A stretch of DNA of 64,000 bases from Spartobacteria bacterium (GTDB lineage Bacteria > Verrucomicrobiota > Verrucomicrobiia > Chthoniobacterales > UBA10450): contig PLCM01000020.1 of NCBI GenBank assembly GCA_003134765.1, positions 1-64,000 on the forward strand, read 5' to 3'. This document shows positions 1 through 64,000 of the stretch, piece by piece (within the stretch, counting starts at the first letter, position 1; the number at the start of each line of letters is the position of its first letter). The notes below the pieces were generated by a model that was not told the origin of the DNA, did no database searches, and saw nothing but the letters and a program-made list of their open reading frames with translations. Position numbers and translations under genes: made by a program.

Positions 1-133
1 TCCCTTCATGTCATCTATGCGATGGAGCCGACGGCGAGCCGGCGTTATACCTAGTTTTCTCATGACTTCCTTACCTTTTCCCGCCGCGAGGCGCGCTCTC
101 GCTCGCCGCCGCTCATCTTGTTCTCGTTAGACG
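1..133 (+). other. attC-like recombination site, partial
   Basis: The right end reads GCCGCCGCTCATCTTGTTCT then CGTTAGAC, where GTTAGAC fits the integron core-site consensus GTTRRRY. Bases about 21-41 (GATGGAGC, CGACGGCGAGC) are an imperfect reverse complement of bases about 96-115, as expected for paired L arms. The left-most core (RYYYAAC) is not recognisable, so the site may be degenerate or incomplete at the window edge. The VOC gene starts 2 bases after the core, the usual spacing in an integron cassette. The right arm closely resembles those of the sites at 551-671 and 3294-3381. Confidence 0.45.
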
Positions 134-134
134 T

Positions 135-542
135 ATGCTCGCGCACACCATGAAGGAAGCTTCAGAAAGTCTTTTGCATATCGCGCCCGTTTTCCGCGTG
201 GCCGATATTCCTCGCTCGCTTGCGTTCTATCGCGATCGGCTCGGCTTCACCGTCGAGTTTGTTCACGAGAGTTTCTACGCGGGAGTTTGCCGCGATGGCT
301 GCCACATTCATTTGAAGTGCTCTTCACCCACACCACGCGACCAAACCGCATTTGAGCGCGAGGAGCACATCGACATCTGCATCAGCGTTCAGAGTGCAGA
401 GACGCTCTCGGAGCGTTTTGCTTCTGCGGGCGTTGCATTCGTTGTCCCATTGCGCCACATGCCGTATGGCACAGAGTTCTATATTCGCGATCCAGACGGA
501 TATGTCTTGGGTTTCGTTCAGTCCACGCCAACCTCCAAATGA
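135..542 (+). CDS. VOC-fold (glyoxalase/bleomycin resistance-like) protein
   Basis: 135 residues, a single VOC unit: the opening beta strand IAPVFRVADIPRSLAFYRDR, a central strand CHIHLKCS, a second betaalphabeta half from EEHIDICISV, and a closing FYIRDPDGYVLGFVQ. The DPDG-x-x-LGF ending is diagnostic of the family. VOC proteins are small metalloenzymes or ligand-binding/resistance proteins, and the substrate cannot be read here. ATG 135 is adjacent to an attC-like core; ATG 150 (MKEASE) is an equally good start. VOC proteins are common integron cassette cargo, which fits the flanking sites. The ORF is complete and lies on the same strand as the hydrolase that follows. Confidence 0.85.
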   Translation: MLAHTMKEASESLLHIAPVFRVADIPRSLAFYRDRLGFTVEFVHESFYAGVCRDGCHIHLKCSSPTPRDQTAFEREEHIDICISVQSAETLSERFASAGVAFVVPLRHMPYGTEFYIRDPDGYVLGFVQSTPTSK

Positions 543-550
543 CCGCAAAC

Positions 551-671
551 GTCAAACAGACGATGCAGCGAACGCCTACCCGCTGTTCGCTCCCCACTTT
601 CCATGATTAAAACCCTCCACATCCGATTGACGCTCGCCCTCGGTAGGCGTCGCTGATCTCTTTCGTTAGGC
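551..671 (+). other. attC-like site between two cassette genes
   Basis: A 121-base imperfect palindrome ends in CGTTAGGC (core GTTAGGC fits GTTRRRY) and begins with GTCAAAC (one base off RYYYAAC). Inside, CAGCGAACGCCTACC on the left pairs with GGTAGGCGTCGCTG on the right, with a single unpaired A. Such an extrahelical base is typical of folded attC sites, and 121 bases is within the known attC size range. It lies directly after the VOC stop codon and 14 bases before the hydrolase ATG. Family assignment is by structure only; no integrase gene is visible in the window. Confidence 0.6.
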
Positions 672-684
672 CTCATCGCGCGCT

Positions 685-1815
685 ATGAACATTGGAACCT
701 TTTTCGGCCACGCTTCTTTCGCACTTTTTTGCCTGATATCCGGGACCCCCGGACTGACTGCTGAGGATGCACCGCAGCCGAAAGCGATTGACTCGGAGTA
801 TCGTAAGTTCGATGGGCTACTTTCACTGCTGCGGTCGCGCAATACACAGCAGTTCGCCATCCGTTCCGCGAAGGGCATTGATGAGGCGAGCTTCGTTTCC
901 ATCGGCGGCATCGAACAGTGGGTCACGATTCGTGGCTGGGATCGTGACAACCCGGTGTTGCTATTCCTGCACGGTGGGCCCGGTGACGTGACAAATCCCT
1001 GGGCCTTCGCGTTATTCGCCGCTTGGGAGAAGCAGTTCACGGTGGTGCAATGGGATCAGCGAGGCGCAGGGAGGACGTTGCGAAAAAGTGGCCTCGCAGT
1101 CGCGCCGACGATCACGGTTCCTAAAATGGTGGCGGATGGCATCGAGCTTTCGGATTACTTGCGCAAGCACCTGGGCAAAGAGAAGGTGATCATCGTGGCC
1201 CATTCGTTTGGTTCAATCATCGGTCTGCAAATGGCGCGAGCAAAACCCGAACTCTTCTACGCATACGTGGGCACGGGTCAGGTCGGGGACAACGCTAAGA
1301 ACTACTTTGTGGCCTACGAAGAGTTACTGAAAAAGGCACGAGCGATTGGTAACCAAGAGGCCATTGATGACCTGACCCGCGTCGGCCCACCGCCCTACAA
1401 ATCCGGTGAAGGATACGGCGTGCAGCGGAGATGGGCGAATGCCTTCGAGGGAGCGGATCAGTTCTTATTCGGAACGATTGGCCTCACACTCGTCGCCCCG
1501 GGCAATTCCATGCAAGACCTTAATGACTCCGCCGATGGTCAGAACCTGAGCGGTGAGCAACTCGTCCCGCAAACGAAGTCAATTGGAGCACAGGAGCTTG
1601 GTCAGGAATTTTCGGTGCCGATTTTTTTCTTTCAAGGCGCTGAAGATTTCACGACACCGACGGCGCTGGCCCGGAAATATCTCGACTCGATCAAGGCACC
1701 CCGGAAGGCATTTGTCTCAATTCAAGGTGGCGGGCACTTTGCCGTCTTCATGAACTCCAAACAGTTCTTGCAGGAACTTGTGACGCGAGTTCGCCCGTTA
1801 GCTGTCAGGCAATAG
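685..1815 (+). CDS. secreted alpha/beta hydrolase, proline iminopeptidase-like
   Basis: 376 residues starting with a plausible signal peptide (MNIGTFFGHASFALFCLISG then GLTAED). The alpha/beta hydrolase fold is clear: the oxyanion segment FLHGGPGDVTNPWA around residue 95, nucleophile motif AHSFGS with Ser174, an acid in GAEDFTTP (Asp321) and the catalytic His351 in GGGHFAVF. HGGPG plus WDQRGAGRT points to the S33/prolyl aminopeptidase-like branch. The true substrate (peptide, ester or lactone) is unknown. The gene follows an attC-like core with a 13-base spacer and would form a second cassette of about 1.26 kb. Confidence 0.85.
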   Translation: MNIGTFFGHASFALFCLISGTPGLTAEDAPQPKAIDSEYRKFDGLLSLLRSRNTQQFAIRSAKGIDEASFVSIGGIEQWVTIRGWDRDNPVLLFLHGGPGDVTNPWAFALFAAWEKQFTVVQWDQRGAGRTLRKSGLAVAPTITVPKMVADGIELSDYLRKHLGKEKVIIVAHSFGSIIGLQMARAKPELFYAYVGTGQVGDNAKNYFVAYEELLKKARAIGNQEAIDDLTRVGPPPYKSGEGYGVQRRWANAFEGADQFLFGTIGLTLVAPGNSMQDLNDSADGQNLSGEQLVPQTKSIGAQELGQEFSVPIFFFQGAEDFTTPTALARKYLDSIKAPRKAFVSIQGGGHFAVFMNSKQFLQELVTRVRPLAVRQ

Positions 1816-1854
1816 ACTCCGATTAGTATAAGGCTAAGATTAACGGCGGAGTCT
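1814..1854 (+). terminator. stem-loop after the hydrolase gene
   Basis: AGACTCCG at 1814-1821 pairs with CGGAGTCT at 1847-1854 across a 25-base loop, beginning inside the stop codon. There is no T-run, so it is a weak terminator candidate and could simply be part of the cassette end. Confidence 0.25.
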
Positions 1855-1860
1855 CCCAAG

Positions 1861-1930
1861 GCCTAAACCCCTATGTAAGGAGTCAAGCGTAGATGCAGGT
1901 GTGGGTTGGTTTTAGTTCATTGGGTTAGGT
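1861..1930 (+). other. possible attC-like site, degenerate
   Basis: GCCTAAACCC at the left and GGGTTAGGT at the right form an inverted pair 70 bases apart; GTTAGGT fits GTTRRRY and GCCTAAAC is one inserted base away from RYYYAAC. Adjacent CCCTATGTAA and TTAGTTCATTGGG can also pair partly. Weaker than the 551-671 site, but correctly placed after the hydrolase. Confidence 0.3.
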
Positions 1931-2175
1931 AAGGTGGGTGGATTGAGGTTTGGGTCGCTTCCTCTTCCTTTGACTCGGTCGGTTTGTTTCCAGCGGCTCT
2001 TACTCCTATCCGTGCATCCGGCCGCAGCCGGAGCACCATTTGATCAATGCGATTTTTTGGCAGAGGAACTTGAGGCGGCCCAATCTAAGGCGTCGAACAA
2101 GGACGTGTCACCTTTTTCAGGTTAAATGACGGGCGCGCCTCACGTTCCAAAGTGGTAAGTGATGATCAGTGGGGC

Positions 2176-2372
2176 GGCGTGTTTTGGTTCATTTCTGTTC
2201 CATTATCGGTTCCTATCATAAAGTGAGCATTAAGCATCTGGACGCCTATCTGGACGAGCTAGAGCATCGCTTCAATAATCGGAAAAACGAATACATTTTC
2301 AGGGATACTCTCATGAAGCTGGTGACGGCTGCGAAGCTTCCTTACTCGGAGTTGGTGAAGAGGGCGGCGTGA
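2176..2372 (+). pseudogene. IS1595/ISXO2-type transposase remnant (3' end)
   Basis: One frame reads IIGSYHKVSIKHLDAYLDEL then EHRFNNRKN and ends in the stop at 2370-2372. This is the conserved C-terminal signature of ISXO2-like DDE transposases (IS1595 family). Just upstream GVFWFIS is readable in another frame, matching the family's FWSLFKR segment, so a frameshift separates the two pieces. Only about 60 of roughly 300 residues remain; the preceding 1931-2175 holds no recognisable transposase sequence and no other gene that I can support. The ORF-track start (GTG 2169) is not a real gene start. The last 62 bases overlap, antisense, the end of the next gene. Confidence 0.7.
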
Positions 2373-3282
2373 TTAATTCTCTTAAAAGCAGCCCGTCCCC
2401 ACTGAATGTCATCTGTGTTTGTTTGTCGCGCACGTTACTGTCTGTCACAACGAATTTCGGTATATTCAGCGTCACCGTGTTCTGACTATTGATTATTAAG
2501 GTGACCGACGCGCTTTCTATTTCGATGCCTGCGGGCAGGAGGTAAGCCGGGAAATTGAGCACAAGAGAACGTGCGTTCTCTGCCAATGACCTGACTGGCT
2601 TGCCCATCATGGGATTGTCGAAAGAACAATTTACCGTGAAGTTTAGTCCTCCATCTCCTTCGTTAAAATATTGAATGGTTGAACCCATAATCAATAGTTG
2701 GCCGTCTTTCATCAGGGCAGCGCCAGTGCTAGGACCATAATCCGTGATGCTAGAAGGCTTCTCTTTCTTGCTTTCGTCCTGTCTCCTCTTCAAGACGATG
2801 AAGAAACGGGCGGACAATAATGGTTTATCCAATGGGTCCGCCTCTATCCGTCGCTCTTTCATCGCCTTGTTGGCCGCAGCTAACTCAGTTTTTACCGTTT
2901 CAAGCTCTTTGCGAACCTCCACGTCTTTTACATCAAATGTTATAGGCGCTGGCGTTGCGCTCTTTAGTGCATTCTCCGCTGCCGTTTTAGCTTTCTCTGC
3001 CTCCTTCTTAGCAGCGTGTTCTTCGCTGTATAAAGCCGCAGGAGTGAAGATGAGAACATTCAATAAGAACACTACCAGGAAAGCGCACGCTGTTATTAAC
3101 GCCGCAATCCCGAAGTCTCTCAGTGCCCGCTTCGCTTCTTCGTGCTGCTTGCGACAGCGCAAAAACCAAAATGTGCCAAAGAATATGCCGAGCGCGATCA
3201 CGGCTGACAAAAACGAGCGGTCGAAAACGAGATTCCATGTGTTAGTGAACGCTCTTTGAAGTAATGTCTGGAGGTAGTCCAT
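2311..3282 (-). CDS. hypothetical membrane protein with coiled-coil segment
   Basis: 323 residues, not recognised as a named family. Two N-terminal membrane helices are visible (about residues 21-41, LSAVIALGIFFGTFWFL, and 55-77, AALITACAFLVVFLLNVLIF). A charged Ala/Lys/Glu-rich helical stretch follows (about 85-150, EEHAAKKEAEKAKTAAENAL), probably a coiled coil, then a soluble beta-rich domain to the end. The ATG lies next to an attC-like site, so this may be a cassette gene carried in reverse orientation. The last 20 or so residues (Pro/Ser-rich) are encoded antisense to the transposase remnant, so the original C-terminus may have been replaced. Base composition is A+T-richer than the housekeeping genes to the right. 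Confidence 0.6.
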   Translation of the reverse strand: MDYLQTLLQRAFTNTWNLVFDRSFLSAVIALGIFFGTFWFLRCRKQHEEAKRALRDFGIAALITACAFLVVFLLNVLIFTPAALYSEEHAAKKEAEKAKTAAENALKSATPAPITFDVKDVEVRKELETVKTELAAANKAMKERRIEADPLDKPLLSARFFIVLKRRQDESKKEKPSSITDYGPSTGAALMKDGQLLIMGSTIQYFNEGDGGLNFTVNCSFDNPMMGKPVRSLAENARSLVLNFPAYLLPAGIEIESASVTLIINSQNTVTLNIPKFVVTDSNVRDKQTQMTFSGDGLLLRELITPPSSPTPSKEASQPSPAS

Positions 3283-3293
3283 TTCTCAGGTTT

Positions 3294-3381
3294 GCGACGA
3301 TTACTCCCTGCGTCAAGCCGATAATCCCGCTTCGATTAACGCTCGCTCCGGTAGCCGTCGCTGATCTTATTCTCGTTAACA
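3294..3381 (+). other. attC-like site, degenerate
   Basis: GCTCGCTCCGGTAGCCGTCG then CTGATCTTATTCTCGTTAAC is nearly the same as the right arm of the 551-671 site. GCGACGATTAC at 3294-3304 pairs 9 of 11 with GTAGCCGTCGC at 3351-3361. The core reads GTTAACA rather than GTTRRRY and no clear left core is seen, so it looks decayed. Confidence 0.35.
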
Positions 3382-3753
3382 CCGACGAATAATTCTAAGC
3401 GGTGCTGCCCTTGTCCAGTACAGAGGACATAACTCAATAATAGCCCTCTACCTATAGGACACAATTACCAGGTGTCCATGTAACCAACGGCCCCAAAACC
3501 GTCGTTGTAGAAAGTTGGTTGCGCAACGCGCAAACGGGTGCATAAGCTAACATGAATACACAAGACTACGACGGTAACATAATAACAGGCGACGATCCTG
3601 GAGCAACATCGTAGGCAGAACAACGGAGCGACACTTAACAAATCCGCCGAATCGAAGCAGCTCTCTCAAATAGCTTCGCGATTGTCGGCTTGACACAAGG
3701 TTAGAGTCCCATAATTATTCGGCGAATGCGAGGCTCTTTCGCACTGCCGTAAT
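3382..3753. other. intergenic stretch, no gene seen
   Basis: About 370 bases with no supported ORF. It contains an inverted pair AACCAAC (3482) / GTTGGTT (3514) around CCCCAAAACCGTCGTTG, followed by the self-complementary GTTGCGCAAC. A further GTTAGAG lies about 50 bases before the next gene. None of this can be assigned. Confidence 0.4.
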
Positions 3754-5064
3754 ATGCTCAAACGTATGTGGAGTCACATCTTGGCCTTTATATCGCACCC
3801 TGTGTTTGGAATCGTGCTCGCAATTCTGGTCTTGGTCGCGGGATGGAAGATGACTGCAAACGGAGCCAACGCATTGCTGTTCACGGCTTGGGCTATTGTG
3901 GTTGCTTATGCCTTTCTTACAGGCCCACTGCCACAACTGGAAGTGATTCCGAGAATTGCGGGCACCCTCGTCATTGCCGGGGCGTTCGGTCTGGCGATCT
4001 ATTACACGCTTTGGACGATCAAAAATCCTGCTCCAGCTCCAACGGAAGTAGAAACACCTTCAACGGTAAGACCCAGTTCGCCGTCGCCCGCGCCATCTCC
4101 AACGGTAGTCCCAGAATCCGACCTGGTTCCCGACCTACACAAGCAATACCTGACGGATTATAAGGGAATGAAGTTTGGGTTCGACAAGGTGCTTCAATCT
4201 CCAGATGGCACAGTGAAAAGTACGATAAATGTTCAGATTAATTTAGATCACCAAGCAAAATCAAAGTTCCTAAGTGTCTATATTCCTCACGTGCCTTCCA
4301 CGTATGATGTTTGCAAGTCATTGCCTGAACTTCATAAGACCTTTCTTGCTGATGGGGACACCGTTCGTTCGGACATGCAGATGCCGGGGGACGCCACGGT
4401 AAGCTCTTCGAGAGATATGATCTTCACCGGGGTAATCTACATTTATCACGAAGATCGTCTGACGCTGGAAGAACTGGGTTCCTTAGAGAATCTGTTCAAG
4501 GCACAAAAGCTATTCGTCCATTTTAGGGACACAAATTACGCAACAACAATGTGGCTATCGAGAAAGGCGGCTGCATCTGGGCATCCTTCATCAACGTCCA
4601 CCGAAACTACGGCGAAAAACCTCGATCTGAGAGTTTCTGCCTTAGGAATTGAATATGACCAGGAAAAGAAAGAATTGGTCGCTCATTTTATGTTCCGCAA
4701 TAACGGAAGTATGCAAAGAACTGTACTCAATCTCACGTTCATCTATTGGGATCCGAACCGTGAATCGAAGAACAGTTACCAAATACTTTCCACGCGCGAG
4801 TCGGAATCACCGTATCCAGGCGACGTTAAACCAACAACCATGAACGCTCAGACTGAGCAGATGCTTACATGTCGTAGAATCATTGGCCTTCCAGCATACG
4901 CAAAGGTGGGAGGAATGATCGGGATTAGAATAAACACCACCGACCCGAATGGAGTCGTTAAGACAAAGGAGCTAGAGTTAATGGAGATACAAAAGATGGC
5001 ACTCGTTGGCGATGGAATTAGTTATACGGGCAAGCGGGTTGAGAATGTGTCGTTAGATGACTAA
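3754..5064 (+). CDS. hypothetical membrane-anchored protein
   Basis: 436 residues of unknown function. Three hydrophobic helices fill the first 90 residues (FGIVLAILVLVAGW, ANALLFTAWAIVVAYAFL, IAGTLVIAGAFGLAIYYTLW). A Pro/Thr/Ser linker follows (about 95-125, PAPAPTEVETPSTVRPSSPS), then a soluble domain of about 300 residues with mixed alpha/beta character. The plan (membrane anchor, flexible linker, globular domain) resembles the 323-residue protein on the other strand, and both may be sensors or envelope proteins, but nothing identifies a function. The start at ATG 3754 is chosen because the first helix begins soon after. Confidence 0.6.
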   Translation: MLKRMWSHILAFISHPVFGIVLAILVLVAGWKMTANGANALLFTAWAIVVAYAFLTGPLPQLEVIPRIAGTLVIAGAFGLAIYYTLWTIKNPAPAPTEVETPSTVRPSSPSPAPSPTVVPESDLVPDLHKQYLTDYKGMKFGFDKVLQSPDGTVKSTINVQINLDHQAKSKFLSVYIPHVPSTYDVCKSLPELHKTFLADGDTVRSDMQMPGDATVSSSRDMIFTGVIYIYHEDRLTLEELGSLENLFKAQKLFVHFRDTNYATTMWLSRKAAASGHPSSTSTETTAKNLDLRVSALGIEYDQEKKELVAHFMFRNNGSMQRTVLNLTFIYWDPNRESKNSYQILSTRESESPYPGDVKPTTMNAQTEQMLTCRRIIGLPAYAKVGGMIGIRINTTDPNGVVKTKELELMEIQKMALVGDGISYTGKRVENVSLDD

Positions 5065-5404
5065 TAGTTACGCCGCTTGCGTTAGTTTCGAACACAGCAT
5101 GAAGACGCTGCTATCGAGACTGTCCCCAGCAAACATCTAACCGATTTAATATGCCGGACGATAGCGGGACAGCAAGAGGTGAATCCTGGGACAATTGTGC
5201 AAGGTAACAGCAGGCATAAAATTGCCGCCCGAGCAATCGATCTGGCGAATTGGATCCTGAGAGCCGAGTGCAAGATAGCTTCCCTTGGCTCAGCGTCATC
5301 GCTTCGGTAATGCTCGTTCCTGCGCCTTATCCGAGCGATCACGCCTTCGCCCCCATACGGAGCGACACTGTGCAAGGCCACAGAGTCGCGACCTTAAATC
5401 GCCG
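5065..5404. other. intergenic stretch, no supported gene
   Basis: About 340 bases. One plus-strand frame stays open for about 75 codons (from after TAG 5081, reading QEVNPGTIVQGNSRHKIAAR) but has no start codon at a sensible place and no recognised similarity, so it may be a decayed gene piece. The 99-residue minus-strand ORF in the track has no supporting signal. Confidence 0.35.
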
Positions 5405-5917
5405 CTAATAACAGATGCCGTCAAGCGGATCGAACATATCGGACCGCTTCTTCTTTTTCGCTTTCTTCTTTTCGCGAGTTGTCAACACCACTGAAACCAC
5501 AACGTGTTTCTCCGGAGCGGATTCCTTTTGAGGCAAGGGCTCACATTCTGAAGCCATCGTTAGGCCCGCTCCCGCTTCGAGCGCTTCGTCCGAATCTGAC
5601 TGAAAATCGATTTGCCCGTCGGGATAGAGTTCGAGGAATAGCGCGACATGAGCCGCCCTGGCCAGCTTGTTCATCAACCAGCATTGAAACCGTTTTCTTC
5701 CGCTCGGTCGAACCAGCCAAAACTCTAGTGCGAGAGTATCGCCGTCCTCTGGGAATGTGGCGGGAACAATTCCTCGTTTTCCTTGACTGTTTTTACCTGC
5801 GAACCAGAGGTTCATAGCGCGCATCGTAAAGTCGGTAAAGCCATGACTGAATTGGCCCTTATCTGCACCACGGTTTAACGCTTCATAATCGGCTTCGGTA
5901 GTTTCAATCTCTTTCAT
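5405..5917 (-). CDS. hypothetical protein, partner of the relaxase-like gene
   Basis: 170 residues, not recognised. The N-terminus is acidic (MKEIETTEADYEALNRGADK), the middle (GDTLALEFWLVRPSGRKRFQ) looks like a small beta-rich domain, and the end carries a strongly basic run (REKKKAKKKKR) suited to nucleic-acid contact. Its start codon overlaps the stop of the upstream 403-residue gene by 4 bases (ATGA), so the two are translationally coupled and probably act together. A basic accessory protein beside a relaxase-like protein would suit a mobilisation auxiliary role, but that is inference from position only. Confidence 0.55.
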   Translation of the reverse strand: MKEIETTEADYEALNRGADKGQFSHGFTDFTMRAMNLWFAGKNSQGKRGIVPATFPEDGDTLALEFWLVRPSGRKRFQCWLMNKLARAAHVALFLELYPDGQIDFQSDSDEALEAGAGLTMASECEPLPQKESAPEKHVVVSVVLTTREKKKAKKKKRSDMFDPLDGICY

Positions 5918-7125
5918 AAATATCGACCGTCACGATGCGCAGACGGTTTGCGGGTTTTGGATGCTTTTCTGGCCGACTTGAGGATTGCTCTACCACTGGC
6001 CACGGTGAGCTGTAGCAAGAGATCCGACACCGACGGATTGCGGTCCAACTCCAGCAGATCGGACAATATCTGCGCAGCGGTCATAGCGTTCATCAGAAAA
6101 GAAAAGAGCGGGGGAGGTAACGCGACGCGGAGAGCATGGACCGCGATTCTTTCCGCTAATCGCGTTGCGCCTTTGCCGGAAGCACGCTCTTCGGCCCATT
6201 GCTCTTTACGAGGATCAGTTTCGGAGACCCACTTCCGATATTCTGCTTTTGATTCTTCCCAAAGCTTTGAATGGCCCTGGCTCCCGACCCATTCTTCGAA
6301 ATTCTGATCCAGCTTTTCATGCAGCCGGAGCAAAATGGGCTGACGACTACCATGCCGTTCAGAAAAACGCTGCAAGTTTTGGTCAAGCCACTTGGACTTC
6401 GTGTCGGTCAACTTGCAACCAAGCTTCCCTTGCCTCCAAGCCCCGACGGTCCATGCTTCATTCGAAAGGGATGGAAGACTCTTTTCACCGCAAAGATTAT
6501 TCTCGGGGTCAATTCGACTCGATAAAATATCGAAGTGTAGAATTCCGCTGTCAGCATGTTGGGCGGTTCCGATCAAATGCCGTCCGGTTTGCTCAGTAAA
6601 CAATTGAACGGACTTCTCTTGAAGAGAGGTCAACAGACGCTTTGCCTCGCCTGCACTGAGGTCCAGCTTTTGAACGATACGCATTTGGGGAGGGGAGAAG
6701 GACACGGTATGGCGATCACAGGTCTTCCCGACACGATTGCGCTCAACCTTCCGCTTCGCCTTTCTAGTGCCCCCTTTATCAGTCCGTAAACTCCAATACC
6801 AATCGATTCGATTGATGCGATTTGAAGCAGCAACAAAAGCTTTCCCGTCACACTCCGTCAGTTTCGTCCGGAGCTTATTGCCGGTCGTGAGCTGGAATGT
6901 GGTCGTCTCAATAAGGTACGTGTCACCCTTCCATCCTTCCCAATGCTTTTCCCATCGGTCCCCGAGAGCGTTCAGCTTAGCCGCATCATCTCGCCTGACA
7001 TCAACTACCACACGGTCAATTACGCGACGACCAGCGGCATCGCGAACGTGATGCTCATGAAGAAGACTTTTCGGATCGCAGTGTCGAACCGCACTTGTTC
7101 CGATGCCTGATGCTGATAGTGCCAT
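5914..7125 (-). CDS. relaxase-like (Mob-type) protein, function unproven
   Basis: 403 residues. Around residues 185-210 it reads RHLIGTAQHADSGILHFDIL: the spacing H-x-D-x5-H-x-D is close to the metal-binding motif of MOBV/MobA-type relaxases (H-x-D-x4/5-P-H-x-H), with the last His replaced by Asp. The N-terminal part (about 25-130) and a lysine/arginine-rich patch KAKRKVERNRVGK would fit DNA binding. The C-terminal 130 residues are helical. No nicking Tyr can be assigned with certainty, and no oriT or coupling protein is visible. It forms an operon with the 170-residue gene. Alternatives are an unrelated nuclease or a defence component. Confidence 0.45.
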   Translation of the reverse strand: MALSASGIGTSAVRHCDPKSLLHEHHVRDAAGRRVIDRVVVDVRRDDAAKLNALGDRWEKHWEGWKGDTYLIETTTFQLTTGNKLRTKLTECDGKAFVAASNRINRIDWYWSLRTDKGGTRKAKRKVERNRVGKTCDRHTVSFSPPQMRIVQKLDLSAGEAKRLLTSLQEKSVQLFTEQTGRHLIGTAQHADSGILHFDILSSRIDPENNLCGEKSLPSLSNEAWTVGAWRQGKLGCKLTDTKSKWLDQNLQRFSERHGSRQPILLRLHEKLDQNFEEWVGSQGHSKLWEESKAEYRKWVSETDPRKEQWAEERASGKGATRLAERIAVHALRVALPPPLFSFLMNAMTAAQILSDLLELDRNPSVSDLLLQLTVASGRAILKSARKASKTRKPSAHRDGRYL

Positions 7126-7220
7126 TCATATGATAAGAGCAAAAGTAATGCCGTAGGCCTAACGACCCAATAACACGTTAGCATGGAGCCCTCAGGTATT
7201 CTACAGACGACTGTCTGGGC

Positions 7221-7440
7221 GTTCTACAAAGCCTACGGAACGCAGTTACCCGCGTACTACAATCGTTACGTCTGCGGGTCGCGAAGAGCGCGTTTATGTA
7301 CTACAATGCTTTACGGAAGGCGTTACCGGCGTACTACAATGGCTACGGCTGGAGGTAGCAAATATCGCGTATATGTACTACAAAGCTTACGGAATGCGTT
7401 ACCATGATGTACTACAATCGTTACGGTTTGGGGGTACAGA
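7221..7440. repeat. 77-bp tandem repeat, three units
   Basis: Units start at 7221, 7298 and 7375 (exactly 77 bases apart); the third is shortened at its end. Each unit contains two copies of a 17-base word close to GTACTACAATCGTTACG, so six copies are spaced alternately about 33 and 44 bases. Because 77 is not a multiple of 3, the 74-residue ORF that runs through it changes frame at every unit and is not a believable gene. It lies between the relaxase-like operon and the NHL-protein gene. Confidence 0.75.
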
Positions 7441-7467
7441 AGCGAAGACAAAATACAACTGCGAGAT

Positions 7468-7496
7468 GACATTACTGGACAGCGCCCAGTAATGTC
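7468..7496. terminator. perfect 11-bp hairpin
   Basis: GACATTACTGG and CCAGTAATGTC are perfect reverse complements with a 7-base loop. It lies 63 bases beyond the stop codon of the minus-strand NHL-repeat gene, so it may stop that transcript, but no T-run follows on that strand. Confidence 0.4.
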
Positions 7497-7559
7497 TATG
7501 TCACTGTGCTGAAGCACGGTTATCAACACAGGAAGCTGCGCGTACGCGTTCGGTGTTGG

Positions 7560-10500
7560 CTACTGCAAATTGTAAACCTCTACCAGTCCCACCCCGGTCG
7601 TGTTGTTCTTGCCGCGCACAATCGCGGTGTAGTTGCCGGGTGGGACCGACTGCACGAGAGCGGATTCGAGATCGTTGCCTGGAGCGAGCGTTGTCGCCTC
7701 GATTTCAGCTTGCTGGCTGCTTCCATCAGCTCGCAATTTCCAATTGTCGTTCGTTGCCAGAGTCGTGCCGTTGCCGTCGTGCAATTCCAATGTCGGATCG
7801 GCCAATGTATTTTGGACACCGAATGCGGCAAGCGACGGACCGATAGCGCGGGCAACCACTTTGGCGGGAGCTATCCCCTGGGTGCCTCCAACAATAAACC
7901 CCCCGATCATCACGTTGTCTCCAGTATCGACGAATCCCCGGGTGCTGATGTTCGCCAACCTCGCTTTCGCTCCCTGGGAGAGATCGTAGAGTTCGACCAG
8001 TCCGACCCCGGTGCCGTTGTTCTTGCCTGCCAGGATTGCGGTGTAGTTGCCAGGAGCAAGAGTTGCGATAAGGGCCGATTCCAAATCGTTCGTCGGCGGG
8101 ATGGTAGTTGCCTCGATCTCCGCCTGTTGACTGGTTCCATCGGGCTTAACCTTCCAGTTGTCATTAGTAGAAATCGTGGTGCTCCCCTGGTGCAGTTCCA
8201 GCGTCGGATCGGATACGGTCGCGCCGACTCCGCCAAGGGATGGTCCGATTCCACGAAGAATAACCTTCTTCGGTTCGGTTCCCGTGATAATGAAGCCGGC
8301 AATCAAGACCTGTTCGCCAGTCAGCACACGCATGCGGGTGGAAATATTCAGTGGCTGAAAGGTCGGAGGGTTGAACCACACTTTCCGAATGCGATCATTG
8401 AGCGTATCGGCAATATAAAGATCGCCAGCGGAGTCGGTAGCCAGCTCGCCCGGTGAGCCACTAAGCCGCGCGGTAAGCGCAGGGCCACCGTCTCCGCCAA
8501 AGAGATGTGGGGCGCTCGGGTCATTGCCAACCAAGTAGCTGATAGTGTTGTCGCTCGCCACCTTCGTAACAAGGGTCTCAGAACCAATAAAGTACCCGCC
8601 ACGGCCATCAAAAGCAACATTACAAACTGTTTCGAGCGTCACCTGTGTCGCCAGAGTTTGTGGACTAGGAATATTGGTAGCCCCTGCTTGTCCATCATCT
8701 CCTGCAAATCTCGTGATGATTCCCTGCGGATCGACCTTGCGCACTTGGGTTGGCTTCCCAAGGGGGCCTGATATGTAGACGCTGCCATCACTTTCTACTG
8801 CTACTGCATAGGGGTTGTTGATTGCAGCGTTCGTCGCGAGCCCACCGTCGCCGCTGTAACTGTACTGGCCGTTGCCGGCAATTGTCGTGATGATCCCAGA
8901 AGTATCGACCTTGCGAATCCGAGCATGACCTTGGTCCGCGATATAAAGGTTCCCGGCAAGGTCAACCGCAATGCCATTGACTCCCCCGAGACTAGCATTG
9001 ATCGCCGGCCCTCCATCTCCGAGAGAGTTGCTGCAACAATCGCCGTTGCCTGCATAGGTGCTGATAATGCCATTCTTGTCGATTTTTCGAATTCGATTGT
9101 TGCGGTAATCCGACACGTAAACATTGCCGGTGCTGTCCCCCGCAACCCCCCGAGGCTCGTCGAGCATCGCATTCACGGCTGGTCCGTTGTCCCCTGAAAA
9201 TCCGGCGACGCCCGTGCCGGCGATCGTGCTGATAGTCCCGGCTGTTGTTACCTTCCGTATCTTATTGTTCAAAGTATCGCCTATATACATGTTGCCGTCA
9301 GGATCAAAGGCGACCCCGCCGGGCCGATTAAGTCCTGCCGAGGTTGCTGGACCGCCATCGCCGAAAGAATTGCCTGCACCGTTACCCGCGATGGTCGTGA
9401 TCGTGCCCGAAGAGTCGATCTTGCGGACACGGCTATTGAATGTGTCAGTAACGTAGCTGTTGCCCGCGTTATCCATGAAGATATCGAAAATGCTCCTGAA
9501 CGTTGCGTTGAGCGCTTGACCACCATCGCCGGAGAACCCATAGGCACCGGTGCCAATGACTGTTGCTATTTTTCCGTCCGTGGAAATTTTTCGAACAACG
9601 TTGGCGTTCATGTCGGCGAAGTATAAGTTGCCGGCCGTGTCCGGAAACAAGCCGTTTGGTTGACTAAGGACGGCGTTGACCGCCAGTCCTCCATCACCTG
9701 AATAACCGTTCTGTCCCGTCCCGGCGATGGTTTGAATGATGCCGTCGGTTGTTACCTTACGGATACGATGCGCATCTTTGTCAGCTATGTAGAGATTGCC
9801 GCTCAAGTCGACAGCCAAGCCGGTGGCGAAATTGATGGAAGCGGACGTGGCTGGGCCTCCATCTCCGGAGAATCCCTGAACGCCGTTCCCGGCGACTGTG
9901 ACGACAGTGCGGTCAGTTCTTATTTTTCGGATGGTCTTGTGATTCCCGTCGGAAACATAAAGATTCCCCGTCGAATCGATGGCGATCCCATTGGGGGAGA
10001 GGAACGTGCTTGTCGCTGCTATTCCTTCAACCGGTGTCGTATTTACGTCCTGGCCTCCGCCGGCAAAGGTGCTAATTATTCCAGCCGGTGTCACTCGCCG
10101 AACGCGATTATGGTCCAGGTCCGCGATGTAAAGATTATCCGAAGCGTCGAACAGGAGAAACCCCGGACTGTTCAATCCCGCCTGAGTGGCCGGGCCGTTG
10201 TCGCCGCTGTATTCGGTGAGTCCATTGCCGGCAAACACTGTGAGCGTGCCCGACGGAGTAATCTTTACCACAATGTTGTTCGTCTGATCCGAAACATAAA
10301 GACTTCCTACCGAGTCGCGGGCCAGTCCACTTACTTCCCCCAAATTTACCTGCGTCGCTGGACCTCCGACTCCAAGCAACTTTCTGCCGCTCCCAGCGAC
10401 CGTGGTGATGATGGGAGTCGGTGTAGGAGAGGACGCTGTCTGGGAAGAGGGTCGAAAAGAGGCGCTAAGATCGACTCCCTTGTTTACCTGTTCTCTTTTT

Positions 10501-10577
10501 TCTCCGAATACCAGCCCAACTGCCGCTACCGACGCTCCAAGGCAAAATATCGCGGCGATAAATCTCGGGGAACTCAT
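7560..10577 (-). CDS. large secreted NHL-repeat protein with two C-terminal modules
   Basis: 1005 residues. The N-terminus (MSSPRFIAAIFCLGASVAAV) is a signal peptide or anchor. From about residue 55 to 720 there are a dozen or so NHL-type propeller repeats, each with blocks like TIAGNGVQGFSGDGGPATSA and NLYIADQGHARIRKV. The last 280 residues hold two copies of a module beginning LNISTRMRVLTGEQVLIAGF / LANISTRGFVDTGDNVMIGG, both with NDNWK and NYTAI. This pairing is familiar from large surface proteins of Verrucomicrobiota and Acidobacteriota. It is probably exported and binds polymers or other proteins. No catalytic residues are identifiable. It stands alone. Confidence 0.85.
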   Translation of the reverse strand: MSSPRFIAAIFCLGASVAAVGLVFGEKREQVNKGVDLSASFRPSSQTASSPTPTPIITTVAGSGRKLLGVGGPATQVNLGEVSGLARDSVGSLYVSDQTNNIVVKITPSGTLTVFAGNGLTEYSGDNGPATQAGLNSPGFLLFDASDNLYIADLDHNRVRRVTPAGIISTFAGGGQDVNTTPVEGIAATSTFLSPNGIAIDSTGNLYVSDGNHKTIRKIRTDRTVVTVAGNGVQGFSGDGGPATSASINFATGLAVDLSGNLYIADKDAHRIRKVTTDGIIQTIAGTGQNGYSGDGGLAVNAVLSQPNGLFPDTAGNLYFADMNANVVRKISTDGKIATVIGTGAYGFSGDGGQALNATFRSIFDIFMDNAGNSYVTDTFNSRVRKIDSSGTITTIAGNGAGNSFGDGGPATSAGLNRPGGVAFDPDGNMYIGDTLNNKIRKVTTAGTISTIAGTGVAGFSGDNGPAVNAMLDEPRGVAGDSTGNVYVSDYRNNRIRKIDKNGIISTYAGNGDCCSNSLGDGGPAINASLGGVNGIAVDLAGNLYIADQGHARIRKVDTSGIITTIAGNGQYSYSGDGGLATNAAINNPYAVAVESDGSVYISGPLGKPTQVRKVDPQGIITRFAGDDGQAGATNIPSPQTLATQVTLETVCNVAFDGRGGYFIGSETLVTKVASDNTISYLVGNDPSAPHLFGGDGGPALTARLSGSPGELATDSAGDLYIADTLNDRIRKVWFNPPTFQPLNISTRMRVLTGEQVLIAGFIITGTEPKKVILRGIGPSLGGVGATVSDPTLELHQGSTTISTNDNWKVKPDGTSQQAEIEATTIPPTNDLESALIATLAPGNYTAILAGKNNGTGVGLVELYDLSQGAKARLANISTRGFVDTGDNVMIGGFIVGGTQGIAPAKVVARAIGPSLAAFGVQNTLADPTLELHDGNGTTLATNDNWKLRADGSSQQAEIEATTLAPGNDLESALVQSVPPGNYTAIVRGKNNTTGVGLVEVYNLQ

Positions 10578-10848
10578 GGCATTTACATGTTATTACGCTC
10601 CAGATGCGCCTCTGGGCGGGTTGAGGATAGGCGAATGACTTGCTCGTAGACAAGGATATTTATTGGATCTCTTGCACGCTCATAAGCATGTAATCGCAAA
10701 AATTGGTGATGACGGACTGTCCGTTCATGAACCAGCGTATTAGCCGACAAACGCCGCAACTGTTCAAGATTGCTACACCGCGAGCAGACGCTCGATCCCG
10801 TTTCGCCAGAATGTCGCGTTACAAAAAAGGTTGATCGTGCAGTTGTTA

Positions 10849-11056
10849 TTAGGCCGCCATTTTCGGGGAAGCGTTTTCCACATCGTCAGCGGCATCAAAA
10901 ACGCGGACTTTGCCTTGGTTGTAACCGGCTGTAGAATTTCGCGTAGCCGATGGCCGCCTGTGAGTCTTGATACCAAAGACGGCCAAAGGGTAGCGCGTCG
11001 GAAATCAGATCGAATCCGCGACGATCTTTGCGCGGTCGGACTTCGTAAAGGTGCAT
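10849..11056 (-). pseudogene. small conserved YEVRPRKD protein gene, frameshifted
   Basis: The minus strand from ATG 11056 reads MHLYEVRPRKDRRGFDLISD then ALPFGRLWY, a short conserved hypothetical family (about 70 residues) that I recall from many soil bacteria; its function is unknown to me. The frame stops at 10895 after 53 codons. The rest (KVRVFDAADDVENA) continues in another frame to TAA at 10849, so one indel near 10905-10920 broke the gene. The total of 208 bases matches the intact length plus one base. It lies immediately downstream of the reverse transcriptase gene, and a second truncated copy lies upstream of it. It is too short for the ORF track. Confidence 0.65.
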
Positions 11057-11217
11057 CCCGGCGCATTATATGTGCGCGCGAACAGGAGGCGAGACTTCTG
11101 CCATGAAACGGAGTCGGGCATGTGCCCGAAAGAGTGACGGTGTCCGACCCTTGTTCCCAAAACAAGCCACACGGATAGCAAACGACGGATTGCAGCAAGC
11201 CCTAACGGGCCGGTCTG

Positions 11218-12858
11218 CTAATATCCTCCAAAATACTCGCCCTCCTCTTCATCTTCTTCCTCATCTGGGCGGCCAGTTAAACGAGTGACGGCGTCCGCGT
11301 CGTAGAAACGCACGTTCTGATCACGGAGAAAGGAAAAGACGGCGTCTTCGGCGATGTGGTCTTTTTTTGGAAGCGATACCCAACCCTGAACCGCTAATTC
11401 ATAGGACAGTAACCAGTGCGGCCCCCTGAGTGATTCGGGGGTAAACGACTCTTGAAAGGCCTGTGACGGCGGCGGGATTTCCGTCAAATTTCTTTTCGCT
11501 GCATGAAACAGTAGGATTGAGCAGCAGTCGTCTACCATCTGCGCGACCGCCTCAACGGCTTCCTGTGTCACCACAATGTCGAAGACTAATGCCGCCCACA
11601 AACTCCACGCCACTTCGCTACTGTGTTTCACAGGCGCGCACTTTTTGATCATGGCATGGATTGTCTCGCGAACCGCTTCCTCGCTCAGGCTTGCGTGAGT
11701 CTCGTGCAAATCTTTCAATGCTTTTATGGCGAAGGGCCAAACGCCCGGTTCGTGCATCACCGCTTGGAGGATCAAAGCTTGGAGCAACTCAGCCGTAGCG
11801 GATGAAACCCTGACGCCAGAAAGCGAGCTGACCGTGTATCGAAGTATTGACTTGTCGGGAAATTCGCGTTGGCGAGCAAAAGCCCTGGTAAACAAGTGGA
11901 GCAGATCGGACGGCTGTATTGACGGCAAGTCCTGGCCCAGATGAATCCCCGTACGATGATGACTGTCGCGGCGAGGAAAGGCTCGTATCTCCTGTATGCC
12001 TGGATTGTCGAGTTCCTGCGGCAGGTCGCAAATCTTGGTTTTGAGAGGGTTTAGCTCCAACTCGAACTCGGCGAGCGCATCTTCAAGAACGGTTAGCGCG
12101 CGTTCGGCTTTTGACCGTTCAGTAAACACGAGTTCGTAATCATCAATGAAACGGAATCCATCTCGGATACCTTCCTTTTCCAACCGGGCGTCGACTTGCG
12201 AGAGAATGATTTCAGCTAAAAGCATCGACGACACCGGACCGATTGGGACACCGCGAGTTTGCCCGCTCTGGCACGCTTGAACCAAAGAGTCGATCTTCGC
12301 GCCTACAGATTCTTCCGCCGGTCTAGCTCGCAACCGCTTTTTGGCAGCCTCTTTCGAACTCAGCGCCCATTCAATCGCATGAGTGTACACTGATGGGTAA
12401 AACCGACTCACGTCTGCGTAGAGTATGACGTGTTTGCCGAACCGAACCAAGGCACGGTGCGGCGGAACTGCATCGAGAGGCGGCGAACGCGTCAGGCTTC
12501 CGTCACTCCTGATTGTGGGCTTCGGGAGGCAGAATATAGAAGCGCGCGCCTTTCGGAGCAGTTCGTCCTGATGGGCGACAATGGCAGCGGCGAGTCGATA
12601 ATACGGGATGGGATTGGCAATGGCTAACCGGCGGCGTAACAATGCTGGCCTCGCTAGGCTGTAGGCGGAATAGTCGCACCATTTACCCTTTTTCGCGTCA
12701 GTCAGCTCCTCAGGCAGCATATCCTTCCCAACGGTGATCGCCCTTGCAAATTTGGAGGTCGTGAATCCGGGAGGTAATTCAACGGGAAAATATCCGCGAC
12801 TCAGCAATGCGGATAGACTTAGTTTTGGCAGCGATTCAGGGGGCTTTTTTTTTGCCAT
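11218..12858 (-). CDS. stand-alone reverse transcriptase, Abi/UG (DRT-like) type
   Basis: 546 residues. The RT core is clear: motif A in VILYADVSRFYPSVYTHAIE (Asp149), the TRGVPIGPVSSMLLAEI segment around 201-216, the catalytic FRFIDDYELVF (FIDD at 237-240, Phe replacing the usual Tyr of YxDD) and LELNPLKTKI. The N-terminal RGYFPVELPPGF and LARPALLRRRLAIANPIPYY blocks are typical of abortive-infection/unknown-group RTs, known to act in phage defence. The last 250 residues are helical, as in AbiA/AbiK-like proteins, and end in an acidic tail. There is no group II intron maturase domain and no visible retron msr/msd. ATG 12858 is preceded by the gene graveyard at 12919-13085. The exact class cannot be set from sequence alone. 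Confidence 0.8.
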   Translation of the reverse strand: MAKKKPPESLPKLSLSALLSRGYFPVELPPGFTTSKFARAITVGKDMLPEELTDAKKGKWCDYSAYSLARPALLRRRLAIANPIPYYRLAAAIVAHQDELLRKARASIFCLPKPTIRSDGSLTRSPPLDAVPPHRALVRFGKHVILYADVSRFYPSVYTHAIEWALSSKEAAKKRLRARPAEESVGAKIDSLVQACQSGQTRGVPIGPVSSMLLAEIILSQVDARLEKEGIRDGFRFIDDYELVFTERSKAERALTVLEDALAEFELELNPLKTKICDLPQELDNPGIQEIRAFPRRDSHHRTGIHLGQDLPSIQPSDLLHLFTRAFARQREFPDKSILRYTVSSLSGVRVSSATAELLQALILQAVMHEPGVWPFAIKALKDLHETHASLSEEAVRETIHAMIKKCAPVKHSSEVAWSLWAALVFDIVVTQEAVEAVAQMVDDCCSILLFHAAKRNLTEIPPPSQAFQESFTPESLRGPHWLLSYELAVQGWVSLPKKDHIAEDAVFSFLRDQNVRFYDADAVTRLTGRPDEEEDEEEGEYFGGY

Positions 12859-12918
12859 CGGATTACTAATGAGAGCGTAGTGGAACTCTGCTCACACTGC
12901 CAGATTACTCCGCCATCA

Positions 12919-12987
12919 TCAAAATGGGTTCTCAATCAGATTAAATCCGCGTCGGTCTTTGCGGGGTCGGACTTCGTAACCGTGCAT
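12919..12987 (-). pseudogene. truncated second copy of the YEVRPRKD gene
   Basis: The minus strand from ATG 12987 reads MHGYEVRPRKDRRGFNLI, the same N-terminus as the 10849-11056 locus, then hits a stop after 22 codons with unrelated sequence. The two copies share about 50 bases in direct orientation (for example GTCGGACTTCGTAA on the plus strand in both) and bracket the reverse transcriptase gene. Confidence 0.65.
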
Positions 12988-12995
12988 CCGCGCAT

Positions 12996-13085
12996 CCTAT
13001 CTTCCGGCAGGTTGCGGAGCTGTTCCAAATTATCGCCACAGTAAATTACCCGCGTATCGATGAGGGCCGAGGGTTTCGCTGGCAC
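12996..13085 (-). pseudogene. N-terminal fragment of a site-specific DNA methyltransferase
   Basis: The minus strand from GTG 13085 reads VPAKPSALIDTRVIYCGDNL then EQLRNLPEDR. This matches the start of type III/beta-class adenine methyltransferases, where YCGDNLEQL precedes the DPPF catalytic motif. The frame then runs into the truncated YEVRPRKD copy and stops, so the catalytic part is gone. It suggests a former restriction-modification or orphan methylase locus at this site. Confidence 0.6.
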
Positions 13086-13229
13086 GCCGGAAGTTATCTG
13101 GGAAATGGGGACGAGGTCAACAAACGGTCGCAGACTGACCGAGTTTTTGAACGTATTTGTCCGGAAGTTTGGGGAAACTGACGCGAATTTCCGAAACTTC
13201 GGGCGACAGAAACGGTTAAATCAATTGAA

Positions 13230-13430
13230 ATGGAATTCTCCCCCAGGAGTCCGTCGTTTGAGGCAATGGTGCGCTCGACTTTCCCTGATCTGGCATCGAT
13301 GTCCGGACCGGAAGTCAATGAGGCGAATTTCGTCAACCGCGTTTGCGAGCTCTTACGGCTCAGATTGGCCGACGAATCCGAGCCATCAAAAGTGGGGGTC
13401 CCAAGAGACGGATTAATTCACAACGACTAA
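13230..13430 (+). CDS. small hypothetical ORF
   Basis: 66 codons (MEFSPRSPSFEAMVRSTFPD) that continue an open frame broken upstream by a single TGA at 13179. I recognise no family. It lies in decayed DNA and may be a fragment of a lost gene; it is listed only because its composition is protein-like (mixed hydrophobic/charged, ELLRLRLADESEP). Confidence 0.25.
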   Translation: MEFSPRSPSFEAMVRSTFPDLASMSGPEVNEANFVNRVCELLRLRLADESEPSKVGVPRDGLIHND

Positions 13431-13505
13431 TCACCAAGCGATTAAGGGGGTGCCCATCTGCACGCGACATTTGACGGGGAGTCGTCGCGTGAGCGAAGTA
13501 AAAGC

Positions 13506-14048
13506 ATGCCGCTAAACATCGAAAGTCTTCACATCGGAATGAGGGTGACGCATCCGCGTTACGGAATCGGCATCATCAAAGCACTCACACAGCACACCGC
13601 AGACATTTCGTTCGACGACACTCCGAGAACAGTCGATCCAAGTTCGAGCGAACTCACGTCGACAGAAGCGACCGCCACTTTAACAGAGCTGCAAGTGCCC
13701 CTGGCGAATCTCATCCGCGAAACGACTCAAGCAGTGGTCGATGCGCTTGGCTTTGAAAAACGCGATGTAATCGTTGAAGGACTCGCGAACCGGTGGCAGC
13801 GCGGATCGCTTATCATGCAACCTGCGGACAGCTCGATTCAGGCAAAGGAGGTACCAATCGAGACCTTCTTCCACAAAATTGTTATGGTTCGGAATCAGCT
13901 CCGCGTTCTGGAGCAGAAGGTCAACGCGAGCGACAAACTGAGCGATGCCGACAAATTTGACATCCAGCAGTACATCACTCGCTGTTATGGATCGCTGACG
14001 ACTTTCAATGTTCTCTTTAAGCGAAAAGAGGACCATTTCGGAAACTGA
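13506..14048 (+). CDS. hypothetical protein with N-terminal Tudor/KOW-like segment
   Basis: 180 residues. The first 45 (HIGMRVTHPRYGIGIIKALT then ADISFDDTPRTVDP) look like the small beta-barrel found in CarD-, UvrD- or helicase-tail proteins, which bind protein or nucleic acid. After a linker, residues about 120-175 ([36 protein letters not shown]) form a conserved helical module of unknown role. That module is repeated in the broken downstream copy at 14130-14300. There is no operon partner. ATG 13506 follows a 75-base gap with no strong ribosome site. Confidence 0.6.
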   Translation: MPLNIESLHIGMRVTHPRYGIGIIKALTQHTADISFDDTPRTVDPSSSELTSTEATATLTELQVPLANLIRETTQAVVDALGFEKRDVIVEGLANRWQRGSLIMQPADSSIQAKEVPIETFFHKIVMVRNQLRVLEQKVNASDKLSDADKFDIQQYITRCYGSLTTFNVLFKRKEDHFGN

Positions 14049-14129
14049 GCAGTTCGGACAGCCACGACCGAAGCGGCACGCTAGGGCATGGTTCGCAATG
14101 GTGGCACAGAAAGGTGATAAAAGTTCGTG

Positions 14130-14300
14130 ATGATTCGGAACAACCTGCGGGTGCTCGAGCAAAAGGTGAACGCGAGCGACAAGCTCAGCGACGCGGACAA
14201 GTTCGAGCTCCAACAATACATCACGCGCTGTTACGGCTCTCTCACCACGTTCAACATTCTGTTCAAGAACAAGGACGATCAGTTCCGCACCGGCGGTTGA
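14130..14300 (+). pseudogene. partial tandem duplicate of the preceding gene's 3' end
   Basis: From ATG 14130 the frame reads [20 protein letters not shown] and [20 protein letters not shown], then stops at 14298-14300. It is the C-terminal 56 residues of the 13506-14048 protein with only a few replacements (V/I, Q/N, D/E). The homology extends a few codons upstream (KFV before MIRN), after which stop codons appear, so it is a truncated duplicate. It could still be translated as a mini-protein of the helical module. It is too short for the ORF track. Confidence 0.7.
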
Positions 14301-14314
14301 GCGAGCACAACTCC

Positions 14315-14396
14315 GTCATCCCGAGCGAAGTCGAGGGATCCCGTGTTGTTAGCTGCACGTTACGCGACGGGATCCCTCGACTTCGCTCGGGATGAC
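14315..14396. repeat. palindromic repeat, family A
   Basis: GTCATCCCGAGCGAAGTCGA-GGGATCCCGT on the left is the exact reverse complement of the right arm (30 of 30 bases), with a central spacer GTTGTTAGCTGCACGTTACG. It is the best-preserved short copy in the window. It lies between a plus-strand gene end and a minus-strand gene end, so it may also act as a terminator for both. Confidence 0.85.
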
Positions 14397-14406
14397 AGGT
14401 TGAGAA

Positions 14407-15270
14407 TTATCGGATCGTCGCGACGATGACCACGACGGACGCGAGAGCACAGAGAATTCCGGCAATTTGCATCCGGCTAAGATGTTCCTTCAAAAACCAG
14501 CGCGCCAGGAGAACGGTGCTCGCGGGATAGAGAGAGGCGAGCGTCACAACGATACTGAGCGGCCCGATCCGGGCGGCAATCATGTAGAGAACGTTCGCCG
14601 CCATATCAAGTGCGCCGCCAGCAAAGGCGGTCGCCGCTGGCGTCCGGCTCATCCGAAGCGTTCGCTTCGTTACGAGGGCGATCGCGCCGAACAATGCGAT
14701 CGACGAAATTCGCGCAGCGACCAGCGGCCACATTCCCGCGGACGTTGCAGTGCGGGCCAGCGAGAGGAAAAAAACTCCCACCGACAGGCCGGCAAACAGT
14801 GCCAGCACGAAACCGGGCGGAAGAGCACCCTTTTTCGATTCAACGGTAACGACACCTTCCTGCTTCGGCGGACGGCTCACGAGCGCAATTGCGATGAGGG
14901 CGAGAGCAACCCCGACAAGGGTCAACGGTCGCAGCCGCTCACCCAACAGAAACGCAAACAGCACGGGAATCATCGCCGCGATCACCGCGGTCGTGGGGGC
15001 GACCACCGCCATCGTACCGACAGCAAGGGCGCGATACAACAGCGCCACACCGATGCCGCCGCTCAAGCCGGCGATGAAGCCCCAGACCCAATCGTGAGGT
15101 GAGATCGTCGACGCCGGTAGAAATGGCAGCACCATCACCAGCAAGACCAGGCCGACGAATTGCGACCAGAAAACGGTCGCGATCGTGTTCGCGCGGCGCG
15201 CGGTTAATCCGCCGAAGAAATCGGCGGAGCCGTAGAGAACGGCGGAGCCAAGCGCGAGAAGCTCAATCAT
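14407..15270 (-). CDS. EamA/DMT-family transporter
   Basis: 287 residues from ATG 15270 (MIELLALGSAVLYGSADFFG); the ORF-track extension upstream reads through repeat D and is rejected. Ten hydrophobic helices in two halves (first half to about residue 135, second from about 150) match the EamA drug/metabolite transporter fold, and each half ends with the typical LGERLRPL / FLKEHLSRMQ helix. It probably exports or imports a small metabolite, and the substrate is unknown. It is a single gene flanked by palindromes on both sides. Confidence 0.85.
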   Translation of the reverse strand: MIELLALGSAVLYGSADFFGGLTARRANTIATVFWSQFVGLVLLVMVLPFLPASTISPHDWVWGFIAGLSGGIGVALLYRALAVGTMAVVAPTTAVIAAMIPVLFAFLLGERLRPLTLVGVALALIAIALVSRPPKQEGVVTVESKKGALPPGFVLALFAGLSVGVFFLSLARTATSAGMWPLVAARISSIALFGAIALVTKRTLRMSRTPAATAFAGGALDMAANVLYMIAARIGPLSIVVTLASLYPASTVLLARWFLKEHLSRMQIAGILCALASVVVIVATIR

Positions 15271-15290
15271 GGAGCCCCGACCTCTGCCGA

Positions 15291-15353
15291 AATTGCAGGG
15301 CGTTTCTGTGAAACGCCGTCGGGGTTGGCGTCTGACAGAGACGCCCTGCAATT
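15291..15353. repeat. palindromic repeat, family D
   Basis: AATTGCAGGGCGT and ACGCCCTGCAATT are inverted 63 bases apart, with inner arms TTTCTGTGAAACGCC and GGCGTCTGACAGAG. It sits just upstream of the EamA gene start, so it could lie in its leader. Confidence 0.7.
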
Positions 15354-15427
15354 GCAATTCCGGGCCGTGGCCGACGAGCGCCGAATCGTTTCAAAAAATG
15401 CAATAATGCCGCGATCATCGATCGCGG

Positions 15428-16345
15428 CTACAGGTTCCACTTCCTTGGGATCTTCTGTTTCAGCTTCTCGACGGGCTCAAACAAATCGCCCATTTTTTCG
15501 ACGCGCTGCAGGACTTTGTCGGAAGAAAAGACGAGCAGATTCGCGTTCTTCTTCTTCAGGGTGCGCTCCACTTCGTCCCAGGTCACCGGCGTGGAAACGG
15601 TGGGCTGTTCCTTCGCGCGCAGCGAGTAAACGTTTACCGTCGTCTTGTGCTCGTCGTTTTGACTCCAATCAACGAAAACCTTTCCCGTCCGCAGCGCTCT
15701 CGCCATTTTTGAAATGACAAGCTTCGGGTGTTCGTGTTCCAGGTGTCCGGCCAGGGCGCGGGACAAGGCCTTGGTTTGATCGAAGGTCGCCGCAGTATTG
15801 AGCGGCACATAGATCTGTAATCCTTTCGAGCCGGATGTTTTCGCCCAGCTCTTGAGTTTCATCTCCGCGAGCAAATCCCGCAGCCAGAGCCCGACCTGAC
15901 AGCATTGAACGATGTCGGCGGGCGCGCCCGGATCGAGATCGAATACCATCATGGTGGGGCGCGCGACGTCTTTTTTGCGGGCGAGCGAGGTGTGCAATTC
16001 GATGTCGGCAAGGTTCGCTGCCCAGACCAGGGTCGGCAGGTCCTGCGCGAGGCAATAATGCATGTCGCGCTGATTGCCTTCGCTCCAGACTCTTGCGGTC
16101 TTGACCCAGCTCGGCCGATGAGCCGGGCAATTCTTTTCGTAGAAAAACGGCTGATCGACGCCGTTCGGGTAGCGCTTCATGGTGAGCGGACGGTCCCGGA
16201 GGTGCGGAAGGAGAACGGGCGCGATCCGAATGTAATAATCGATCAGCTGGCCCTTGGTGAACCCGGCCTTGGGATAAAGCACCTTGTTCAGGTTCGACAC
16301 CGCGAGCTTTTTCCCTTCGACGATCAACCGCGCCTTATCGCTCAT
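15428..16345 (-). CDS. LigD-type polymerase/primase domain protein (NHEJ)
   Basis: 305 residues from ATG 16345 (MSDKARLIVEGKKLAVSNLN). It matches the polymerase domain of LigD throughout: KVLYPKAGFTKGQLIDYYIR, the PLTMKRYPNGV segment, catalytic Asp pair in MMVFDLDPG, KTSGSKGLQIYVPL, and VFVDWSQNDEHKTTV near the end. This archaeo-eukaryotic primase-like enzyme fills or extends ends during Ku-dependent break repair. Here it is a stand-alone domain: no ligase, no phosphoesterase, and no ku in the window, so partners must lie elsewhere or it acts separately. It lies between the EamA gene and repeat A2. Confidence 0.9.
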   Translation of the reverse strand: MSDKARLIVEGKKLAVSNLNKVLYPKAGFTKGQLIDYYIRIAPVLLPHLRDRPLTMKRYPNGVDQPFFYEKNCPAHRPSWVKTARVWSEGNQRDMHYCLAQDLPTLVWAANLADIELHTSLARKKDVARPTMMVFDLDPGAPADIVQCCQVGLWLRDLLAEMKLKSWAKTSGSKGLQIYVPLNTAATFDQTKALSRALAGHLEHEHPKLVISKMARALRTGKVFVDWSQNDEHKTTVNVYSLRAKEQPTVSTPVTWDEVERTLKKKNANLLVFSSDKVLQRVEKMGDLFEPVEKLKQKIPRKWNL

Positions 16346-16405
16346 GTTTTTCCAAGATATCGAACAGAGCGCGATGTCGAACAAGGCTTAAGCGCATGTC
16401 TAGCC

Positions 16406-16487
16406 CTCATCCCAGGCGCAGTCGAGGGATCCCGAAGCGAAACGTGCAGGTAGCACCACGGGATCCCTCGACTTTGCTCGGGATGAC
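16406..16487. repeat. palindromic repeat, family A
   Basis: The left arm TCATCCCAGGCGCAGTCGAG and the right arm CTCGACTTTGCTCGGGATGA flank GGGATCCC...GGGATCCC and a spacer ending GTGCAGGTAGCACCACGGG. It lies in the gap between ligD-pol and lpxK, just after the lpxK stop. Confidence 0.8.
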
Positions 16488-16492
16488 AGAAG

Positions 16493-17683
16493 CTAGGCGA
16501 AGAAACGCGCGGGCGACAAAAGGGGCTGGGGTTTGCAGATGCGCGCCACGCAGTGCTCCCAGCTTTCGTGGCCGCTCAAGATCTCGATCTCGACCCGGAG
16601 AAAATAAATCGGCACATCCGTCTTGGTGAGGCGCGGTAATCGGACGGCGTCTTTTTCTGTCGTCACGATCATTTCGAGATCGCGGCGGACGCAACGGGTG
16701 ATGAAACTGTTCAGCTCCGCCTCGGTGTAGCGGTGGTGATCGGTGTAGCGCTTGGAGAGCTCGAGGCGCGCGCCGAGTTTGCGAAGCCCTTCCTCGAAAC
16801 TCTCCGGCGCGGCGATGCCGCAAATCGAGCCGATGTAGGTGTCGCGCAGCCGTTCGAGTGGAACCTGCTCTCCGGTGAAAACATCCTGCAAATGGAGGGG
16901 CCGGTGCGCGCACTCGATGATTTCCGCGGTCCGATTGTAACGCCGGATGCGTTTGATCAATTCGTCATCGGGCTCACCAGTGCTCTTGGTGATGAAGATG
17001 TAGCTGGCGCGCCGGAGATTCCGCGGCGGTTCGCGGAGAGTGCCGCGCGGCAGGAGATGTTCGTTTCCGAAGGGCGCCTGGCGATCGATCAACACGATAT
17101 CGAGCCGGTGTTTGAGGTGCAGATACTGGAGGCCGTCGTCGAGCAAAAGCGTATCGGCCTTCAGTTCCTTGATAGCGAACAGGCCACTTTTCACGCGGTC
17201 CTTGTCCACGAGCACGATCACGTCCTTGAGATTGTTCGCGAGCATGTAGGGCTCGTCGCCCGCGGTCAGCGAATCGAGGAGAAGAGTCTTTCCGTCCGAA
17301 ACGATCCGCGGCGGGGTCGGCTCCTTTTTGCCGAGGAAGTGCCACCATTTTCGAGGGGAGCGGCGCGGAACGCTTTTGTAACCGCGGCTGAGAATGGCCA
17401 CGCGCCGCCCGCCGGCGCGCATGGCCCGCGCGAATTTTTCTACGATTGGAGTCTTACCAGTCCCGCCGACGGTGAGATTACCGATGCTGATGACGAGACA
17501 GCCGAGCGTGTGCTCGCGGATAAGGCGATGCCGATAAAGAAACAAGCGCAGCTGGACCAGCCGCTCGTAAACAAACGAGAGCGCATAGAGAAGGGCGCGG
17601 AGGAGCGCGGCGCGGGCGCCATGGCGACGCTCGAGAATGACGTCGATGGCAAACTGCTCGAGATTCTCAGTGCGCTGGCCCAT
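16493..17683 (-). CDS. lpxK: tetraacyldisaccharide 4'-kinase
   Basis: 396 residues from ATG 17683 (MGQRTENLEQFAIDVILERR). LpxK phosphorylates lipid A disaccharide at the inner membrane. The Walker A loop is in VISIGNLTVGGTGKTP (about residues 70-85), followed by AILSRGY, SDGKTLL-GDEPYMLA, VDKDR and DTLLLDDGLQYL (Walker B-like), and VTTEKDAVRLP near the end, all LpxK hallmarks. Its presence implies an LPS outer membrane. The track's longer start reads back through the AATTTCG repeat and into thrB; it would add residues such as KLEIRNSKFEINF, which are repeat-encoded. It is probably cotranscribed with thrB, whose stop lies 5 bases upstream. Confidence 0.92.
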   Translation of the reverse strand: MGQRTENLEQFAIDVILERRHGARAALLRALLYALSFVYERLVQLRLFLYRHRLIREHTLGCLVISIGNLTVGGTGKTPIVEKFARAMRAGGRRVAILSRGYKSVPRRSPRKWWHFLGKKEPTPPRIVSDGKTLLLDSLTAGDEPYMLANNLKDVIVLVDKDRVKSGLFAIKELKADTLLLDDGLQYLHLKHRLDIVLIDRQAPFGNEHLLPRGTLREPPRNLRRASYIFITKSTGEPDDELIKRIRRYNRTAEIIECAHRPLHLQDVFTGEQVPLERLRDTYIGSICGIAAPESFEEGLRKLGARLELSKRYTDHHRYTEAELNSFITRCVRRDLEMIVTTEKDAVRLPRLTKTDVPIYFLRVEIEILSGHESWEHCVARICKPQPLLSPARFFA

Positions 17684-17687
17684 GAAG

Positions 17688-18557
17688 TTAATTTCGAATT
17701 TCGAATTTCGAATTTCGAGTTTCCAAGATTCGCGCCCCGCGGTTGTCGGCGGTGGTGATGATCGTGCGCGCACCAGGCGAAGCGGCGGCGGCGAGCATGG
17801 CACGGGCGACTTTTTCAGGGGAACGAAGCGTGATGGCGCAGATAGTGGAACCCGAGCCGCTCAGGAAGGCGCCGAGCGCGCCGGCGGATTCGGCGCCGGC
17901 AATGACTTCGTCGAGGAAAGGAATCAGTTTTTTCCGGAAAGGTTGATGGAGATGGTCCACGAAGGCGCCGTGCAGGGATTGATATTCGCGCGAAGCAAAT
18001 GCCGCGGTGAGAGCACAGGCGTTTCGTGAGTTTTCCACGGCGTGGACTCGGTCGATACGGGCCGGCAGGAGCTGCCGGGCTGCGGAGGTCGCGATCTCGA
18101 AATCGGGGACCAGGAGGACAAAATGGAGCTGCGCGGAGACGGTGAACATTTGCCGTTCGAATCCGCGCACAACATTGAATCCGCCGTAACAGCCGGGCGC
18201 GGCGTTGTCGGGGTGGCCTTCCAGCCGGGCACAGAGCTCGAAAATTTCGCGGCGCTGGAGCGGACGATCCATCAGCTCGTTCAACCCATGGAGAGCGCCG
18301 AGCCGGATCGTCGCGCTGCTACCCAGTCCACGCGATGGCGGGATCTCTCCTGCGATCGAGCAGGAAAACGAGAAAGCCTTCCGGGCGGTGCGTTCAAAAA
18401 AGGCGTCGCCAGCCAGGCGCGCCATTGCCGCCATCCGCTCCCCTCGCCCCCGCGCCACTGTGACCTGATTGTAAAGGCGAAGCGCCACTCCGAGGCAGTC
18501 GAAACCCGGGCCGAGATTGGATGTGCTCGCCGGAACGCGGAAGGTGACCTGTTGCAT
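17688..18557 (-). CDS. thrB: homoserine kinase
   Basis: 289 residues from ATG 18557 (MQQVTFRVPASTSNLGPGFD). It is a GHMP kinase: the N-terminal PASTSNLGPGFDCLG, the nucleotide loop IPPSRGLGSSATIRLGA (about residues 85-100), GHPDNAAPGCYGGF, and the C-terminal FLSGSGSTICAI. It phosphorylates homoserine toward threonine. The C-terminal LETRNSKFEIRN is encoded by the 7-bp repeat tract and is not part of the fold. It lies directly upstream of lpxK on the same strand. The track's upstream extension reads into repeat B1 and is rejected. Confidence 0.9.
   Translation of the reverse strand: MQQVTFRVPASTSNLGPGFDCLGVALRLYNQVTVARGRGERMAAMARLAGDAFFERTARKAFSFSCSIAGEIPPSRGLGSSATIRLGALHGLNELMDRPLQRREIFELCARLEGHPDNAAPGCYGGFNVVRGFERQMFTVSAQLHFVLLVPDFEIATSAARQLLPARIDRVHAVENSRNACALTAAFASREYQSLHGAFVDHLHQPFRKKLIPFLDEVIAGAESAGALGAFLSGSGSTICAITLRSPEKVARAMLAAAASPGARTIITTADNRGARILETRNSKFEIRN
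17690..17719. repeat. 7-bp tandem repeat AATTTCG x4
   Basis: AATTTCG is repeated four times without interruption. It encodes the last residues of ThrB (SKFEIRN) and fills the gap to lpxK. A related tract (TCGAAAA x4) lies inside der. Confidence 0.85.
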
Positions 18558-18561
18558 GATT

Positions 18562-18585
18562 GGTAGGGCGAGACTCTGTCGAGCC
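18562..18585. repeat. half-site of palindromic repeat family B
   Basis: GGTAGGGCGAGACTCTGTCG-AGCC is identical to the left arm of the full copy at 22546-22619. Only one arm is present, just upstream of the thrB start. Confidence 0.7.
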
Positions 18586-18707
18586 GCGGCGCGATCCAAA
18601 GCGAAGCGCATGGCATTGTAACCGGCGTGGCCTAACGGGCAAGAGACGGACACTCAGGGCGCGACAACCGAATGAGGTAATGACCTCTGTCGCTGCGTGA
18701 TTTCGTC

Positions 18708-19622
18708 ATGAGAATGTCCGAATGGATCGACCCAAACCTGCATGGGGATTTCATCGCGCAGCAAACCGATGCGCTACGGCTTTGCACCGGCCCGGACGGC
18801 TGGGTCGAGCGCTTCGGGGTCGATGTGCTGATTTCCTACAAAACCGACGCGACTCTGGAGCGGCTCAAGACCGAGCTGTGCCTTTGGGCCCTGAACCTGG
18901 ACTTCCAGTTCCGCCGCGTCTTCGCCCGTTTCCTGCCGAAACAAAATGCCGACCGCGAGGCGCCGCGCCTGATCCTCGGAGATCCGGGGACAAACCTGGA
19001 AAGCACGGCGTTGGAGCGGACCCTGCGTTACGCCATCGACTTCGGTGCCGGATACTCGGTCGGCCTTTTTATCGATCAACGGGAGAACCGGCGCTTCGTG
19101 CGCGACATTGCTCCGAAAACGCTGCTGAACTGTTTTGCTTATACCTCGTCGTTCTCGGTCGCAGCGGCAACCGTGGGCGCGCAAACGGTCAGCGTTGATC
19201 TCTCGAAGAAATCGCTCAACCGCGGACGGGAGAATTTTGCGCTCAATTCGCTGCCGACCACTGACCATCGTTTTCTGGCCGACGACGTGATGGAGGTGTT
19301 GCCGCGGCTCGCCCGCAAAGGCGAAAAGTTCGACGTCATTATTCTCGATCCGCCAACGTTCTCGCGTTCGCACCGCGGCAAAGCGTTTCAGGTAGAGCAG
19401 GACTTCGAGACGCTGCTGCTGGCGGCGCTGGAAGTGGCGGAACGGAACGCGAAGATCCTGCTTTCAACCAATTGCTCGACTTTGGGTGAGCGCGCGCTCG
19501 AAGTGATGGGCCGATTTTGCCTGAAGGCGACGCGGCGCGCCGGCGAATTTCATCGCGAGCCTGCCCTGCCCGATTTTCCCCCCGGAGTCGGAGCAGCCAC
19601 GATCTGGCTGGCGTTGCGATAG
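18708..19622 (+). CDS. RlmI-like class I SAM-dependent RNA methyltransferase
   Basis: 304 residues. The C-terminal two thirds are a Rossmann methyltransferase: the RENRRFVRDIAPKTLLNCFA segment, SFSVAAATVGAQTVSVDLSK (SAM-binding strand and acidic end), FLADDVMEVL, and motif IV VIILDPPTFSRS, which is typical of RlmI/RlmK-type rRNA methylases. STNCSTL follows where RlmI enzymes have NCS. The N-terminal PUA domain of RlmI is missing; instead there are about 90 residues of unknown fold. The target is probably 23S rRNA, but the base is not predictable. ATG 18708 or ATG 18714 may start it. Confidence 0.8.
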   Translation: MRMSEWIDPNLHGDFIAQQTDALRLCTGPDGWVERFGVDVLISYKTDATLERLKTELCLWALNLDFQFRRVFARFLPKQNADREAPRLILGDPGTNLESTALERTLRYAIDFGAGYSVGLFIDQRENRRFVRDIAPKTLLNCFAYTSSFSVAAATVGAQTVSVDLSKKSLNRGRENFALNSLPTTDHRFLADDVMEVLPRLARKGEKFDVIILDPPTFSRSHRGKAFQVEQDFETLLLAALEVAERNAKILLSTNCSTLGERALEVMGRFCLKATRRAGEFHREPALPDFPPGVGAATIWLALR

Positions 19623-19712
19623 GTGGATCGCGCGCTCCGTCGCGCGATGTCAATTAAGTGCCGACGAAGTCGGGAAATTAGAAGCATCGAGCGACGGAGC
19701 GCTCGATCCACC
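19622..19712. repeat. palindromic repeat, family C
   Basis: GGTGGATCGCGCGCTCCGTCG-CGCGATG on the left and CATCGAGCGACGGAGCGCTC-GATCCACC on the right are near-perfect reverse complements around a 35-base centre. The repeat starts within the last codons of the preceding gene and could act as its terminator. Confidence 0.8.
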
Positions 19713-19758
19713 ATTTCGAAACACGCGACAAGGCAATGGAATTCGATACATAAGTAAC

Positions 19759-20043
19759 ATGGATGAAGAGACTTCAGGAACCTCCGGGGACGTGGCCGAG
19801 CGCGGCCTGCGCTACACCAAAGATCAGTTCGAACAGATCCTCGAGCAGACGGAAGAATACGTACGCGAGAACCCGGGCCGCTCGATCGCTTACGCGCTGG
19901 CGGCCGGTTTTATTCTGAATCGTTTGCCGATCGGCCGGATCCTGGGCGCGATCGTGCGGCTGGCCATAATTGCTTTCAAGCCAGCGATTCTCGCTTACGG
20001 CGCGACGAAGCTTTATCAGGCCGCGCAATGCGAGGAAGAATAG
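19759..20043 (+). CDS. small DUF883/ElaB-like membrane protein
   Basis: 94 residues. An acidic, helical N-terminus (to about residue 40) leads into YVRENPGRSIAYALAAGFIL, a motif characteristic of the ElaB/YqjD (DUF883) family, whose members anchor to the inner membrane by the C-terminal helix. A second hydrophobic stretch (AIVRLAIIAFKPAILAYGA) follows, so two short helices are possible. The role in stationary phase or ribosome tethering known for E. coli relatives is not proven here. It is a single gene. Confidence 0.65.
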   Translation: MDEETSGTSGDVAERGLRYTKDQFEQILEQTEEYVRENPGRSIAYALAAGFILNRLPIGRILGAIVRLAIIAFKPAILAYGATKLYQAAQCEEE

Positions 20044-20138
20044 GCCTCTATAGCCGCTGCCGTGTGGGGGCAGCGCGGGTATGAATGTGAATGCCTGGTA
20101 GTCATCACGCTTCGCACAGCGAAACGGCTACAGGGCCG

Positions 20139-20348
20139 TTATTTGTCGAGCGTGAAACCGACTTTGACGGTCACCTGCCACTCGTTGATCTTGCCGTCCT
20201 CGATATAGCCGCGGGTTTCGACCACCTCGAACCACCGCATGTTGCGAATGGTTTTCTGGGCGCGGGTCAGCGCATTCAGCACCGCATCTTCGATGCTCGT
20301 GGAGGAGGCGCCGACCAGTTCGATCTTCTTGTAAATATGATCGCTCAT
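20139..20348 (-). CDS. dodecin
   Basis: 69 residues, full length for the family. [40 protein letters not shown] and [19 protein letters not shown] are the dodecin signature, including the Trp (RNMRWFEV) that stacks on flavin. Dodecins form hollow dodecamers that store FMN, riboflavin or CoA in the cytoplasm. It is monocistronic. The upstream region to acs contains repeat A3. Confidence 0.92.
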
Positions 20349-20425
20349 GAAGTCACTGTTGAGCGCGGATCCAATTAAGACAAATCAAATAAACTGCCAA
20401 CCGGATAGTCCGTCGTGAAGACTTG

Positions 20426-20507
20426 GTTATCCCGAGCACAGTCGAGGGATCCCGTGATGAACCGGTCAGGTAGCGCAACGGGATTCCTCGACTGCGTTCG
20501 GAATGAC
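20426..20507. repeat. palindromic repeat, family A
   Basis: TATCCCGAGCACAGTCGAGG-GATCCCGT left and GGGATTCCTCGACTGCGTTC-GGAATGAC right, with spacer GATGAACCGGTCAGGTAGCG. The core is slightly diverged (GATTCC). It lies 67 bases before acs, so transcription of acs may start inside or after it. Confidence 0.8.
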
Positions 20508-20574
20508 AGTGTCCGCGAAGCGGCTACAGGTTTTCGATTGAGCCTAACCTCCAGATCGCTAGCCTCTCTTTGCC

Positions 20575-22518
<1,944 letters not shown>

Positions 22519-22545
22519 GAAGAAAGCCGGTTCCAATCCGAGCCT

Positions 22546-22619
22546 GGTAGGGCGAGACTCTGTCGAGCCGTTCGTGGTCACAGTTAAATCGCTGCGGCTC
22601 GACGGAGTCTCGCCCTACC
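22546..22619. repeat. palindromic repeat, family B (full copy)
   Basis: GGTAGGGCGAGACTCTGTCG-AGCC left and GGCTCGACGGAGTCTCGCCC-TACC right around CGTTCGTGGTCACAGTTAAA. It follows acs and can form a strong hairpin that may end its transcript. Confidence 0.85.
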
Positions 22620-22679
22620 GGAAATGCGACGCTCCTTGAAATTCCTTTGTCAAAGCCTGACTTCGGTTAGCCTTACCGC

Positions 22680-24551
22680 GTGAGTTTTATTCGAACAGGG
22701 CTGCGCGAGATCGGACTGAAGATTCGCCGGCAGAAGACGCGCATGGCGTTAAGGCACGAGAAACGCGTCCTCCAGAAAAGCGAGATCAACCTGGGCCGGG
22801 AAGGCTGCTCCCAGGCTGTAAATTTTCCCGAGGTCCGCAATGAAATTGTCGCGCTCAAGAAACTTGAGCAGGAACAGAAGGAGGTGGCGCTGCGAATCGC
22901 CACGATCGAAGAGGGAATCCGAAAGGTCGAGTTGCAGCGCGATCAGAATGCGAAGGAACAAAACGCGGCGCTGACCAAGCTGGAGGAGGAAAAAAAGCCG
23001 GTCCTCCAACGGCAGACTGAAGCCAAGGCGGCCGCCGACCTGTGCGACCGCGAGCTGGCGAGTGTCGAGCGCCGCCTCCAGGAGAACGACGCTGCGGATC
23101 GTGATTTGTTGAACAAACTCGCGGAATTGCAGCGGCAAACCCCGCCGCCGGCGGATTACGAGAAACAAATGACGGGCATTAGCGCGCGGCGCGTTCGCTT
23201 GCCGGAAGAAAAGGCCGAGGTAACGCGCGCCCGGCTTGGCGCCGCTGACGCGTGCCGCGCCGCCCGCGAGAAACTGGGCGAGCAGGAGACCGCGCTCGCG
23301 GCCATGGACAAAAACATTGCGAAAGTCCGGGAAGAATACGAGGCGCGCGATCGCGTCCTGAACGAAAACAGCCGGGCCCAGCAGGAGGCGCTCAAGGAAG
23401 CGCGGGGCCATCATCAGATCGTCGAGGAGAAAAAGAACCCGGCTTACCTGAACATCGGGCGCCACCTCGCTTCGCAGGGGATCGCGCCCCCGAACGCGCC
23501 CCATTTGCTGGCCGAAGTCCAAAAACACCGCGCCGCGGTCGAACGCCATTCCCAACACACCGCCGAGCTGGCGGTGCTTTCGGGCCAGATCGACAAACAG
23601 GAGCTGCGGAAATTTTATTTCGCGGGACTCTCGGTGGTCGTCTTGATGGCGATCGTCCTGGTCGTGGTTTTTCAATCGCCCCAAAAGCGCGAATGGCTGC
23701 CGCAGGAAACCGATACGATTCTCTCCGTAAACCTCGAGCAGCTCGAACGGGAGGATTTGCCCAAACGCTGGCGGAAGGACCAGGCGCCCGACTGGCAGAA
23801 TGTCTGGGCCGGTTTGATCGCGAGCGCGCAACGCACCCCGGTTTTGAACCTGCCGCGGGATGCCGTCCGGGTAACGCGTGCCATGGCCGCGACGGATTCC
23901 GGCACAACCCACGAATATGTTCTCGTCGAAGCGCGCACGGACGTTTCCAGAGTGGTGAATTCAATCGAACGCGACAAGGCCTTCGAGCGCCAGACCATCA
24001 CGGGACTTCCGATGTGGCGGCGGCCGGAATTCGCCCTCGCCCGGGTGGGCCCGAGAACGCTCGCGATTGGCGGCGAAAACGAGGTGGCTTCCCTCGCGCG
24101 CGTGCGGCTCGGGATCGATCCCGACCTGAAAATCAGCGGGCCTCTGTTCGATCGCCTGCAGTCGTTGAAAGAAGGCACCGCGCTCCGCCTGGTCTCACGC
24201 GAACCGGCGAAACTCGGCCAAATCTTCTCCCCGCTTTTCAACAACGAATTGCTCGACAACTGCGAGCTCTTCGGCTTATCGCTGACGCTGCAAAACCCCG
24301 TGAAGGCGCGCCTGATTCTCCAGGCGAAATCGACCCAGGCGGCGAATGACCTGGCCGGCCGGATTCGAAACGAACCCCAGCGCCTGCTCAAGCTGGCGGA
24401 TTCCGATCTTCTTCTCTACACTCAACCACCAGAGGTCGAAGTGCAGGGCACGAATGTGCAGCTCCGCTTCGATGTTCCGGAAAACAGCGCGCGGCTCATG
24501 TTGCAGCGCCTCGCAAAAGTCACGCCGGTCGCCGCCGTCGCCGGGAATTGA
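22680..24551 (+). CDS. coiled-coil membrane protein of unknown function
   Basis: 623 residues from GTG 22680. Residues about 1-310 are a nearly continuous charged helix rich in Glu/Lys/Arg/Gln (KLEEEKKPVLQRQTEAKAAA), surely a long coiled coil. One membrane helix follows (about 317-337, GLSVVVLMAIVLVVVFQS), then a 280-residue globular C-terminal domain beginning REWLPQETDTILSVNLEQLE. The order suggests that the two large parts lie on opposite sides of the membrane. I recognise no family. It overlaps the next gene by 4 bases, so it is cotranscribed with the VanX-like dipeptidase, which hints at an envelope role. Confidence 0.7.
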   Translation: MSFIRTGLREIGLKIRRQKTRMALRHEKRVLQKSEINLGREGCSQAVNFPEVRNEIVALKKLEQEQKEVALRIATIEEGIRKVELQRDQNAKEQNAALTKLEEEKKPVLQRQTEAKAAADLCDRELASVERRLQENDAADRDLLNKLAELQRQTPPPADYEKQMTGISARRVRLPEEKAEVTRARLGAADACRAAREKLGEQETALAAMDKNIAKVREEYEARDRVLNENSRAQQEALKEARGHHQIVEEKKNPAYLNIGRHLASQGIAPPNAPHLLAEVQKHRAAVERHSQHTAELAVLSGQIDKQELRKFYFAGLSVVVLMAIVLVVVFQSPQKREWLPQETDTILSVNLEQLEREDLPKRWRKDQAPDWQNVWAGLIASAQRTPVLNLPRDAVRVTRAMAATDSGTTHEYVLVEARTDVSRVVNSIERDKAFERQTITGLPMWRRPEFALARVGPRTLAIGGENEVASLARVRLGIDPDLKISGPLFDRLQSLKEGTALRLVSREPAKLGQIFSPLFNNELLDNCELFGLSLTLQNPVKARLILQAKSTQAANDLAGRIRNEPQRLLKLADSDLLLYTQPPEVEVQGTNVQLRFDVPENSARLMLQRLAKVTPVAAVAGN

Positions 24552-25300
24552 TCCCTTCTCGCGTGAGCCTCCGAAGATTTTGCCCCGCCATTCTGTTCTT
24601 GTTTTTTCTTTTACCGAATTCCGCGTTCGGCAAAAGCAACGACCCGGAGGATTTCGTGGACATCAAGCGCGTCGATCGCACCATCGCGGTTGATCTTCGT
24701 TACGCTGGTTCGAACAACGTCGCGCACCAACCGCTTTATCCGCCCGGAACTCCGGCACTCGTGCGCGCCAACGTAGCGCAACGGCTGGTCATCGCGCAGG
24801 AGTATCTAAAGAAGAAAGGTTACGGTTTGAAAATCTGGGACGCTTACCGTCCGCAAGCGACCCAGGAAAAACTGTGGCAGGTCACGCACAACCGTTCCTA
24901 CGTTTCCGATCCGAAGGAAGGGCGCGGCTCGATGCACATTCGCGGCGCGGCCGTCGACGCCACCCTCGTCGATGCAGCCGGGCGCGATGTTCCAATGCCG
25001 ACGGATTTCGACAGCTTCACACCGGCTGCTCTCCTGGAATATAAAGGCCGCGATCCAATCGTGCGGGAGAATTTGAAGCTCCTGCAAAAGGCGATGGCGC
25101 ATGCCGGCTTCTACGGATTGCGGACGGAATGGTGGCACTTCACCGCCCCGGATTGGAACCAGTATCCGCCGGTCCCGGACCTCAAATTTGAGTCGTCATC
25201 CCGAGCTCAGTCGAGGGATCCCGTGGCGCGTCGAAAGTTTTTCTTCGGGGTCCTTCGACTCCGCTCCGCTTCGCTCAGGATGGCCGGGACTGTTGTATGA
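24548..25300 (+). CDS. VanX/DdpX-type D-Ala-D-Ala dipeptidase, secreted
   Basis: 250 residues. TTG 24548 overlaps the previous stop; GTG 24563 is an alternative start. A signal peptide (FCPAILFLFFLLPNSAFG) targets the periplasm. The M15D zinc site is visible: SMHIRGAAVDATL (His-x6-Asp) and the TEWWHF motif with catalytic Glu and zinc His. DLRYAGSNNVAHQPLY and WDAYRPQATQEKLW are family signatures. It would cleave D-Ala-D-Ala dipeptide for recycling, and VanX-type resistance cannot be concluded without vanH/A. After residue 215 the protein reads through palindrome A4 (SSSRAQSRDPVARRKFF), so the last 35 residues are repeat-encoded and outside the fold. Confidence 0.85.
   Translation: MIPSRVSLRRFCPAILFLFFLLPNSAFGKSNDPEDFVDIKRVDRTIAVDLRYAGSNNVAHQPLYPPGTPALVRANVAQRLVIAQEYLKKKGYGLKIWDAYRPQATQEKLWQVTHNRSYVSDPKEGRGSMHIRGAAVDATLVDAAGRDVPMPTDFDSFTPAALLEYKGRDPIVRENLKLLQKAMAHAGFYGLRTEWWHFTAPDWNQYPPVPDLKFESSSRAQSRDPVARRKFFFGVLRLRSASLRMAGTVV
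25195..25285. repeat. palindromic repeat, family A, inside a coding 3' end
   Basis: The left arm GTCATCCCGAGCTCAGTCGA-GGGATCCCGT and the diverged right arm GGGGTCCTTCGACTCCGCTC then GCTCAGGATG flank a short spacer. It is translated as the C-terminal tail of the VanX-like protein. Confidence 0.8.
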
Positions 25301-25800
25301 TCGACACAATCCTGCGCGATCTTGAGCAGCCGGAATATTTGCATGTCCTGCTGAACCCGATGCCGCTCTACGGACTGGCCATCGCGTTGTTCGGGTTGAT
25401 TGCCGCGACGTATCTGCACAGCCGCGGTGGACAGTTGACGGCGCTGGTTCTGATTTTCGCGACTGCCCTTTCCGTCTGGCCGGTCGTCTATCACGGCGAT
25501 CGCGCGTACGATCGCGTCCTCTCGCTGGCGGACGATGATGGACAGGCGTGGCTGAAAGCGCACGTCCATCGCGCCGACAAGTTGGTCTTCCTCTACTACG
25601 CCCTGGCGCTGGTTTCGGCCGGCGCCATCTTTGTCCCGAAAAAATGGCCACGTGCCGCCCGGCCGCTGGTCTTCGCGACCATCCTGCTTGCGGTTGCCTC
25701 GTTAGGCGCCGGGAGTTACATCGCACATGCCGGGGGGAAAATTCGCCACCGCGAATTCCGCAACGTGCCCCCGCCGGTCACGCAACCCGAACCGCGATAG
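25297..25800 (+). CDS. four-helix membrane protein, DUF2231-like
   Basis: 167 residues with four hydrophobic helices: MPLYGLAIALFGLIAATYL, LTALVLIFATALSVWPVVY, LVFLYYALALVSAGAIFV, and PLVFATILLAVASLGAGSYI. His residues near membrane ends (AHVHRADK, YIAHAGGKIRHREF) suggest metal or heme contact, as in some DUF2231/cytochrome-like proteins, but no family is certain. ATG 25297 overlaps the stop of the VanX-like gene (ATGA), so the genes 22680-27233 probably form one transcript. Confidence 0.6.
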   Translation: MIDTILRDLEQPEYLHVLLNPMPLYGLAIALFGLIAATYLHSRGGQLTALVLIFATALSVWPVVYHGDRAYDRVLSLADDDGQAWLKAHVHRADKLVFLYYALALVSAGAIFVPKKWPRAARPLVFATILLAVASLGAGSYIAHAGGKIRHREFRNVPPPVTQPEPR

Positions 25801-25808
25801 CTCCCGTT

Positions 25809-27233
25809 TTGACAACTGGCTTGGAGCGCGCGGAAAACCAGGTCGAAGCGCAAAGCGCTTCCCTGCAAAAGCCGCTCCGCCTCTGGGACATTGTCCTGAC
25901 GCAGATTGTTTTCGTGGTCGGTTCGAGCTGGGTGGGGACCGCGGCCAAGCTCGGCCGCGCGCATTTGTTTTTCTGGCTGGTCGCGATCGCGCTCTTCTAC
26001 ATCCCGCAGGCGGCCGTCGTCATTTACCTCAATCGCCGGATGCCGCTCGAAGGCGGTTTGTATCAATGGGCGAAGTTCGGTTTCAACCAGTTCGCCGGAT
26101 TTATCGTGGCGTGGAACCTCTGGCTGCTCTCCATCACCGTGCTGGCGCTCGGCGGCATGTTCATCACCACGAACATTTCCTATGCGCTCGGAGACAGTGC
26201 GGCCTGGATGCGCGAGAGCAAATGGTGCATCGCGCTCGTCAGCCTTCTTCTGGTAGGCGGTCTGTTTGGGACGGGCCTCCGCGGCTTGGGGCTGGGAAAA
26301 TGGCTCCACAATCTCGGCGGCGTGGTCATGTTCGCGGCTTATGGCGCGCTCATCGCCCTGCCCTTCATCAGTCTCGCGCGCGGCGAACTGAAGGAATATC
26401 ACCCGCTGGCCATGGCCGCGCCGACGATGTCGATTTTCTATTGCCTCAACATTACCAGCAAACTGGCCGTCGGCGGTCTGAGTGGATTCGAATACGTCGC
26501 CATTCTTGCGGGCGAGTGCAACGCGCCCGCCCGGAATATCGGCCGCAGCGTCCTCATTGCCTCGCCCATCATCGCGCTCATGTTCATTCTCGGCACGAGC
26601 TCGGTGCTCGCATTCATCGGCGACAACCCGATTGATCTCATCGGCCCGGTGCCGCAAACTCTCCGGCTCGGTCTTCATTCGTTTCGGATTGCGGGCGCCA
26701 TCGCCTCGGCCGCGATTTTGATGATGACCCTGCGCTCAATCTCCTCGATGAGCATTCACTTCACCGGCAGCTCGCGTCTTCCGATGGTCGCGGGCTGGGA
26801 CGCGCTGCTGCCGGCGTGGTTCTCGCGACTTCATCCGCGCTACAAGACGCCGATCAATTCGCTCCTCTTCGTTGGCGCCGTCACACTCGTGATCGCTCTC
26901 GCGAGCCAGATCGGCGCCGGCGTCCAGGAAGCGTTCCAACTGGTGGACAATGCCGCCAATGTCTTCTACGGGCTCGTCTACATAATCATGTTCGCCATTC
27001 CGCTCATCGGCGCCGCATCCATTCGAACCGCCGCTCCGCTCTGGCTGCGAATCGCGGCCTTTGGCGGGCTCAGCGTTTGCCTCCTGGCCATCTTCTTCAC
27101 CGTTTACCCGATCATTGATGTCCCGAGCCCCCTGGCCTTCGCGATCAAGATCATCGCCGTCACCCTGATCGCGAATGCAATCGGTGTAATGATCTTCGTG
27201 TTCGGCGAGAGAAGACGCCGCGCGAATCGTTAG
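25809..27233 (+). CDS. APC-superfamily amino acid permease
   Basis: About 474 residues. The track start at 25548 lies inside the previous gene in another frame and is rejected; TTG 25809 (or TTG 25821) gives LTTGLERAENQVEAQSASLQ before helix 1. Twelve hydrophobic helices follow, beginning DIVLTQIVFVVGSSWVGTAA; the early Gly-rich break and GLSGFEYVAILAGECNAPAR after helix 6 are typical of APC transporters. It probably imports an amino acid or a related amine. The stop codon TAG lies within TCGTTAGGC, a word shared with the convergent cutA stop. Confidence 0.85.
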   Translation: MTTGLERAENQVEAQSASLQKPLRLWDIVLTQIVFVVGSSWVGTAAKLGRAHLFFWLVAIALFYIPQAAVVIYLNRRMPLEGGLYQWAKFGFNQFAGFIVAWNLWLLSITVLALGGMFITTNISYALGDSAAWMRESKWCIALVSLLLVGGLFGTGLRGLGLGKWLHNLGGVVMFAAYGALIALPFISLARGELKEYHPLAMAAPTMSIFYCLNITSKLAVGGLSGFEYVAILAGECNAPARNIGRSVLIASPIIALMFILGTSSVLAFIGDNPIDLIGPVPQTLRLGLHSFRIAGAIASAAILMMTLRSISSMSIHFTGSSRLPMVAGWDALLPAWFSRLHPRYKTPINSLLFVGAVTLVIALASQIGAGVQEAFQLVDNAANVFYGLVYIIMFAIPLIGAASIRTAAPLWLRIAAFGGLSVCLLAIFFTVYPIIDVPSPLAFAIKIIAVTLIANAIGVMIFVFGERRRRANR

Positions 27234-27565
27234 GCGCCGCTCTCCTGGTCGCAATTCTCCGCGACCCAGCGCAAATATTCCGGCAACCCACGGTCGACCT
27301 GGCAGGAGACGATCTCGGGCACGTCGTAGGGATGCAACGAGCGCAGTCGGTTCTCGAACTCAAGGTAGCGGCTCGCGCTCAGCTTGAAAATCGCCAGGGC
27401 TTCGTCGTTCGATTCGATTTTCCCTTGCCAGCGATAAATCGAATGGATTTGCGGCAGAATATTTCCGCACGCGGCCAGGCGCAGCTCGACAATCTCTCGT
27501 GCCACTCGTCTCGCCGTGTCCGCGTCGGGAAACGTGCTGAAAGCCAGAACGGTTTCGTCGCCCAT
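27230..27565 (-). CDS. cutA: divalent cation tolerance protein CutA
   Basis: 111 residues from ATG 27565 (MGDETVLAFSTFPDADTARR). Family hallmarks are LAACGNILPQIHSIYRWQGK, the IESNDEALAIFKLSASRY segment and LHPYDVPEIV near the end. CutA is a ferredoxin-like trimer linked to copper tolerance in E. coli, though its real function is debated. The mnmA stop lies 3 bases upstream on the same strand, so cutA is last in the operon mpg-mnmA-cutA. It ends convergently, overlapping the APC permease stop by 4 bases. Confidence 0.92.
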   Translation of the reverse strand: MGDETVLAFSTFPDADTARRVAREIVELRLAACGNILPQIHSIYRWQGKIESNDEALAIFKLSASRYLEFENRLRSLHPYDVPEIVSCQVDRGLPEYLRWVAENCDQESGA

Positions 27566-27567
27566 TG

Positions 27568-28734
27568 TCAGGCCGGTTGCAAGGCCGCCGCCCGGCAAAT
27601 CCAGCCACCGCCAACGACGACGTCGCCATCGTAAATTACCGCGGCCTGGCCCGGCGTGACCGCTTTCTGCGGTTCATGCAGTTGAATGCGGGAGCGGCCA
27701 TCGTCGAGCGGCGTAATCGTCGCGCGCGTGCCGGGATGGCTGTAGCGGATTTTCACGGCCGCTTCGAACGAAGACCTGTAGCCGCGATCGCCGATCCCGG
27801 CCGCCAAAGAACCGCGATCATCCAGGCCGGGATCAACGATCCCGGCTACAGGGGGTGTAATCCAGTTCACTCGATCGACTTCGAAATCGTCCGAAACGAG
27901 ATCTTCGGCGGATCCGACGATGACGCGGTTCGTCGCCGGGTCGAGGTCGATGACGTAACGCGGTTGCGCCGAACCGCCGGGCAAACCTTTGCGTTGCCCG
28001 ATCGTGAACATTTCGAGGCCTTCGTGTTCGCCGAGAAAATTTCCCTCGAGATCGTAGATGCCGCCGGGATGAAATTCGTCGCCACCGAGATGCGAGCGGA
28101 GAAAGGCTTTGTAGTCGTTGCCGGGCACGAAGCAGATTTCCTGGCTGTCGGCTTTGTCGGCAACCTTCAGGCCTAACGAGCGCGCGATCTCGCGGATGGC
28201 CGGCTTCGCCATGCCGCCGAGCGGTGTCAACGCGCGCCGCAATTGTTCCTGGCGCAGACTGAACATGAAATAGGACTGGTCCTTGCGCGGATCGATTCCT
28301 TTGCGCAGGACGGCGCGGTCCGGATGATGTTCGATGATCGCGTAATGACCGGTGGCGATGTAAGCGCACCCGAGCGCCTCGGCCTTGTTCCAAAGATTGC
28401 CGAACTTCAGCTTTTCGTTGCACATCACACACGGATTGGGCGTCCGGCCCGCCTGGTATTCGCTGGAAAAATAATCGATCACTAAACGCTCGAATTGGTC
28501 CGCCTCGTCCACAACGTAATGGGGAATGCCCAGCGAGTGGGCCACGCCGCGGGCATCGGCTACGGCTTGCGGCCCGCAGCACTTGTCCTCCGCCCGCGAG
28601 ATGCAATCCTGCGGCCAGACCTTCATGGTGACTCCAACGACGTCATAACCCTGCTGGCGCAGAAGATAGCCCGCCACGCTGGAATCGACGCCGCCGCTCA
28701 TGCCGAGAAGGACGCGTTTCTTGCCGTTGTTCAT
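27568..28734 (-). CDS. mnmA: tRNA-specific 2-thiouridylase
   Basis: 388 residues from ATG 28734 (MNNGKKRVLLGMSGGVDSSV). MnmA thiolates U34 of tRNA Lys/Glu/Gln. The PP-loop GMSGGVDSSVAGYLL, the catalytic Cys in NPCVMCNEKLKFG, GIDPRKDQSYFM and the second Cys in SQEICFVPGNDYKAFLR are all present. About 25 residues (roughly 295-319, VAGIVDPGLDDRGSLAAGIG) between WITPP and the normal VKIRYSHPG strand are encoded by a palindromic repeat and extend a loop in the C-terminal beta-barrel domain. The gene overlaps the mpg stop by 4 bases. The track extension upstream is inside mpg. Confidence 0.95.
   Translation of the reverse strand: MNNGKKRVLLGMSGGVDSSVAGYLLRQQGYDVVGVTMKVWPQDCISRAEDKCCGPQAVADARGVAHSLGIPHYVVDEADQFERLVIDYFSSEYQAGRTPNPCVMCNEKLKFGNLWNKAEALGCAYIATGHYAIIEHHPDRAVLRKGIDPRKDQSYFMFSLRQEQLRRALTPLGGMAKPAIREIARSLGLKVADKADSQEICFVPGNDYKAFLRSHLGGDEFHPGGIYDLEGNFLGEHEGLEMFTIGQRKGLPGGSAQPRYVIDLDPATNRVIVGSAEDLVSDDFEVDRVNWITPPVAGIVDPGLDDRGSLAAGIGDRGYRSSFEAAVKIRYSHPGTRATITPLDDGRSRIQLHEPQKAVTPGQAAVIYDGDVVVGGGWICRAAALQPA
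27778..27850. repeat. palindromic repeat, family F, inside mnmA
   Basis: TGTAGCCGCGATCGCCGATC-CCGGC left and GCCGGGATCAACGATCCCGG-CTACA right are inverted. It lies in frame within mnmA. A related half-site, CGATCATCGATCGCGGCTAC, lies at about 15412-15431. Confidence 0.8.
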
Positions 28735-29357
28735 CGCGCGGGCAACGTCATGGCACTCCCGCGCCGGGTCAACGGCGACCGAACCGGCACGCTGACAAAC
28801 GGGCTGCCCGCCAGGGTGAAACGCCACGGAAAATCCCTGGAGCGGCTGATCCCGATGCGCTGGTCGGCGACAACGCGAATTTCCGGCCCCTCCGGTCGCA
28901 AGAGGCAATGCCGCGAATCAGCGCAGATGTTCATCTCGTGATGACGCTTTGTGATATCGAGCGCCTGCGCGAGTTTTCCCGGGCCGGAACAAAGCTGGCG
29001 AACCTCCTCCACGCCCCGCCGGGCCTTCATCAAGGTGAGACCGCGCCGTGGTTCGAGGGCGCGAATCAAAATCAGGCCGCTGCGGCTCCCGCCCTTTACC
29101 AGCAGGTTCAACATCCAGTGGACGCCGTAGTTCAGGTAAATGTAAACGGCGCCGGCGGTGTTCCGCTCGACGAAACCGCGCGTGCTCGGCCGCGTGAAGG
29201 TATGGCATGCTTCGTCGTTCAACGTGAGATAAGCCTCGACCTCCACCACCACGCCGGAACATTTTCCCCAAACCAGCTCGGTGCCGATGAGCTCGCGCGC
29301 GCAGACCAGTGGGTCGCGCTCGAAAAACGAGCACGGCAAAAAAGACCTTTTCGCCAC
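28731..29357 (-). CDS. mpg: 3-methyladenine DNA glycosylase (AAG/Mpg family)
   Basis: 208 residues. It excises alkylated purines in base-excision repair. ARELIGTELVW, the catalytic-Glu strand VVVEVEAYL, ACHTFTRPSTR, VYIYLNYGVHWMLNL and SGPGKLAQAL follow the family order. The C-terminal tail after FPWRFTL is somewhat long (SVPVRSPLTRRGSAM). It starts the operon mpg-mnmA-cutA on the minus strand; ATG 29357 is preceded by a 28-base gap to the TonB-like gene. Confidence 0.9.
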   Translation of the reverse strand: MAKRSFLPCSFFERDPLVCARELIGTELVWGKCSGVVVEVEAYLTLNDEACHTFTRPSTRGFVERNTAGAVYIYLNYGVHWMLNLLVKGGSRSGLILIRALEPRRGLTLMKARRGVEEVRQLCSGPGKLAQALDITKRHHEMNICADSRHCLLRPEGPEIRVVADQRIGISRSRDFPWRFTLAGSPFVSVPVRSPLTRRGSAMTLPAR

Positions 29358-29385
29358 GACAATGAACCGCAGAGTCCGCGCGGGC

Positions 29386-30219
29386 CTAGGGTTCGTAATA
29401 AACCGGAATCGTCACGCTGCACTCGACCGGTTTCCCATCGCGGAACGCCGGAATGAATGACGCTACGCGGAAATCCTCTGCCGCGGCCCGTTCAAATCCC
29501 ACCAGCGGCGGATATTCCGAAACCACTCGCAGCTCCTTCAAGGCTCCCGTCGCGTCGACCTTCATCGCCAATTCCACAATGCCGCTCAGCTCGTTAGTCA
29601 CCGTGTCGGCCGGATAATGGAGTCCCTCGAACTTGGAGCCGCGCCCGAGAAAGGGCTGGGGACCGATGAAGTCGCTTTCCTTCTTTAACTCTTCGGCTTC
29701 CTGGTTGGCAAAGATACGCAGCCGGGGTTTTCCATTCACCACCTTGAAGGTGATGGTTCCGAAAAAGAGCACGTAAACTGGTTCGTGATCATAAATCGCG
29801 GGGACAAAGACAGCCGTGTCGAGGCAACGGACTAATTCTCTCTCGAGCAACGTCGAATCGGGCGATTGCCGATAGGTCCACGTATTGGCGATCTCGCCGG
29901 TCTTCCTGATGGAGCAACAAAAAAAGAGCGAGGCATCTTTTTGGCCATCCCTGATCAACCCCGCCGTATCGATGCGATTGATGACGGAGGTCGGACCCGT
30001 TCCAAGAAGAGCCGGACGGTATTGAGGCAACTGGGCTGAGGCCGGAGTCGGAGACGGAGTGCCGGCAGGACGCGATGGGCCGGGGGTGGCCGGGGAAGTC
30101 CCGGCAGGTCGTGAGGGGGCGGCCGTGGGCGAAGGCTTGACCTGCACTTGCACTTCCGCGGCAAAAAGAGTCCCGCTCACGGCAACGGCCGCGGCAATAG
30201 ATAACCAAAGTCTAACCAT
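29386..30219 (-). CDS. secreted protein with TonB-like C-terminal domain
   Basis: 277 residues with a signal peptide (LWLSIAAAVAVSGTLFAAEV) and a Pro/Ser/Thr-rich linker (residues 25-70, PSPTAAPSRPAGTSPATPGP). The last 90 residues (ELSGIVELAMKVDATGALKE then RVVSEYPPLVGFERAAAEDF and PVECSVTIPVYYEP) match the TonB C-terminal fold. There is no N-terminal membrane helix beyond the signal and no exbB/exbD nearby, so it is more likely a free periplasmic TonB-domain protein than a full energy transducer. It lies upstream of mpg on the same strand. Confidence 0.7.
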   Translation of the reverse strand: MVRLWLSIAAAVAVSGTLFAAEVQVQVKPSPTAAPSRPAGTSPATPGPSRPAGTPSPTPASAQLPQYRPALLGTGPTSVINRIDTAGLIRDGQKDASLFFCCSIRKTGEIANTWTYRQSPDSTLLERELVRCLDTAVFVPAIYDHEPVYVLFFGTITFKVVNGKPRLRIFANQEAEELKKESDFIGPQPFLGRGSKFEGLHYPADTVTNELSGIVELAMKVDATGALKELRVVSEYPPLVGFERAAAEDFRVASFIPAFRDGKPVECSVTIPVYYEP

Positions 30220-30345
30220 GAGTGCCTACGCAACGCAGTGCTCGCGCTTTCGCAACCTCAATTCTCGCCGGAATGGAAACGAGGTCACGGACGGGACCGC
30301 GGATCCCGTTCGCAGGCAGAGGCAAAGCGCACCTCCCCGGAAATA

Positions 30346-30774
30346 CTATTTCTTGGGCGCCTTGTTTCCGTGCGAATTCTTCCGCCCGATCGCTTTGGGG
30401 GAGGGACGGTGCCGCACCGGCGATTGATTCGATTCCACTCTAGGGTGGGTTACGCCGCGATCTTGGGGTGACGGCGAGGGAGATTCCTGTCGCGCCTGCA
30501 CCGCGGCCGCGTTTGCGTTGGCTCGTGACAGCTGGAGCGATGTCGGCATGCTGCCGTCAATTGGAAGGTCGTTGCTTTGGACTTTAGCCTGGGAATGCAA
30601 CGTCGCCGCGTAGTTAGAGGAAGGCAGATGGTAAATCACCTGGGGCTGGGCCCGCAAAATCACGGTCTTCTTCGACGGGGTGTCGGGCGGCTCCGCCCGG
30701 ACCGTGATGGCAAGCACCAGCAAAGCAATCCAACCAAACAAAGCCAATCGGTAAGGGAATGCGGGGTTTTTCAT
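30346..30774 (-). CDS. small secreted hypothetical protein, basic tail
   Basis: 142 residues from ATG 30774 (MKNPAFPYRLALFGWIALLV). The signal peptide ends near TVRAEPP. The rest is low-complexity, rich in Ser/Pro/Gln/Asn, ending in a strongly basic GRKNSHGNKAPKK. There is no domain I recognise, and the track's longer start adds no signal-like features. Probably secreted or periplasmic; function unknown. Confidence 0.5.
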   Translation of the reverse strand: MKNPAFPYRLALFGWIALLVLAITVRAEPPDTPSKKTVILRAQPQVIYHLPSSNYAATLHSQAKVQSNDLPIDGSMPTSLQLSRANANAAAVQARQESPSPSPQDRGVTHPRVESNQSPVRHRPSPKAIGRKNSHGNKAPKK

Positions 30775-31038
30775 ACGCTCGCGGCAGCGCAGCCGCGTAG
30801 AGAAGAGAGAAGATACCTCATTCCTGATCGGTCGGAAATGAAAAATGCAGGGCGGCAATCCCAAAGACTCTTGTCGCGAGGCGGCGCGCGTCCCCGGAAT
30901 TACCTGGCGGCGGGGGCTCCGCGGTGGGTCGACCTCCCATCCGATTCTTTCAAATCGCTGTTCGTCGTTCCGGTGCGCTCGCCGCTAGACGATCTCCGCA
31001 GGGCGCGATAGGTTGGCGCGCAACGCAGCTTTTTTCGC

Positions 31039-32325
31039 ATGCCACAATTCTCTTATCGGGCGCGGAACGCGCAGGGCGGTCTCGTCGAAGGCGTCTTGGA
31101 TTGTCCGGACCGCGCCGTCGCCATTCGGCAGATCGAGCAGTTGCATTACGTGCCGGTGCGCATCGAGCTGATCGGCGCTACGGCGCCGCCGTCGGCCAGG
31201 AGCGCCAAAAATGGAGCCGTCGCGCCGGCAAAGGCGAACGCTCCTTCCGCCGCACCCGCCGCGCCAACCCAGAAGCTAACAATTCCGCATAACCAGTTGC
31301 TCATTTTCACCGAGCAGCTCGGTCATTTGCTCAAAGCCGGCATGACCCTCGACGAGGGCCTCTCCGTGCTCGAGAAGCGACTCAAGCAACCGCGCGTGCA
31401 ACAAATGACGCACGCTTTGCACCAGGCGCTGGTGGACGGCCGCAGTTTTTCGCAGGCCTTGCGCGATTTTCCCCGCGTCTTTCCACCAATCTATGTGAAC
31501 CTCGTCGCCGCCGGTGAGGCGAGCGGCGCGCTGTCGGATATTTTGGCGAGGCTGGTCGAACACCTGATGCAGGCGAAAAATCTGCGCGACCGCGTCCAAC
31601 AAGCGCTGATTTATCCCGCGTTCCTGGCGCTGGCCGGCATCGGCCTCATCACGCTTTTCATCACCTTCATGGTGCCGCAATTGGTCGGCTTCATGTCACA
31701 AAATGGCGGGGCCCTCCCGTTGCCGACCCAAATTCTGCTGGGCGTGAATCATTTGATCACCGCCTACTGGTGGCTCGGGCTCGTCATCGCCCTGGGAGTC
31801 GCCGTCGCCTTCCGCGCTTTCGTCCGCACTGACGAAGGCCGGATCGGCTGGGACCGTTTCCGCCTCCTGATTCCGGGGTACGGCCGCGTGATTCGGCACC
31901 GCTACTACGCGCAATTTTCGCGCACGCTCGGGACTCTGATGGAGAACGGAGTTCCATTGCTTCGCGCGATCGATCTGGTGTCGGAGATCGCCGGCAATCG
32001 TTACCTCGAGGTCAAGATGACGGAAGTGCGGCGCTCGGTTATTGATGGCGCCACGCTTTCAACGGCCCTGACGGCCCAGAAACTCTTCCCTGATTTGCTT
32101 ACCGACATGATGGCGGTCGGTGAGCAAACCGGGCGCTTTGCCCAAACGATGCAAACCATCGCCGACGTCTACGAGCGGGAACTGGATCGGACCGTAAAAA
32201 CAATTTCGGCCCTCATCCCGCCGGTGATCATTGTGCTGATCGCGTTGGTCGTAGGTTTCGTTGTTTACAGCATCCTCTCGGCGGTCTTCGAAATGACGCA
32301 CAGTTTGCAGGTTCGGCCGACTTGA
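31039..32325 (+). CDS. gspF: type II secretion/type IV pilus inner-membrane protein F
   Basis: 428 residues. It begins MPQFSYRARNAQGGLVEGVL, the typical GspF/PilC opening. Two repeated cytoplasmic T2SSF domains are visible (about 90-210, FTEQLGHLLKAGMTLDEGLS; and 290-410, FSRTLGTLMENGVPLLRAID), each followed by membrane helices (LALAGIGLITLFITFMVPQL; IIVLIALVVGFVVYSIL). The linker from 55 to 85 is Ala/Pro-rich. GspF sits at the core of the assembly platform and couples to the ATPase. It heads a plus-strand operon with an unknown secreted protein and gspG. PilC is an alternative name, but gspG next door favours a secretion system. Confidence 0.85.
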   Translation: MPQFSYRARNAQGGLVEGVLDCPDRAVAIRQIEQLHYVPVRIELIGATAPPSARSAKNGAVAPAKANAPSAAPAAPTQKLTIPHNQLLIFTEQLGHLLKAGMTLDEGLSVLEKRLKQPRVQQMTHALHQALVDGRSFSQALRDFPRVFPPIYVNLVAAGEASGALSDILARLVEHLMQAKNLRDRVQQALIYPAFLALAGIGLITLFITFMVPQLVGFMSQNGGALPLPTQILLGVNHLITAYWWLGLVIALGVAVAFRAFVRTDEGRIGWDRFRLLIPGYGRVIRHRYYAQFSRTLGTLMENGVPLLRAIDLVSEIAGNRYLEVKMTEVRRSVIDGATLSTALTAQKLFPDLLTDMMAVGEQTGRFAQTMQTIADVYERELDRTVKTISALIPPVIIVLIALVVGFVVYSILSAVFEMTHSLQVRPT

Positions 32326-32343
32326 GGTAACCTCAGGCCGCAA

Positions 32344-33405
32344 ATGCTTTCACGGGTTGCCGCGCTTCTCCTCCTGGTCTTCGCGGTTTCGTCGACTCGC
32401 GGCCAGGAAGTTTTTGACGACTCTCTGGCAAAGCCTTCTCCAAAAGGCCCGGCTCATGTCGATAGCGCGTGGCTCGATCTGCGACAAATTCCCGCCGCCA
32501 GCTCCAAACCGCAGGCGAGTCCGGAGTGGGTGGAAGCGATCTCGATCGTGGCCGTGGAAAAGACGCCGGGAGTTCCCGAAGAAACGGTTTTTCGAATTCG
32601 CCTTACGCGTCCGAACGCAGACGCCCAGGTTCTTTTTTTCCGACTCTTCTTTGACGATACCGCGGAACAGCACCCACGGCTGACCGCCTGGGATGAATCA
32701 GGGACGGTGGTTATGCAATCCGGTCCACTCGGCGCCGGCATTGGCCTGCCGACTTCGGAAAGCGTCATCGTTCCGATGCTGGGAACGTCCACGATCGATG
32801 TCGAAGTGCCGGGGGATGGAAAGACCGTGCGCGGCGCGTATCTCGATTGGATGGCCACCGCGGAAGTGCTCCATCCCCTCAGCGCCGAACATCGTGATTT
32901 GATTCCCGAGCCGTTCACGGCGATGGCGCCGCTCCACCCCGCGACGCAGGACACGGAGCGTTTCGGCACCGTTACGGCCTCACTCGCGGACGAAACGATT
33001 CCAATCGGTGCGAGCGTTTCGCAGGGCGCGGCCTTTCAGTTCGGGCTTGAATCGCAGCCGCTCGTCGCACTGATTACATTCGAGGTCGCCAGCCCAAACA
33101 TCACCTCGCCCCCGGAGATTTTCGTCAACGGCGAGAGCCTCGGGCCGGTTTCCGTTACCTTCCCGGACCTGGCCGATCCAGCGTATCGCGGGCAGACGGC
33201 GTCGCTCCTGCGCGGAATGCGATTTCAATACACGGGCTGGCTCCGCGCGCAGAAACTGGTGCCCGCCAACAGCCTTAAAGTGGGGAGTAACGATGTCCTT
33301 ATCATCGGCGGAGCGGGCACCGCCGCCTCGGCCATTCGCGCCACCCAAATTCAATTGAAGTATCTCTGGGATAAAACAGATTACCAACTGCAAACCGATC
33401 GTTAA
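32344..33405 (+). CDS. secreted hypothetical protein of the gspF-gspG operon
   Basis: 353 residues with a clear signal peptide (MLSRVAALLLLVFAVSSTRG-QEV). The mature part is beta-rich (AISIVAVEKTPGVPEETVFR, FRLFFDDTAEQHPRLTAWDE, MRFQYTGWLRAQKLVPANSL). I recognise no family. It sits 19 bases after gspF and 7 bases before gspG, so it is almost surely part of the secretion apparatus or a protein handled by it. Its position is that of an accessory envelope component. No cysteine lipobox. Confidence 0.65.
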   Translation: MLSRVAALLLLVFAVSSTRGQEVFDDSLAKPSPKGPAHVDSAWLDLRQIPAASSKPQASPEWVEAISIVAVEKTPGVPEETVFRIRLTRPNADAQVLFFRLFFDDTAEQHPRLTAWDESGTVVMQSGPLGAGIGLPTSESVIVPMLGTSTIDVEVPGDGKTVRGAYLDWMATAEVLHPLSAEHRDLIPEPFTAMAPLHPATQDTERFGTVTASLADETIPIGASVSQGAAFQFGLESQPLVALITFEVASPNITSPPEIFVNGESLGPVSVTFPDLADPAYRGQTASLLRGMRFQYTGWLRAQKLVPANSLKVGSNDVLIIGGAGTAASAIRATQIQLKYLWDKTDYQLQTDR

Positions 33406-33411
33406 ACGAGA

Positions 33412-33822
33412 ATGAAAAAACGACAGAGCGCCTTCACCCTTTTGGAAATCATGCTGGTCATCAGCATCATCGTTATTTTGCTCGGCGTGGCCGTCAGCAA
33501 GCTCGGGAACACCACCGGCGTGGCCAAGGGCGTGGCGGTGCGGGCCGATGTCCAGTCGATCGGGACGCAGCTCAAGCTTTACGAAAGCATGAACGGTTTC
33601 CTGCCGACGACCGAACAAGGCCTTGGAGCACTCGTGACCCAGCCTTCGAGCGAACCGCGGCCGACCCACTGGTATCAGCTCTTCAAGGAAATGCCGAAAG
33701 ATCCCTGGGGCAGCAACTACATTTACCTTTGCCCGGGCCGCAAGAATCCCACCGGCTACGATCTCTATTCGGCCGGCCCCGATCGCAAAGCCGACACCGC
33801 CGACGACGACTGGGGGCAATAG
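33412..33822 (+). CDS. gspG: type II secretion major pseudopilin
   Basis: 136 residues. Prepilin-type leader KKRQSA then FTLLEIMLVISIIVILLGVA, with Phe+1 and Glu+5; Ala rather than Gly stands at -1, which prepilin peptidase tolerates. The GspG-specific C-terminal region is present: SQL-like DVQSIGTQLKLYESMNGFLP, TTEQGLGALV, PKDPWGSNYIYLCPG, and DLYSAGPDRKADTADD, whose Asp residues form the family's calcium site. It is the main subunit of the pseudopilus. Third gene of the gspF operon. Confidence 0.92.
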   Translation: MKKRQSAFTLLEIMLVISIIVILLGVAVSKLGNTTGVAKGVAVRADVQSIGTQLKLYESMNGFLPTTEQGLGALVTQPSSEPRPTHWYQLFKEMPKDPWGSNYIYLCPGRKNPTGYDLYSAGPDRKADTADDDWGQ

Positions 33823-33829
33823 TCCTCCT

Positions 33830-34087
33830 GGTAGGGCGAGACTCTGTCGAGGCGGCACCGCCGTCATCCCGAGCTGAGCGAAGTCAAGTCGAGGGATCCC
33901 TCGTGGCCAGATGGATTATAAAACAAGGATGTCATCCCGAGGCTGGCGTAGCGCGCCGAGGGACCCCCGCAATTGCAATCCCGGCTGTCGCAAAGTTGGC
34001 GCCCTCGCTGACGCGGAACGCGCCTCGGTTTCGCGGTAGCGCTTGAGCGCCCGCGAGGTCCCTCGCCGTCTGCGCGGCTCGGGATGA
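33830..34087. repeat. cluster of family A and B palindromic repeats
   Basis: A family B half-site GGTAGGGCGAGACTCTGTCG lies at 33830-33849, followed by family A arms at 33863 (GTCATCCCGAGCTGAGCGAA), at 33931 (GTCATCCCGAGGCTGGCGTA) and an inverse arm at about 34055-34087 (GCGCGGCTCGGGATGAC). It looks like nested or successive insertions between the converging gspG and the minus-strand gene at 34115. Confidence 0.75.
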
Positions 34088-34114
34088 CGGCGTTTTCTGC
34101 GGCCTAACGACTCC

Positions 34115-34768
34115 CTACAACTCCGGCTCGGGCGTCGTCGGCGCGGGCACGGGGGTCGGGATCACGGCCGCAGGGTTTTTCGGGATAACCCCCCGCACCC
34201 GCGGCGGGGGAGTCGGCAAGGTTGGGATCGGCGCCGGCCGCTGGGCATTCGGCTGGGGCGCATAGGCGTTGGGCTGGGGCGCATAGGCATTGGGCTGCGG
34301 AACGATTGGCTGCGCTTGCGTTTGGGGTTGCATCGGGACCTGCTGCGGCTGGCCAGTGGCGATGGTTTGCTTCAACAACGCCTCATTGAACGTCAGCGTC
34401 GCGGTCTGCCCGTCTTTTGCGATCGTGACCTTGGTCGCGCCGACTTTTTCCGACCACTCGACATTGGTGATCGTGTAGCCGTCTTCCGGCCCATTCGTCG
34501 TGAGATATTTCTTGAAATTCTTGTCCGCGCTCGAAGCGATCGTTACGAGATCACCATCCTTCGAATGCGCCGCATTGGCGACGTAGAGGTCCTTCGCGAA
34601 ATTCGGCGTCGCGGCCGGCGCCGCCACTGCAGTCGCGACCGCAAACGGTGAGCGATCCATCATCGCCTGGTACCGCGCGAAGGTAAAAGCCTTCGGCACA
34701 TCGTCGGCCAGGAGCATCTGCAACGGAACTGTGGCCAGAAGAACGAGTGAGAGATTCTTAGTTTTCAT
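34115..34768 (-). CDS. secreted proline/glutamine-rich hypothetical protein
   Basis: 217 residues. A signal peptide (NLSLVLLATVPLQMLLADD) precedes a globular part to about residue 130 (TITNVEWSEKVGATKVTIAK). The remainder is low-complexity Pro/Gln/Ala with the heptad PQPNAYA repeated and an ending PTPVPAPTTPEPEL. It follows the gspH-M operon on the same strand, 57 bases after the gspM-like gene, so it may be the T2SS component closest to GspC/GspN in role, but no family feature proves this. Confidence 0.5.
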   Translation of the reverse strand: MKTKNLSLVLLATVPLQMLLADDVPKAFTFARYQAMMDRSPFAVATAVAAPAATPNFAKDLYVANAAHSKDGDLVTIASSADKNFKKYLTTNGPEDGYTITNVEWSEKVGATKVTIAKDGQTATLTFNEALLKQTIATGQPQQVPMQPQTQAQPIVPQPNAYAPQPNAYAPQPNAQRPAPIPTLPTPPPRVRGVIPKNPAAVIPTPVPAPTTPEPEL

Positions 34769-34825
34769 GTTTGCGACCTTGGTTTCACTTACGACAACAA
34801 AAACGACCGCCGTGTTCGAACATCG

Positions 34826-35371
34826 TCATTTTCCCGCCGGCGCAAACCAGCGCGCGGCCTTCATCTTGCCGCGCATCATCGTCGGATCCGCAGGATCGAT
34901 GTTGAGCGTCACGCTTTCAAAGACCACGAACGATTCCGGTTGTTGGACATCGTAAAGAAAATGGACCAGAGGAGGCCAGGGACTCTTCACTTCGAAAGAG
35001 GCGAAGACCGCCTGGCGATCCGGGGTGGCGTCGCTCGTGCCGATCGCGGGATTCTCAATTAGGATATTCTGTTTGCCGGCCATTTGTTTGATCTGGTCGA
35101 GCAGAGTCGAGGCGTCCCCGGGCCCTTTTAGAACCGGCTGGTGCTCCTTCAGCCATTGCGCCCTCTTTTCCCACAGCGTCTTTTCGCGAATGAAGACCTC
35201 CTGGACTTTGCGGGTGTTTTGCCGGGTCGCGAGATCGGCCCGGGCCTGGTCGAGCGCGCCGAAAAGCTTGCCCCAGATGTACCAGTTCAGAAGAAGGAAG
35301 ATCACGCCCGCCACGATCGCGCTGAGGAGGCGTTCGCGTTGGTTCAGGCGCTGATACCAACCCGCAATCAT
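34826..35371 (-). CDS. GspM/PilO-like secretion system component
   Basis: 181 residues: a short cytoplasmic start (MIAGWYQRLNQRERLLSAIV), one membrane helix (LLSAIVAGVIFLLLNWYIWG), a periplasmic coiled-coil (ARADLATRQNTRKVQEVFIR) and a small ferredoxin-like domain (KQNILIENPAIG, FEVKSPWPPLVHFLYDVQQP). This plan is that of GspM and PilO. Its ATG overlaps the stop of the gspL-like gene by 4 bases. It should pair with that protein in the inner-membrane platform. Confidence 0.7.
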   Translation of the reverse strand: MIAGWYQRLNQRERLLSAIVAGVIFLLLNWYIWGKLFGALDQARADLATRQNTRKVQEVFIREKTLWEKRAQWLKEHQPVLKGPGDASTLLDQIKQMAGKQNILIENPAIGTSDATPDRQAVFASFEVKSPWPPLVHFLYDVQQPESFVVFESVTLNIDPADPTMMRGKMKAARWFAPAGK

Positions 35372-36546
35372 TTCGGCTTGCCCTCCAGACGAAACTGCGC
35401 GTGATCGTTCGGCAGGAGCCTGGGCGCGCCCAATTCAAACTGGAACGTTGCCAAGTCCGGGTTTTTTTTGACTTTTTCCGCAAACTGGTAGGCGAGCGCC
35501 GCCGAGTTCGCTTCGCCATCGATGGAAATCTGCCGGGCTGATTGGTTGAAAACCGTAATGCGAACGTCGGCCGACGGCAGGCTATCGAAGATATGGAGAA
35601 TGACTTCGATCGGGTAGTAATGCGGATCGATCGCCGGAGCGAGCGCCTTCCACCTTGCTTCCGTAGCCCGGACAAATTCCGTCCGCGGCGCGTCGCGCGA
35701 GATCCGCTTGTCGAGCCGGCTGATTTGAAAGCGAAGGATAAGAAGGTAGGCGAGAAAAAGGAGAAAAAGGCCGGCGTAAGCCGCGGCGCCGATGAGCAAA
35801 CGTTTGCGCCATTCTTTTTGCCGGACGCTTTGAGCGCGGCGGGCGCGCCAGCTTTCGGGCAGCAGGTTCAGGCGCGACTCGGCGGGCGGAACTTCCACCG
35901 CGATCAACTCGGCACTCGTCGCGAAGATTCCCTCTACGGTATCGCGGAATTCATAGAGGCTTTCGGCCAGCAGGATGCGCGGTGTGGAAGTGTTGATCCC
36001 CTGCATTCCGGCGCTCAAGGTCAGCTGCGGCAGGTCGCGCTGGAGCTGTAAAGCGTCGGCTCCATCGAGGCTGTGGGTAAAACTCAGCTTCCCTTCCTCG
36101 GCGATCGCGCAAACGATCGATTCGTTCTCCGGATAAATGAAGAGCGACGTCCCTTCCGGGCTGTGGGTCGCCGCCCGATGTCCCGCGTAAACAGTCACCT
36201 GGCTTGGGATCAGTCCGCGGGTGAGGAGCGGGGCCGCGAGCTCATTCAATTTCTCGTTGTTCACCGCCACGGCCGAAATGACGCTCCCCTCGTCGCTTTG
36301 GGAAATTACTTCCGAGTCCGTCGTCATTTCCTCCGGCGAATAAGGCATGGCCTTCTCGATTTGGATGCGCACCATTTCGCCGAACTCCGCGGGATCCGTG
36401 GTCGGCAGGCGCATCCGTTGCGCGAGCACGAGATCAATCGGCAGCGCCAAAACGATGTCGTCCTCCGGTTGCAGCAATTCCGCCGCTTCCTCGACGCTCG
36501 CCACCGCCCGCACTTCCCACGCGCTGCTGTGCTCGGCAAAGCGCAC
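35368..36546 (-). CDS. GspL/PilM-PilN-like secretion platform protein
   Basis: 392 residues from GTG 36546. The N-terminal part (to about 225) resembles the actin-like cytoplasmic domain of GspL/PilM (QRMRLPTTDPAEFGEMVRIQ, IEKAMPYSPEEM), then one membrane helix (LLIGAAAYAGLFLLFLAYLL) and a PilN/GspL periplasmic domain (SLPSADVRITVFNQSARQIS). The frame stays open and protein-like upstream (RIYLVPSANGWDLV), back to the gspK stop, with AAGGAG 7 bases before an ATC at 36603. No ATG/GTG/TTG exists in that extension, so the true start is uncertain and may be non-canonical. Confidence 0.7.
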   Translation of the reverse strand: MRFAEHSSAWEVRAVASVEEAAELLQPEDDIVLALPIDLVLAQRMRLPTTDPAEFGEMVRIQIEKAMPYSPEEMTTDSEVISQSDEGSVISAVAVNNEKLNELAAPLLTRGLIPSQVTVYAGHRAATHSPEGTSLFIYPENESIVCAIAEEGKLSFTHSLDGADALQLQRDLPQLTLSAGMQGINTSTPRILLAESLYEFRDTVEGIFATSAELIAVEVPPAESRLNLLPESWRARRAQSVRQKEWRKRLLIGAAAYAGLFLLFLAYLLILRFQISRLDKRISRDAPRTEFVRATEARWKALAPAIDPHYYPIEVILHIFDSLPSADVRITVFNQSARQISIDGEANSAALAYQFAEKVKKNPDLATFQFELGAPRLLPNDHAQFRLEGKPK

Positions 36547-36604
36547 CAGGTCCCAGCCGTTCGCGGATGGGACCAGGTAGATGCGTTTTGTTGCCGGCTC
36601 GATA

Positions 36605-37525
36605 CTAAAGCTCCTTCCAGGAAAGTAATATACTGCGCGCGCTGTTGATAACCATTTGCACCCTCCGCGTTACGTTGCCAGATTTGCCAACGCTCACCAC
36701 TCGCAATGCCTGACTATTTACGGTGATCAAAGGGGCGAGCGGAGCAAATTGGTCCGGTCGAAAGCCAAGTGCATTTTGCACTTGCTGCAGGTCCGTAAAG
36801 ATAACGTCATCTTCGGTCCCCTCGATATTATCGGGGCCGCGACGCAGCTGGAGAAAGCGATCCGCGAGTGGTTCCGTGAATCCCGGTAAAGCTAGGAGCA
36901 CATCGCGCGAAGCCCAGTTAATGTCGATTTTCCAGTCGGTTGTGTTCAGGGTGAAGTCTGCATCCCAATCCGGCATCGAGGTAAACTCCGCCCATCCCCT
37001 GACTCGCTTCAACTCATCCAAAGTCTTGAGCGCCGCATTCGATGGCTTGTAACCAGGTTCTTCTTCAGCCCCGTTGAGCCGGACGAGATTGTCCGGATCA
37101 ACCCAGTCTAGGAGACAATCGATCATCCGATCGCGTTCGTTAAGATCCACACCCTTAACCTCCAAATACTTGCGAAACAGTTCGGTCGCTGCGGGGTCGT
37201 TGGCAATCATCGCCGCCACCAGCCGGTTCAAACTCAATCGTCCCCCCTCGCCCGTGATCTTGGCTTCGTAACTCTGGTTCGATGGAAACGATCCGCGCAA
37301 AACGGCGGAGCCAGGTTTGACGGCTGGATGCAATGCAATCTCGGCGCCCGAGCATGCCATCGCCTCCGCTTCGAGCAGGCGATTCGCACTGCCGGAAATT
37401 GTCAGCCGGGTGTTGATGTCAAGCGCCCAGGAAATCACCATCGCGCTCAACAAAAAAAGCGCCCAGAGCGCCAGCATGATCGCCGCGCCTCGTGGACGCC
37501 TCGTCTGGTTGAAGTGCCGAATCAT
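36605..37525 (-). CDS. gspK: type II secretion minor pseudopilin GspK
   Basis: 306 residues from ATG 37525 (MIRHFNQTRRPRGAAIMLAL). GspK is the large tip pseudopilin. The leader ends PRG, then AAIMLALWALFLLSAMVISW, without Glu+5, which is usual for GspK. Its T2SSK domains follow: GEGGRLSLNRL, DCLLDWVDPDNLVRLNGAEE, and helix-hairpin-helix-like INWASRDVLLALPGF. The ATG overlaps the gspJ stop (ATGA). The track's longer start lies inside gspJ. Confidence 0.85.
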   Translation of the reverse strand: MIRHFNQTRRPRGAAIMLALWALFLLSAMVISWALDINTRLTISGSANRLLEAEAMACSGAEIALHPAVKPGSAVLRGSFPSNQSYEAKITGEGGRLSLNRLVAAMIANDPAATELFRKYLEVKGVDLNERDRMIDCLLDWVDPDNLVRLNGAEEEPGYKPSNAALKTLDELKRVRGWAEFTSMPDWDADFTLNTTDWKIDINWASRDVLLALPGFTEPLADRFLQLRRGPDNIEGTEDDVIFTDLQQVQNALGFRPDQFAPLAPLITVNSQALRVVSVGKSGNVTRRVQMVINSARSILLSWKEL

Positions 37526-38151
37526 GGGAAAGAAGTCCGGCCAATCGCAACGATCGCCCGCCAGTTCGTCCCGTTGGGACGCTCGATGATCAGTTCGATC
37601 AGTCGAGGCAAATGACCGGTATCCGTCCATCGTTCCACCCAAGCGTTTAGCATAGGACTGAAGTAGCGAATCCGTAAGCCGTTCACGTCATCGATCAAAG
37701 GCACCCAGGTTTCTGTCTCATCAGAGCCCTCCGCTTCATCGCGAGGTTTGCGATAACAGCCGAGTTGCAGCCGGTCGCTGCCTTCTTTTATCGGCCGTAA
37801 ACGCATCCGCACCGTGAACTCGCCGCCCGCATAGCGCGTGAGCAAGCCCGGTCCGGCGCTACAGGCCCATATGATTTCGTCACGAGGCCGGTCGTTGAAC
37901 TTGTAGGTATCGCCCGCGAGCGCGCCGTCCCCAGTCGGCAGGTTCTGCCATTGCGATGTGAGCAGATCGAGTAACCCGGCGTAACGCGCCTCTTCCATGC
38001 TTTCCGTCGCCGAAATCCGGAGCGCCGAAATATTGGTCTGGACGAAGCGGAAAATCGCCATCGACATCAACCCCAGGATCGCCGCGGCGAGGATGATCTC
38101 GAGCAGAGTGAAACCGGGGAGATTCCTGCGCCTAACCGGAGCGATAAACAT
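37522..38151 (-). CDS. gspJ: type II secretion minor pseudopilin GspJ
   Basis: 209 residues from ATG 38151 (MFIAPVRRRNLPGFTLLEII). The leader RRRNLPG then FTLLEIILAAAILGLMSMAI is a textbook prepilin signal with Gly-1, Phe+1, Glu+5. The body is beta-rich (FTVRMRLRPIKEGSDRLQLG, LRIRYFSPMLNAWVERWTDT), as expected for GspJ. It overlaps gspI by 20 bases upstream and gspK by 4 bases downstream, so the pseudopilin genes are tightly coupled. Confidence 0.8.
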   Translation of the reverse strand: MFIAPVRRRNLPGFTLLEIILAAAILGLMSMAIFRFVQTNISALRISATESMEEARYAGLLDLLTSQWQNLPTGDGALAGDTYKFNDRPRDEIIWACSAGPGLLTRYAGGEFTVRMRLRPIKEGSDRLQLGCYRKPRDEAEGSDETETWVPLIDDVNGLRIRYFSPMLNAWVERWTDTGHLPRLIELIIERPNGTNWRAIVAIGRTSFP

Positions 38152-38533
38152 AAAATTGAATCTTGCGCGACTGGTCCGCGCCCCCACGTCTCCATTGTGC
38201 CGTCAAGGTAACGAGATTAATCCCGTTCAGCTCCGTATTGTCCTCGCCTTGCAGCGCTGCCGGCACGGATTGTTGCACCAACAGGATATCGCCGTATCCG
38301 GTCGCCACTTTCGTTTCCTTCTTGGCGTCGGGAAACCCAGGCGTCGCCTGAATCTCCGCCATCCGATCGGCCAGGATCTGGCGGACCCGGTTTTCTTCGG
38401 AATTGAGCCCGCTCGCGTTCAGGCAATTCTGGACCGATCGGCCCAGCGCGAGCACACCAATGGAAAAAATTGCGAGGCCGATGAGGACCTCGTAAAGGGC
38501 GAACGCGGCGCGCGCGCGTTTACTTTGCCACAT
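38132..38533 (-). CDS. gspI: type II secretion minor pseudopilin GspI
   Basis: 133 residues. The leader KRARAA then FALYEVLIGLAIFSIGVLAL has Ala-1 and Glu+5. LADRMAEIQATPG corresponds to the GspI segment following the long helix, and LVTLTAQWRR to its core strand. It connects with GspJ and GspK at the pseudopilus tip. It overlaps gspH by 14 bases. Confidence 0.8.
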   Translation of the reverse strand: MWQSKRARAAFALYEVLIGLAIFSIGVLALGRSVQNCLNASGLNSEENRVRQILADRMAEIQATPGFPDAKKETKVATGYGDILLVQQSVPAALQGEDNTELNGINLVTLTAQWRRGGADQSRKIQFYVYRSG

Positions 38534-38999
38534 AAGTCACGATCTCAGCGCGGGCGGTCAGCGCGGAGTAATTCGCCGTCCAGCCCCCATCTTTTCCGCG
38601 ATAACTCACCACCGCCGGCTCGCAGTTTCCCGAGGGCCAGAAAATCCATTCCGCCGGTGTCTCATCCAGGAGCGCCGCCGGGAAAGAAAACTTGAGCGAT
38701 TCGTTTTTTCCCAGTCTCAATTTCACGGCCGGCTCGGGATCTTCGCCCTTGAGCAATCCTTCGGGCCGCAATCCCACCGCGCCCTCGTGCCAGACAATCA
38801 GGTAAGGACGCCGCTCCGTGATGCTGCGTTCCTGGGCTTCGCGGACGATCGCATTGAACCCATCGAGCGAACGGCGGAGACGGCGATCGGCCAGGACGCC
38901 GTTCATACTCGGCACCGCCAGCATCATGAGAACCACCAGGATCACCACCGCGATCGCAAGTTCGACTAACGTAAAACCAGTCTCGGTGCGTCTTGTCAT
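38520..38999 (-). CDS. gspH: type II secretion minor pseudopilin GspH
   Basis: 159 residues. The leader RRTETG then FTLVELAIAVVILVVLMMLA is a strong prepilin signal. The GspH body is recognisable by NAIVREAQERSITERRPYLI near residue 60 and beta strands after. It is first gene of the minus-strand run gspH-I-J-K-L-M. Nothing else related lies upstream up to the FTR1 gene; the intervening 290 bases hold no supported gene. Confidence 0.8.
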   Translation of the reverse strand: MTRRTETGFTLVELAIAVVILVVLMMLAVPSMNGVLADRRLRRSLDGFNAIVREAQERSITERRPYLIVWHEGAVGLRPEGLLKGEDPEPAVKLRLGKNESLKFSFPAALLDETPAEWIFWPSGNCEPAVVSYRGKDGGWTANYSALTARAEIVTYVAK

Positions 39000-39290
39000 G
39001 TCGAGTTAGAGTTTATCCGGAGCGACGTCGAAGGAAGACATCTCTAACTATTTAGCGTTTGCGCATCGACAATCAGTTCGAGGTCGAACCTTCCCGAAAA
39101 GTTACGCGGTCGGCGGCAAATCACAAGGTAGGGCTCCCATCCTGTTCCTGATCCTGATCTTGCTCATGGTCTTTTGCCTCCATTAGACCCGACAGAGCCT
39201 GGTCACGACTGGGATGGCGACGGCAAGACTCCGCTAAAAAAACGCAAGCGACCAGCAGCACCCGGCCTTCTCCTATGTTAGCTTTCCCTC

Positions 39291-40346
39291 GTGAACGCGG
39301 TGCCGCGACGCCATTCGAAAATCCTTGCTCTTAGCCTTTGCCTGGGCGCCGCCGGGATTGCCGCCGTCCTCATCTGGCAGGGCCTGGCCGAACAGGGCGC
39401 TCCCGATCCGATGCGGCCCAACACCAGCCCGACGGTCGCGTTTCTCGATATCGGCGTGCTGGTTTTCCGCGAAGGCCTCGAATGCATCCTGGTCCTGGCC
39501 GCGATCACGGCGAGCATGATCGGGGCAAAACAAGCGCATCGCCGGCCGGTCGCACTCGGCGCGGGAATCGCATTCGGCGCGACTCTCGTCACGTGGTTGA
39601 TCGCGGTGGGCATCGTCGGGTCGCTGATGGAGAGCGTGCCGGCGCTGGATCTGCAAGCGGCAACCGGATTGCTGGCAGTTATCGTCCTGCTCGTCATCAT
39701 GAACTGGTTTTTCCACAAGATCTATTGGGGTGGATGGATTCGGGCGCACAATCGCCGCCGCAAATCGCTCCTCGCCCCCGGTCCGGTAAAAAAGAACGGT
39801 CACTCGCGTTTGTGGTGGGGGCTGGTCCTGCTCGGCTTCACCTCGCTTTACCGCGAAGGATTCGAGGTGGTCCTCTTTCTCCAAAGCTACAACTTGCGCC
39901 TCGGCGGCGGCGTCGTTCTAAAAGGAGCTCTTCTTGGTCTGCTCCTGTCGGGCATTGTGGCCATGCTCACCTTCGTGCTTCAGCGACGGCTCCCGTACCG
40001 GAAAATGCTCATCACCACCGGCACTCTCCTCGGCGTGGTTCTGCTCGTGATGGTGGGCGAGCAAGCGCAGGAGATGCAGCTCGCTCATTGGATTTCGCGG
40101 ACCGAAATCCCGTGGTTGGCCAGCACATTGCCGGCGTGGCTCGGAATGTGGTTCGCGGTTTTCCCGACCTATGAAACGCTGATCGCGCAAGGGCTCGCCG
40201 CGATTCTGGTCGTAGGTTCATATTACGCCGCGCGGCACATGGGGGCCACGGCCGATCAAGAGATCGCGCCAGAGCCCGATGCTGCCATCGTCCGGCGTCT
40301 CGAGACCGCGTCCGTAATCCATCGGAGCAGTATGAGGCGGTCCTGA
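39291..40346 (+). CDS. FTR1-family high-affinity iron permease
   Basis: 351 residues from GTG 39291. It carries two copies of the iron-binding motif of FTR1/EfeU: FREGLECILVLAAITASMIG (about 59-78) and LYREGFEVVLFLQSY (about 186-200), each within a membrane helix. Seven or more hydrophobic helices are visible, with an Arg/Lys-rich loop RAHNRRRKSLL in between. It imports ferric iron through the inner membrane, usually with EfeO/EfeB or a cytochrome/cupredoxin partner. No such partner gene lies beside it. Confidence 0.85.
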   Translation: MNAVPRRHSKILALSLCLGAAGIAAVLIWQGLAEQGAPDPMRPNTSPTVAFLDIGVLVFREGLECILVLAAITASMIGAKQAHRRPVALGAGIAFGATLVTWLIAVGIVGSLMESVPALDLQAATGLLAVIVLLVIMNWFFHKIYWGGWIRAHNRRRKSLLAPGPVKKNGHSRLWWGLVLLGFTSLYREGFEVVLFLQSYNLRLGGGVVLKGALLGLLLSGIVAMLTFVLQRRLPYRKMLITTGTLLGVVLLVMVGEQAQEMQLAHWISRTEIPWLASTLPAWLGMWFAVFPTYETLIAQGLAAILVVGSYYAARHMGATADQEIAPEPDAAIVRRLETASVIHRSSMRRS

Positions 40347-40370
40347 GCCGGTGGGTGCTCGCTCCCCGGT

Positions 40371-40450
40371 GTAGCCGCGGCGTTCTGTCGCCGCGTTTCT
40401 CTCGGTCCAAGTTCGACACCGTAGCCCCGCGCTCTCTCGCCGCGTTCCTC
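40371..40450. repeat. direct repeat, family G
   Basis: GTAGCCGCGGCGTTCTGTCG-CCGCGTTTCTC at 40371 and GTAGCCCCGCGCTCTCTCGC-CGCGTTCCTC at 40421 are direct imperfect repeats 50 bases apart. They sit in the gap between the FTR1 gene and pilT, and no hairpin is obvious. Confidence 0.55.
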
Positions 40451-40621
40451 GCTACGAACCAACGCCCCGAAAAGGGCGGGGCGTTTCGCTGTCGCCGCGT
40501 CCCTCGCCGCGAAAGAACTCCACGACTGAGCGGGCCGGCTGTCGCGAGGGTGGCAGAGCCACGTTTTTCACCAGGGAACGCTCTCGCAGGGGCATGATCC
40601 TAGCTTTCCTTTGCGGAACCA

Positions 40622-41839
40622 ATGGATCGCCAAACTGTTGACGCCTTATTGACGGGCATGCTCGAAAGTGCCGACGGGGTCTCCGATTTGCTTTTTATCT
40701 CGGGGAAACCCCCCCTGGTCGAGGTCCACGGCCGTTTGAGCGATTTCCCAATCGATACGCCTGAATCGGTTCTGACCCCGGCGCTGATCGAACAGCTCGC
40801 CGGCCAGATCATGAACGGAAGCGAACGGCTGCGTCTGGAATTTTCCAATACCGGTTCGTGCGATTGCAGCTACGCCATTGATGACCTGGCGCGCTTTCGG
40901 GTAAATATCTTCAAACAGAACGGCCGTCACGCGATCGTGATGCGCAAGCTGCAATCGAAAATCCCCACCCTCGATGTGCTGGGGCTTCCCCCGATTTTTC
41001 GCGAAATCGTCAAGGAAAAGGACGGCATTATTCTCCTGACTGGCGGCACCGGCACCGGCAAGACGACGACCCTGGCCGCGATGCTAGACGAGCTGAATGA
41101 AACGCAGGAGATTCACATCGTTACTCTGGAAGACCCGATCGAGTTCTTTCATACGCATCGCAAAGCCGCCATCAGCCAGCGCGAATTAGGGAAGGACTTC
41201 CCAAACTTTGCCGACGGTTTGCGCGCCGCCCTGCGGCAGGCGCCGAAAGCGATCCTGGTGGGCGAAATCCGCGACCGCGAAACCCTCGAGATCGCCATGA
41301 CCGCATCCGAAACGGGACACATTGTTTTCAGCACCCTGCATACGATTAACGCGGGGCAGACGATCAACCGCATTCTCGGCATGTTTTCGCGGGAGGAAGA
41401 ACAACAACTCCGCCAGCGCCTGGCCGCGACGCTGCGCTACGTGGTGAGCCAGCGTCTCGTGGGCAAAATCGATGGTGGCCGGCTGCTTGTCACCGAAATC
41501 ATGGGAAGCAGCCTGCGCACGCGCGAGACGATTGTTTACGGAGAATCAGAGAACAAATCATTCCTGGAAATCATAGAGGCCGGGTCAAGCCTGGGCTGGC
41601 ATAGTTTCGACCAATCGATCATGGCAGCGTTCAAGGCTGGAATTATCACGGAGGAGACGGCGATGGCTTCCTGCTCGAACAAGGGAAAGCTGCGGCGAGA
41701 ACTTGAATTGGTCCAGAAACAACGCGGGGTCGCAAACGAGCAGGCGCCATCCGGGTTGAAACTGCACATTCCCGAGCCGATCCGGATCATCGAAGAAGGC
41801 GCAGCCGCGGTTGCTTCGGCCCGGCGCACCAAAAGCTGA
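40622..41839 (+). CDS. pilT: PilT/PilU-type retraction ATPase
   Basis: 405 residues. The core is a GspE/PilT-type secretion ATPase: an N-terminal PAS-like part (SDLLFISGKPPLVEVHGRLS), Walker A in ILLTGGTGTGKTTTLAAML (about residues 138-156), the Asp box VTLEDPIEFFH, Walker B AILVGEIRDRETLEIA, and the His box GHIVFSTLHT. The C-terminal DQSIMAAFKAGIITEETAM is typical of PilT/PilU. It powers pilus retraction. The exact split between PilT and PilU cannot be decided. It is unlinked to the gsp genes by operon. Confidence 0.85.
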   Translation: MDRQTVDALLTGMLESADGVSDLLFISGKPPLVEVHGRLSDFPIDTPESVLTPALIEQLAGQIMNGSERLRLEFSNTGSCDCSYAIDDLARFRVNIFKQNGRHAIVMRKLQSKIPTLDVLGLPPIFREIVKEKDGIILLTGGTGTGKTTTLAAMLDELNETQEIHIVTLEDPIEFFHTHRKAAISQRELGKDFPNFADGLRAALRQAPKAILVGEIRDRETLEIAMTASETGHIVFSTLHTINAGQTINRILGMFSREEEQQLRQRLAATLRYVVSQRLVGKIDGGRLLVTEIMGSSLRTRETIVYGESENKSFLEIIEAGSSLGWHSFDQSIMAAFKAGIITEETAMASCSNKGKLRRELELVQKQRGVANEQAPSGLKLHIPEPIRIIEEGAAAVASARRTKS

Positions 41840-41883
41840 CACATTCTGTTTGAGCAGAGGCGTCGCCTCGCCCAATCTACGGA

Positions 41884-44800
41884 ATGTCGCTTCGCCTCGT
41901 CTCGCGCTTCTTGCTTCTCCTTTTTCTCTGCAATCTCCCTCCGGCTCGGGCTGCCGAGCCTTCCCCCGCACCCGCCGGTCCAGGCGCGATTGATGAAAAA
42001 CTCTTTCGCGGGATGCAATGGCGCCAGGTCGGCCCGTTCCGCGGCGGCCGCGCCTTGGTCATCGAAGGCATCCCGAACGAACCGGGCGTTTACTATTTCG
42101 GCGCCGTCGCGGGCGGCGTCTGGAAAACAACCGATGGCGGCGCAAACTGGGCCCCCCTTTTTGACAAGGAAACAATCTCTTCCATCGGCGCAATTGCCGT
42201 GGCGGCTTCGGACCACAATGTCGTTTACGCCGGGACCGGCGAAGCGGCGGTGCGCGGAAATATTTCGTACGGCGCCGGCGTTTATAAATCGGTTGATGCC
42301 GGCAAGACCTGGAAGAACGTCGGCCTGAAAGACACCCGCCATATTGGCGCCCTGATCGTCGATCCCAAAAACTCCGACGTCGTCCTCGTTGCCGCGCTCG
42401 GTCACATCTTTGGTCCGAACCAGGAGCGCGGGATTTTTCGCACTACCGACGGCGGCAAGACCTGGACGAAAGTCTTGGGCAAGGATCAGGACACCGGCGG
42501 AATCGATGTCGTCTTCGATCCGCAAAATTCGAACGTCGTTTTCGCGGCACTCTGGCAGGCGCGCCGGCAGCCGTGGAACTTCTCGAGCGGCGGGCCGGGC
42601 AGCGGCCTCTACCGCTCCGATGATGGCGGCGCGTCGTGGAAACGCCTCGAAGGAAATGGTCTGCCGGGGGGGATTCTTGGGCGAATCGGGGTCAGCGTTT
42701 CGGGCGCGGATTCGGATCGCGTCTACGCCATGATCGAAGCGAAAGAAGGAGGGCTCTTCCGCTCCGATGACGGGGGAACCAAGTGGACGCGGGTGAATGA
42801 AGACGGCCGCTTTCGCCAGCGGGCCTGGTATTTCAGCAAGATTTACGCGGACCCGAAATCAATCGACACGGTTTATGTTTTGAACACCGGGCTCTTCCGA
42901 TCGGTCGATGGCGGCAAGTCGTTCACGCTCCTTCCGGCGCGTCACGGCGATCATCACGGTCTTTGGATCGATCCCCTGAATCCGCAACGCCTCGCGAATG
43001 CAAATGACGGTGGCGCCGCGATCTCCACCGACGGTGGCAAAACCTGGACGACGCAGAACAATCAACCGACTGCGCAATTCTATCACGTCGCGGTCGATAA
43101 CGCGTTCCCGTACCACATTTACGGCGCCCAGCAGGACAACTCGAACATCGGCATCGCGAGCCGGACCGATTCCGGTGTGATCACGGCGCAGGACTGGTTC
43201 CAGGCTGGAGGCGGTGAATGCGGGTTCGTCATTCCCGATCCGCGGGACTGGCACATCATTTATTCCAATAGCGAGGGCTACCTGACCTATTATGATAAGA
43301 CCAAAGAGCACGCGCACGACGCCAGCGTGGCGCCGCTCGATAACTCCGGGCACGGCGCAGTCGATCTCACCCATCGGTTCCAGTGGGTCTCCCCGCTAAT
43401 GATTTCGCCGCACAATCCCGATGTTATCTACACCGGCGGCGAAAGCGTTTTCAAAACAACCGATCAGGGGAAAACCTGGACCGCCATCAGCGGCGATTTG
43501 ACCCGCAACGACAAGAGCAAGCAACAGCCGAGCGGCGGCCCCCTCACCCTCGATATCACATCGGTGGAATATTACGACACCGTCTTCGCGCTCGCGGAGT
43601 CGCCAAAACAAAAGGGGATGCTTTGGGCCGGCACGGACGACGGGTTGGTTCACCTCACGACTGACGAAGGCCAGCATTGGACGAACGTCTCGCCGAAGGT
43701 GCCCGAGTGGAGCACGGTGAGTCTGATCGATCCGTCGCCGCACGATGCCACGGTTGCCTATGTCGTGTTCGACCGGCACAAGCTCGACGATTTCAAGCCT
43801 TACATTTTCAAGACCAACGATTCCGGGAAAACCTGGACGGCGATTACGACCGGCATTCCCGAAGGCGCTTACGTTCACGCGGTGCGGGAAGATCCGAAAC
43901 GGCGCGGACTCCTCTACGCCGGAACCGAGACGGGCATGTATGTCTCGTTCGACGACGGCGCTCACTGGCAGCCGCTCCAGCTGAACCTGCCGGTTACGCC
44001 CATTCACGATCTGGTTGTGAAAGACGACGACCTCGTTGTCGCAACCCACGGACGATCGTTCTGGGTCCTCGACGACGTCACCCCGCTGCGCCAGGTGACG
44101 GGGCCGTCCGCCCAGATGGACTCACTCCTTTATCAACCTCAGACCGCCTTGCGTCTCCATTACCCAACGGAAATCGACAAGCGCCAGCCCGCGGGTGACA
44201 ACCCGCCTGCCGGCGCCATCATCGATTACTTCCTGAAGGTTGCCGCGAAAGACGAAGTGACGCTCGATATTCTCGACTCACAGGGGAAGGTGGTCCGGCA
44301 TCTTTCGAGCAAGGACAAAAAGAAAAACGATCAGCCGCCGGAGTGGCCGGACCAGATCGAAACACCAAGGACGATTCCGGCCGCCGAGGGGATGAACCGT
44401 TTCGCCTGGGACCTCCATTACGACGATCCGATTGAAACGCCCGGGGCTTTTTATTACGGGGAGGGCCCCCGCGGTCCGCTCGCACTGCCGGGCGAATATC
44501 AGGTGAAGTTGACCGCCGCCGGGAAAACCCAGACCGCGCCGCTCCATCTTGTGATCGATCCGCGAACCAAGGACGCGGAGCCGGTAATTTCGAAGCAGTT
44601 CGAGCTCTCCTCGAAAGTCGCGAACCGGATCGGCGATCTGCACCAGGCCATCAATGAGATCCGTAACGTCAAGACGCAGATTCAAGGGCTGCACAAAAGA
44701 TTCGGCGAGGATGAGCGGTTGAAAGCGGCCCTGACCGCAGCGGACGATCTCACCAAAAAGATGTCCGCGGTGGAGGAACAATTGATCCAGGTGAACATGA

Positions 44801-45048
44801 AAGGTTCCGAGGGCAACCTCGCTTTTCCAAACATGCTGAACGAGGCGTTTTATTCATTCAGCCGCACCATCGAATACGCCGACTACGGACCGACCCAGCC
44901 CCAGAACGACCTTTTCAAGACCCTGGACACACGGTTGGACGAGCAACTAAAGAAATGGAATCAGCTCAAGGTTGAGGAAGTGCCAAAGATTGCGGCCTTG
45001 ATCCGGCAGGTCGAGCTGCCGGCCATATCGGTGGGCGAAAAGCCGTAG
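41884..45048 (+). CDS. large secreted BNR/Asp-box (VPS10-like) protein
   Basis: 1054 residues with signal peptide (VSRFLLLLFLCNLPPARAAE). About eleven Asp-box motifs S/T-x-D-x-G-x-x-W/F are visible (TTDGGANW, SVDAGKTW, TTDGGKTW, SDDGGASW, SDDGGTKW, SVDGGKSF, STDGGKTW, TTDQGKTW, TNDSGKTW and others), so two or more beta-propellers fill residues 30-730. A beta-sandwich and a helical C-terminal segment follow (EDERLKAALTAADDLTKKMS). This matches widespread exported WD40/YVTN/BNR-like proteins sometimes named glycosyl hydrolases; no catalytic residues can be pointed to. Monocistronic. Confidence 0.85.
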   Translation: MSLRLVSRFLLLLFLCNLPPARAAEPSPAPAGPGAIDEKLFRGMQWRQVGPFRGGRALVIEGIPNEPGVYYFGAVAGGVWKTTDGGANWAPLFDKETISSIGAIAVAASDHNVVYAGTGEAAVRGNISYGAGVYKSVDAGKTWKNVGLKDTRHIGALIVDPKNSDVVLVAALGHIFGPNQERGIFRTTDGGKTWTKVLGKDQDTGGIDVVFDPQNSNVVFAALWQARRQPWNFSSGGPGSGLYRSDDGGASWKRLEGNGLPGGILGRIGVSVSGADSDRVYAMIEAKEGGLFRSDDGGTKWTRVNEDGRFRQRAWYFSKIYADPKSIDTVYVLNTGLFRSVDGGKSFTLLPARHGDHHGLWIDPLNPQRLANANDGGAAISTDGGKTWTTQNNQPTAQFYHVAVDNAFPYHIYGAQQDNSNIGIASRTDSGVITAQDWFQAGGGECGFVIPDPRDWHIIYSNSEGYLTYYDKTKEHAHDASVAPLDNSGHGAVDLTHRFQWVSPLMISPHNPDVIYTGGESVFKTTDQGKTWTAISGDLTRNDKSKQQPSGGPLTLDITSVEYYDTVFALAESPKQKGMLWAGTDDGLVHLTTDEGQHWTNVSPKVPEWSTVSLIDPSPHDATVAYVVFDRHKLDDFKPYIFKTNDSGKTWTAITTGIPEGAYVHAVREDPKRRGLLYAGTETGMYVSFDDGAHWQPLQLNLPVTPIHDLVVKDDDLVVATHGRSFWVLDDVTPLRQVTGPSAQMDSLLYQPQTALRLHYPTEIDKRQPAGDNPPAGAIIDYFLKVAAKDEVTLDILDSQGKVVRHLSSKDKKKNDQPPEWPDQIETPRTIPAAEGMNRFAWDLHYDDPIETPGAFYYGEGPRGPLALPGEYQVKLTAAGKTQTAPLHLVIDPRTKDAEPVISKQFELSSKVANRIGDLHQAINEIRNVKTQIQGLHKRFGEDERLKAALTAADDLTKKMSAVEEQLIQVNMKGSEGNLAFPNMLNEAFYSFSRTIEYADYGPTQPQNDLFKTLDTRLDEQLKKWNQLKVEEVPKIAALIRQVELPAISVGEKP

Positions 45049-45054
45049 CCGATT

Positions 45055-45456
45055 CTATGTCTTGTCGACGCTGTATTTTCCGGGACCGACAAAAAGAATA
45101 CCGGCGAGGACGAAGCACATCTCGATCGACGGCAATGCGATCCGAAAGCCGCTTCCATGTTTGACGCCAATGGCGTGGCCAATCGCGAGGACGAGCAGCA
45201 CCAGGACGCCCAGACGAAAAAATAGACCGACGATCATGAGGACCCCGCCGACGCAACCAAGCAGCGCGCCGAGAAAGCCCCAGAATTGAAAGTGCGAATG
45301 AATGCCCCAGTTCCGCGCGCCCGCACCGAAATGGGTCCACGCCGACGGACCACCCATCAGCGCCGGGGCGGTGTAGAGAATGAAGAGGAACCCCACGCTA
45401 ACGCGGAGCAAAAGCAGACCGAAGTCGGAGTATTTCGCGAGAAATGCGAGGCGCAT
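45055..45456 (-). CDS. DoxX-family membrane protein
   Basis: 133 residues with four hydrophobic helices. LLLRVSVGFLFILYTAPAL near the N-terminus, the GALLGCVGGVLMIVGLFFRL helix and LVLLVLAIGHAIGVK are characteristic of DoxX/YphA. Members are linked to thiosulfate oxidation or redox stress, but function here is unknown. It ends convergently 6 bases from the BNR protein stop. Upstream is repeat E and then the divergent nucleotidyltransferase gene. Confidence 0.8.
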   Translation of the reverse strand: MRLAFLAKYSDFGLLLLRVSVGFLFILYTAPALMGGPSAWTHFGAGARNWGIHSHFQFWGFLGALLGCVGGVLMIVGLFFRLGVLVLLVLAIGHAIGVKHGSGFRIALPSIEMCFVLAGILFVGPGKYSVDKT

Positions 45457-45499
45457 CGCGCGAAGATGAAACGATCAAAGGACGGACGCAAATCAATCC

Positions 45500-45566
45500 T
45501 CAAGGAGCGGCGGTTTACAAACCGCCGACCCACAAAGCCCGCGGTTTGTAAACCGCCGCTCCTTGA
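45500..45566. repeat. palindromic repeat, family E
   Basis: TCAAGGAGCGGCGGTTTACA-AACCGC and GCGGTTTGTAAACCGCCGCT-CCTTGA are perfect reverse complements around CGACCCACAAAGCCC. It lies between divergent genes (doxX and the nucleotidyltransferase), so it may overlap their promoters; the AAGG of the right end lies within 15 bases of ATG 45576. Confidence 0.85.
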
Positions 45567-45575
45567 AGTTTACCC

Positions 45576-46280
45576 ATGAACAAAGCCGTTCTTCTCGCCG
45601 CGGGTCGCGGGACCCGAATGCGCGATCTCACTGAAACGCTGCCGAAGCCGATGCTCGAGGTGCATGCCAAACCGGTCTTGCAACATATCATCGAAGGTCT
45701 GCGCGCCAATGGCCTAACGAATCTTCTCGTCGTCGTCGGCTGGCGTGCGGAGGTGGTGAAGGAATTCTTCGGCGACGGTTCCAAATTTGGCCTGCAGATC
45801 GATTACGAGACGCAAACGGTCCAGGACGGGACCGGCCGAGTCGTCGCCCTCGCCCGGGAGTTCGTCGGCAACGATCCCTTCCTGCTCAGCTACGGCGACA
45901 TTCTGATCGCCCCGCAGAATTACGGGCGAATTTGCGCGGCCTTAACCGGGGCCGAAGCTGTCATCAGCGTGAAGCGGAGCGATGATGTCAGCCAGGGTGG
46001 CGCCGTTTTCGTGAATGAAAAATTCGAACTGACGGATCTCCGCGAAAAACCGAAACCCGGAGAGCCGACGAGCTCGTGGTACAACGCTGGGGTCTACGCT
46101 TTCCGGCCCGGCATCTTCGATCACATCGCCAGGCTGAAGCCATCGCCGCGTGGCGAATACGAGCTGACCGATGCCATTCGTAATCTGGCGCTCAGTGGAG
46201 AAAAAGTTCAGGCCCTCGAGATTGCTGGCGACTGGGTCGATGTGCGCGACCCCGAGATTCTCGCCCAACTCAACCGATAA
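45576..46280 (+). CDS. nucleotide-sugar pyrophosphorylase (NDP-sugar transferase)
   Basis: 234 residues. The N-terminal signature AVLLAAGRGTRMRDLTETLP-KPM is the NTP-binding loop of sugar-1-phosphate nucleotidyltransferases. Metal Asp in LLSYGDILIAP, and the later VYAFRPGIFDHI and GDWVDVRDPEIL complete the fold. Length fits the short MurU/Cugp-like class that activates sugar-1-phosphates, for example for LPS or peptidoglycan recycling. The sugar is not readable. It ends convergently with pssA, overlapping by 11 bases. Confidence 0.85.
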   Translation: MNKAVLLAAGRGTRMRDLTETLPKPMLEVHAKPVLQHIIEGLRANGLTNLLVVVGWRAEVVKEFFGDGSKFGLQIDYETQTVQDGTGRVVALAREFVGNDPFLLSYGDILIAPQNYGRICAALTGAEAVISVKRSDDVSQGGAVFVNEKFELTDLREKPKPGEPTSSWYNAGVYAFRPGIFDHIARLKPSPRGEYELTDAIRNLALSGEKVQALEIAGDWVDVRDPEILAQLNR

Positions 46281-47109
46281 TTTCCGGCGATTCCTCCGGA
46301 TTGTCGGGACGCGATTGTTCGCCAATCTCCTCTTCGATCTCGCGTTGCCAGGCCTTCGAGACCCATGGCCGCACCAGCCCATAGAGGAGATAAACAAGGA
46401 ACAGGACTGCGGGCATCCATTCGTAGTTGAGCACCGTGAAAAGAAGCACGACCGCAATCACGAGAAAGCGAGAGAGGGAGCGCGTCGTTCGCCAGGTGAC
46501 GGCTTTGAAACTGGGATAACGCAGCCGGCTGAACATCATGACCGAAAGAAACAGCATCAGGGGCGGCAGGACCCACTTGAATTCGCCGATCTCGTGGTCG
46601 CGTTCGCCGAACCACCAGAGCATGAAAAGCGTGATGGACGCGATCAGCCCTGCGGCCGCGGTTATCGGAAACCCCAGGAATTCCTTGCTGTTGGACGGGG
46701 TGCCGCTCGCGGCCGCGGTATTAAAACGAGCCAGCCTCAAGGCCCCACACAGCAAATAAACGAAGGCCACGACCCAGCCGACTCGCGGAAAAGCCAGCAG
46801 CACAATCCGGTAAACCATCAAGGCGGGCGCCAGCCCGAAGGAAATAACATCGGCGAGCGAATCAAACTCTCGCCCAAACGCGCTGTCGTGACCGCCCAGC
46901 CGGGCCAGCCGCCCGTCCAACACGTCGAAGATGCACGCACCCAGGATGAACCAGACCGCGATGTGGAAAAGTTGAGCGGCGGCGTCCGGATCGGAGGCTT
47001 GCAGGAGCGCGCCCTGCACAATCTGGAGCGTGGCCGCGAATCCGCAGAACAGGTTTCCCGCCGTCATCAGGTTCGGCAGGAGATAGATTTTCGGATTCGG
47101 CGTACTCAT
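46270..47109 (-). CDS. pssA: CDP-diacylglycerol-serine O-phosphatidyltransferase
   Basis: 279 residues. The CDP-alcohol phosphotransferase motif D-G-x2-A-R-x8-G-x3-D-x3-D is visible in FDVLDGRLARLGGHDSAFGR followed by EFDSLAD (around residues 60-85). Six or so membrane helices follow. It makes phosphatidylserine at the inner membrane, and the psd gene 3 bases upstream converts it to phosphatidylethanolamine. The C-terminus has an acidic tail EEEIGEQSRPDNPEESPE. Confidence 0.9.
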   Translation of the reverse strand: MSTPNPKIYLLPNLMTAGNLFCGFAATLQIVQGALLQASDPDAAAQLFHIAVWFILGACIFDVLDGRLARLGGHDSAFGREFDSLADVISFGLAPALMVYRIVLLAFPRVGWVVAFVYLLCGALRLARFNTAAASGTPSNSKEFLGFPITAAAGLIASITLFMLWWFGERDHEIGEFKWVLPPLMLFLSVMMFSRLRYPSFKAVTWRTTRSLSRFLVIAVVLLFTVLNYEWMPAVLFLVYLLYGLVRPWVSKAWQREIEEEIGEQSRPDNPEESPEIIG

Positions 47110-47112
47110 CTT

Positions 47113-47742
47113 TCAGCGAAGCCGGGCAATCACGGTGGTCCCACCCGTGACGCGGTCGCCCACCTTCACCAACACCTCGGCTTCCAGTGGTAAGTATACT
47201 TCCGTTCGCGACCCGAAGCGAATCATCCCAAAGTGCTCCCCTTTTTTCAGCTCGTCCCCGACCTTCGACCAGCCCACGATGCGGCGCGCGATCATTCCGG
47301 TAAGCTGCCGCACGACAAACGTCCCACGCTGATTCTGGAAAGCCCACGTCATCGCGCGGTTCTTCGTCGTGCAATCCGCGTGGCGGGCGTCGAGGCAAAG
47401 GCCGGCGTGCGCTTTTCTGTAGACGATCTTGCCTTCGACCGGAGCGCGGTTGGTGTGCACATCGAAAACCGAAAGAAATATCCCAACCCTTTTCTGGAGC
47501 GCGTGCATCACCTCCACCTCCTCGATTTCGACAATGTCCGCCACGGTCCCGTCGGCCGCGGCCACAACCGCATTGGGATCAGCCGGAGAAACGCGCGCCG
47601 GGTCCCGGAAGAACCAGAAAACGTAAACCGTCAGAAGAAGAACGAGCAAGAGAAGCCACGGGAAAACGAAAGCGCTCGCGATCGCCAACGCCGCAAGGGC
47701 AGCGAAGATCCATCGGGCTTCGTAGAGGGTTTGAAATCGCAT
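47113..47742 (-). CDS. psd: phosphatidylserine decarboxylase
   Basis: 209 residues, the short prokaryotic type. Two N-terminal membrane helices (AALAALAIASAFVFPWLLLL-VLLLTVYVF), then NAVVAAADGTVADIVEIEEV, VFDVHTNRAPVEGKI, and the autocleavage site in GMIRFGSRTEVYLP, where Gly-Ser yields the pyruvoyl group. It forms phosphatidylethanolamine, with pssA directly downstream on the same strand. ATG 47742. Confidence 0.92.
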   Translation of the reverse strand: MRFQTLYEARWIFAALAALAIASAFVFPWLLLLVLLLTVYVFWFFRDPARVSPADPNAVVAAADGTVADIVEIEEVEVMHALQKRVGIFLSVFDVHTNRAPVEGKIVYRKAHAGLCLDARHADCTTKNRAMTWAFQNQRGTFVVRQLTGMIARRIVGWSKVGDELKKGEHFGMIRFGSRTEVYLPLEAEVLVKVGDRVTGGTTVIARLR

Positions 47743-47888
47743 GAGGTGACGGGCATTTTCGAGGCCGCCGGAGCGATGGTCAAGGCGTCAAAACCGCCTG
47801 TCGCCGGGGGCCGGGATCGGGCCAGTTTCTATGTTCCGCGCAGCAAAAAAAGGGGTCTTCGGAAGATTGTCCTCCCTCCACAAGATAA

Positions 47889-50585
<2,697 letters not shown>

Positions 50586-50586
50586 A

Positions 50587-50676
50587 AATGACGAAGCACG
50601 AATGACGAATGTCGAAGGAAGGGTAGCGACCATCGTGTCCAGCGTTTCGTCATTCGTAATTCGTAATTCGTAATTT
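50587..50676. repeat. ATTCGTAATTCGTAA repeat between gyrB and gyrA
   Basis: AAATGACGAAGCACGAATGA-CGAATG on the left and CATTCGTAATTCGTAATTCG-TAATTTT on the right are inverted, and the right side is itself a three-fold TAATTCG tandem. It resembles the AATTTCG tract near lpxK in style. Confidence 0.7.
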
Positions 50677-50683
50677 TATTCCC

Positions 50684-53293
50684 GTGTACAATCCGAACGA
50701 AAAAGTAGAGCTGATCAACGTGGCCGAGGAAGTGTCGAGGTCGTTCCTCGATTACTCTATGTCGGTCATTATCTCGCGCGCGTTGCCGGATGCGCGCGAC
50801 GGACTGAAGCCCTCGCAGCGCCGCATCCTTTATGCGATGCACGATTTGTCGCTCTTCCCGAACCGGCAGCATCGGAAATGCGCCAAGATTTGCGGTGACA
50901 CGAGCGGTAACTATCACCCGCATGGCGAAGCGGTGATCTACCCCACCCTCGTCCATATGGCCCAGGCCTGGGCCATGCGCGAAACGCTCGTCGACGGCCA
51001 GGGGAACTTTGGATCGGTCGAAGGCGATCCACCCGCGGCGATGCGTTACACCGAGGCTCGCATGACCCACCTCGGAGCGGCGCTCATGACCGACATGGAC
51101 AAGGACACGGTCGATTTCGTCCCTAACTACGACGAGACGCGAACCGAGCCGACTGTTTTCCCTGCGGCCTTCCCCAACCTCCTCGTCAACGGCGGCACCG
51201 GCATTGCCGTCGGGATGGCGACCAACATGCCGCCGCACAATCTCGGCGAAGTGATCGACGGAATTTGCGCGCAGATCGACGATCCCGACATCACGCTGGA
51301 AGACTTGAGAAAGCACGTGAAGGGGCCGGATTTCCCAACCGGCTGCGCCATTCTTGGTCTCGCGGGGATCAAACAATATCTCGAGACCGGGCGCGGCAGC
51401 ATGAAGGTGCGCGGCAAAGCCGGCGTCGAAGAGCTCAAGGGCAACCGCGAGCAGATCGTGATCACGGAGATTCCTTATAACGTCAACCGGGCCACCCTCG
51501 TCGAGCGGATCGCGGATTTGGTGAACGACAAGGTGCTCACCGATATCACCGCAATTCGCGACGAATCGGACGAGAACACGCGGGTCGTGATCGAGCTAAA
51601 ACGGGATGCGAACCCGAAGATCGTCATCAACAATCTTTACAAGCACACCGCGATGGAAAGCTCCTTCGCGGTCAACATGCTGGCAATCGATCACGGCAGG
51701 CCGAAGTTGCTTCCGCTCAAGCAGGCAAACCAGGCTTACATCGATCATCGCCGCGACGTCATCCTGCGCCGGACCCGTTACGAATTGCGCAAGGCCGAGG
51801 AACGCGCCGAAACGCTCGAAGGTTATCTCATCGCGCTGGCGAACCTCGACGAGTTTATTCGCATCATCCGCAGCTCGGCGAATCGCGATGAGGCCCGGGT
51901 CAAATTGCTCGCGTTCGAATTCACCCGGAAACAGGTCGAGAAAATCGGTATCCTGATCCGCAACGAAGCGAGGCTCGTCGACGGCCGCTACGCCTTCAGC
52001 GAACACCAAACGAACCAGATTCTGGAGTTGCGCCTTTACCAGCTGACTGGTCTGGAACGCGAAAAAATCACGAAGGAATACGGCGAACTGATCGAGACGA
52101 TCCAGGATTTGCGGGACATCCTCGCGAAGGAATCGCGCGTCTTCCAGATCATCAAGAAGGAACTCCGGGAAATTCGCGACAAGCACGCGTCGCCGCGACT
52201 GACCCAGCTCGTCCCCGACGAGGGCGAGATCAACATGGAGGACCTGATCGCCAACGAGGGATGCATCATCAGCATCACCCATGGCGGTTTTATCAAACGC
52301 ACCGCGATCAGCGCGTTTCGAGCACAGCGCCGCGGCGGCAAAGGCGTCATCGGCATGACCACGCGCGAAGGCGCGACCGAAGAAGAGGAAGGCGATTTCA
52401 TCGAGCATCTCTTCACCGCGACCACCCACGATTACCTGATGTTCTTTACGGAATCCGGCCGCGCCTACGTCGAAAAGGTCTACGAGATTCCGGAAATGGG
52501 CCGCGCCTCGAAGGGGCGCTCCATCGCGAACCTGCTTGAGCTGCGCGCCGACGAAAAGATCGCGGCGACCATCCGGGTCCAATCCAAGAAATCGGGCACC
52601 GGCGCGGCGCAGATCGACGAAACCTGGGACGAGAAACTGCACATCGTTTTCGCGACGCGTTCCGGCATCGTCAAGAAGTCGAACCTTTCGGATTACAGCA
52701 ATGTCCGGAAGGGCGGGATCATCGCGATCCAAATCGAGGAAGGTGACCGGCTGATCGATGCGAAATTGACCATCGGCGACAACGAGATCGTGCTCATCAC
52801 CAAGAAAGGAATGAGCCTCCGCTTTCACGAAGAACAGTTGCGCGACCAGGGACGCAACACGGTGGGAGTTTGGGGAATTCGACCCGAGAAGGGCGATTGG
52901 GTCGTCGCCAACGCCATCGTGAATTCAAACGCGATGCTGCTCGTCGCCGGCGAAAACGGAATCGGGAAACGGACGCCGTTCGATGATTACCGACGGCAGT
53001 CGCGCGGCGGCAAAGGCATTATCACCATGAAGACCGGCGAGAAAACCGGCAACGTCGTGGGGGCTCTCACCGTAACCGAAAATGATGAATTGATGCTCAT
53101 CACCACGAAGGGCCAGATGGTCCGCACCCGGGTGAAGGAGATTCGGGCCGTCGGCCGAAACACCATGGGGGTGAAGCTGATGGATTTGCGCGGGGCGGAA
53201 AAGCTTCAGGCAATCGCGCCGGTGGTGAGCCAGGAGAGCGCCGAAGTCGAGTCCGACCCGGCGCCGGCACCGGCACCGGCACCGGCGGAATAA
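50684..53293 (+). CDS. gyrA: DNA gyrase subunit A
   Basis: 869 residues from GTG 50684. It makes the DNA-cleaving and wrapping part of gyrase. The catalytic Tyr122 is in AAMRYTEARM, matching E. coli numbering. The gyrase-specific GyrA box QRRGGKG is present in the C-terminal domain, with six propeller blades after it. In the quinolone region, HPHGEAVIYPTLVHMAQAW places Ala at position 83 and Pro at 87, where E. coli has Ser and Asp. The C-terminus ends in an acidic, Ala-Pro repeated tail. gyrB-gyrA order suggests one transcript. Confidence 0.97.
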   Translation: MYNPNEKVELINVAEEVSRSFLDYSMSVIISRALPDARDGLKPSQRRILYAMHDLSLFPNRQHRKCAKICGDTSGNYHPHGEAVIYPTLVHMAQAWAMRETLVDGQGNFGSVEGDPPAAMRYTEARMTHLGAALMTDMDKDTVDFVPNYDETRTEPTVFPAAFPNLLVNGGTGIAVGMATNMPPHNLGEVIDGICAQIDDPDITLEDLRKHVKGPDFPTGCAILGLAGIKQYLETGRGSMKVRGKAGVEELKGNREQIVITEIPYNVNRATLVERIADLVNDKVLTDITAIRDESDENTRVVIELKRDANPKIVINNLYKHTAMESSFAVNMLAIDHGRPKLLPLKQANQAYIDHRRDVILRRTRYELRKAEERAETLEGYLIALANLDEFIRIIRSSANRDEARVKLLAFEFTRKQVEKIGILIRNEARLVDGRYAFSEHQTNQILELRLYQLTGLEREKITKEYGELIETIQDLRDILAKESRVFQIIKKELREIRDKHASPRLTQLVPDEGEINMEDLIANEGCIISITHGGFIKRTAISAFRAQRRGGKGVIGMTTREGATEEEEGDFIEHLFTATTHDYLMFFTESGRAYVEKVYEIPEMGRASKGRSIANLLELRADEKIAATIRVQSKKSGTGAAQIDETWDEKLHIVFATRSGIVKKSNLSDYSNVRKGGIIAIQIEEGDRLIDAKLTIGDNEIVLITKKGMSLRFHEEQLRDQGRNTVGVWGIRPEKGDWVVANAIVNSNAMLLVAGENGIGKRTPFDDYRRQSRGGKGIITMKTGEKTGNVVGALTVTENDELMLITTKGQMVRTRVKEIRAVGRNTMGVKLMDLRGAEKLQAIAPVVSQESAEVESDPAPAPAPAPAE

Positions 53294-53300
53294 AAAGAAA

Positions 53301-53324
53301 GGGACACGCTAACAAGCGTGTCCC
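53301..53324. terminator. bidirectional terminator after gyrA
   Basis: GGGACACGCT-AACA-AGCGTGTCCC is a perfect 10-bp stem with a 4-base loop, between the converging gyrA and the small lipoprotein gene. On the minus strand it is followed by TTTCTTTTTA, so termination should be strongest in that direction. Confidence 0.7.
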
Positions 53325-53356
53325 CTTCCTGAGTTGTTAATCGCGCGAAGCGATTC

Positions 53357-53536
53357 TTAGTAGTTGCCGGACGAACGGACGGTCGTTTCCTGCGTCGTGC
53401 TGGGAACGGTGCTCTTCTTCATCGTCGTCGTCGACGTCGTGGTCGTGGTCGGCGTCGGTTTTTCCACTACGGTGGTGCACGAAGTCAGAGCTAAGGCGAC
53501 CGCCAGCAGCGGCGTAACAATAATAAGTTTTTTCAT
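53357..53536 (-). CDS. small Thr-rich lipoprotein
   Basis: 59 residues from ATG 53536 (MKKLIIVTPLLAVALALTSC). The signal ends in the lipobox ALTSC, so it should be lipidated at that Cys. The mature 40 residues are mostly Thr/Ser/Val/Lys (TTTTTSTTTMKKS), without a fold I recognise. It is probably a small outer or inner membrane lipoprotein. The gyrA-side hairpin at 53301-53324 can end its transcript. The track extension (MKETTPT) precedes a better signal start. Confidence 0.6.
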   Translation of the reverse strand: MKKLIIVTPLLAVALALTSCTTVVEKPTPTTTTTSTTTMKKSTVPSTTQETTVRSSGNY

Positions 53537-53619
53537 AGTTGGAGTTGTTTCCTTCAAAGGACAATTCGTCGCAGATGCCTCAACCAGATGTGTTTCGGGC
53601 GAAGATTCTTGAAATAAGT

Positions 53620-53711
53620 GTCATCCCGAGCGAAGTCGAGGGACCCCGTTTTGCCGCCTCAAGGCTTCGCCTCGGGATCCCTCGGCTGCGCTTCTCTCCG
53701 CCCCAGGCTGA
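53620..53711. repeat. palindromic repeat, family A
   Basis: GTCATCCCGAGCGAAGTCGA-GGGACCCCGT left; CGGGATCCCTCGGCTGCGCT then CCCAGGCTGAC right. The right arm is diverged. It lies upstream of the lipoprotein gene and downstream of the arfB-like gene. Confidence 0.75.
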
Positions 53712-53738
53712 CGAAAATCAGTCAGGCACCGCGGCCGC

Positions 53739-54092
53739 CTAATCGTCCGCGTTTCTGCGCAAGTGCTTTAGTTTGGATCTTCGCCGCTTGGATTCGAGGA
53801 TGCGCTTTTTCAAAGCCCGCGGCCGCGGCGACGCCCGCCGGCGCGCTTTCTCGCGCTCCCCTCTCGCGGCTGCGTGTTGTTCCCGTTTCTTCCGCTCGAT
53901 CAGTTCGCGCAACCGCTCGCGGGCCAGCTTCCGATTCGTCGCCTGCGACCTGGAATCCTGCACCGTTACGCTCAGACCCGAAGGCAAATGCCGCAGCGTC
54001 ACCGCAGTCGAGACCTTGTTTACATTTTGCCCGCCGGGCCCACCGGAACGCGCGAACGTTTCCTCGAGATCGGCCTCGCACAATTCCATCAT
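53739..54092 (-). CDS. ArfB/YaeJ-like peptide chain release factor homologue
   Basis: 117 residues. The GGQ motif stands in [20 protein letters not shown], where the Gln contacts the peptidyl-tRNA bond. [20 protein letters not shown] is the following helix of the RF-1 domain. The C-terminal [20 protein letters not shown] is a basic tail like that by which ArfB enters the empty mRNA channel. There are no codon-recognition domains. It should rescue stalled ribosomes. The FMN reductase gene ends 30 bases upstream on the same strand. Confidence 0.85.
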
Positions 54093-54122
54093 CAGATCGC
54101 GGATGAGGCCGGCAGGTTGAAC

Positions 54123-54689
54123 TTAGAGGGGCGGAATCTTCTCACGGCCGTAACGCAGGACCCGGGACATCCAGACCAATTCATTGAGAAATTTCGCGAG
54201 CCGGCCGACATATTTTTCGTCCTTCAGACTCCCCTGCTCGTCAAAGGCGTCCCGGACCCGGCTGAAATTGAGATCGGTAAAAGTCACCGCCAAACCGAGC
54301 TCGCGAACCACCTGTACCATTTGTTCAATCACGCGCGAGCCGCCAAAGGGCCCCGCCGAAACACCGCAGATGGCGACCGTCTTGTGAATATATTCCTCCA
54401 GGCACATGTCGAGTGCATGCTTCAGCAGGCCCGGATATCCATGGTTATACTCCGGGGTCACGATCACGAGCCCATCGGCCCGCGTCATTTTCTCCGCATA
54501 ACTGGCGTCCTTCATCTCCTCGCCCGCATCGTCGAGGCGCATCTTCAGTGTCCGGACATCGATCAATTCGGTCTGGATCTCCGGTCGTTTCTTCATCTCG
54601 CTCAGAACAAAAGCGGCAACGTGCTCGCTTTGCCGGCCCTGCCGCGCGGTGCCGAGAAGAATCGGAATATAAAGCGGTTTGTCGTCCAT
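54123..54689 (-). CDS. NAD(P)H-dependent FMN reductase family protein
   Basis: 188 residues. The flavodoxin-like opening PLYIPILLGTARQGRQSEHV binds FMN phosphate; VIVTPEYNHGYPGLLKHALD is the highly characteristic FMN-reductase segment (YNxGYPG), and GVSAGPFGGSRVIEQM follows. It would reduce quinones, azo compounds or flavins with NAD(P)H in the cytoplasm. It lies upstream of arfB. tRNA-Leu lies 30 bases before its start on the same strand. Confidence 0.9.
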   Translation of the reverse strand: MDDKPLYIPILLGTARQGRQSEHVAAFVLSEMKKRPEIQTELIDVRTLKMRLDDAGEEMKDASYAEKMTRADGLVIVTPEYNHGYPGLLKHALDMCLEEYIHKTVAICGVSAGPFGGSRVIEQMVQVVRELGLAVTFTDLNFSRVRDAFDEQGSLKDEKYVGRLAKFLNELVWMSRVLRYGREKIPPL

Positions 54690-54718
54690 GTTTGATTACT
54701 CGTTAGGCAATTTTAATC

Positions 54719-54804
54719 TGCCGATGGCCGGACTCGAACCGGCACGGGCCGTTTAAGCCCAACGGATTTTAAGTCCGTTGCGTCTGCCATTTCGCCACAT
54801 CGGC
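54719..54804 (-). tRNA. tRNA-Leu (TAA)
   Basis: The minus strand folds as a class II tRNA: acceptor GCCGATG / CATCGGC, D arm, anticodon stem ACGGA / TCCGT with loop CTTAAAA (anticodon TAA), a long variable arm (TGGGCTTAAACGGCCCG), and T-arm GCCGG-TTCGAGT-CCGGC. The 86-base length and long variable arm fit leucine. The 3' CCA is not encoded. Confidence 0.93.
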
Positions 54805-54918
54805 GGCTGTGCAGCCATCTTACCTCACTGGTTGCGCAGACCAAGCGGTTTTGAAAACACGTCCGGACGGCGTCGATCGCTCGTAGTATTTCAGCGACGC
54901 AATTCAACGGAGGACATT

Positions 54919-55506
54919 ATGGCAGGAACATTATCGGGGAAAAAAGTGGCGATCCTGGCGGCGGATGGATTCGAGGAAGTCGAGCTGACGAAACCAAAGA
55001 ACGCGCTGGACGATGCCGGGGCGAAGACCACCGTCGTTTCGCTGAAGTCGGGCAAGATCCAGGGAATGAATCACGCAGACAAAGGCGAGACTGTCGTGGT
55101 CGATCAAACGTTGGCGGAGGCGAAGCCGCAGGATTTTGACGCGCTCATGATCCCGGGCGGGCTGATGAATCCCGACGCCTTGCGTTCCACGGAGGAAGCG
55201 CTCGAATTCGTTCGCCATTTCTTTCGCCAGGGAAAACCAGTCGCGGCGATCTGTCACGCCCCGTGGGTCCTGATCGACGCGGGGGTGGTGCGCGGGCGAA
55301 CCCTCACTTCATGGCCGGCGATCAAAACCGACGTGCGGAACGCGGGCGGCACTTGGGTGGACCAGGAAGTGGTCGTGGACAATGGACTGGTCACGAGCCG
55401 CAAACCGGACGATATCCCCGCCTTCAACGAAAAGATGATCGAGGAATTCTGCGAAGGCCGGCACCCGACGACTTCCGGCACCAGCACGAGCGATTTGGAA
55501 ACCTAG
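54919..55506 (+). CDS. DJ-1/PfpI-family protein
   Basis: 195 residues from ATG 54919 (MAGTLSGKKVAILAADGFEE), preceded by a good GGAGGA site. The track start at 54778 is upstream in the tRNA and is rejected. The conserved Glu (GFEEVELTKP), the nucleophile in AAICHAPWVLIDAG (Cys-His pair) and FDALMIPGGLMNPD are characteristic of the PfpI/YhbO branch (protease or glyoxal/deglycase activity). It probably protects against carbonyl or oxidative stress. Monocistronic. Confidence 0.9.
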   Translation: MAGTLSGKKVAILAADGFEEVELTKPKNALDDAGAKTTVVSLKSGKIQGMNHADKGETVVVDQTLAEAKPQDFDALMIPGGLMNPDALRSTEEALEFVRHFFRQGKPVAAICHAPWVLIDAGVVRGRTLTSWPAIKTDVRNAGGTWVDQEVVVDNGLVTSRKPDDIPAFNEKMIEEFCEGRHPTTSGTSTSDLET

Positions 55507-55572
55507 CGGGCAAATTGCCTTGCATGTCGGGCGGCGAGGCCGTCTATGTTTTCATGATCGGCCAGCCTGCTC

Positions 55573-56178
55573 ATGACGACTGCCAACAAAATCACCGTGA
55601 TCCGGATTCTGATGATTCCGGTGTTCGTCACGCTTGCGATCTATTACGGCGAAAGCATCCAGGAGGGTAATGCCCAGGAGTGGATGCGCTTCACGGCGAT
55701 CTCGGTTTTCCTGGTGGCTGCGCTCAGCGACGGCCTCGACGGCTACGTGGCGCGCCGCTACAATCAGCGCAGCTCGCTCGGGATGATTCTCGATCCCATC
55801 GCGGACAAGGGACTGCTCCTCAGTGGAATCATCACCCTCAGCATCAGCAACTGGAGCCAGGTCGATCCCCACTACGGAAAATTCCCGGCCTGGTTTCCAG
55901 TGCTCGTGATTACGCGCGATACCGTGATTTTGCTTGGCAGCGCCGTCCTGCATATTTTGAACGGGACCATGCGGGTTCGGCCGAGCTGGACCGGCAAAGT
56001 CGCTACCGTCCTGCAGATGGCCGCGATCGCGTGGGTCATGCTCCAAATAAGAATTCCACCGTTGATCTACATCGTTTTCGCTGCCGGATTTTTCACTCTG
56101 ATCTCGGGCGTGATTTACGTCCGCGACGGCGTGCGACAATTAACCGCGCAAGGACACGCGAACGCCAAGCTCGACTAG
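55573..56178 (+). CDS. pgsA: CDP-diacylglycerol-glycerol-3-phosphate phosphatidyltransferase
   Basis: 201 residues. ATG 55573 (MTTANKITVIRILMIPVFVT) is the usual PgsA opening. The CDP-alcohol phosphotransferase motif is in SDGLDGYVARRYNQRSSLGM followed by ILDPIADKGLL. Several membrane helices follow. It makes phosphatidylglycerophosphate, the precursor of phosphatidylglycerol and cardiolipin. It sits 10 bases before der and is probably cotranscribed. Confidence 0.92.
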   Translation: MTTANKITVIRILMIPVFVTLAIYYGESIQEGNAQEWMRFTAISVFLVAALSDGLDGYVARRYNQRSSLGMILDPIADKGLLLSGIITLSISNWSQVDPHYGKFPAWFPVLVITRDTVILLGSAVLHILNGTMRVRPSWTGKVATVLQMAAIAWVMLQIRIPPLIYIVFAAGFFTLISGVIYVRDGVRQLTAQGHANAKLD

Positions 56179-56188
56179 AGCGCCAGTC

Positions 56189-57604
56189 ATGGAATCGAAA
56201 CACGCCGAAGAGAGCGTTGGCACCGTCGCCATCGTCGGACGGCCGAATGTCGGAAAATCCGCGCTCTTCAACCGGCTTGTCGGCCGAAACATCGCCATCG
56301 TCCACGATCAACCAGGAATCACACGCGACCGGCTCGCCGCCCTTTCGTCGCGCGGTCGCCGGCCCTTCAGTGTCTGGGACACCGGGGGAATTGGCGGCGC
56401 TGGGGAGACGGAGCTGACGGCGCTGGTGCGCCATGCGGCCGATGCAGCCATGCGCGAGAGCGACGTGATTCTCTTCGTCGTCGACGCGCAAGCCGGGCTT
56501 AATCCTATCGATCACGAGCTCGCCAAAATGCTGCGCAAGTCCAAGCGCCCCGTCGTTGTCGTCGTGAACAAGATCGACCACGACAAGCATGAAGACCTTG
56601 AGAGCGAATTCGCGCAGCTTGGTTTTGACAATTCCGTGCCCATCAGCGCGGCCCACGGCCGTGGCATTTCCGGACTCTTGGAAATCGTCGATATTTTGCT
56701 TCCGACGGAATTGGATTCCTCAATCGAAAATCGAAAATCGAAAATCGAAAATCTTCCCCTCTCCCTCGCCATCGTCGGCCGGCCAAATGCCGGGAAATCC
56801 TCTCTGATCAATTCGATCCTGCGCGACGCCCGAACCATCGTCAGCGAACTGCCTGGCACCACGCGGGATGCAGTCGACATTCTTTATGAACGGGCCGGGG
56901 AAAAATTTCTCCTCATCGACACCGCCGGGATTCGGGCGCGGAGCAAGCATTCCACCTCCGTAGAAGTCTTCAGTGTCATGCGCGCGGAGCGCGCCATCAG
57001 GCGCGCGGACCTTTGCGTTCTGGTGATCGACCTGACGAGCGGGGTCACCTCGCAGGACAAGAAAATCGCCGGCTTGATTCAGGAGGCCGAGAAACCTTGC
57101 CTGATCGTGCTGAACAAATGGGACCTGGTGAAGCCCACGCCCGGAGCGAAAGGGGCGATGGAGCGAACGATTGTCGACGTCCGGGAGCGCATCTTCTTTC
57201 TCGAGTACGCGCCGGTCCTCGTCGCTTCCGCCCTGACCGGAGAAAACGTGGAGCAGTTGTTTCACCTCATTGGCACCATCCGGCGTGCGGCCGGAGTTCG
57301 CATTGGCACGGGCGTTCTGAATCGGATGTTGCGGACGGCGTTCGAAGAAAATCCGCCGCCAATGATCGGGACCAGACGCTTGAAGTTATTCTACGCCGCC
57401 CAGACGCGCGGAGAAAATGACGTCACAGTCTCGGCGATGAAATTCGTTCTCTTCGTCAACCAGCCGAAGCTTCTGAGCGACAGTTACAAGAGGTATCTCG
57501 AGCGACGGATTCGAGCCATGTCGCCCTTTCCCGGATTGCCGGTGCTTTTGAGTTGCCGGGCTCGAAGCGAATCGGAACGACGTGCTTCCGCACGCGCCCG
57601 CTGA
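56189..57604 (+). CDS. der: ribosome biogenesis GTPase Der (EngA)
   Basis: 471 residues. Two G domains in tandem: VAIVGRPNVGKSALFNRLVG with DTGG and NKID, then LAIVGRPNAGKSSLINSILR with DTAG and NKWD, followed by the KH-like domain (KFVLFVNQPKLLSDSYKRYL). Der assembles the 50S subunit. The inter-domain linker SSIENRKSKIENL (about 176-188) is encoded by the TCGAAAA repeat tract. The last 20 residues (RARSESERRASARAR) extend beyond the usual end and are low-complexity. Confidence 0.95.
   Translation: MESKHAEESVGTVAIVGRPNVGKSALFNRLVGRNIAIVHDQPGITRDRLAALSSRGRRPFSVWDTGGIGGAGETELTALVRHAADAAMRESDVILFVVDAQAGLNPIDHELAKMLRKSKRPVVVVVNKIDHDKHEDLESEFAQLGFDNSVPISAAHGRGISGLLEIVDILLPTELDSSIENRKSKIENLPLSLAIVGRPNAGKSSLINSILRDARTIVSELPGTTRDAVDILYERAGEKFLLIDTAGIRARSKHSTSVEVFSVMRAERAIRRADLCVLVIDLTSGVTSQDKKIAGLIQEAEKPCLIVLNKWDLVKPTPGAKGAMERTIVDVRERIFFLEYAPVLVASALTGENVEQLFHLIGTIRRAAGVRIGTGVLNRMLRTAFEENPPPMIGTRRLKLFYAAQTRGENDVTVSAMKFVLFVNQPKLLSDSYKRYLERRIRAMSPFPGLPVLLSCRARSESERRASARAR
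56724..56753. repeat. 7-bp tandem repeat TCGAAAA x4 inside der
   Basis: TCGAAAA occurs four times in line, in frame inside der, between its two GTPase domains. Confidence 0.85.
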
Positions 57605-57748
57605 ACAATCTGGAGACGGCCTGCCCTCAGGCCGTTGAGAGTTTGTTGCAACGCGTTTTCTCTCCGGCACGAGGGCGTGCCGGCTCCAAAGCCTTCCGAG
57701 CAATATCTTGATCGAACGATTTTCCGCCGTACCTGTCTCACCTTTCTT

Positions 57749-58735
57749 ATGAAATCGACGCAGGAGATCACGCAGCAGGTGCAGGAAATGGGGCAATGGA
57801 TTCCGCCGCTGCGCGAACAGATTGGCCGCGTCGTCATTGGACAAAAATATCTGGTCGACCGGCTCCTTCTCGGATTGCTCGCAAACGGCCACATCCTGCT
57901 CGAAGGCGTCCCAGGCCTGGCCAAGACCTTGACAGTGAAAACCCTGGCGGCGTGCATTCAAACCGGCTTCCAGCGTTTACAATTTACGCCGGACCTGCTG
58001 CCGGCCGATCTGATCGGGACGCTCATCTACAATCCGCGCACCGGCGAATTCACCACAAAACTCGGCCCACTCTTCTCGAACCTGATCCTGGCCGATGAAA
58101 TCAATCGCGCCCCCGCCAAGGTGCAGAGTGCGCTCTTGGAAGCGATGCAGGAGCGGCAGGTGACGATCGGCGAAACAACCTATCCGCTTTCCGATCCGTT
58201 CCTCGTTCTCGCGACCCAGAATCCGCTCGAGCAGGAAGGCACCTATCAACTCCCCGAAGCGCAGCTCGACCGCTTCATGTTGAAGCTGCACATCGGCTAC
58301 CCGGAAAAAGCCGAGGAGCGCCAGATTCTCGATCGGATGGCTACCTCCGCGCCGAATCTGAACGTTATGCCAGTGGTCGATCCGCAGCGGATCATCGCCG
58401 CGCGTTCGGTGGTGAATGAAATCTACATCGACGATCGCGTGAAGGACTACATCGTCGACGTCGTCTGGGCCACGCGCGACCCGGGCGCTTACAATTTGAA
58501 AATGGAAGGCCTGGTTCGTTACGGCGCCTCTCCACGAGCAACCATCTACCTCGCACTGGCCGCTCGCGCTCACGCCTTCCTGAACGGTCGCGGTTACGTG
58601 ACTCCCCAGGACATCAAGAGCGTTGGGACTGACGTCCTGCGTCATCGCGTCATTGTCAGTTACGAAGCGGAAGCCGAGACGATCACGAGTGAGACCATCG
58701 TCGATCGCATCTTCGCCGGCCTGCCGGTGCCGTGA
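57749..58735 (+). CDS. MoxR-family AAA+ ATPase
   Basis: 328 residues from ATG 57749 (MKSTQEITQQVQEMGQWIPP). Walker A in LLEGVPGLAKTLTVKTL, Walker B in NLILADEINRAPAKVQSALL, sensor FLVLATQNPLEQEGTYQLPE, and arginine-containing AQLDRFMLKLHIGYP identify MoxR. MoxR ATPases mature or load cofactors into VWA-domain partners; the following DUF58 and VWA genes are its usual neighbours. Track start 57635 lies in intergenic sequence and is rejected. Confidence 0.93.
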   Translation: MKSTQEITQQVQEMGQWIPPLREQIGRVVIGQKYLVDRLLLGLLANGHILLEGVPGLAKTLTVKTLAACIQTGFQRLQFTPDLLPADLIGTLIYNPRTGEFTTKLGPLFSNLILADEINRAPAKVQSALLEAMQERQVTIGETTYPLSDPFLVLATQNPLEQEGTYQLPEAQLDRFMLKLHIGYPEKAEERQILDRMATSAPNLNVMPVVDPQRIIAARSVVNEIYIDDRVKDYIVDVVWATRDPGAYNLKMEGLVRYGASPRATIYLALAARAHAFLNGRGYVTPQDIKSVGTDVLRHRVIVSYEAEAETITSETIVDRIFAGLPVP

Positions 58736-58742
58736 TCATGTC

Positions 58743-59162
58743 GTCATCCCGAGCGAAGTCGAGGGATCCCGTGATGTAACCGAGAAGGCAACGAATGCTT
58801 CATCAGAATTACTTTGTTTACATGCTCACGAATGATGACCGCCACACCGTCCTGTACATCGGCATTACCAATAGCTTGGAGCGGCGTTTAACAGAACACG
58901 GCGAGAGGAGTCGTTCTCATTTCACTCGGCAATACAACGCTCACAAGCTCGTTTACTTTGAAGCGTACGCCGATCCGCGAAGCGCGATCGAGCGCGAGAA
59001 GCAGCTGAAAAAATGGTCACGGATGAAAAAAGAGGCGCTAATCGCGAAGAGGAACCCTGAATGGCGAAATCTGCCGGATGAAATGTGCGCGACAAAAGCA
59101 GTCGGAGGTGCTCGGTAATGCCACGGGATCCCTCGACTGCGCTTCGCTCCGCTCGGGATGAC
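58743..59162. mobile_element. palindrome-bounded unit carrying a GIY-YIG gene
   Basis: The left end GTCATCCCGAGCGAAGTCGA-GGGATCCCGTGATGTAACCGAG and the right end CTCGGTAATGCCACGGGATC then CGCTCGGGATGAC are inverted over about 45 bases, including the innermost AACCGAG/CTCGGTAA. The short family A copies elsewhere have the same arms around a spacer of about 20-25 bases; here the centre holds one intact ORF. It sits in the moxR-DUF58 gap of an operon whose genes are otherwise tightly packed. This structure suggests a transposable unit, or a palindrome entered by a mobile nuclease gene. Confidence 0.6.
58795..59118 (+). CDS. GIY-YIG nuclease-family protein
   Basis: 107 residues. The GIY-YIG core is visible: YFVYMLTN (GIY position), VLYIGITNSLERRLTEH (YIG plus the catalytic Arg), and YFEAYADPRSAIEREKQLKK with the metal Glu, followed by a Trp-rich RKK tail KKWSRMKKEALIAKRNPEWR. 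It is the stand-alone COG2827/UPF0213 type. It lies between the two ends of a family A palindrome. Its TAA overlaps the DUF58 ATG by one base. Role could be mobility of the palindrome or a host function, and nothing in it decides this. Confidence 0.85.
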   Translation: MLHQNYFVYMLTNDDRHTVLYIGITNSLERRLTEHGERSRSHFTRQYNAHKLVYFEAYADPRSAIEREKQLKKWSRMKKEALIAKRNPEWRNLPDEMCATKAVGGAR

Positions 59163-60056
59163 GGGCCGGCGAAGACTCCAGCGGAAATTCTCAAGAAAAT
59201 TCGCGCCCTCGAGATCAAAACCAAGGGCCTCGTCCAGACGATGTTTGCCGGCGATTACCACAGTGTCTTCAAGGGACGGGGCATGAACTTCGAGGACGTG
59301 CGCGAGTATCAGCCGGGCGATGAGATCCGCGCGATTGACTGGAACGTCACGGCTCGGCTCGGGACGGCGTTTGTGAAAAAATTCACCGAAGAACGGGAAT
59401 TAACGGTGGTCCTTGTCGTGGATGTGAGCGCTTCGGGAAATTTTGGGAGCGTCTCGCAGTCGAAACGGGAACTGGCCGCCGAGGTCGCATGCCTGCTCGC
59501 TTTCAGCGCCATCCGCAATAACGACAAAGTCGGGCTGCTTCTCTTCAGCGATCGCGTGGAGCTGTTTATCCCGCCGAAGAAAGGGCGTTCGCACACGCTG
59601 CGCATCATTCGCGAGATCTTGTTTTTCGAACCGGCGGGGCGCGGCACCGCGCCGGCCCTCGCGCTGGACTACTTGAACAAGGTCGTCACCCGGCGCGCCG
59701 TTGTTTTCTTCGTCTCGGATTTCCAAACCAGCGATTTCACACGCGAACTTTCGGTGAGTGGACGCCGGCACGATTTCATCGCGGTCCACGTCCAGGACCA
59801 GCGCGAGGAGCATTTGCCAAACGTCGGCCTCATCACGCTCGAGGATGCCGAGACCGGCGAACAGATTGAGATCAACACCGGCGACCGGACGACGCGGACC
59901 AGATTCAGCGCCCTTGCCGAAACCCGGCGAGTCGAGCTCAATCGCATCCTGCGCCGGAACAACATCGACGCGATCTCGCTTCGAACGGGCGAAAACTACC
60001 TGCCAGCTTTGCGATCGTTTTTTAAACAGCGCGAGCGGCGCCTGGCGGTGCGATGA
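59118..60056 (+). CDS. DUF58-domain protein (Bat locus)
   Basis: 312 residues from ATG 59118. The conserved DUF58 block RGMNFEDVREYQPGDEIRAI-DWNVTAR (about 54-80) is present, then a VWA-like fold: VVLVVDVSASGNFGS (MIDAS-like, DVSAS) and FVSDFQT. Residues 1-15 (MPRDPSTALRSARDD) are encoded by the right end of the family A unit, so that element supplied the present start codon. The native N-terminus would be near PAKTPAEILKKIR. It overlaps the next gene by 4 bases (ATGA). Confidence 0.88.
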   Translation: MPRDPSTALRSARDDGPAKTPAEILKKIRALEIKTKGLVQTMFAGDYHSVFKGRGMNFEDVREYQPGDEIRAIDWNVTARLGTAFVKKFTEERELTVVLVVDVSASGNFGSVSQSKRELAAEVACLLAFSAIRNNDKVGLLLFSDRVELFIPPKKGRSHTLRIIREILFFEPAGRGTAPALALDYLNKVVTRRAVVFFVSDFQTSDFTRELSVSGRRHDFIAVHVQDQREEHLPNVGLITLEDAETGEQIEINTGDRTTRTRFSALAETRRVELNRILRRNNIDAISLRTGENYLPALRSFFKQRERRLAVR

Positions 60057-60559
60057 ACTTCTTCCTGGCTGTCGCGGATATTCACGAAATCGCGCAACCG
60101 GTCGATTACTCGCTCGTGCCTCCGTGGGTAATCTACGGCGCCGTCATCCTCGGCCTCACCGTTCTCGGATTGATTGGCTGGTGGATTCGAAAACGATCGC
60201 TCCGCCCGAAACTCGTGCCATCGCCGCGGGCGCGTGCTTTGGAGCAGCTCAAACGCATCGGTCGTGAAATGGAAATGCTGACCCCGTACGAATTCAGCAT
60301 CGCCGTCTCCGACATCCTGAGACACTACGTGACCGAACAATACCAATTGCCGGTCACCCGCCAGACCTCGGTGGAATTCCTCAGCCTGCTGGCGAAAGCC
60401 TCACCTTTTTCTGCGGATGAGTCTTCGTTGCTCGAGGATTTTCTTGGCCGGTGCGACTTAATCAAGTTCGCGCGCTACGACGCGACGCCGGACGACAGTC
60501 GACGGCTGCTGGAAGAGGCGACGCAATTCGTCGAGGGAGGCAAACTTGAACCTGCGTGA
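60053..60559 (+). CDS. DUF4381-like membrane protein (Bat locus)
   Basis: 168 residues: one membrane helix (VIYGAVILGLTVLGLIGWWI) and a helical cytoplasmic part (ALEQLKRIGREMEMLTPYEF, DILRHYVTEQYQLPVTRQTS). This is the small protein that commonly sits between DUF58 and the first VWA gene in Bat-type operons. ATG overlaps the DUF58 stop and its own stop overlaps batA. Function unknown; probably part of the membrane complex. Confidence 0.8.
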   Translation: MNFFLAVADIHEIAQPVDYSLVPPWVIYGAVILGLTVLGLIGWWIRKRSLRPKLVPSPRARALEQLKRIGREMEMLTPYEFSIAVSDILRHYVTEQYQLPVTRQTSVEFLSLLAKASPFSADESSLLEDFLGRCDLIKFARYDATPDDSRRLLEEATQFVEGGKLEPA

Positions 60560-61604
60560 TTGGTTGCCAGAAAATTCAGCGCTGACTTTCGCGCACCCCT
60601 GGTTCCTTTTGTTGTTAGTCGCAATCCCGCTTCTTGCCTGGTTCCGCGGGAAGAGCGGGCCGGCCGCGGCCCTGACCTTCTCCTCCACGGCCGTATTGCG
60701 GGCTCTCGGCAAAACAAGCGCGGCGCGAGCCGGAAAATTTCTGCGCGCCTTGATTCTGGTAAGCCTGGCGTGCTTCGCCATCGCGATGGCGCGGCCGCAA
60801 CTGGGCAAGAGCCTCACCCAAGTGGAGGCAAGTGGAATCGACATCATGCTCGCGCTTGATGTGTCCGGTTCGATGCTCACGAAAGACTTCACGATTGGCG
60901 GCGAATCGGCCACGCGCGTCGACGCCATCCGGGAGGTGACGCGCAAATTCATCGAGGGCCGGCCCAACGATCGCATCGGTATCATCGCGTTCGCCAGCCG
61001 GCCGTACGTGGTGAGCCCAATGACCCTCGACCATGACTGGCTTCTGAAAAATCTCGAGCGCGTGAAGATCGGGCTGGTGGAAGACGGGACCGCGATCGGC
61101 TCAGGCATGGCCGCGGCGGCCAATCGTTTGAGCGACAAACGTTCCAAAAGCCATGTCATCGTCCTGCTCACGGATGGCGAAAACAATACGGGGAAAATCC
61201 CGCCAAATACCGCAGCGGAAGCCGTCAAGGCGCTCAAAATCCATTTCTACGCCATTGGGGCCGGGATCAACGGCATCGCGCCCACGCCGGTCTTCAATCC
61301 GCAAAACGGCAAGCCGATCACGGACATGTTAGGCAACGTCATGTATCAAAATCAACGAGTCCATTTCAACGAGGCGGGGTTGAAGGAAGTGGCGAAGATC
61401 GCGGATGGCCAGTTCTACCGCGCCACGGACACAAAATCGCTCGAGCAAATTTTCAGCGACATCGACAAACTGGAGAAGACGACAGTCTCGGTGAAGAAAT
61501 ACCAGCAATACCGCGATTTGTTTCCGGCGTTCATTGCGACCGGATTGGGCCTGCTCCTGGCGCAACTCTTGTTGGCCCAAACGGTTTGGAAGAAATTGCC
61601 GTGA
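60546..61604 (+). CDS. batA: VWA-domain membrane protein BatA
   Basis: 352 residues from TTG 60546, with GGGAGG 5 bases upstream. Two N-terminal membrane helices (FLLLLVAIPLLAW; RALILVSLACFAIAMA), the MIDAS motif DIMLALDVSGSMLTKDF (DxSxS, about residues 98-106), and a C-terminal helix (IATGLGLLLAQLLLAQTV). Such proteins form the membrane-bound Bat complex known as aerotolerance factors; MoxR is its ATPase partner. It overlaps the next gene by one base. Confidence 0.85.
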   Translation: MNLRDWLPENSALTFAHPWFLLLLVAIPLLAWFRGKSGPAAALTFSSTAVLRALGKTSAARAGKFLRALILVSLACFAIAMARPQLGKSLTQVEASGIDIMLALDVSGSMLTKDFTIGGESATRVDAIREVTRKFIEGRPNDRIGIIAFASRPYVVSPMTLDHDWLLKNLERVKIGLVEDGTAIGSGMAAAANRLSDKRSKSHVIVLLTDGENNTGKIPPNTAAEAVKALKIHFYAIGAGINGIAPTPVFNPQNGKPITDMLGNVMYQNQRVHFNEAGLKEVAKIADGQFYRATDTKSLEQIFSDIDKLEKTTVSVKKYQQYRDLFPAFIATGLGLLLAQLLLAQTVWKKLP

Positions 61605-63802
61605 TGAACTTCGGCGCGCCAGGCTGGTTTTGGGCCCTGCTTCTGATCCCGGGCGCCGTCCTGCTTTTTGCGCGGGCGGAACGTCGGGCCGCGCTGCGTT
61701 TGCGCGAGTTCGTCTCCGAGCGCTTGCTGCCCAATCTCGCGCGAACCGTGGACCGGCGCCGCCGCAAATTACGATTTGGGCTGACGCTGCTGGGTGTCAT
61801 CCTCGCAATTTCCGCGCTCGCCAAACCACGCTGGGGTTACATTTACGAGGACGTGAAACGCAAGGGGCTCGATTTGATCTTCGCGGTCGACACGTCGCGC
61901 AGCATGCTTTCTAACGACGTGCAGCCAAGCCGTCTGCAACGGGTCAAACTGGCCGCGCAGGACCTGCTCAATGAATTGCAAGGCGATCGCGTCGGCCTGA
62001 TCGCCTTCGCCGGACGCGCGTTTTTGCAGGCGCCCCTGACGATTGATTACAGCGCCGCGGTCGCGGCGATCAACGATCTCGACACAAACACGATTCCTGA
62101 AGGCGGAACGAATATCTCGGCAGCCATCGATCTGGCGATGCAGACCTACGGAAAAAGTGCGATCGGCAATCGGGCCCTGATTATCTTCACCGATGGCGAG
62201 GAGTTAAGCGGCGACGCCATCAAGACGGCGAAAGCCGCCGCCGACGCCGGCGTGCGAATTTTCACGGTCGGGGTGGGCACACCGGAAGGCTCGCTTATTC
62301 CGCTCAGCGGTGCAGGGGGCGAGACTGCTTTCGTCAAAGACAGCAACGGACAGGTGGTAAAATCAAAGTTGGACGAAAAACGCCTGAAGGAAATCGCGGA
62401 AACAACCGGCGGCTTTTATATTCACCTGGAAGATGGACCGAGATCGATGAAGCAACTGTTTGATGAGGGGCTTCTCCGGATGCAAGCGGGCGAAATCGAC
62501 GACCGAATGTCGCGCCGCCCGATCGAGCGGTACCAATGGCCGCTGGGCGCGGCACTTTTGGTTTTCGGCGGGGCGTTTCTTCTTCGCGAACGCAGACGCG
62601 AGCGAGGGCGTGCCGCACCGGCGCGAACCGTCACCGCAAGGCGCGCCTTGGCGACGGCGGCTGCGGTTCTATTGTTGTTTGGCGGCACCTGTCTGGCCGC
62701 CGCACCCGGTCTCGACGCCTATCGCAACGACAATTATTCCGAGGCCTATCAGCAATTTGAAAAGACCTTAAAAGAGCATCCGAACACCCACGCGGCCGAC
62801 AGGATCGAATTCGATGCCGGAACCGCGGCCTACAAACTGGGGAACTACAACCAGGCGCTGGAATGGTTCAGTCGCTCCTTGCTTTCCCAGGACAAATCGC
62901 TCCAGGAAAAGAGCCATTACAACATTGGGCGAACGCTCGAGGAACGCGCCGATACCGCCGAAACGAACGAGAAGACGCTTGGTGATCTCCACAACGCCCA
63001 ATCGCATTACGAAGAGGCGCTGAAGCTCGATCCGAACGACGAACGGGCCCGGGCGAATCTCGAAGAGGTGAAGAAGAAGATCGAGCGCCTGAAGCAGAAC
63101 CCGAAGAAGAAACCAACACCTCCACCCAAATCCGAGAAGGACAAGAAACAGGACCAGAAAGACCAGCAACAAAAAGATCAGCAGTCGAAGGATCAGCAAT
63201 CGAAAGACCAACAACAGAAGGATCAGCAACAGAAGAACGACCAGGATCAACAGCAGCAGCAATCCAGCGGCAACGACCAGCAGCAGCAACAGCAACAAGC
63301 CAAGAACGACAAAAACCAAAAGCAGGAACCAAAAGCCGGCGAATCACCCAGTCCTTCCCCGGGCAGCGACCAGCAGAAGGAGAATCAGCCCGGTTCATCC
63401 CCCTCGCCTTCGGCCGACAAAGGAAGTGGCGCGGACAAGAAACAGGACAAACAACAGCCGACGAACGGCGAACCGGACGCGTCGCCGTCCCCTTCCCCGT
63501 CCGACGAAGGCAGCCCGTCGCCTTCGCCTGGTCTCGGCGAAGGTCCCCAGCCTGAGGGTTCGCCGAGCGCAAGCCCGGGGTCGTCGCCGGGCAAGAAATT
63601 GTCGGGCGATTTAAAGGCGGCGGGCGAAGACAACTCAAAGGAAACCCCGCAGGATGCCCAGGCGGTCGAAGCAGAGCCGGAAAAGGAAGGTCAAATGAGC
63701 GAGAAGCAAGCGCAGCTCCTCTTGCAGTCAATGAAGGACGAAGAGCAGCGGGTGCAACTTGATGAACGCAAGGCGGCGCGACATGTCTATAAGGACTGGT
63801 AG
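61604..63802 (+). CDS. BatB-BatC fusion: VWA domain plus TPR and low-complexity tail
   Basis: 732 residues from ATG 61604 (MNFGAPGWFWALLLIPGAVL). Residues 1-330 are BatB-like: two membrane helices, the MIDAS DLIFAVDTSRSMLSNDV, and a helix at about 305. A second anchor then leads to a TPR part (NDNYSEAYQQFEKTLKEHPN, AAYKLGNYNQALEWFSR, YEEALKLDPNDERARANLEE) as in BatC. The region from about 500 to 690 is Gln/Lys/Asp/Ser-rich (KDQQQKDQQSKDQQSKDQQQ-like, then SPSPSP). BatB and BatC are usually separate proteins. Confidence 0.88.
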   Translation: MNFGAPGWFWALLLIPGAVLLFARAERRAALRLREFVSERLLPNLARTVDRRRRKLRFGLTLLGVILAISALAKPRWGYIYEDVKRKGLDLIFAVDTSRSMLSNDVQPSRLQRVKLAAQDLLNELQGDRVGLIAFAGRAFLQAPLTIDYSAAVAAINDLDTNTIPEGGTNISAAIDLAMQTYGKSAIGNRALIIFTDGEELSGDAIKTAKAAADAGVRIFTVGVGTPEGSLIPLSGAGGETAFVKDSNGQVVKSKLDEKRLKEIAETTGGFYIHLEDGPRSMKQLFDEGLLRMQAGEIDDRMSRRPIERYQWPLGAALLVFGGAFLLRERRRERGRAAPARTVTARRALATAAAVLLLFGGTCLAAAPGLDAYRNDNYSEAYQQFEKTLKEHPNTHAADRIEFDAGTAAYKLGNYNQALEWFSRSLLSQDKSLQEKSHYNIGRTLEERADTAETNEKTLGDLHNAQSHYEEALKLDPNDERARANLEEVKKKIERLKQNPKKKPTPPPKSEKDKKQDQKDQQQKDQQSKDQQSKDQQQKDQQQKNDQDQQQQQSSGNDQQQQQQQAKNDKNQKQEPKAGESPSPSPGSDQQKENQPGSSPSPSADKGSGADKKQDKQQPTNGEPDASPSPSPSDEGSPSPSPGLGEGPQPEGSPSASPGSSPGKKLSGDLKAAGEDNSKETPQDAQAVEAEPEKEGQMSEKQAQLLLQSMKDEEQRVQLDERKAARHVYKDW

Positions 63803-63818
63803 GAACCGGTCCCGCCCG

Positions 63819-64000
63819 ATGTTTCAGACGCTTTCATTTCGATCGGCCATTTTTCCGCGCGCGGCTCTCGCGGCCGTTTTCGCTTTTCTCGCAGCGCATC
63901 ATTCCTGGGCAGCCAACGCAGATGTCACCGCGGTCCTGAGCAATTCGAACACCACCGTCGGACAGCCGGTTCAGCTCCAGATAAAAGTAACTGGTTCGGC
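63819..64000 (+). CDS. BatD-like protein, N-terminal part
   Basis: The frame is open to the window edge, so it is partial. From ATG 63819 the protein begins with a signal peptide (AIFPRAALAAVFAFLAAHHS) and then VTAVLSNSNTTVGQPVQLQI, the typical first Ig-like strand of BatD (oxygen tolerance family). ATG 63783 lies in frame and would overlap the previous gene by 20 bases. It is the next gene in the Bat operon. It does not appear in the track because it lacks a stop. Confidence 0.75.
   Translation, partial: MFQTLSFRSAIFPRAALAAVFAFLAAHHSWAANADVTAVLSNSNTTVGQPVQLQIKVTGS

What the first reader, a model, noticed from the sequence alone, without database searches (positions are those of the whole stretch)
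1..3381. Integron-like cassette run with attC-type sites and no integrase in view
Seen: sites ending in CGTTAGAC, CGTTAGGC and CGTTAAC share near-identical right arms (CGTCGCTGATCT-like). The 551-671 site folds into a long stem with one unpaired base, 121 bases long, and lies between a VOC gene and a hydrolase gene with short spacers. A weaker site follows the hydrolase. The implied cassettes are about 0.54 and 1.26 kb. Known: attC sites fold this way, and VOC genes are frequent cassette cargo. Inferred: a chromosomal cassette array, perhaps a decayed one or one captured far from its IntI.
Basis: partly seen in the sequence, partly recalled or inferred. Interest (0 to 1): 0.72.

Follow-up and report, generated by a model that had tools for sequence, protein, structure and literature searches.

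The report
Integron array eroded by attC-seeking transposons
The left end of this soil-bacterium contig is the tail of a real integron gene-cassette array, and the array is cut up by a transposon that inserts into the integron's own recombination sites, apparently steered by a guide RNA it carries.

Summary
The integron reading holds. An attC covariance model built only from 20 sites outside the window finds 551-671 (83.8 bits, E 1.8e-23) and 10-132 (80.8 bits). The same genome (Chthoniobacterales, Verrucomicrobiota) carries about 40 attC sites and one intact integron integrase with a likely attI on another contig. No integrase is in view because the window starts at a contig end.

The cause of that break is the new part. 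Window bases 1-16 and 1870-about 2201 are ends of a multi-copy IS1111/IS110-type insertion sequence that enters attC between the R'' box and the spacer (CTAACC^ATGCGATG), in one orientation. In relatives it is 1.3-1.6 kb with an RNA-guided-type transposase. Its non-coding end, with covarying helices, holds two segments matching the two halves of the target (YCUAACC, then GAUCGCAU).

It works like the Pseudomonas/Klebsiella IS1111-attC elements, but the transposase is far from known ones and its nearest relatives insert elsewhere: a new variant of a known kind. Guidance and any effect on cassettes are inferred.

The parts
1..16 (-). left end (7-bp extension and sub-terminal repeat) of a multi-copy IS1111-type insertion sequence; the rest is off the contig
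   Evidence: TCCCTTCATGTCATCT equals the conserved end of complete copies in relatives and the ends of contigs C17 and C27
17..132 (+). attC site without its R'' box (split by the insertion sequence); R' GTTAGAC 126-132
   Evidence: held-out covariance model hit 10-132, 80.8 bits, E 1.4e-22
127..665 (+). gene cassette 1 (about 0.54 kb) with VOC/glyoxalase-superfamily gene 135-542
   Evidence: PF00903 60.9 bits; R'' matches rc of own 5' core 6/7
551..671 (+). complete attC site (R'' 551-557, R' 665-671)
   Evidence: held-out covariance model hit 83.8 bits, E 1.8e-23
685..1815 (+). alpha/beta-hydrolase gene of cassette 2 (cassette starts at 666)
   Evidence: PF00561 66.1 bits
1861..1869 (+). R'' box of the attC of cassette 2 (GCCTAAACC, one extra A), complementary to the cassette's own 5' end GTTAGGC
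   Evidence: sequence; own-cassette rule as; same junction in the other copies
1870..2201 (-). decayed non-coding (guide-RNA) end of an IS1111-type insertion sequence; transposase missing
   Evidence: 81-87% identical to four other long copies in this genome; aligned with complete copies
2169..2372 (+). C-terminal remnant of an IS1595/ISXO2-like transposase
   Evidence: PF12762 residues 11-36, 25.5 bits, just under the cut-off of 27
2311..3282 (-). 323-aa membrane-protein ORF, opposite to the array
   Evidence: weak DUF4153 match below cut-off
3327..3381 (+). right half of an attC (R' GTTAACA 3375-3381), left half absent; last trace of the array
   Evidence: 53 bases 94% identical to the right half of an attC on contig C24; no model hit

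Best explanation
Bases 1-3381 are the distal, eroded end of a chromosomal integron cassette array in a Chthoniobacterales (Verrucomicrobiota) genome. Cassettes were laid down by an IntI acting on folded attC sites; an intact IntI gene with a likely attI survives on another contig. The array has been invaded by a multi-copy IS1111-type insertion sequence whose DEDD transposase is probably steered by an RNA from the element's non-coding end. Two segments of that RNA (YCUAACC and GAUCGCAU) match the two halves of the attC junction CTAACC^ATGCGAT, so the element enters attC between R'' and the spacer in one orientation. Insertion separates R'' from the rest of attC and should stop that site from recombining; copies then decay, leaving a footprint such as window 1861-2201. 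Shown: attC sites, IntI, element ends, insertion point, restored empty sites, covarying RNA helices, guide-like matches. Inferred: that the RNA guides, that transposition is active, that insertion freezes cassettes, and which IntI served this array.
For: attC: model R1 from 20 non-window sites with 24 pairs, 92.9% of cells paired, 10 pairs with two-sided changes, 0/500 shuffles reach the covariation score; window hits E 1.8e-23 and 1.4e-22; 42 hits at E<=1 in the genome; each R'' complements its own cassette's 5' core, 145/161 bases and 15 of 23 perfect. IntI: TIGR02249 466 bits, cut-off 265, aligned over 311 residues to V. cholerae IntI4 (2a3v, E 2.6e-90); core site TTCTCGTTAGG just after intI, also in relatives. 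Insertion sequence: three array contigs stop at CTAACC|CCTATGTAGGG, three start at ...CATGTCATCT|AYGCG; complete copies in relatives with transposase NF033542 191.9 bits against a cut-off of 140, PF02371 and PF01548; 34 of 39 non-coding ends abut an exact CTAAC and four more a one-base variant; joining flanks restores attC sites without target duplication. Guides: exact CTAACC upstream of ATCGCAT in 16 of 35 non-coding ends (the rest mostly decayed or truncated), 0 in 200 shuffled sets; helices covary (38 two-sided cells against 11.5 expected, 0/500).
Against: No complete copy of the element is assembled in this genome; its anatomy comes from relatives. The R'' positions are near-invariant in attC, so guide-target covariation between copies cannot be tested. 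The window's own copy has lost one guide match (UUUAACC for CUAACC). Which array and IntI the window belongs to is unresolved. No expression or recombination data.
Confidence: 0.9

Rival explanations
1. The sites are ordinary intergenic palindromes or a repeat family, not attC sites, and no integron is involved.
For: The single-strand fold of the window sites is only slightly better than shuffles (z about -1).
Against: Held-out model hits at E 1e-22, covariation, R''/R' cores with the own-cassette rule, IntI and attI-like site in the same genome.
Confidence: 0.02
2. The array is a CALIN: cassettes put into a secondary chromosomal site by an IntI acting in trans, never attached to an integrase.
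For: No intI on the known part of this contig; several attC clusters sit on contigs without intI; CALINs are common (PMC8618304).
Against: The contig breaks inside an attC at the window edge, so the neighbourhood is unknown; at least one sister array has an adjacent IntI.
Confidence: 0.35
3. The element in attC is a group II intron (as the known group IIC-attC introns) or a target-duplicating IS, not an IS1111-type element.
For: Group IIC introns are known to associate with integrons (PMC7923331); the ends lack classical terminal repeats.
Against: The encoded protein is an IS110-family transposase, not a reverse transcriptase; no Rfam match; sub-terminal repeats with 3/7-bp extensions; no duplication.
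Confidence: 0.02
4. Targeting of attC is by protein recognition or by the folded site; the matching segments in the non-coding RNA are incidental or serve donor binding.
For: attC can fold; no biochemical data here.
Against: Segments match each side exactly to the insertion point, in the order reported for IS1111 seekRNAs (PMC11187229), beside covarying helices and against zero in shuffles.
Confidence: 0.15

Closest known systems
IS1111-attC group (ISKpn4, ISPst6, ISPa21, ISPa25; [quoted passage not shown] seekRNA shown in PMC11187229)
   Same: IS1111-type anatomy; non-coding region downstream of the transposase gene; inserts at one end of attC; a non-coding RNA with a top-strand match 5' of a bottom-strand match. 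From memory of the 2008 abstract (paper not held): Pseudomonas arrays often end in a degenerate footprint of such an element, as here.
   Different: Different phylum; the best matches among 5,000 plasmid records are about 35% identical to the transposase (named elements such as IS4321, ISKpn2 and ISEc45 23-27%), though the ISKpn4 sequence itself was not in hand. Verrucomicrobiota relatives at 38-49% identity insert at non-attC sites, which suggests a separate origin of attC targeting.
Chromosomal integrons of Verrucomicrobiota and other phyla (PMC8618304)
   Same: IntI, attI-like site, 123-nt attC sites, mostly unknown single-gene cassettes
   Different: In this genome the intact intI points towards the cassettes (atypical); arrays are heavily interrupted by insertion sequences
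[quoted passage not shown]
   Same: intI transcribed towards the attI-like site and cassettes on contig C24
   Different: Different phylum; the related Verrucomicrobiota intI loci in which attC sites were detected show the usual divergent layout

Membership tests
integron cassette array (attC) | R'' and R' core sites, L boxes with extrahelical bases, conserved fold | tested here: met
   for 10-132 and 551-671; half site only at 3327-3381
integron cassette array (attC) | R'' of each attC complementary to the 5' core of its own cassette | tested here: met
   145/161 bases over 23 cassettes; window VOC cassette 6/7; hydrolase cassette R'' by eye
integron | IntI with the integron-specific region | tested here: met
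   TIGR02249 466 bits; alignment to 2a3v covers residues 28-338; on another contig
integron | attI beside intI and the array | tested here: met
   TAATTCTCGTTAGGTC right after the intI stop on C24, similar site in five relatives; not on the window's contig; attI function not tested
integron | cassette excision and integration by IntI | not testable with these tools
   needs experiment or reads of several strains
IS1111 family insertion sequence | DEDD plus Transposase_20 transposase | tested here: met
   NF033542, PF01548, PF02371 over cut-offs, in relatives; only fragments in this genome
IS1111 family insertion sequence | long non-coding region downstream of the transposase gene | tested here: met
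IS1111 family insertion sequence | sub-terminal inverted repeats of 11-13 bp with 7- and 3-bp extensions, no target duplication | tested here: met
   ATGWAGGGAGT, extensions AGATGAC and CCT; empty sites restored
IS1111 family insertion sequence | seekRNA with top-strand match 5' of bottom-strand match | tested here: met
   sequence prediction only; RNA itself not shown
IS1111-attC group | inserts specifically in attC | tested here: met
   34/39 exact plus 4 near; joined flanks give attC sites
IS1111-attC group | transposase belongs to the ISKpn4/ISPst6/ISPa25 clade | tested here: inconclusive
   best plasmid match about 35%; those sequences not in hand for a tree
IS1111-attC group | same insertion point within attC as ISKpn4/ISPst6 | not tested
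   source paper PMC2447020 not held

The most novel reading that the evidence does not exclude
A Verrucomicrobiota lineage of IS1111-type elements evolved attC targeting independently of the Pseudomonas IS1111-attC group by changing its guide RNA, and now lives almost only in integron attC sites, where successive invasion and decay sets the ends of cassette arrays.
Probability: 0.5. Interest if true: 0.65.

Novelty: new variant of a known kind. Interest (0 to 1): 0.5.

Why it matters
It extends attC-specific, apparently RNA-guided transposons to soil Verrucomicrobiota and gives dozens of natural insertions with a predicted guide, so both the targeting rule and its evolution (close relatives insert elsewhere) can be tested. 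The effect of IS1111-group insertions on integron function is described as having limited experimental evidence (PMC11616780). It also explains a practical artefact: integron arrays in metagenome assemblies break at these elements and then look integrase-less.

Tried and rejected
Rfam search of window and element copies gave no matching family. Group II intron and target-duplicating IS readings of the element were dropped once the transposase was found. The window's ISXO2/IS1595 fragment was first suspected to be the repeated element; it is a separate, smaller remnant. The motif CGTCGCTGATCT alone is uninformative. Pairing of contig ends across the element could not be resolved from R'' and R' letters. 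The Tetu and Holmes paper is not held. Relatives did not help to place the array boundary: right of 2380 nearly all matches in the genus were attC pieces. RNAalifold on the non-coding end gave only a weak consensus; the helices counted were drawn by eye.

Full report
Setting. The window is bases 1-64000 of contig C38 of a 4.05-Mb, 41-contig genome, so its left edge is a contig end. Titles of relatives found with the transposase (Spartobacteria, Chthoniobacterales, Verrucomicrobia; palsa and soil) place it in Chthoniobacterales, Verrucomicrobiota.

attC sites. Right arms like those in the finding occur about 30 times in the genome. Twenty full sites from other contigs were aligned. A 24-pair structure with extrahelical bases in the left arm fits them: 92.9% of cells paired, 10 pairs with two-sided changes, no shuffle reaching the covariation score. 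The model built from them finds 551-671 (83.8 bits, E 1.8e-23) and 10-132 (80.8 bits, E 1.4e-22) in the window and nothing credible elsewhere; 42 places match at E<=1 in the genome. All eight genomes of the genus have attC sites, up to 125. The R'' of each attC is complementary to the 5' core of its own cassette (145/161 bases, 15 of 23 perfect; the same comparison with the site's own R' gives 132/161), as expected of IntI-made cassettes.

Integrase. C24 carries an intact IntI (TIGR02249 466.6 bits against a cut-off of 265; aligned to V. cholerae IntI4 2a3v at E 2.6e-90). The gene points towards the cassettes, and TAATTCTCGTTAGGTC follows right after its stop; five relatives with similar IntI have a like site there. 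In the other relatives with detectable attC sites the layout is the usual divergent one. IntI fragments lie on C2, C9, C32 and C39. IntI above the cut-off is present in 50 of 147 relatives.

Why no integrase is in view. Array contigs end at attC sites. Three exits (C24, C11, C15) stop within 25 bases after YCTAACC|CCTATGTAGGG; three entries (C38 = window, C17, C27) begin with ...CCCTTCATGTCATCT|AYGCG, the spacer of attC. This is one repeated element sitting in attC. Diverged copies of its non-coding end lie in the window (1870-2201), C8, C9 and C32 (two).

The element. Relatives hold complete copies: 16 of 58 genomes match, 6 of 8 in the genus including this one. Complete copies are mostly 1.3-1.6 kb and encode a transposase scoring 191.9 bits to NF033542, 'IS110 family RNA-guided transposase', cut-off 140, with PF01548 and PF02371. 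The long non-coding end lies downstream of the transposase gene; sub-terminal repeats ATGWAGGGAGT have extensions AGATGAC and CCT. These are the IS1111 rules given in PMC11187229. Of 39 distinct non-coding ends, 34 abut an exact CTAAC and four a one-base variant. Joining flanks restores attC sites, for example GCCTAACC^AATCGATGGAGCC...TTCTCGTTAGGC, with no target duplication. Relatives of the transposase at 38-49% identity, mainly Opitutae and Synoicihabitans, have other flanks.

Guide prediction. In transposase sense the non-coding end carries ...YCTAACCTG... and, usually 67-73 nt later, GATCGCATTGATC. The target in that sense is CATCGCAT^GGTTAGRY: the first segment is complementary to the right half from the insertion point, the second equals the left half up to it. 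Order (top-strand match first) agrees with IS1111 seekRNAs (PMC11187229). Exact matches in this order occur in 16 of 35 non-coding ends and in none of 200 shuffled sets; most of the others are truncated or decayed. The flanking helices covary: 94.7% of cells paired, 38 two-sided cells against 11.5 expected, 0/500 (the structure was drawn by eye from these sequences, which leans in its favour).

The window re-read. 1-16: end of one copy, splitting the first attC. 17-132: rest of that attC. 135-542: VOC gene (PF00903). 551-671: intact attC. 685-1815: hydrolase (PF00561). 1861-1869: R'' of the hydrolase cassette. 1870-2201: decayed non-coding end with the second guide segment kept and the first mutated. 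2169-2372: remnant of an ISXO2-like transposase. 2311-3282: reversed ORF. 3327-3381: attC right half. Array traces end there.

Comparison. Attack on attC by IS1111-type elements is known in Pseudomonas and in class 1 integrons (PMC11187229, PMC11616780, PMC11089894). My recollection of the Tetu and Holmes abstract, not checked, is that degenerate footprints often mark array ends there; the window shows the same picture. The transposase is distant from plasmid-borne relatives (about 35% at best), so this is filed as a new variant that works like the IS1111-attC group, with membership in that clade undecided.

Limits. No expression, reads or second strain; E-values of the home-made model are rough; the link between window and IntI contig is not resolved.

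Noticed in passing
L039:3870-5000 (contig C24): Intact intI is co-directional with the cassettes and followed directly by an attI-like site TAATTCTCGTTAGGTC; five relatives share it, while others with detectable attC sites have the divergent layout.
   Followed up: partly
contigs C2, C9, C32, C39 (L046, L048, L045, L047): Fragments of further integron integrases, 49-68% identical to the intact one, suggest several dead integrons in one genome.
   Followed up: partly
L039:7284-8307: An ISXO2/IS1595-type transposase gene sits after an attC left arm (GTCTAACCATGCGATGGAGCGG), i.e. a second IS family inside an attC.
   Followed up: no
L039:10488-10796 and the matching cassette of L043; L058:5008-5433 and the third cassette of L044: Near-identical cassettes occur in two arrays of the same genome.
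   Followed up: no
G002 against G000, G003, G007: The relative with most attC sites (125) has almost no copies of the attC insertion sequence, while genomes with 5-11 matches have 24-38 sites; eight genomes only, so no test.
   Followed up: no
window 2311-3282, minus strand: A 323-aa membrane-type ORF runs against the array and overlaps the transposase remnant; no clear family.
   Followed up: no
G031 (12 matches) contig ends: Many copies lie exactly at contig ends, so attC insertion sequences probably fragment integrons in many soil metagenome assemblies.
   Followed up: no
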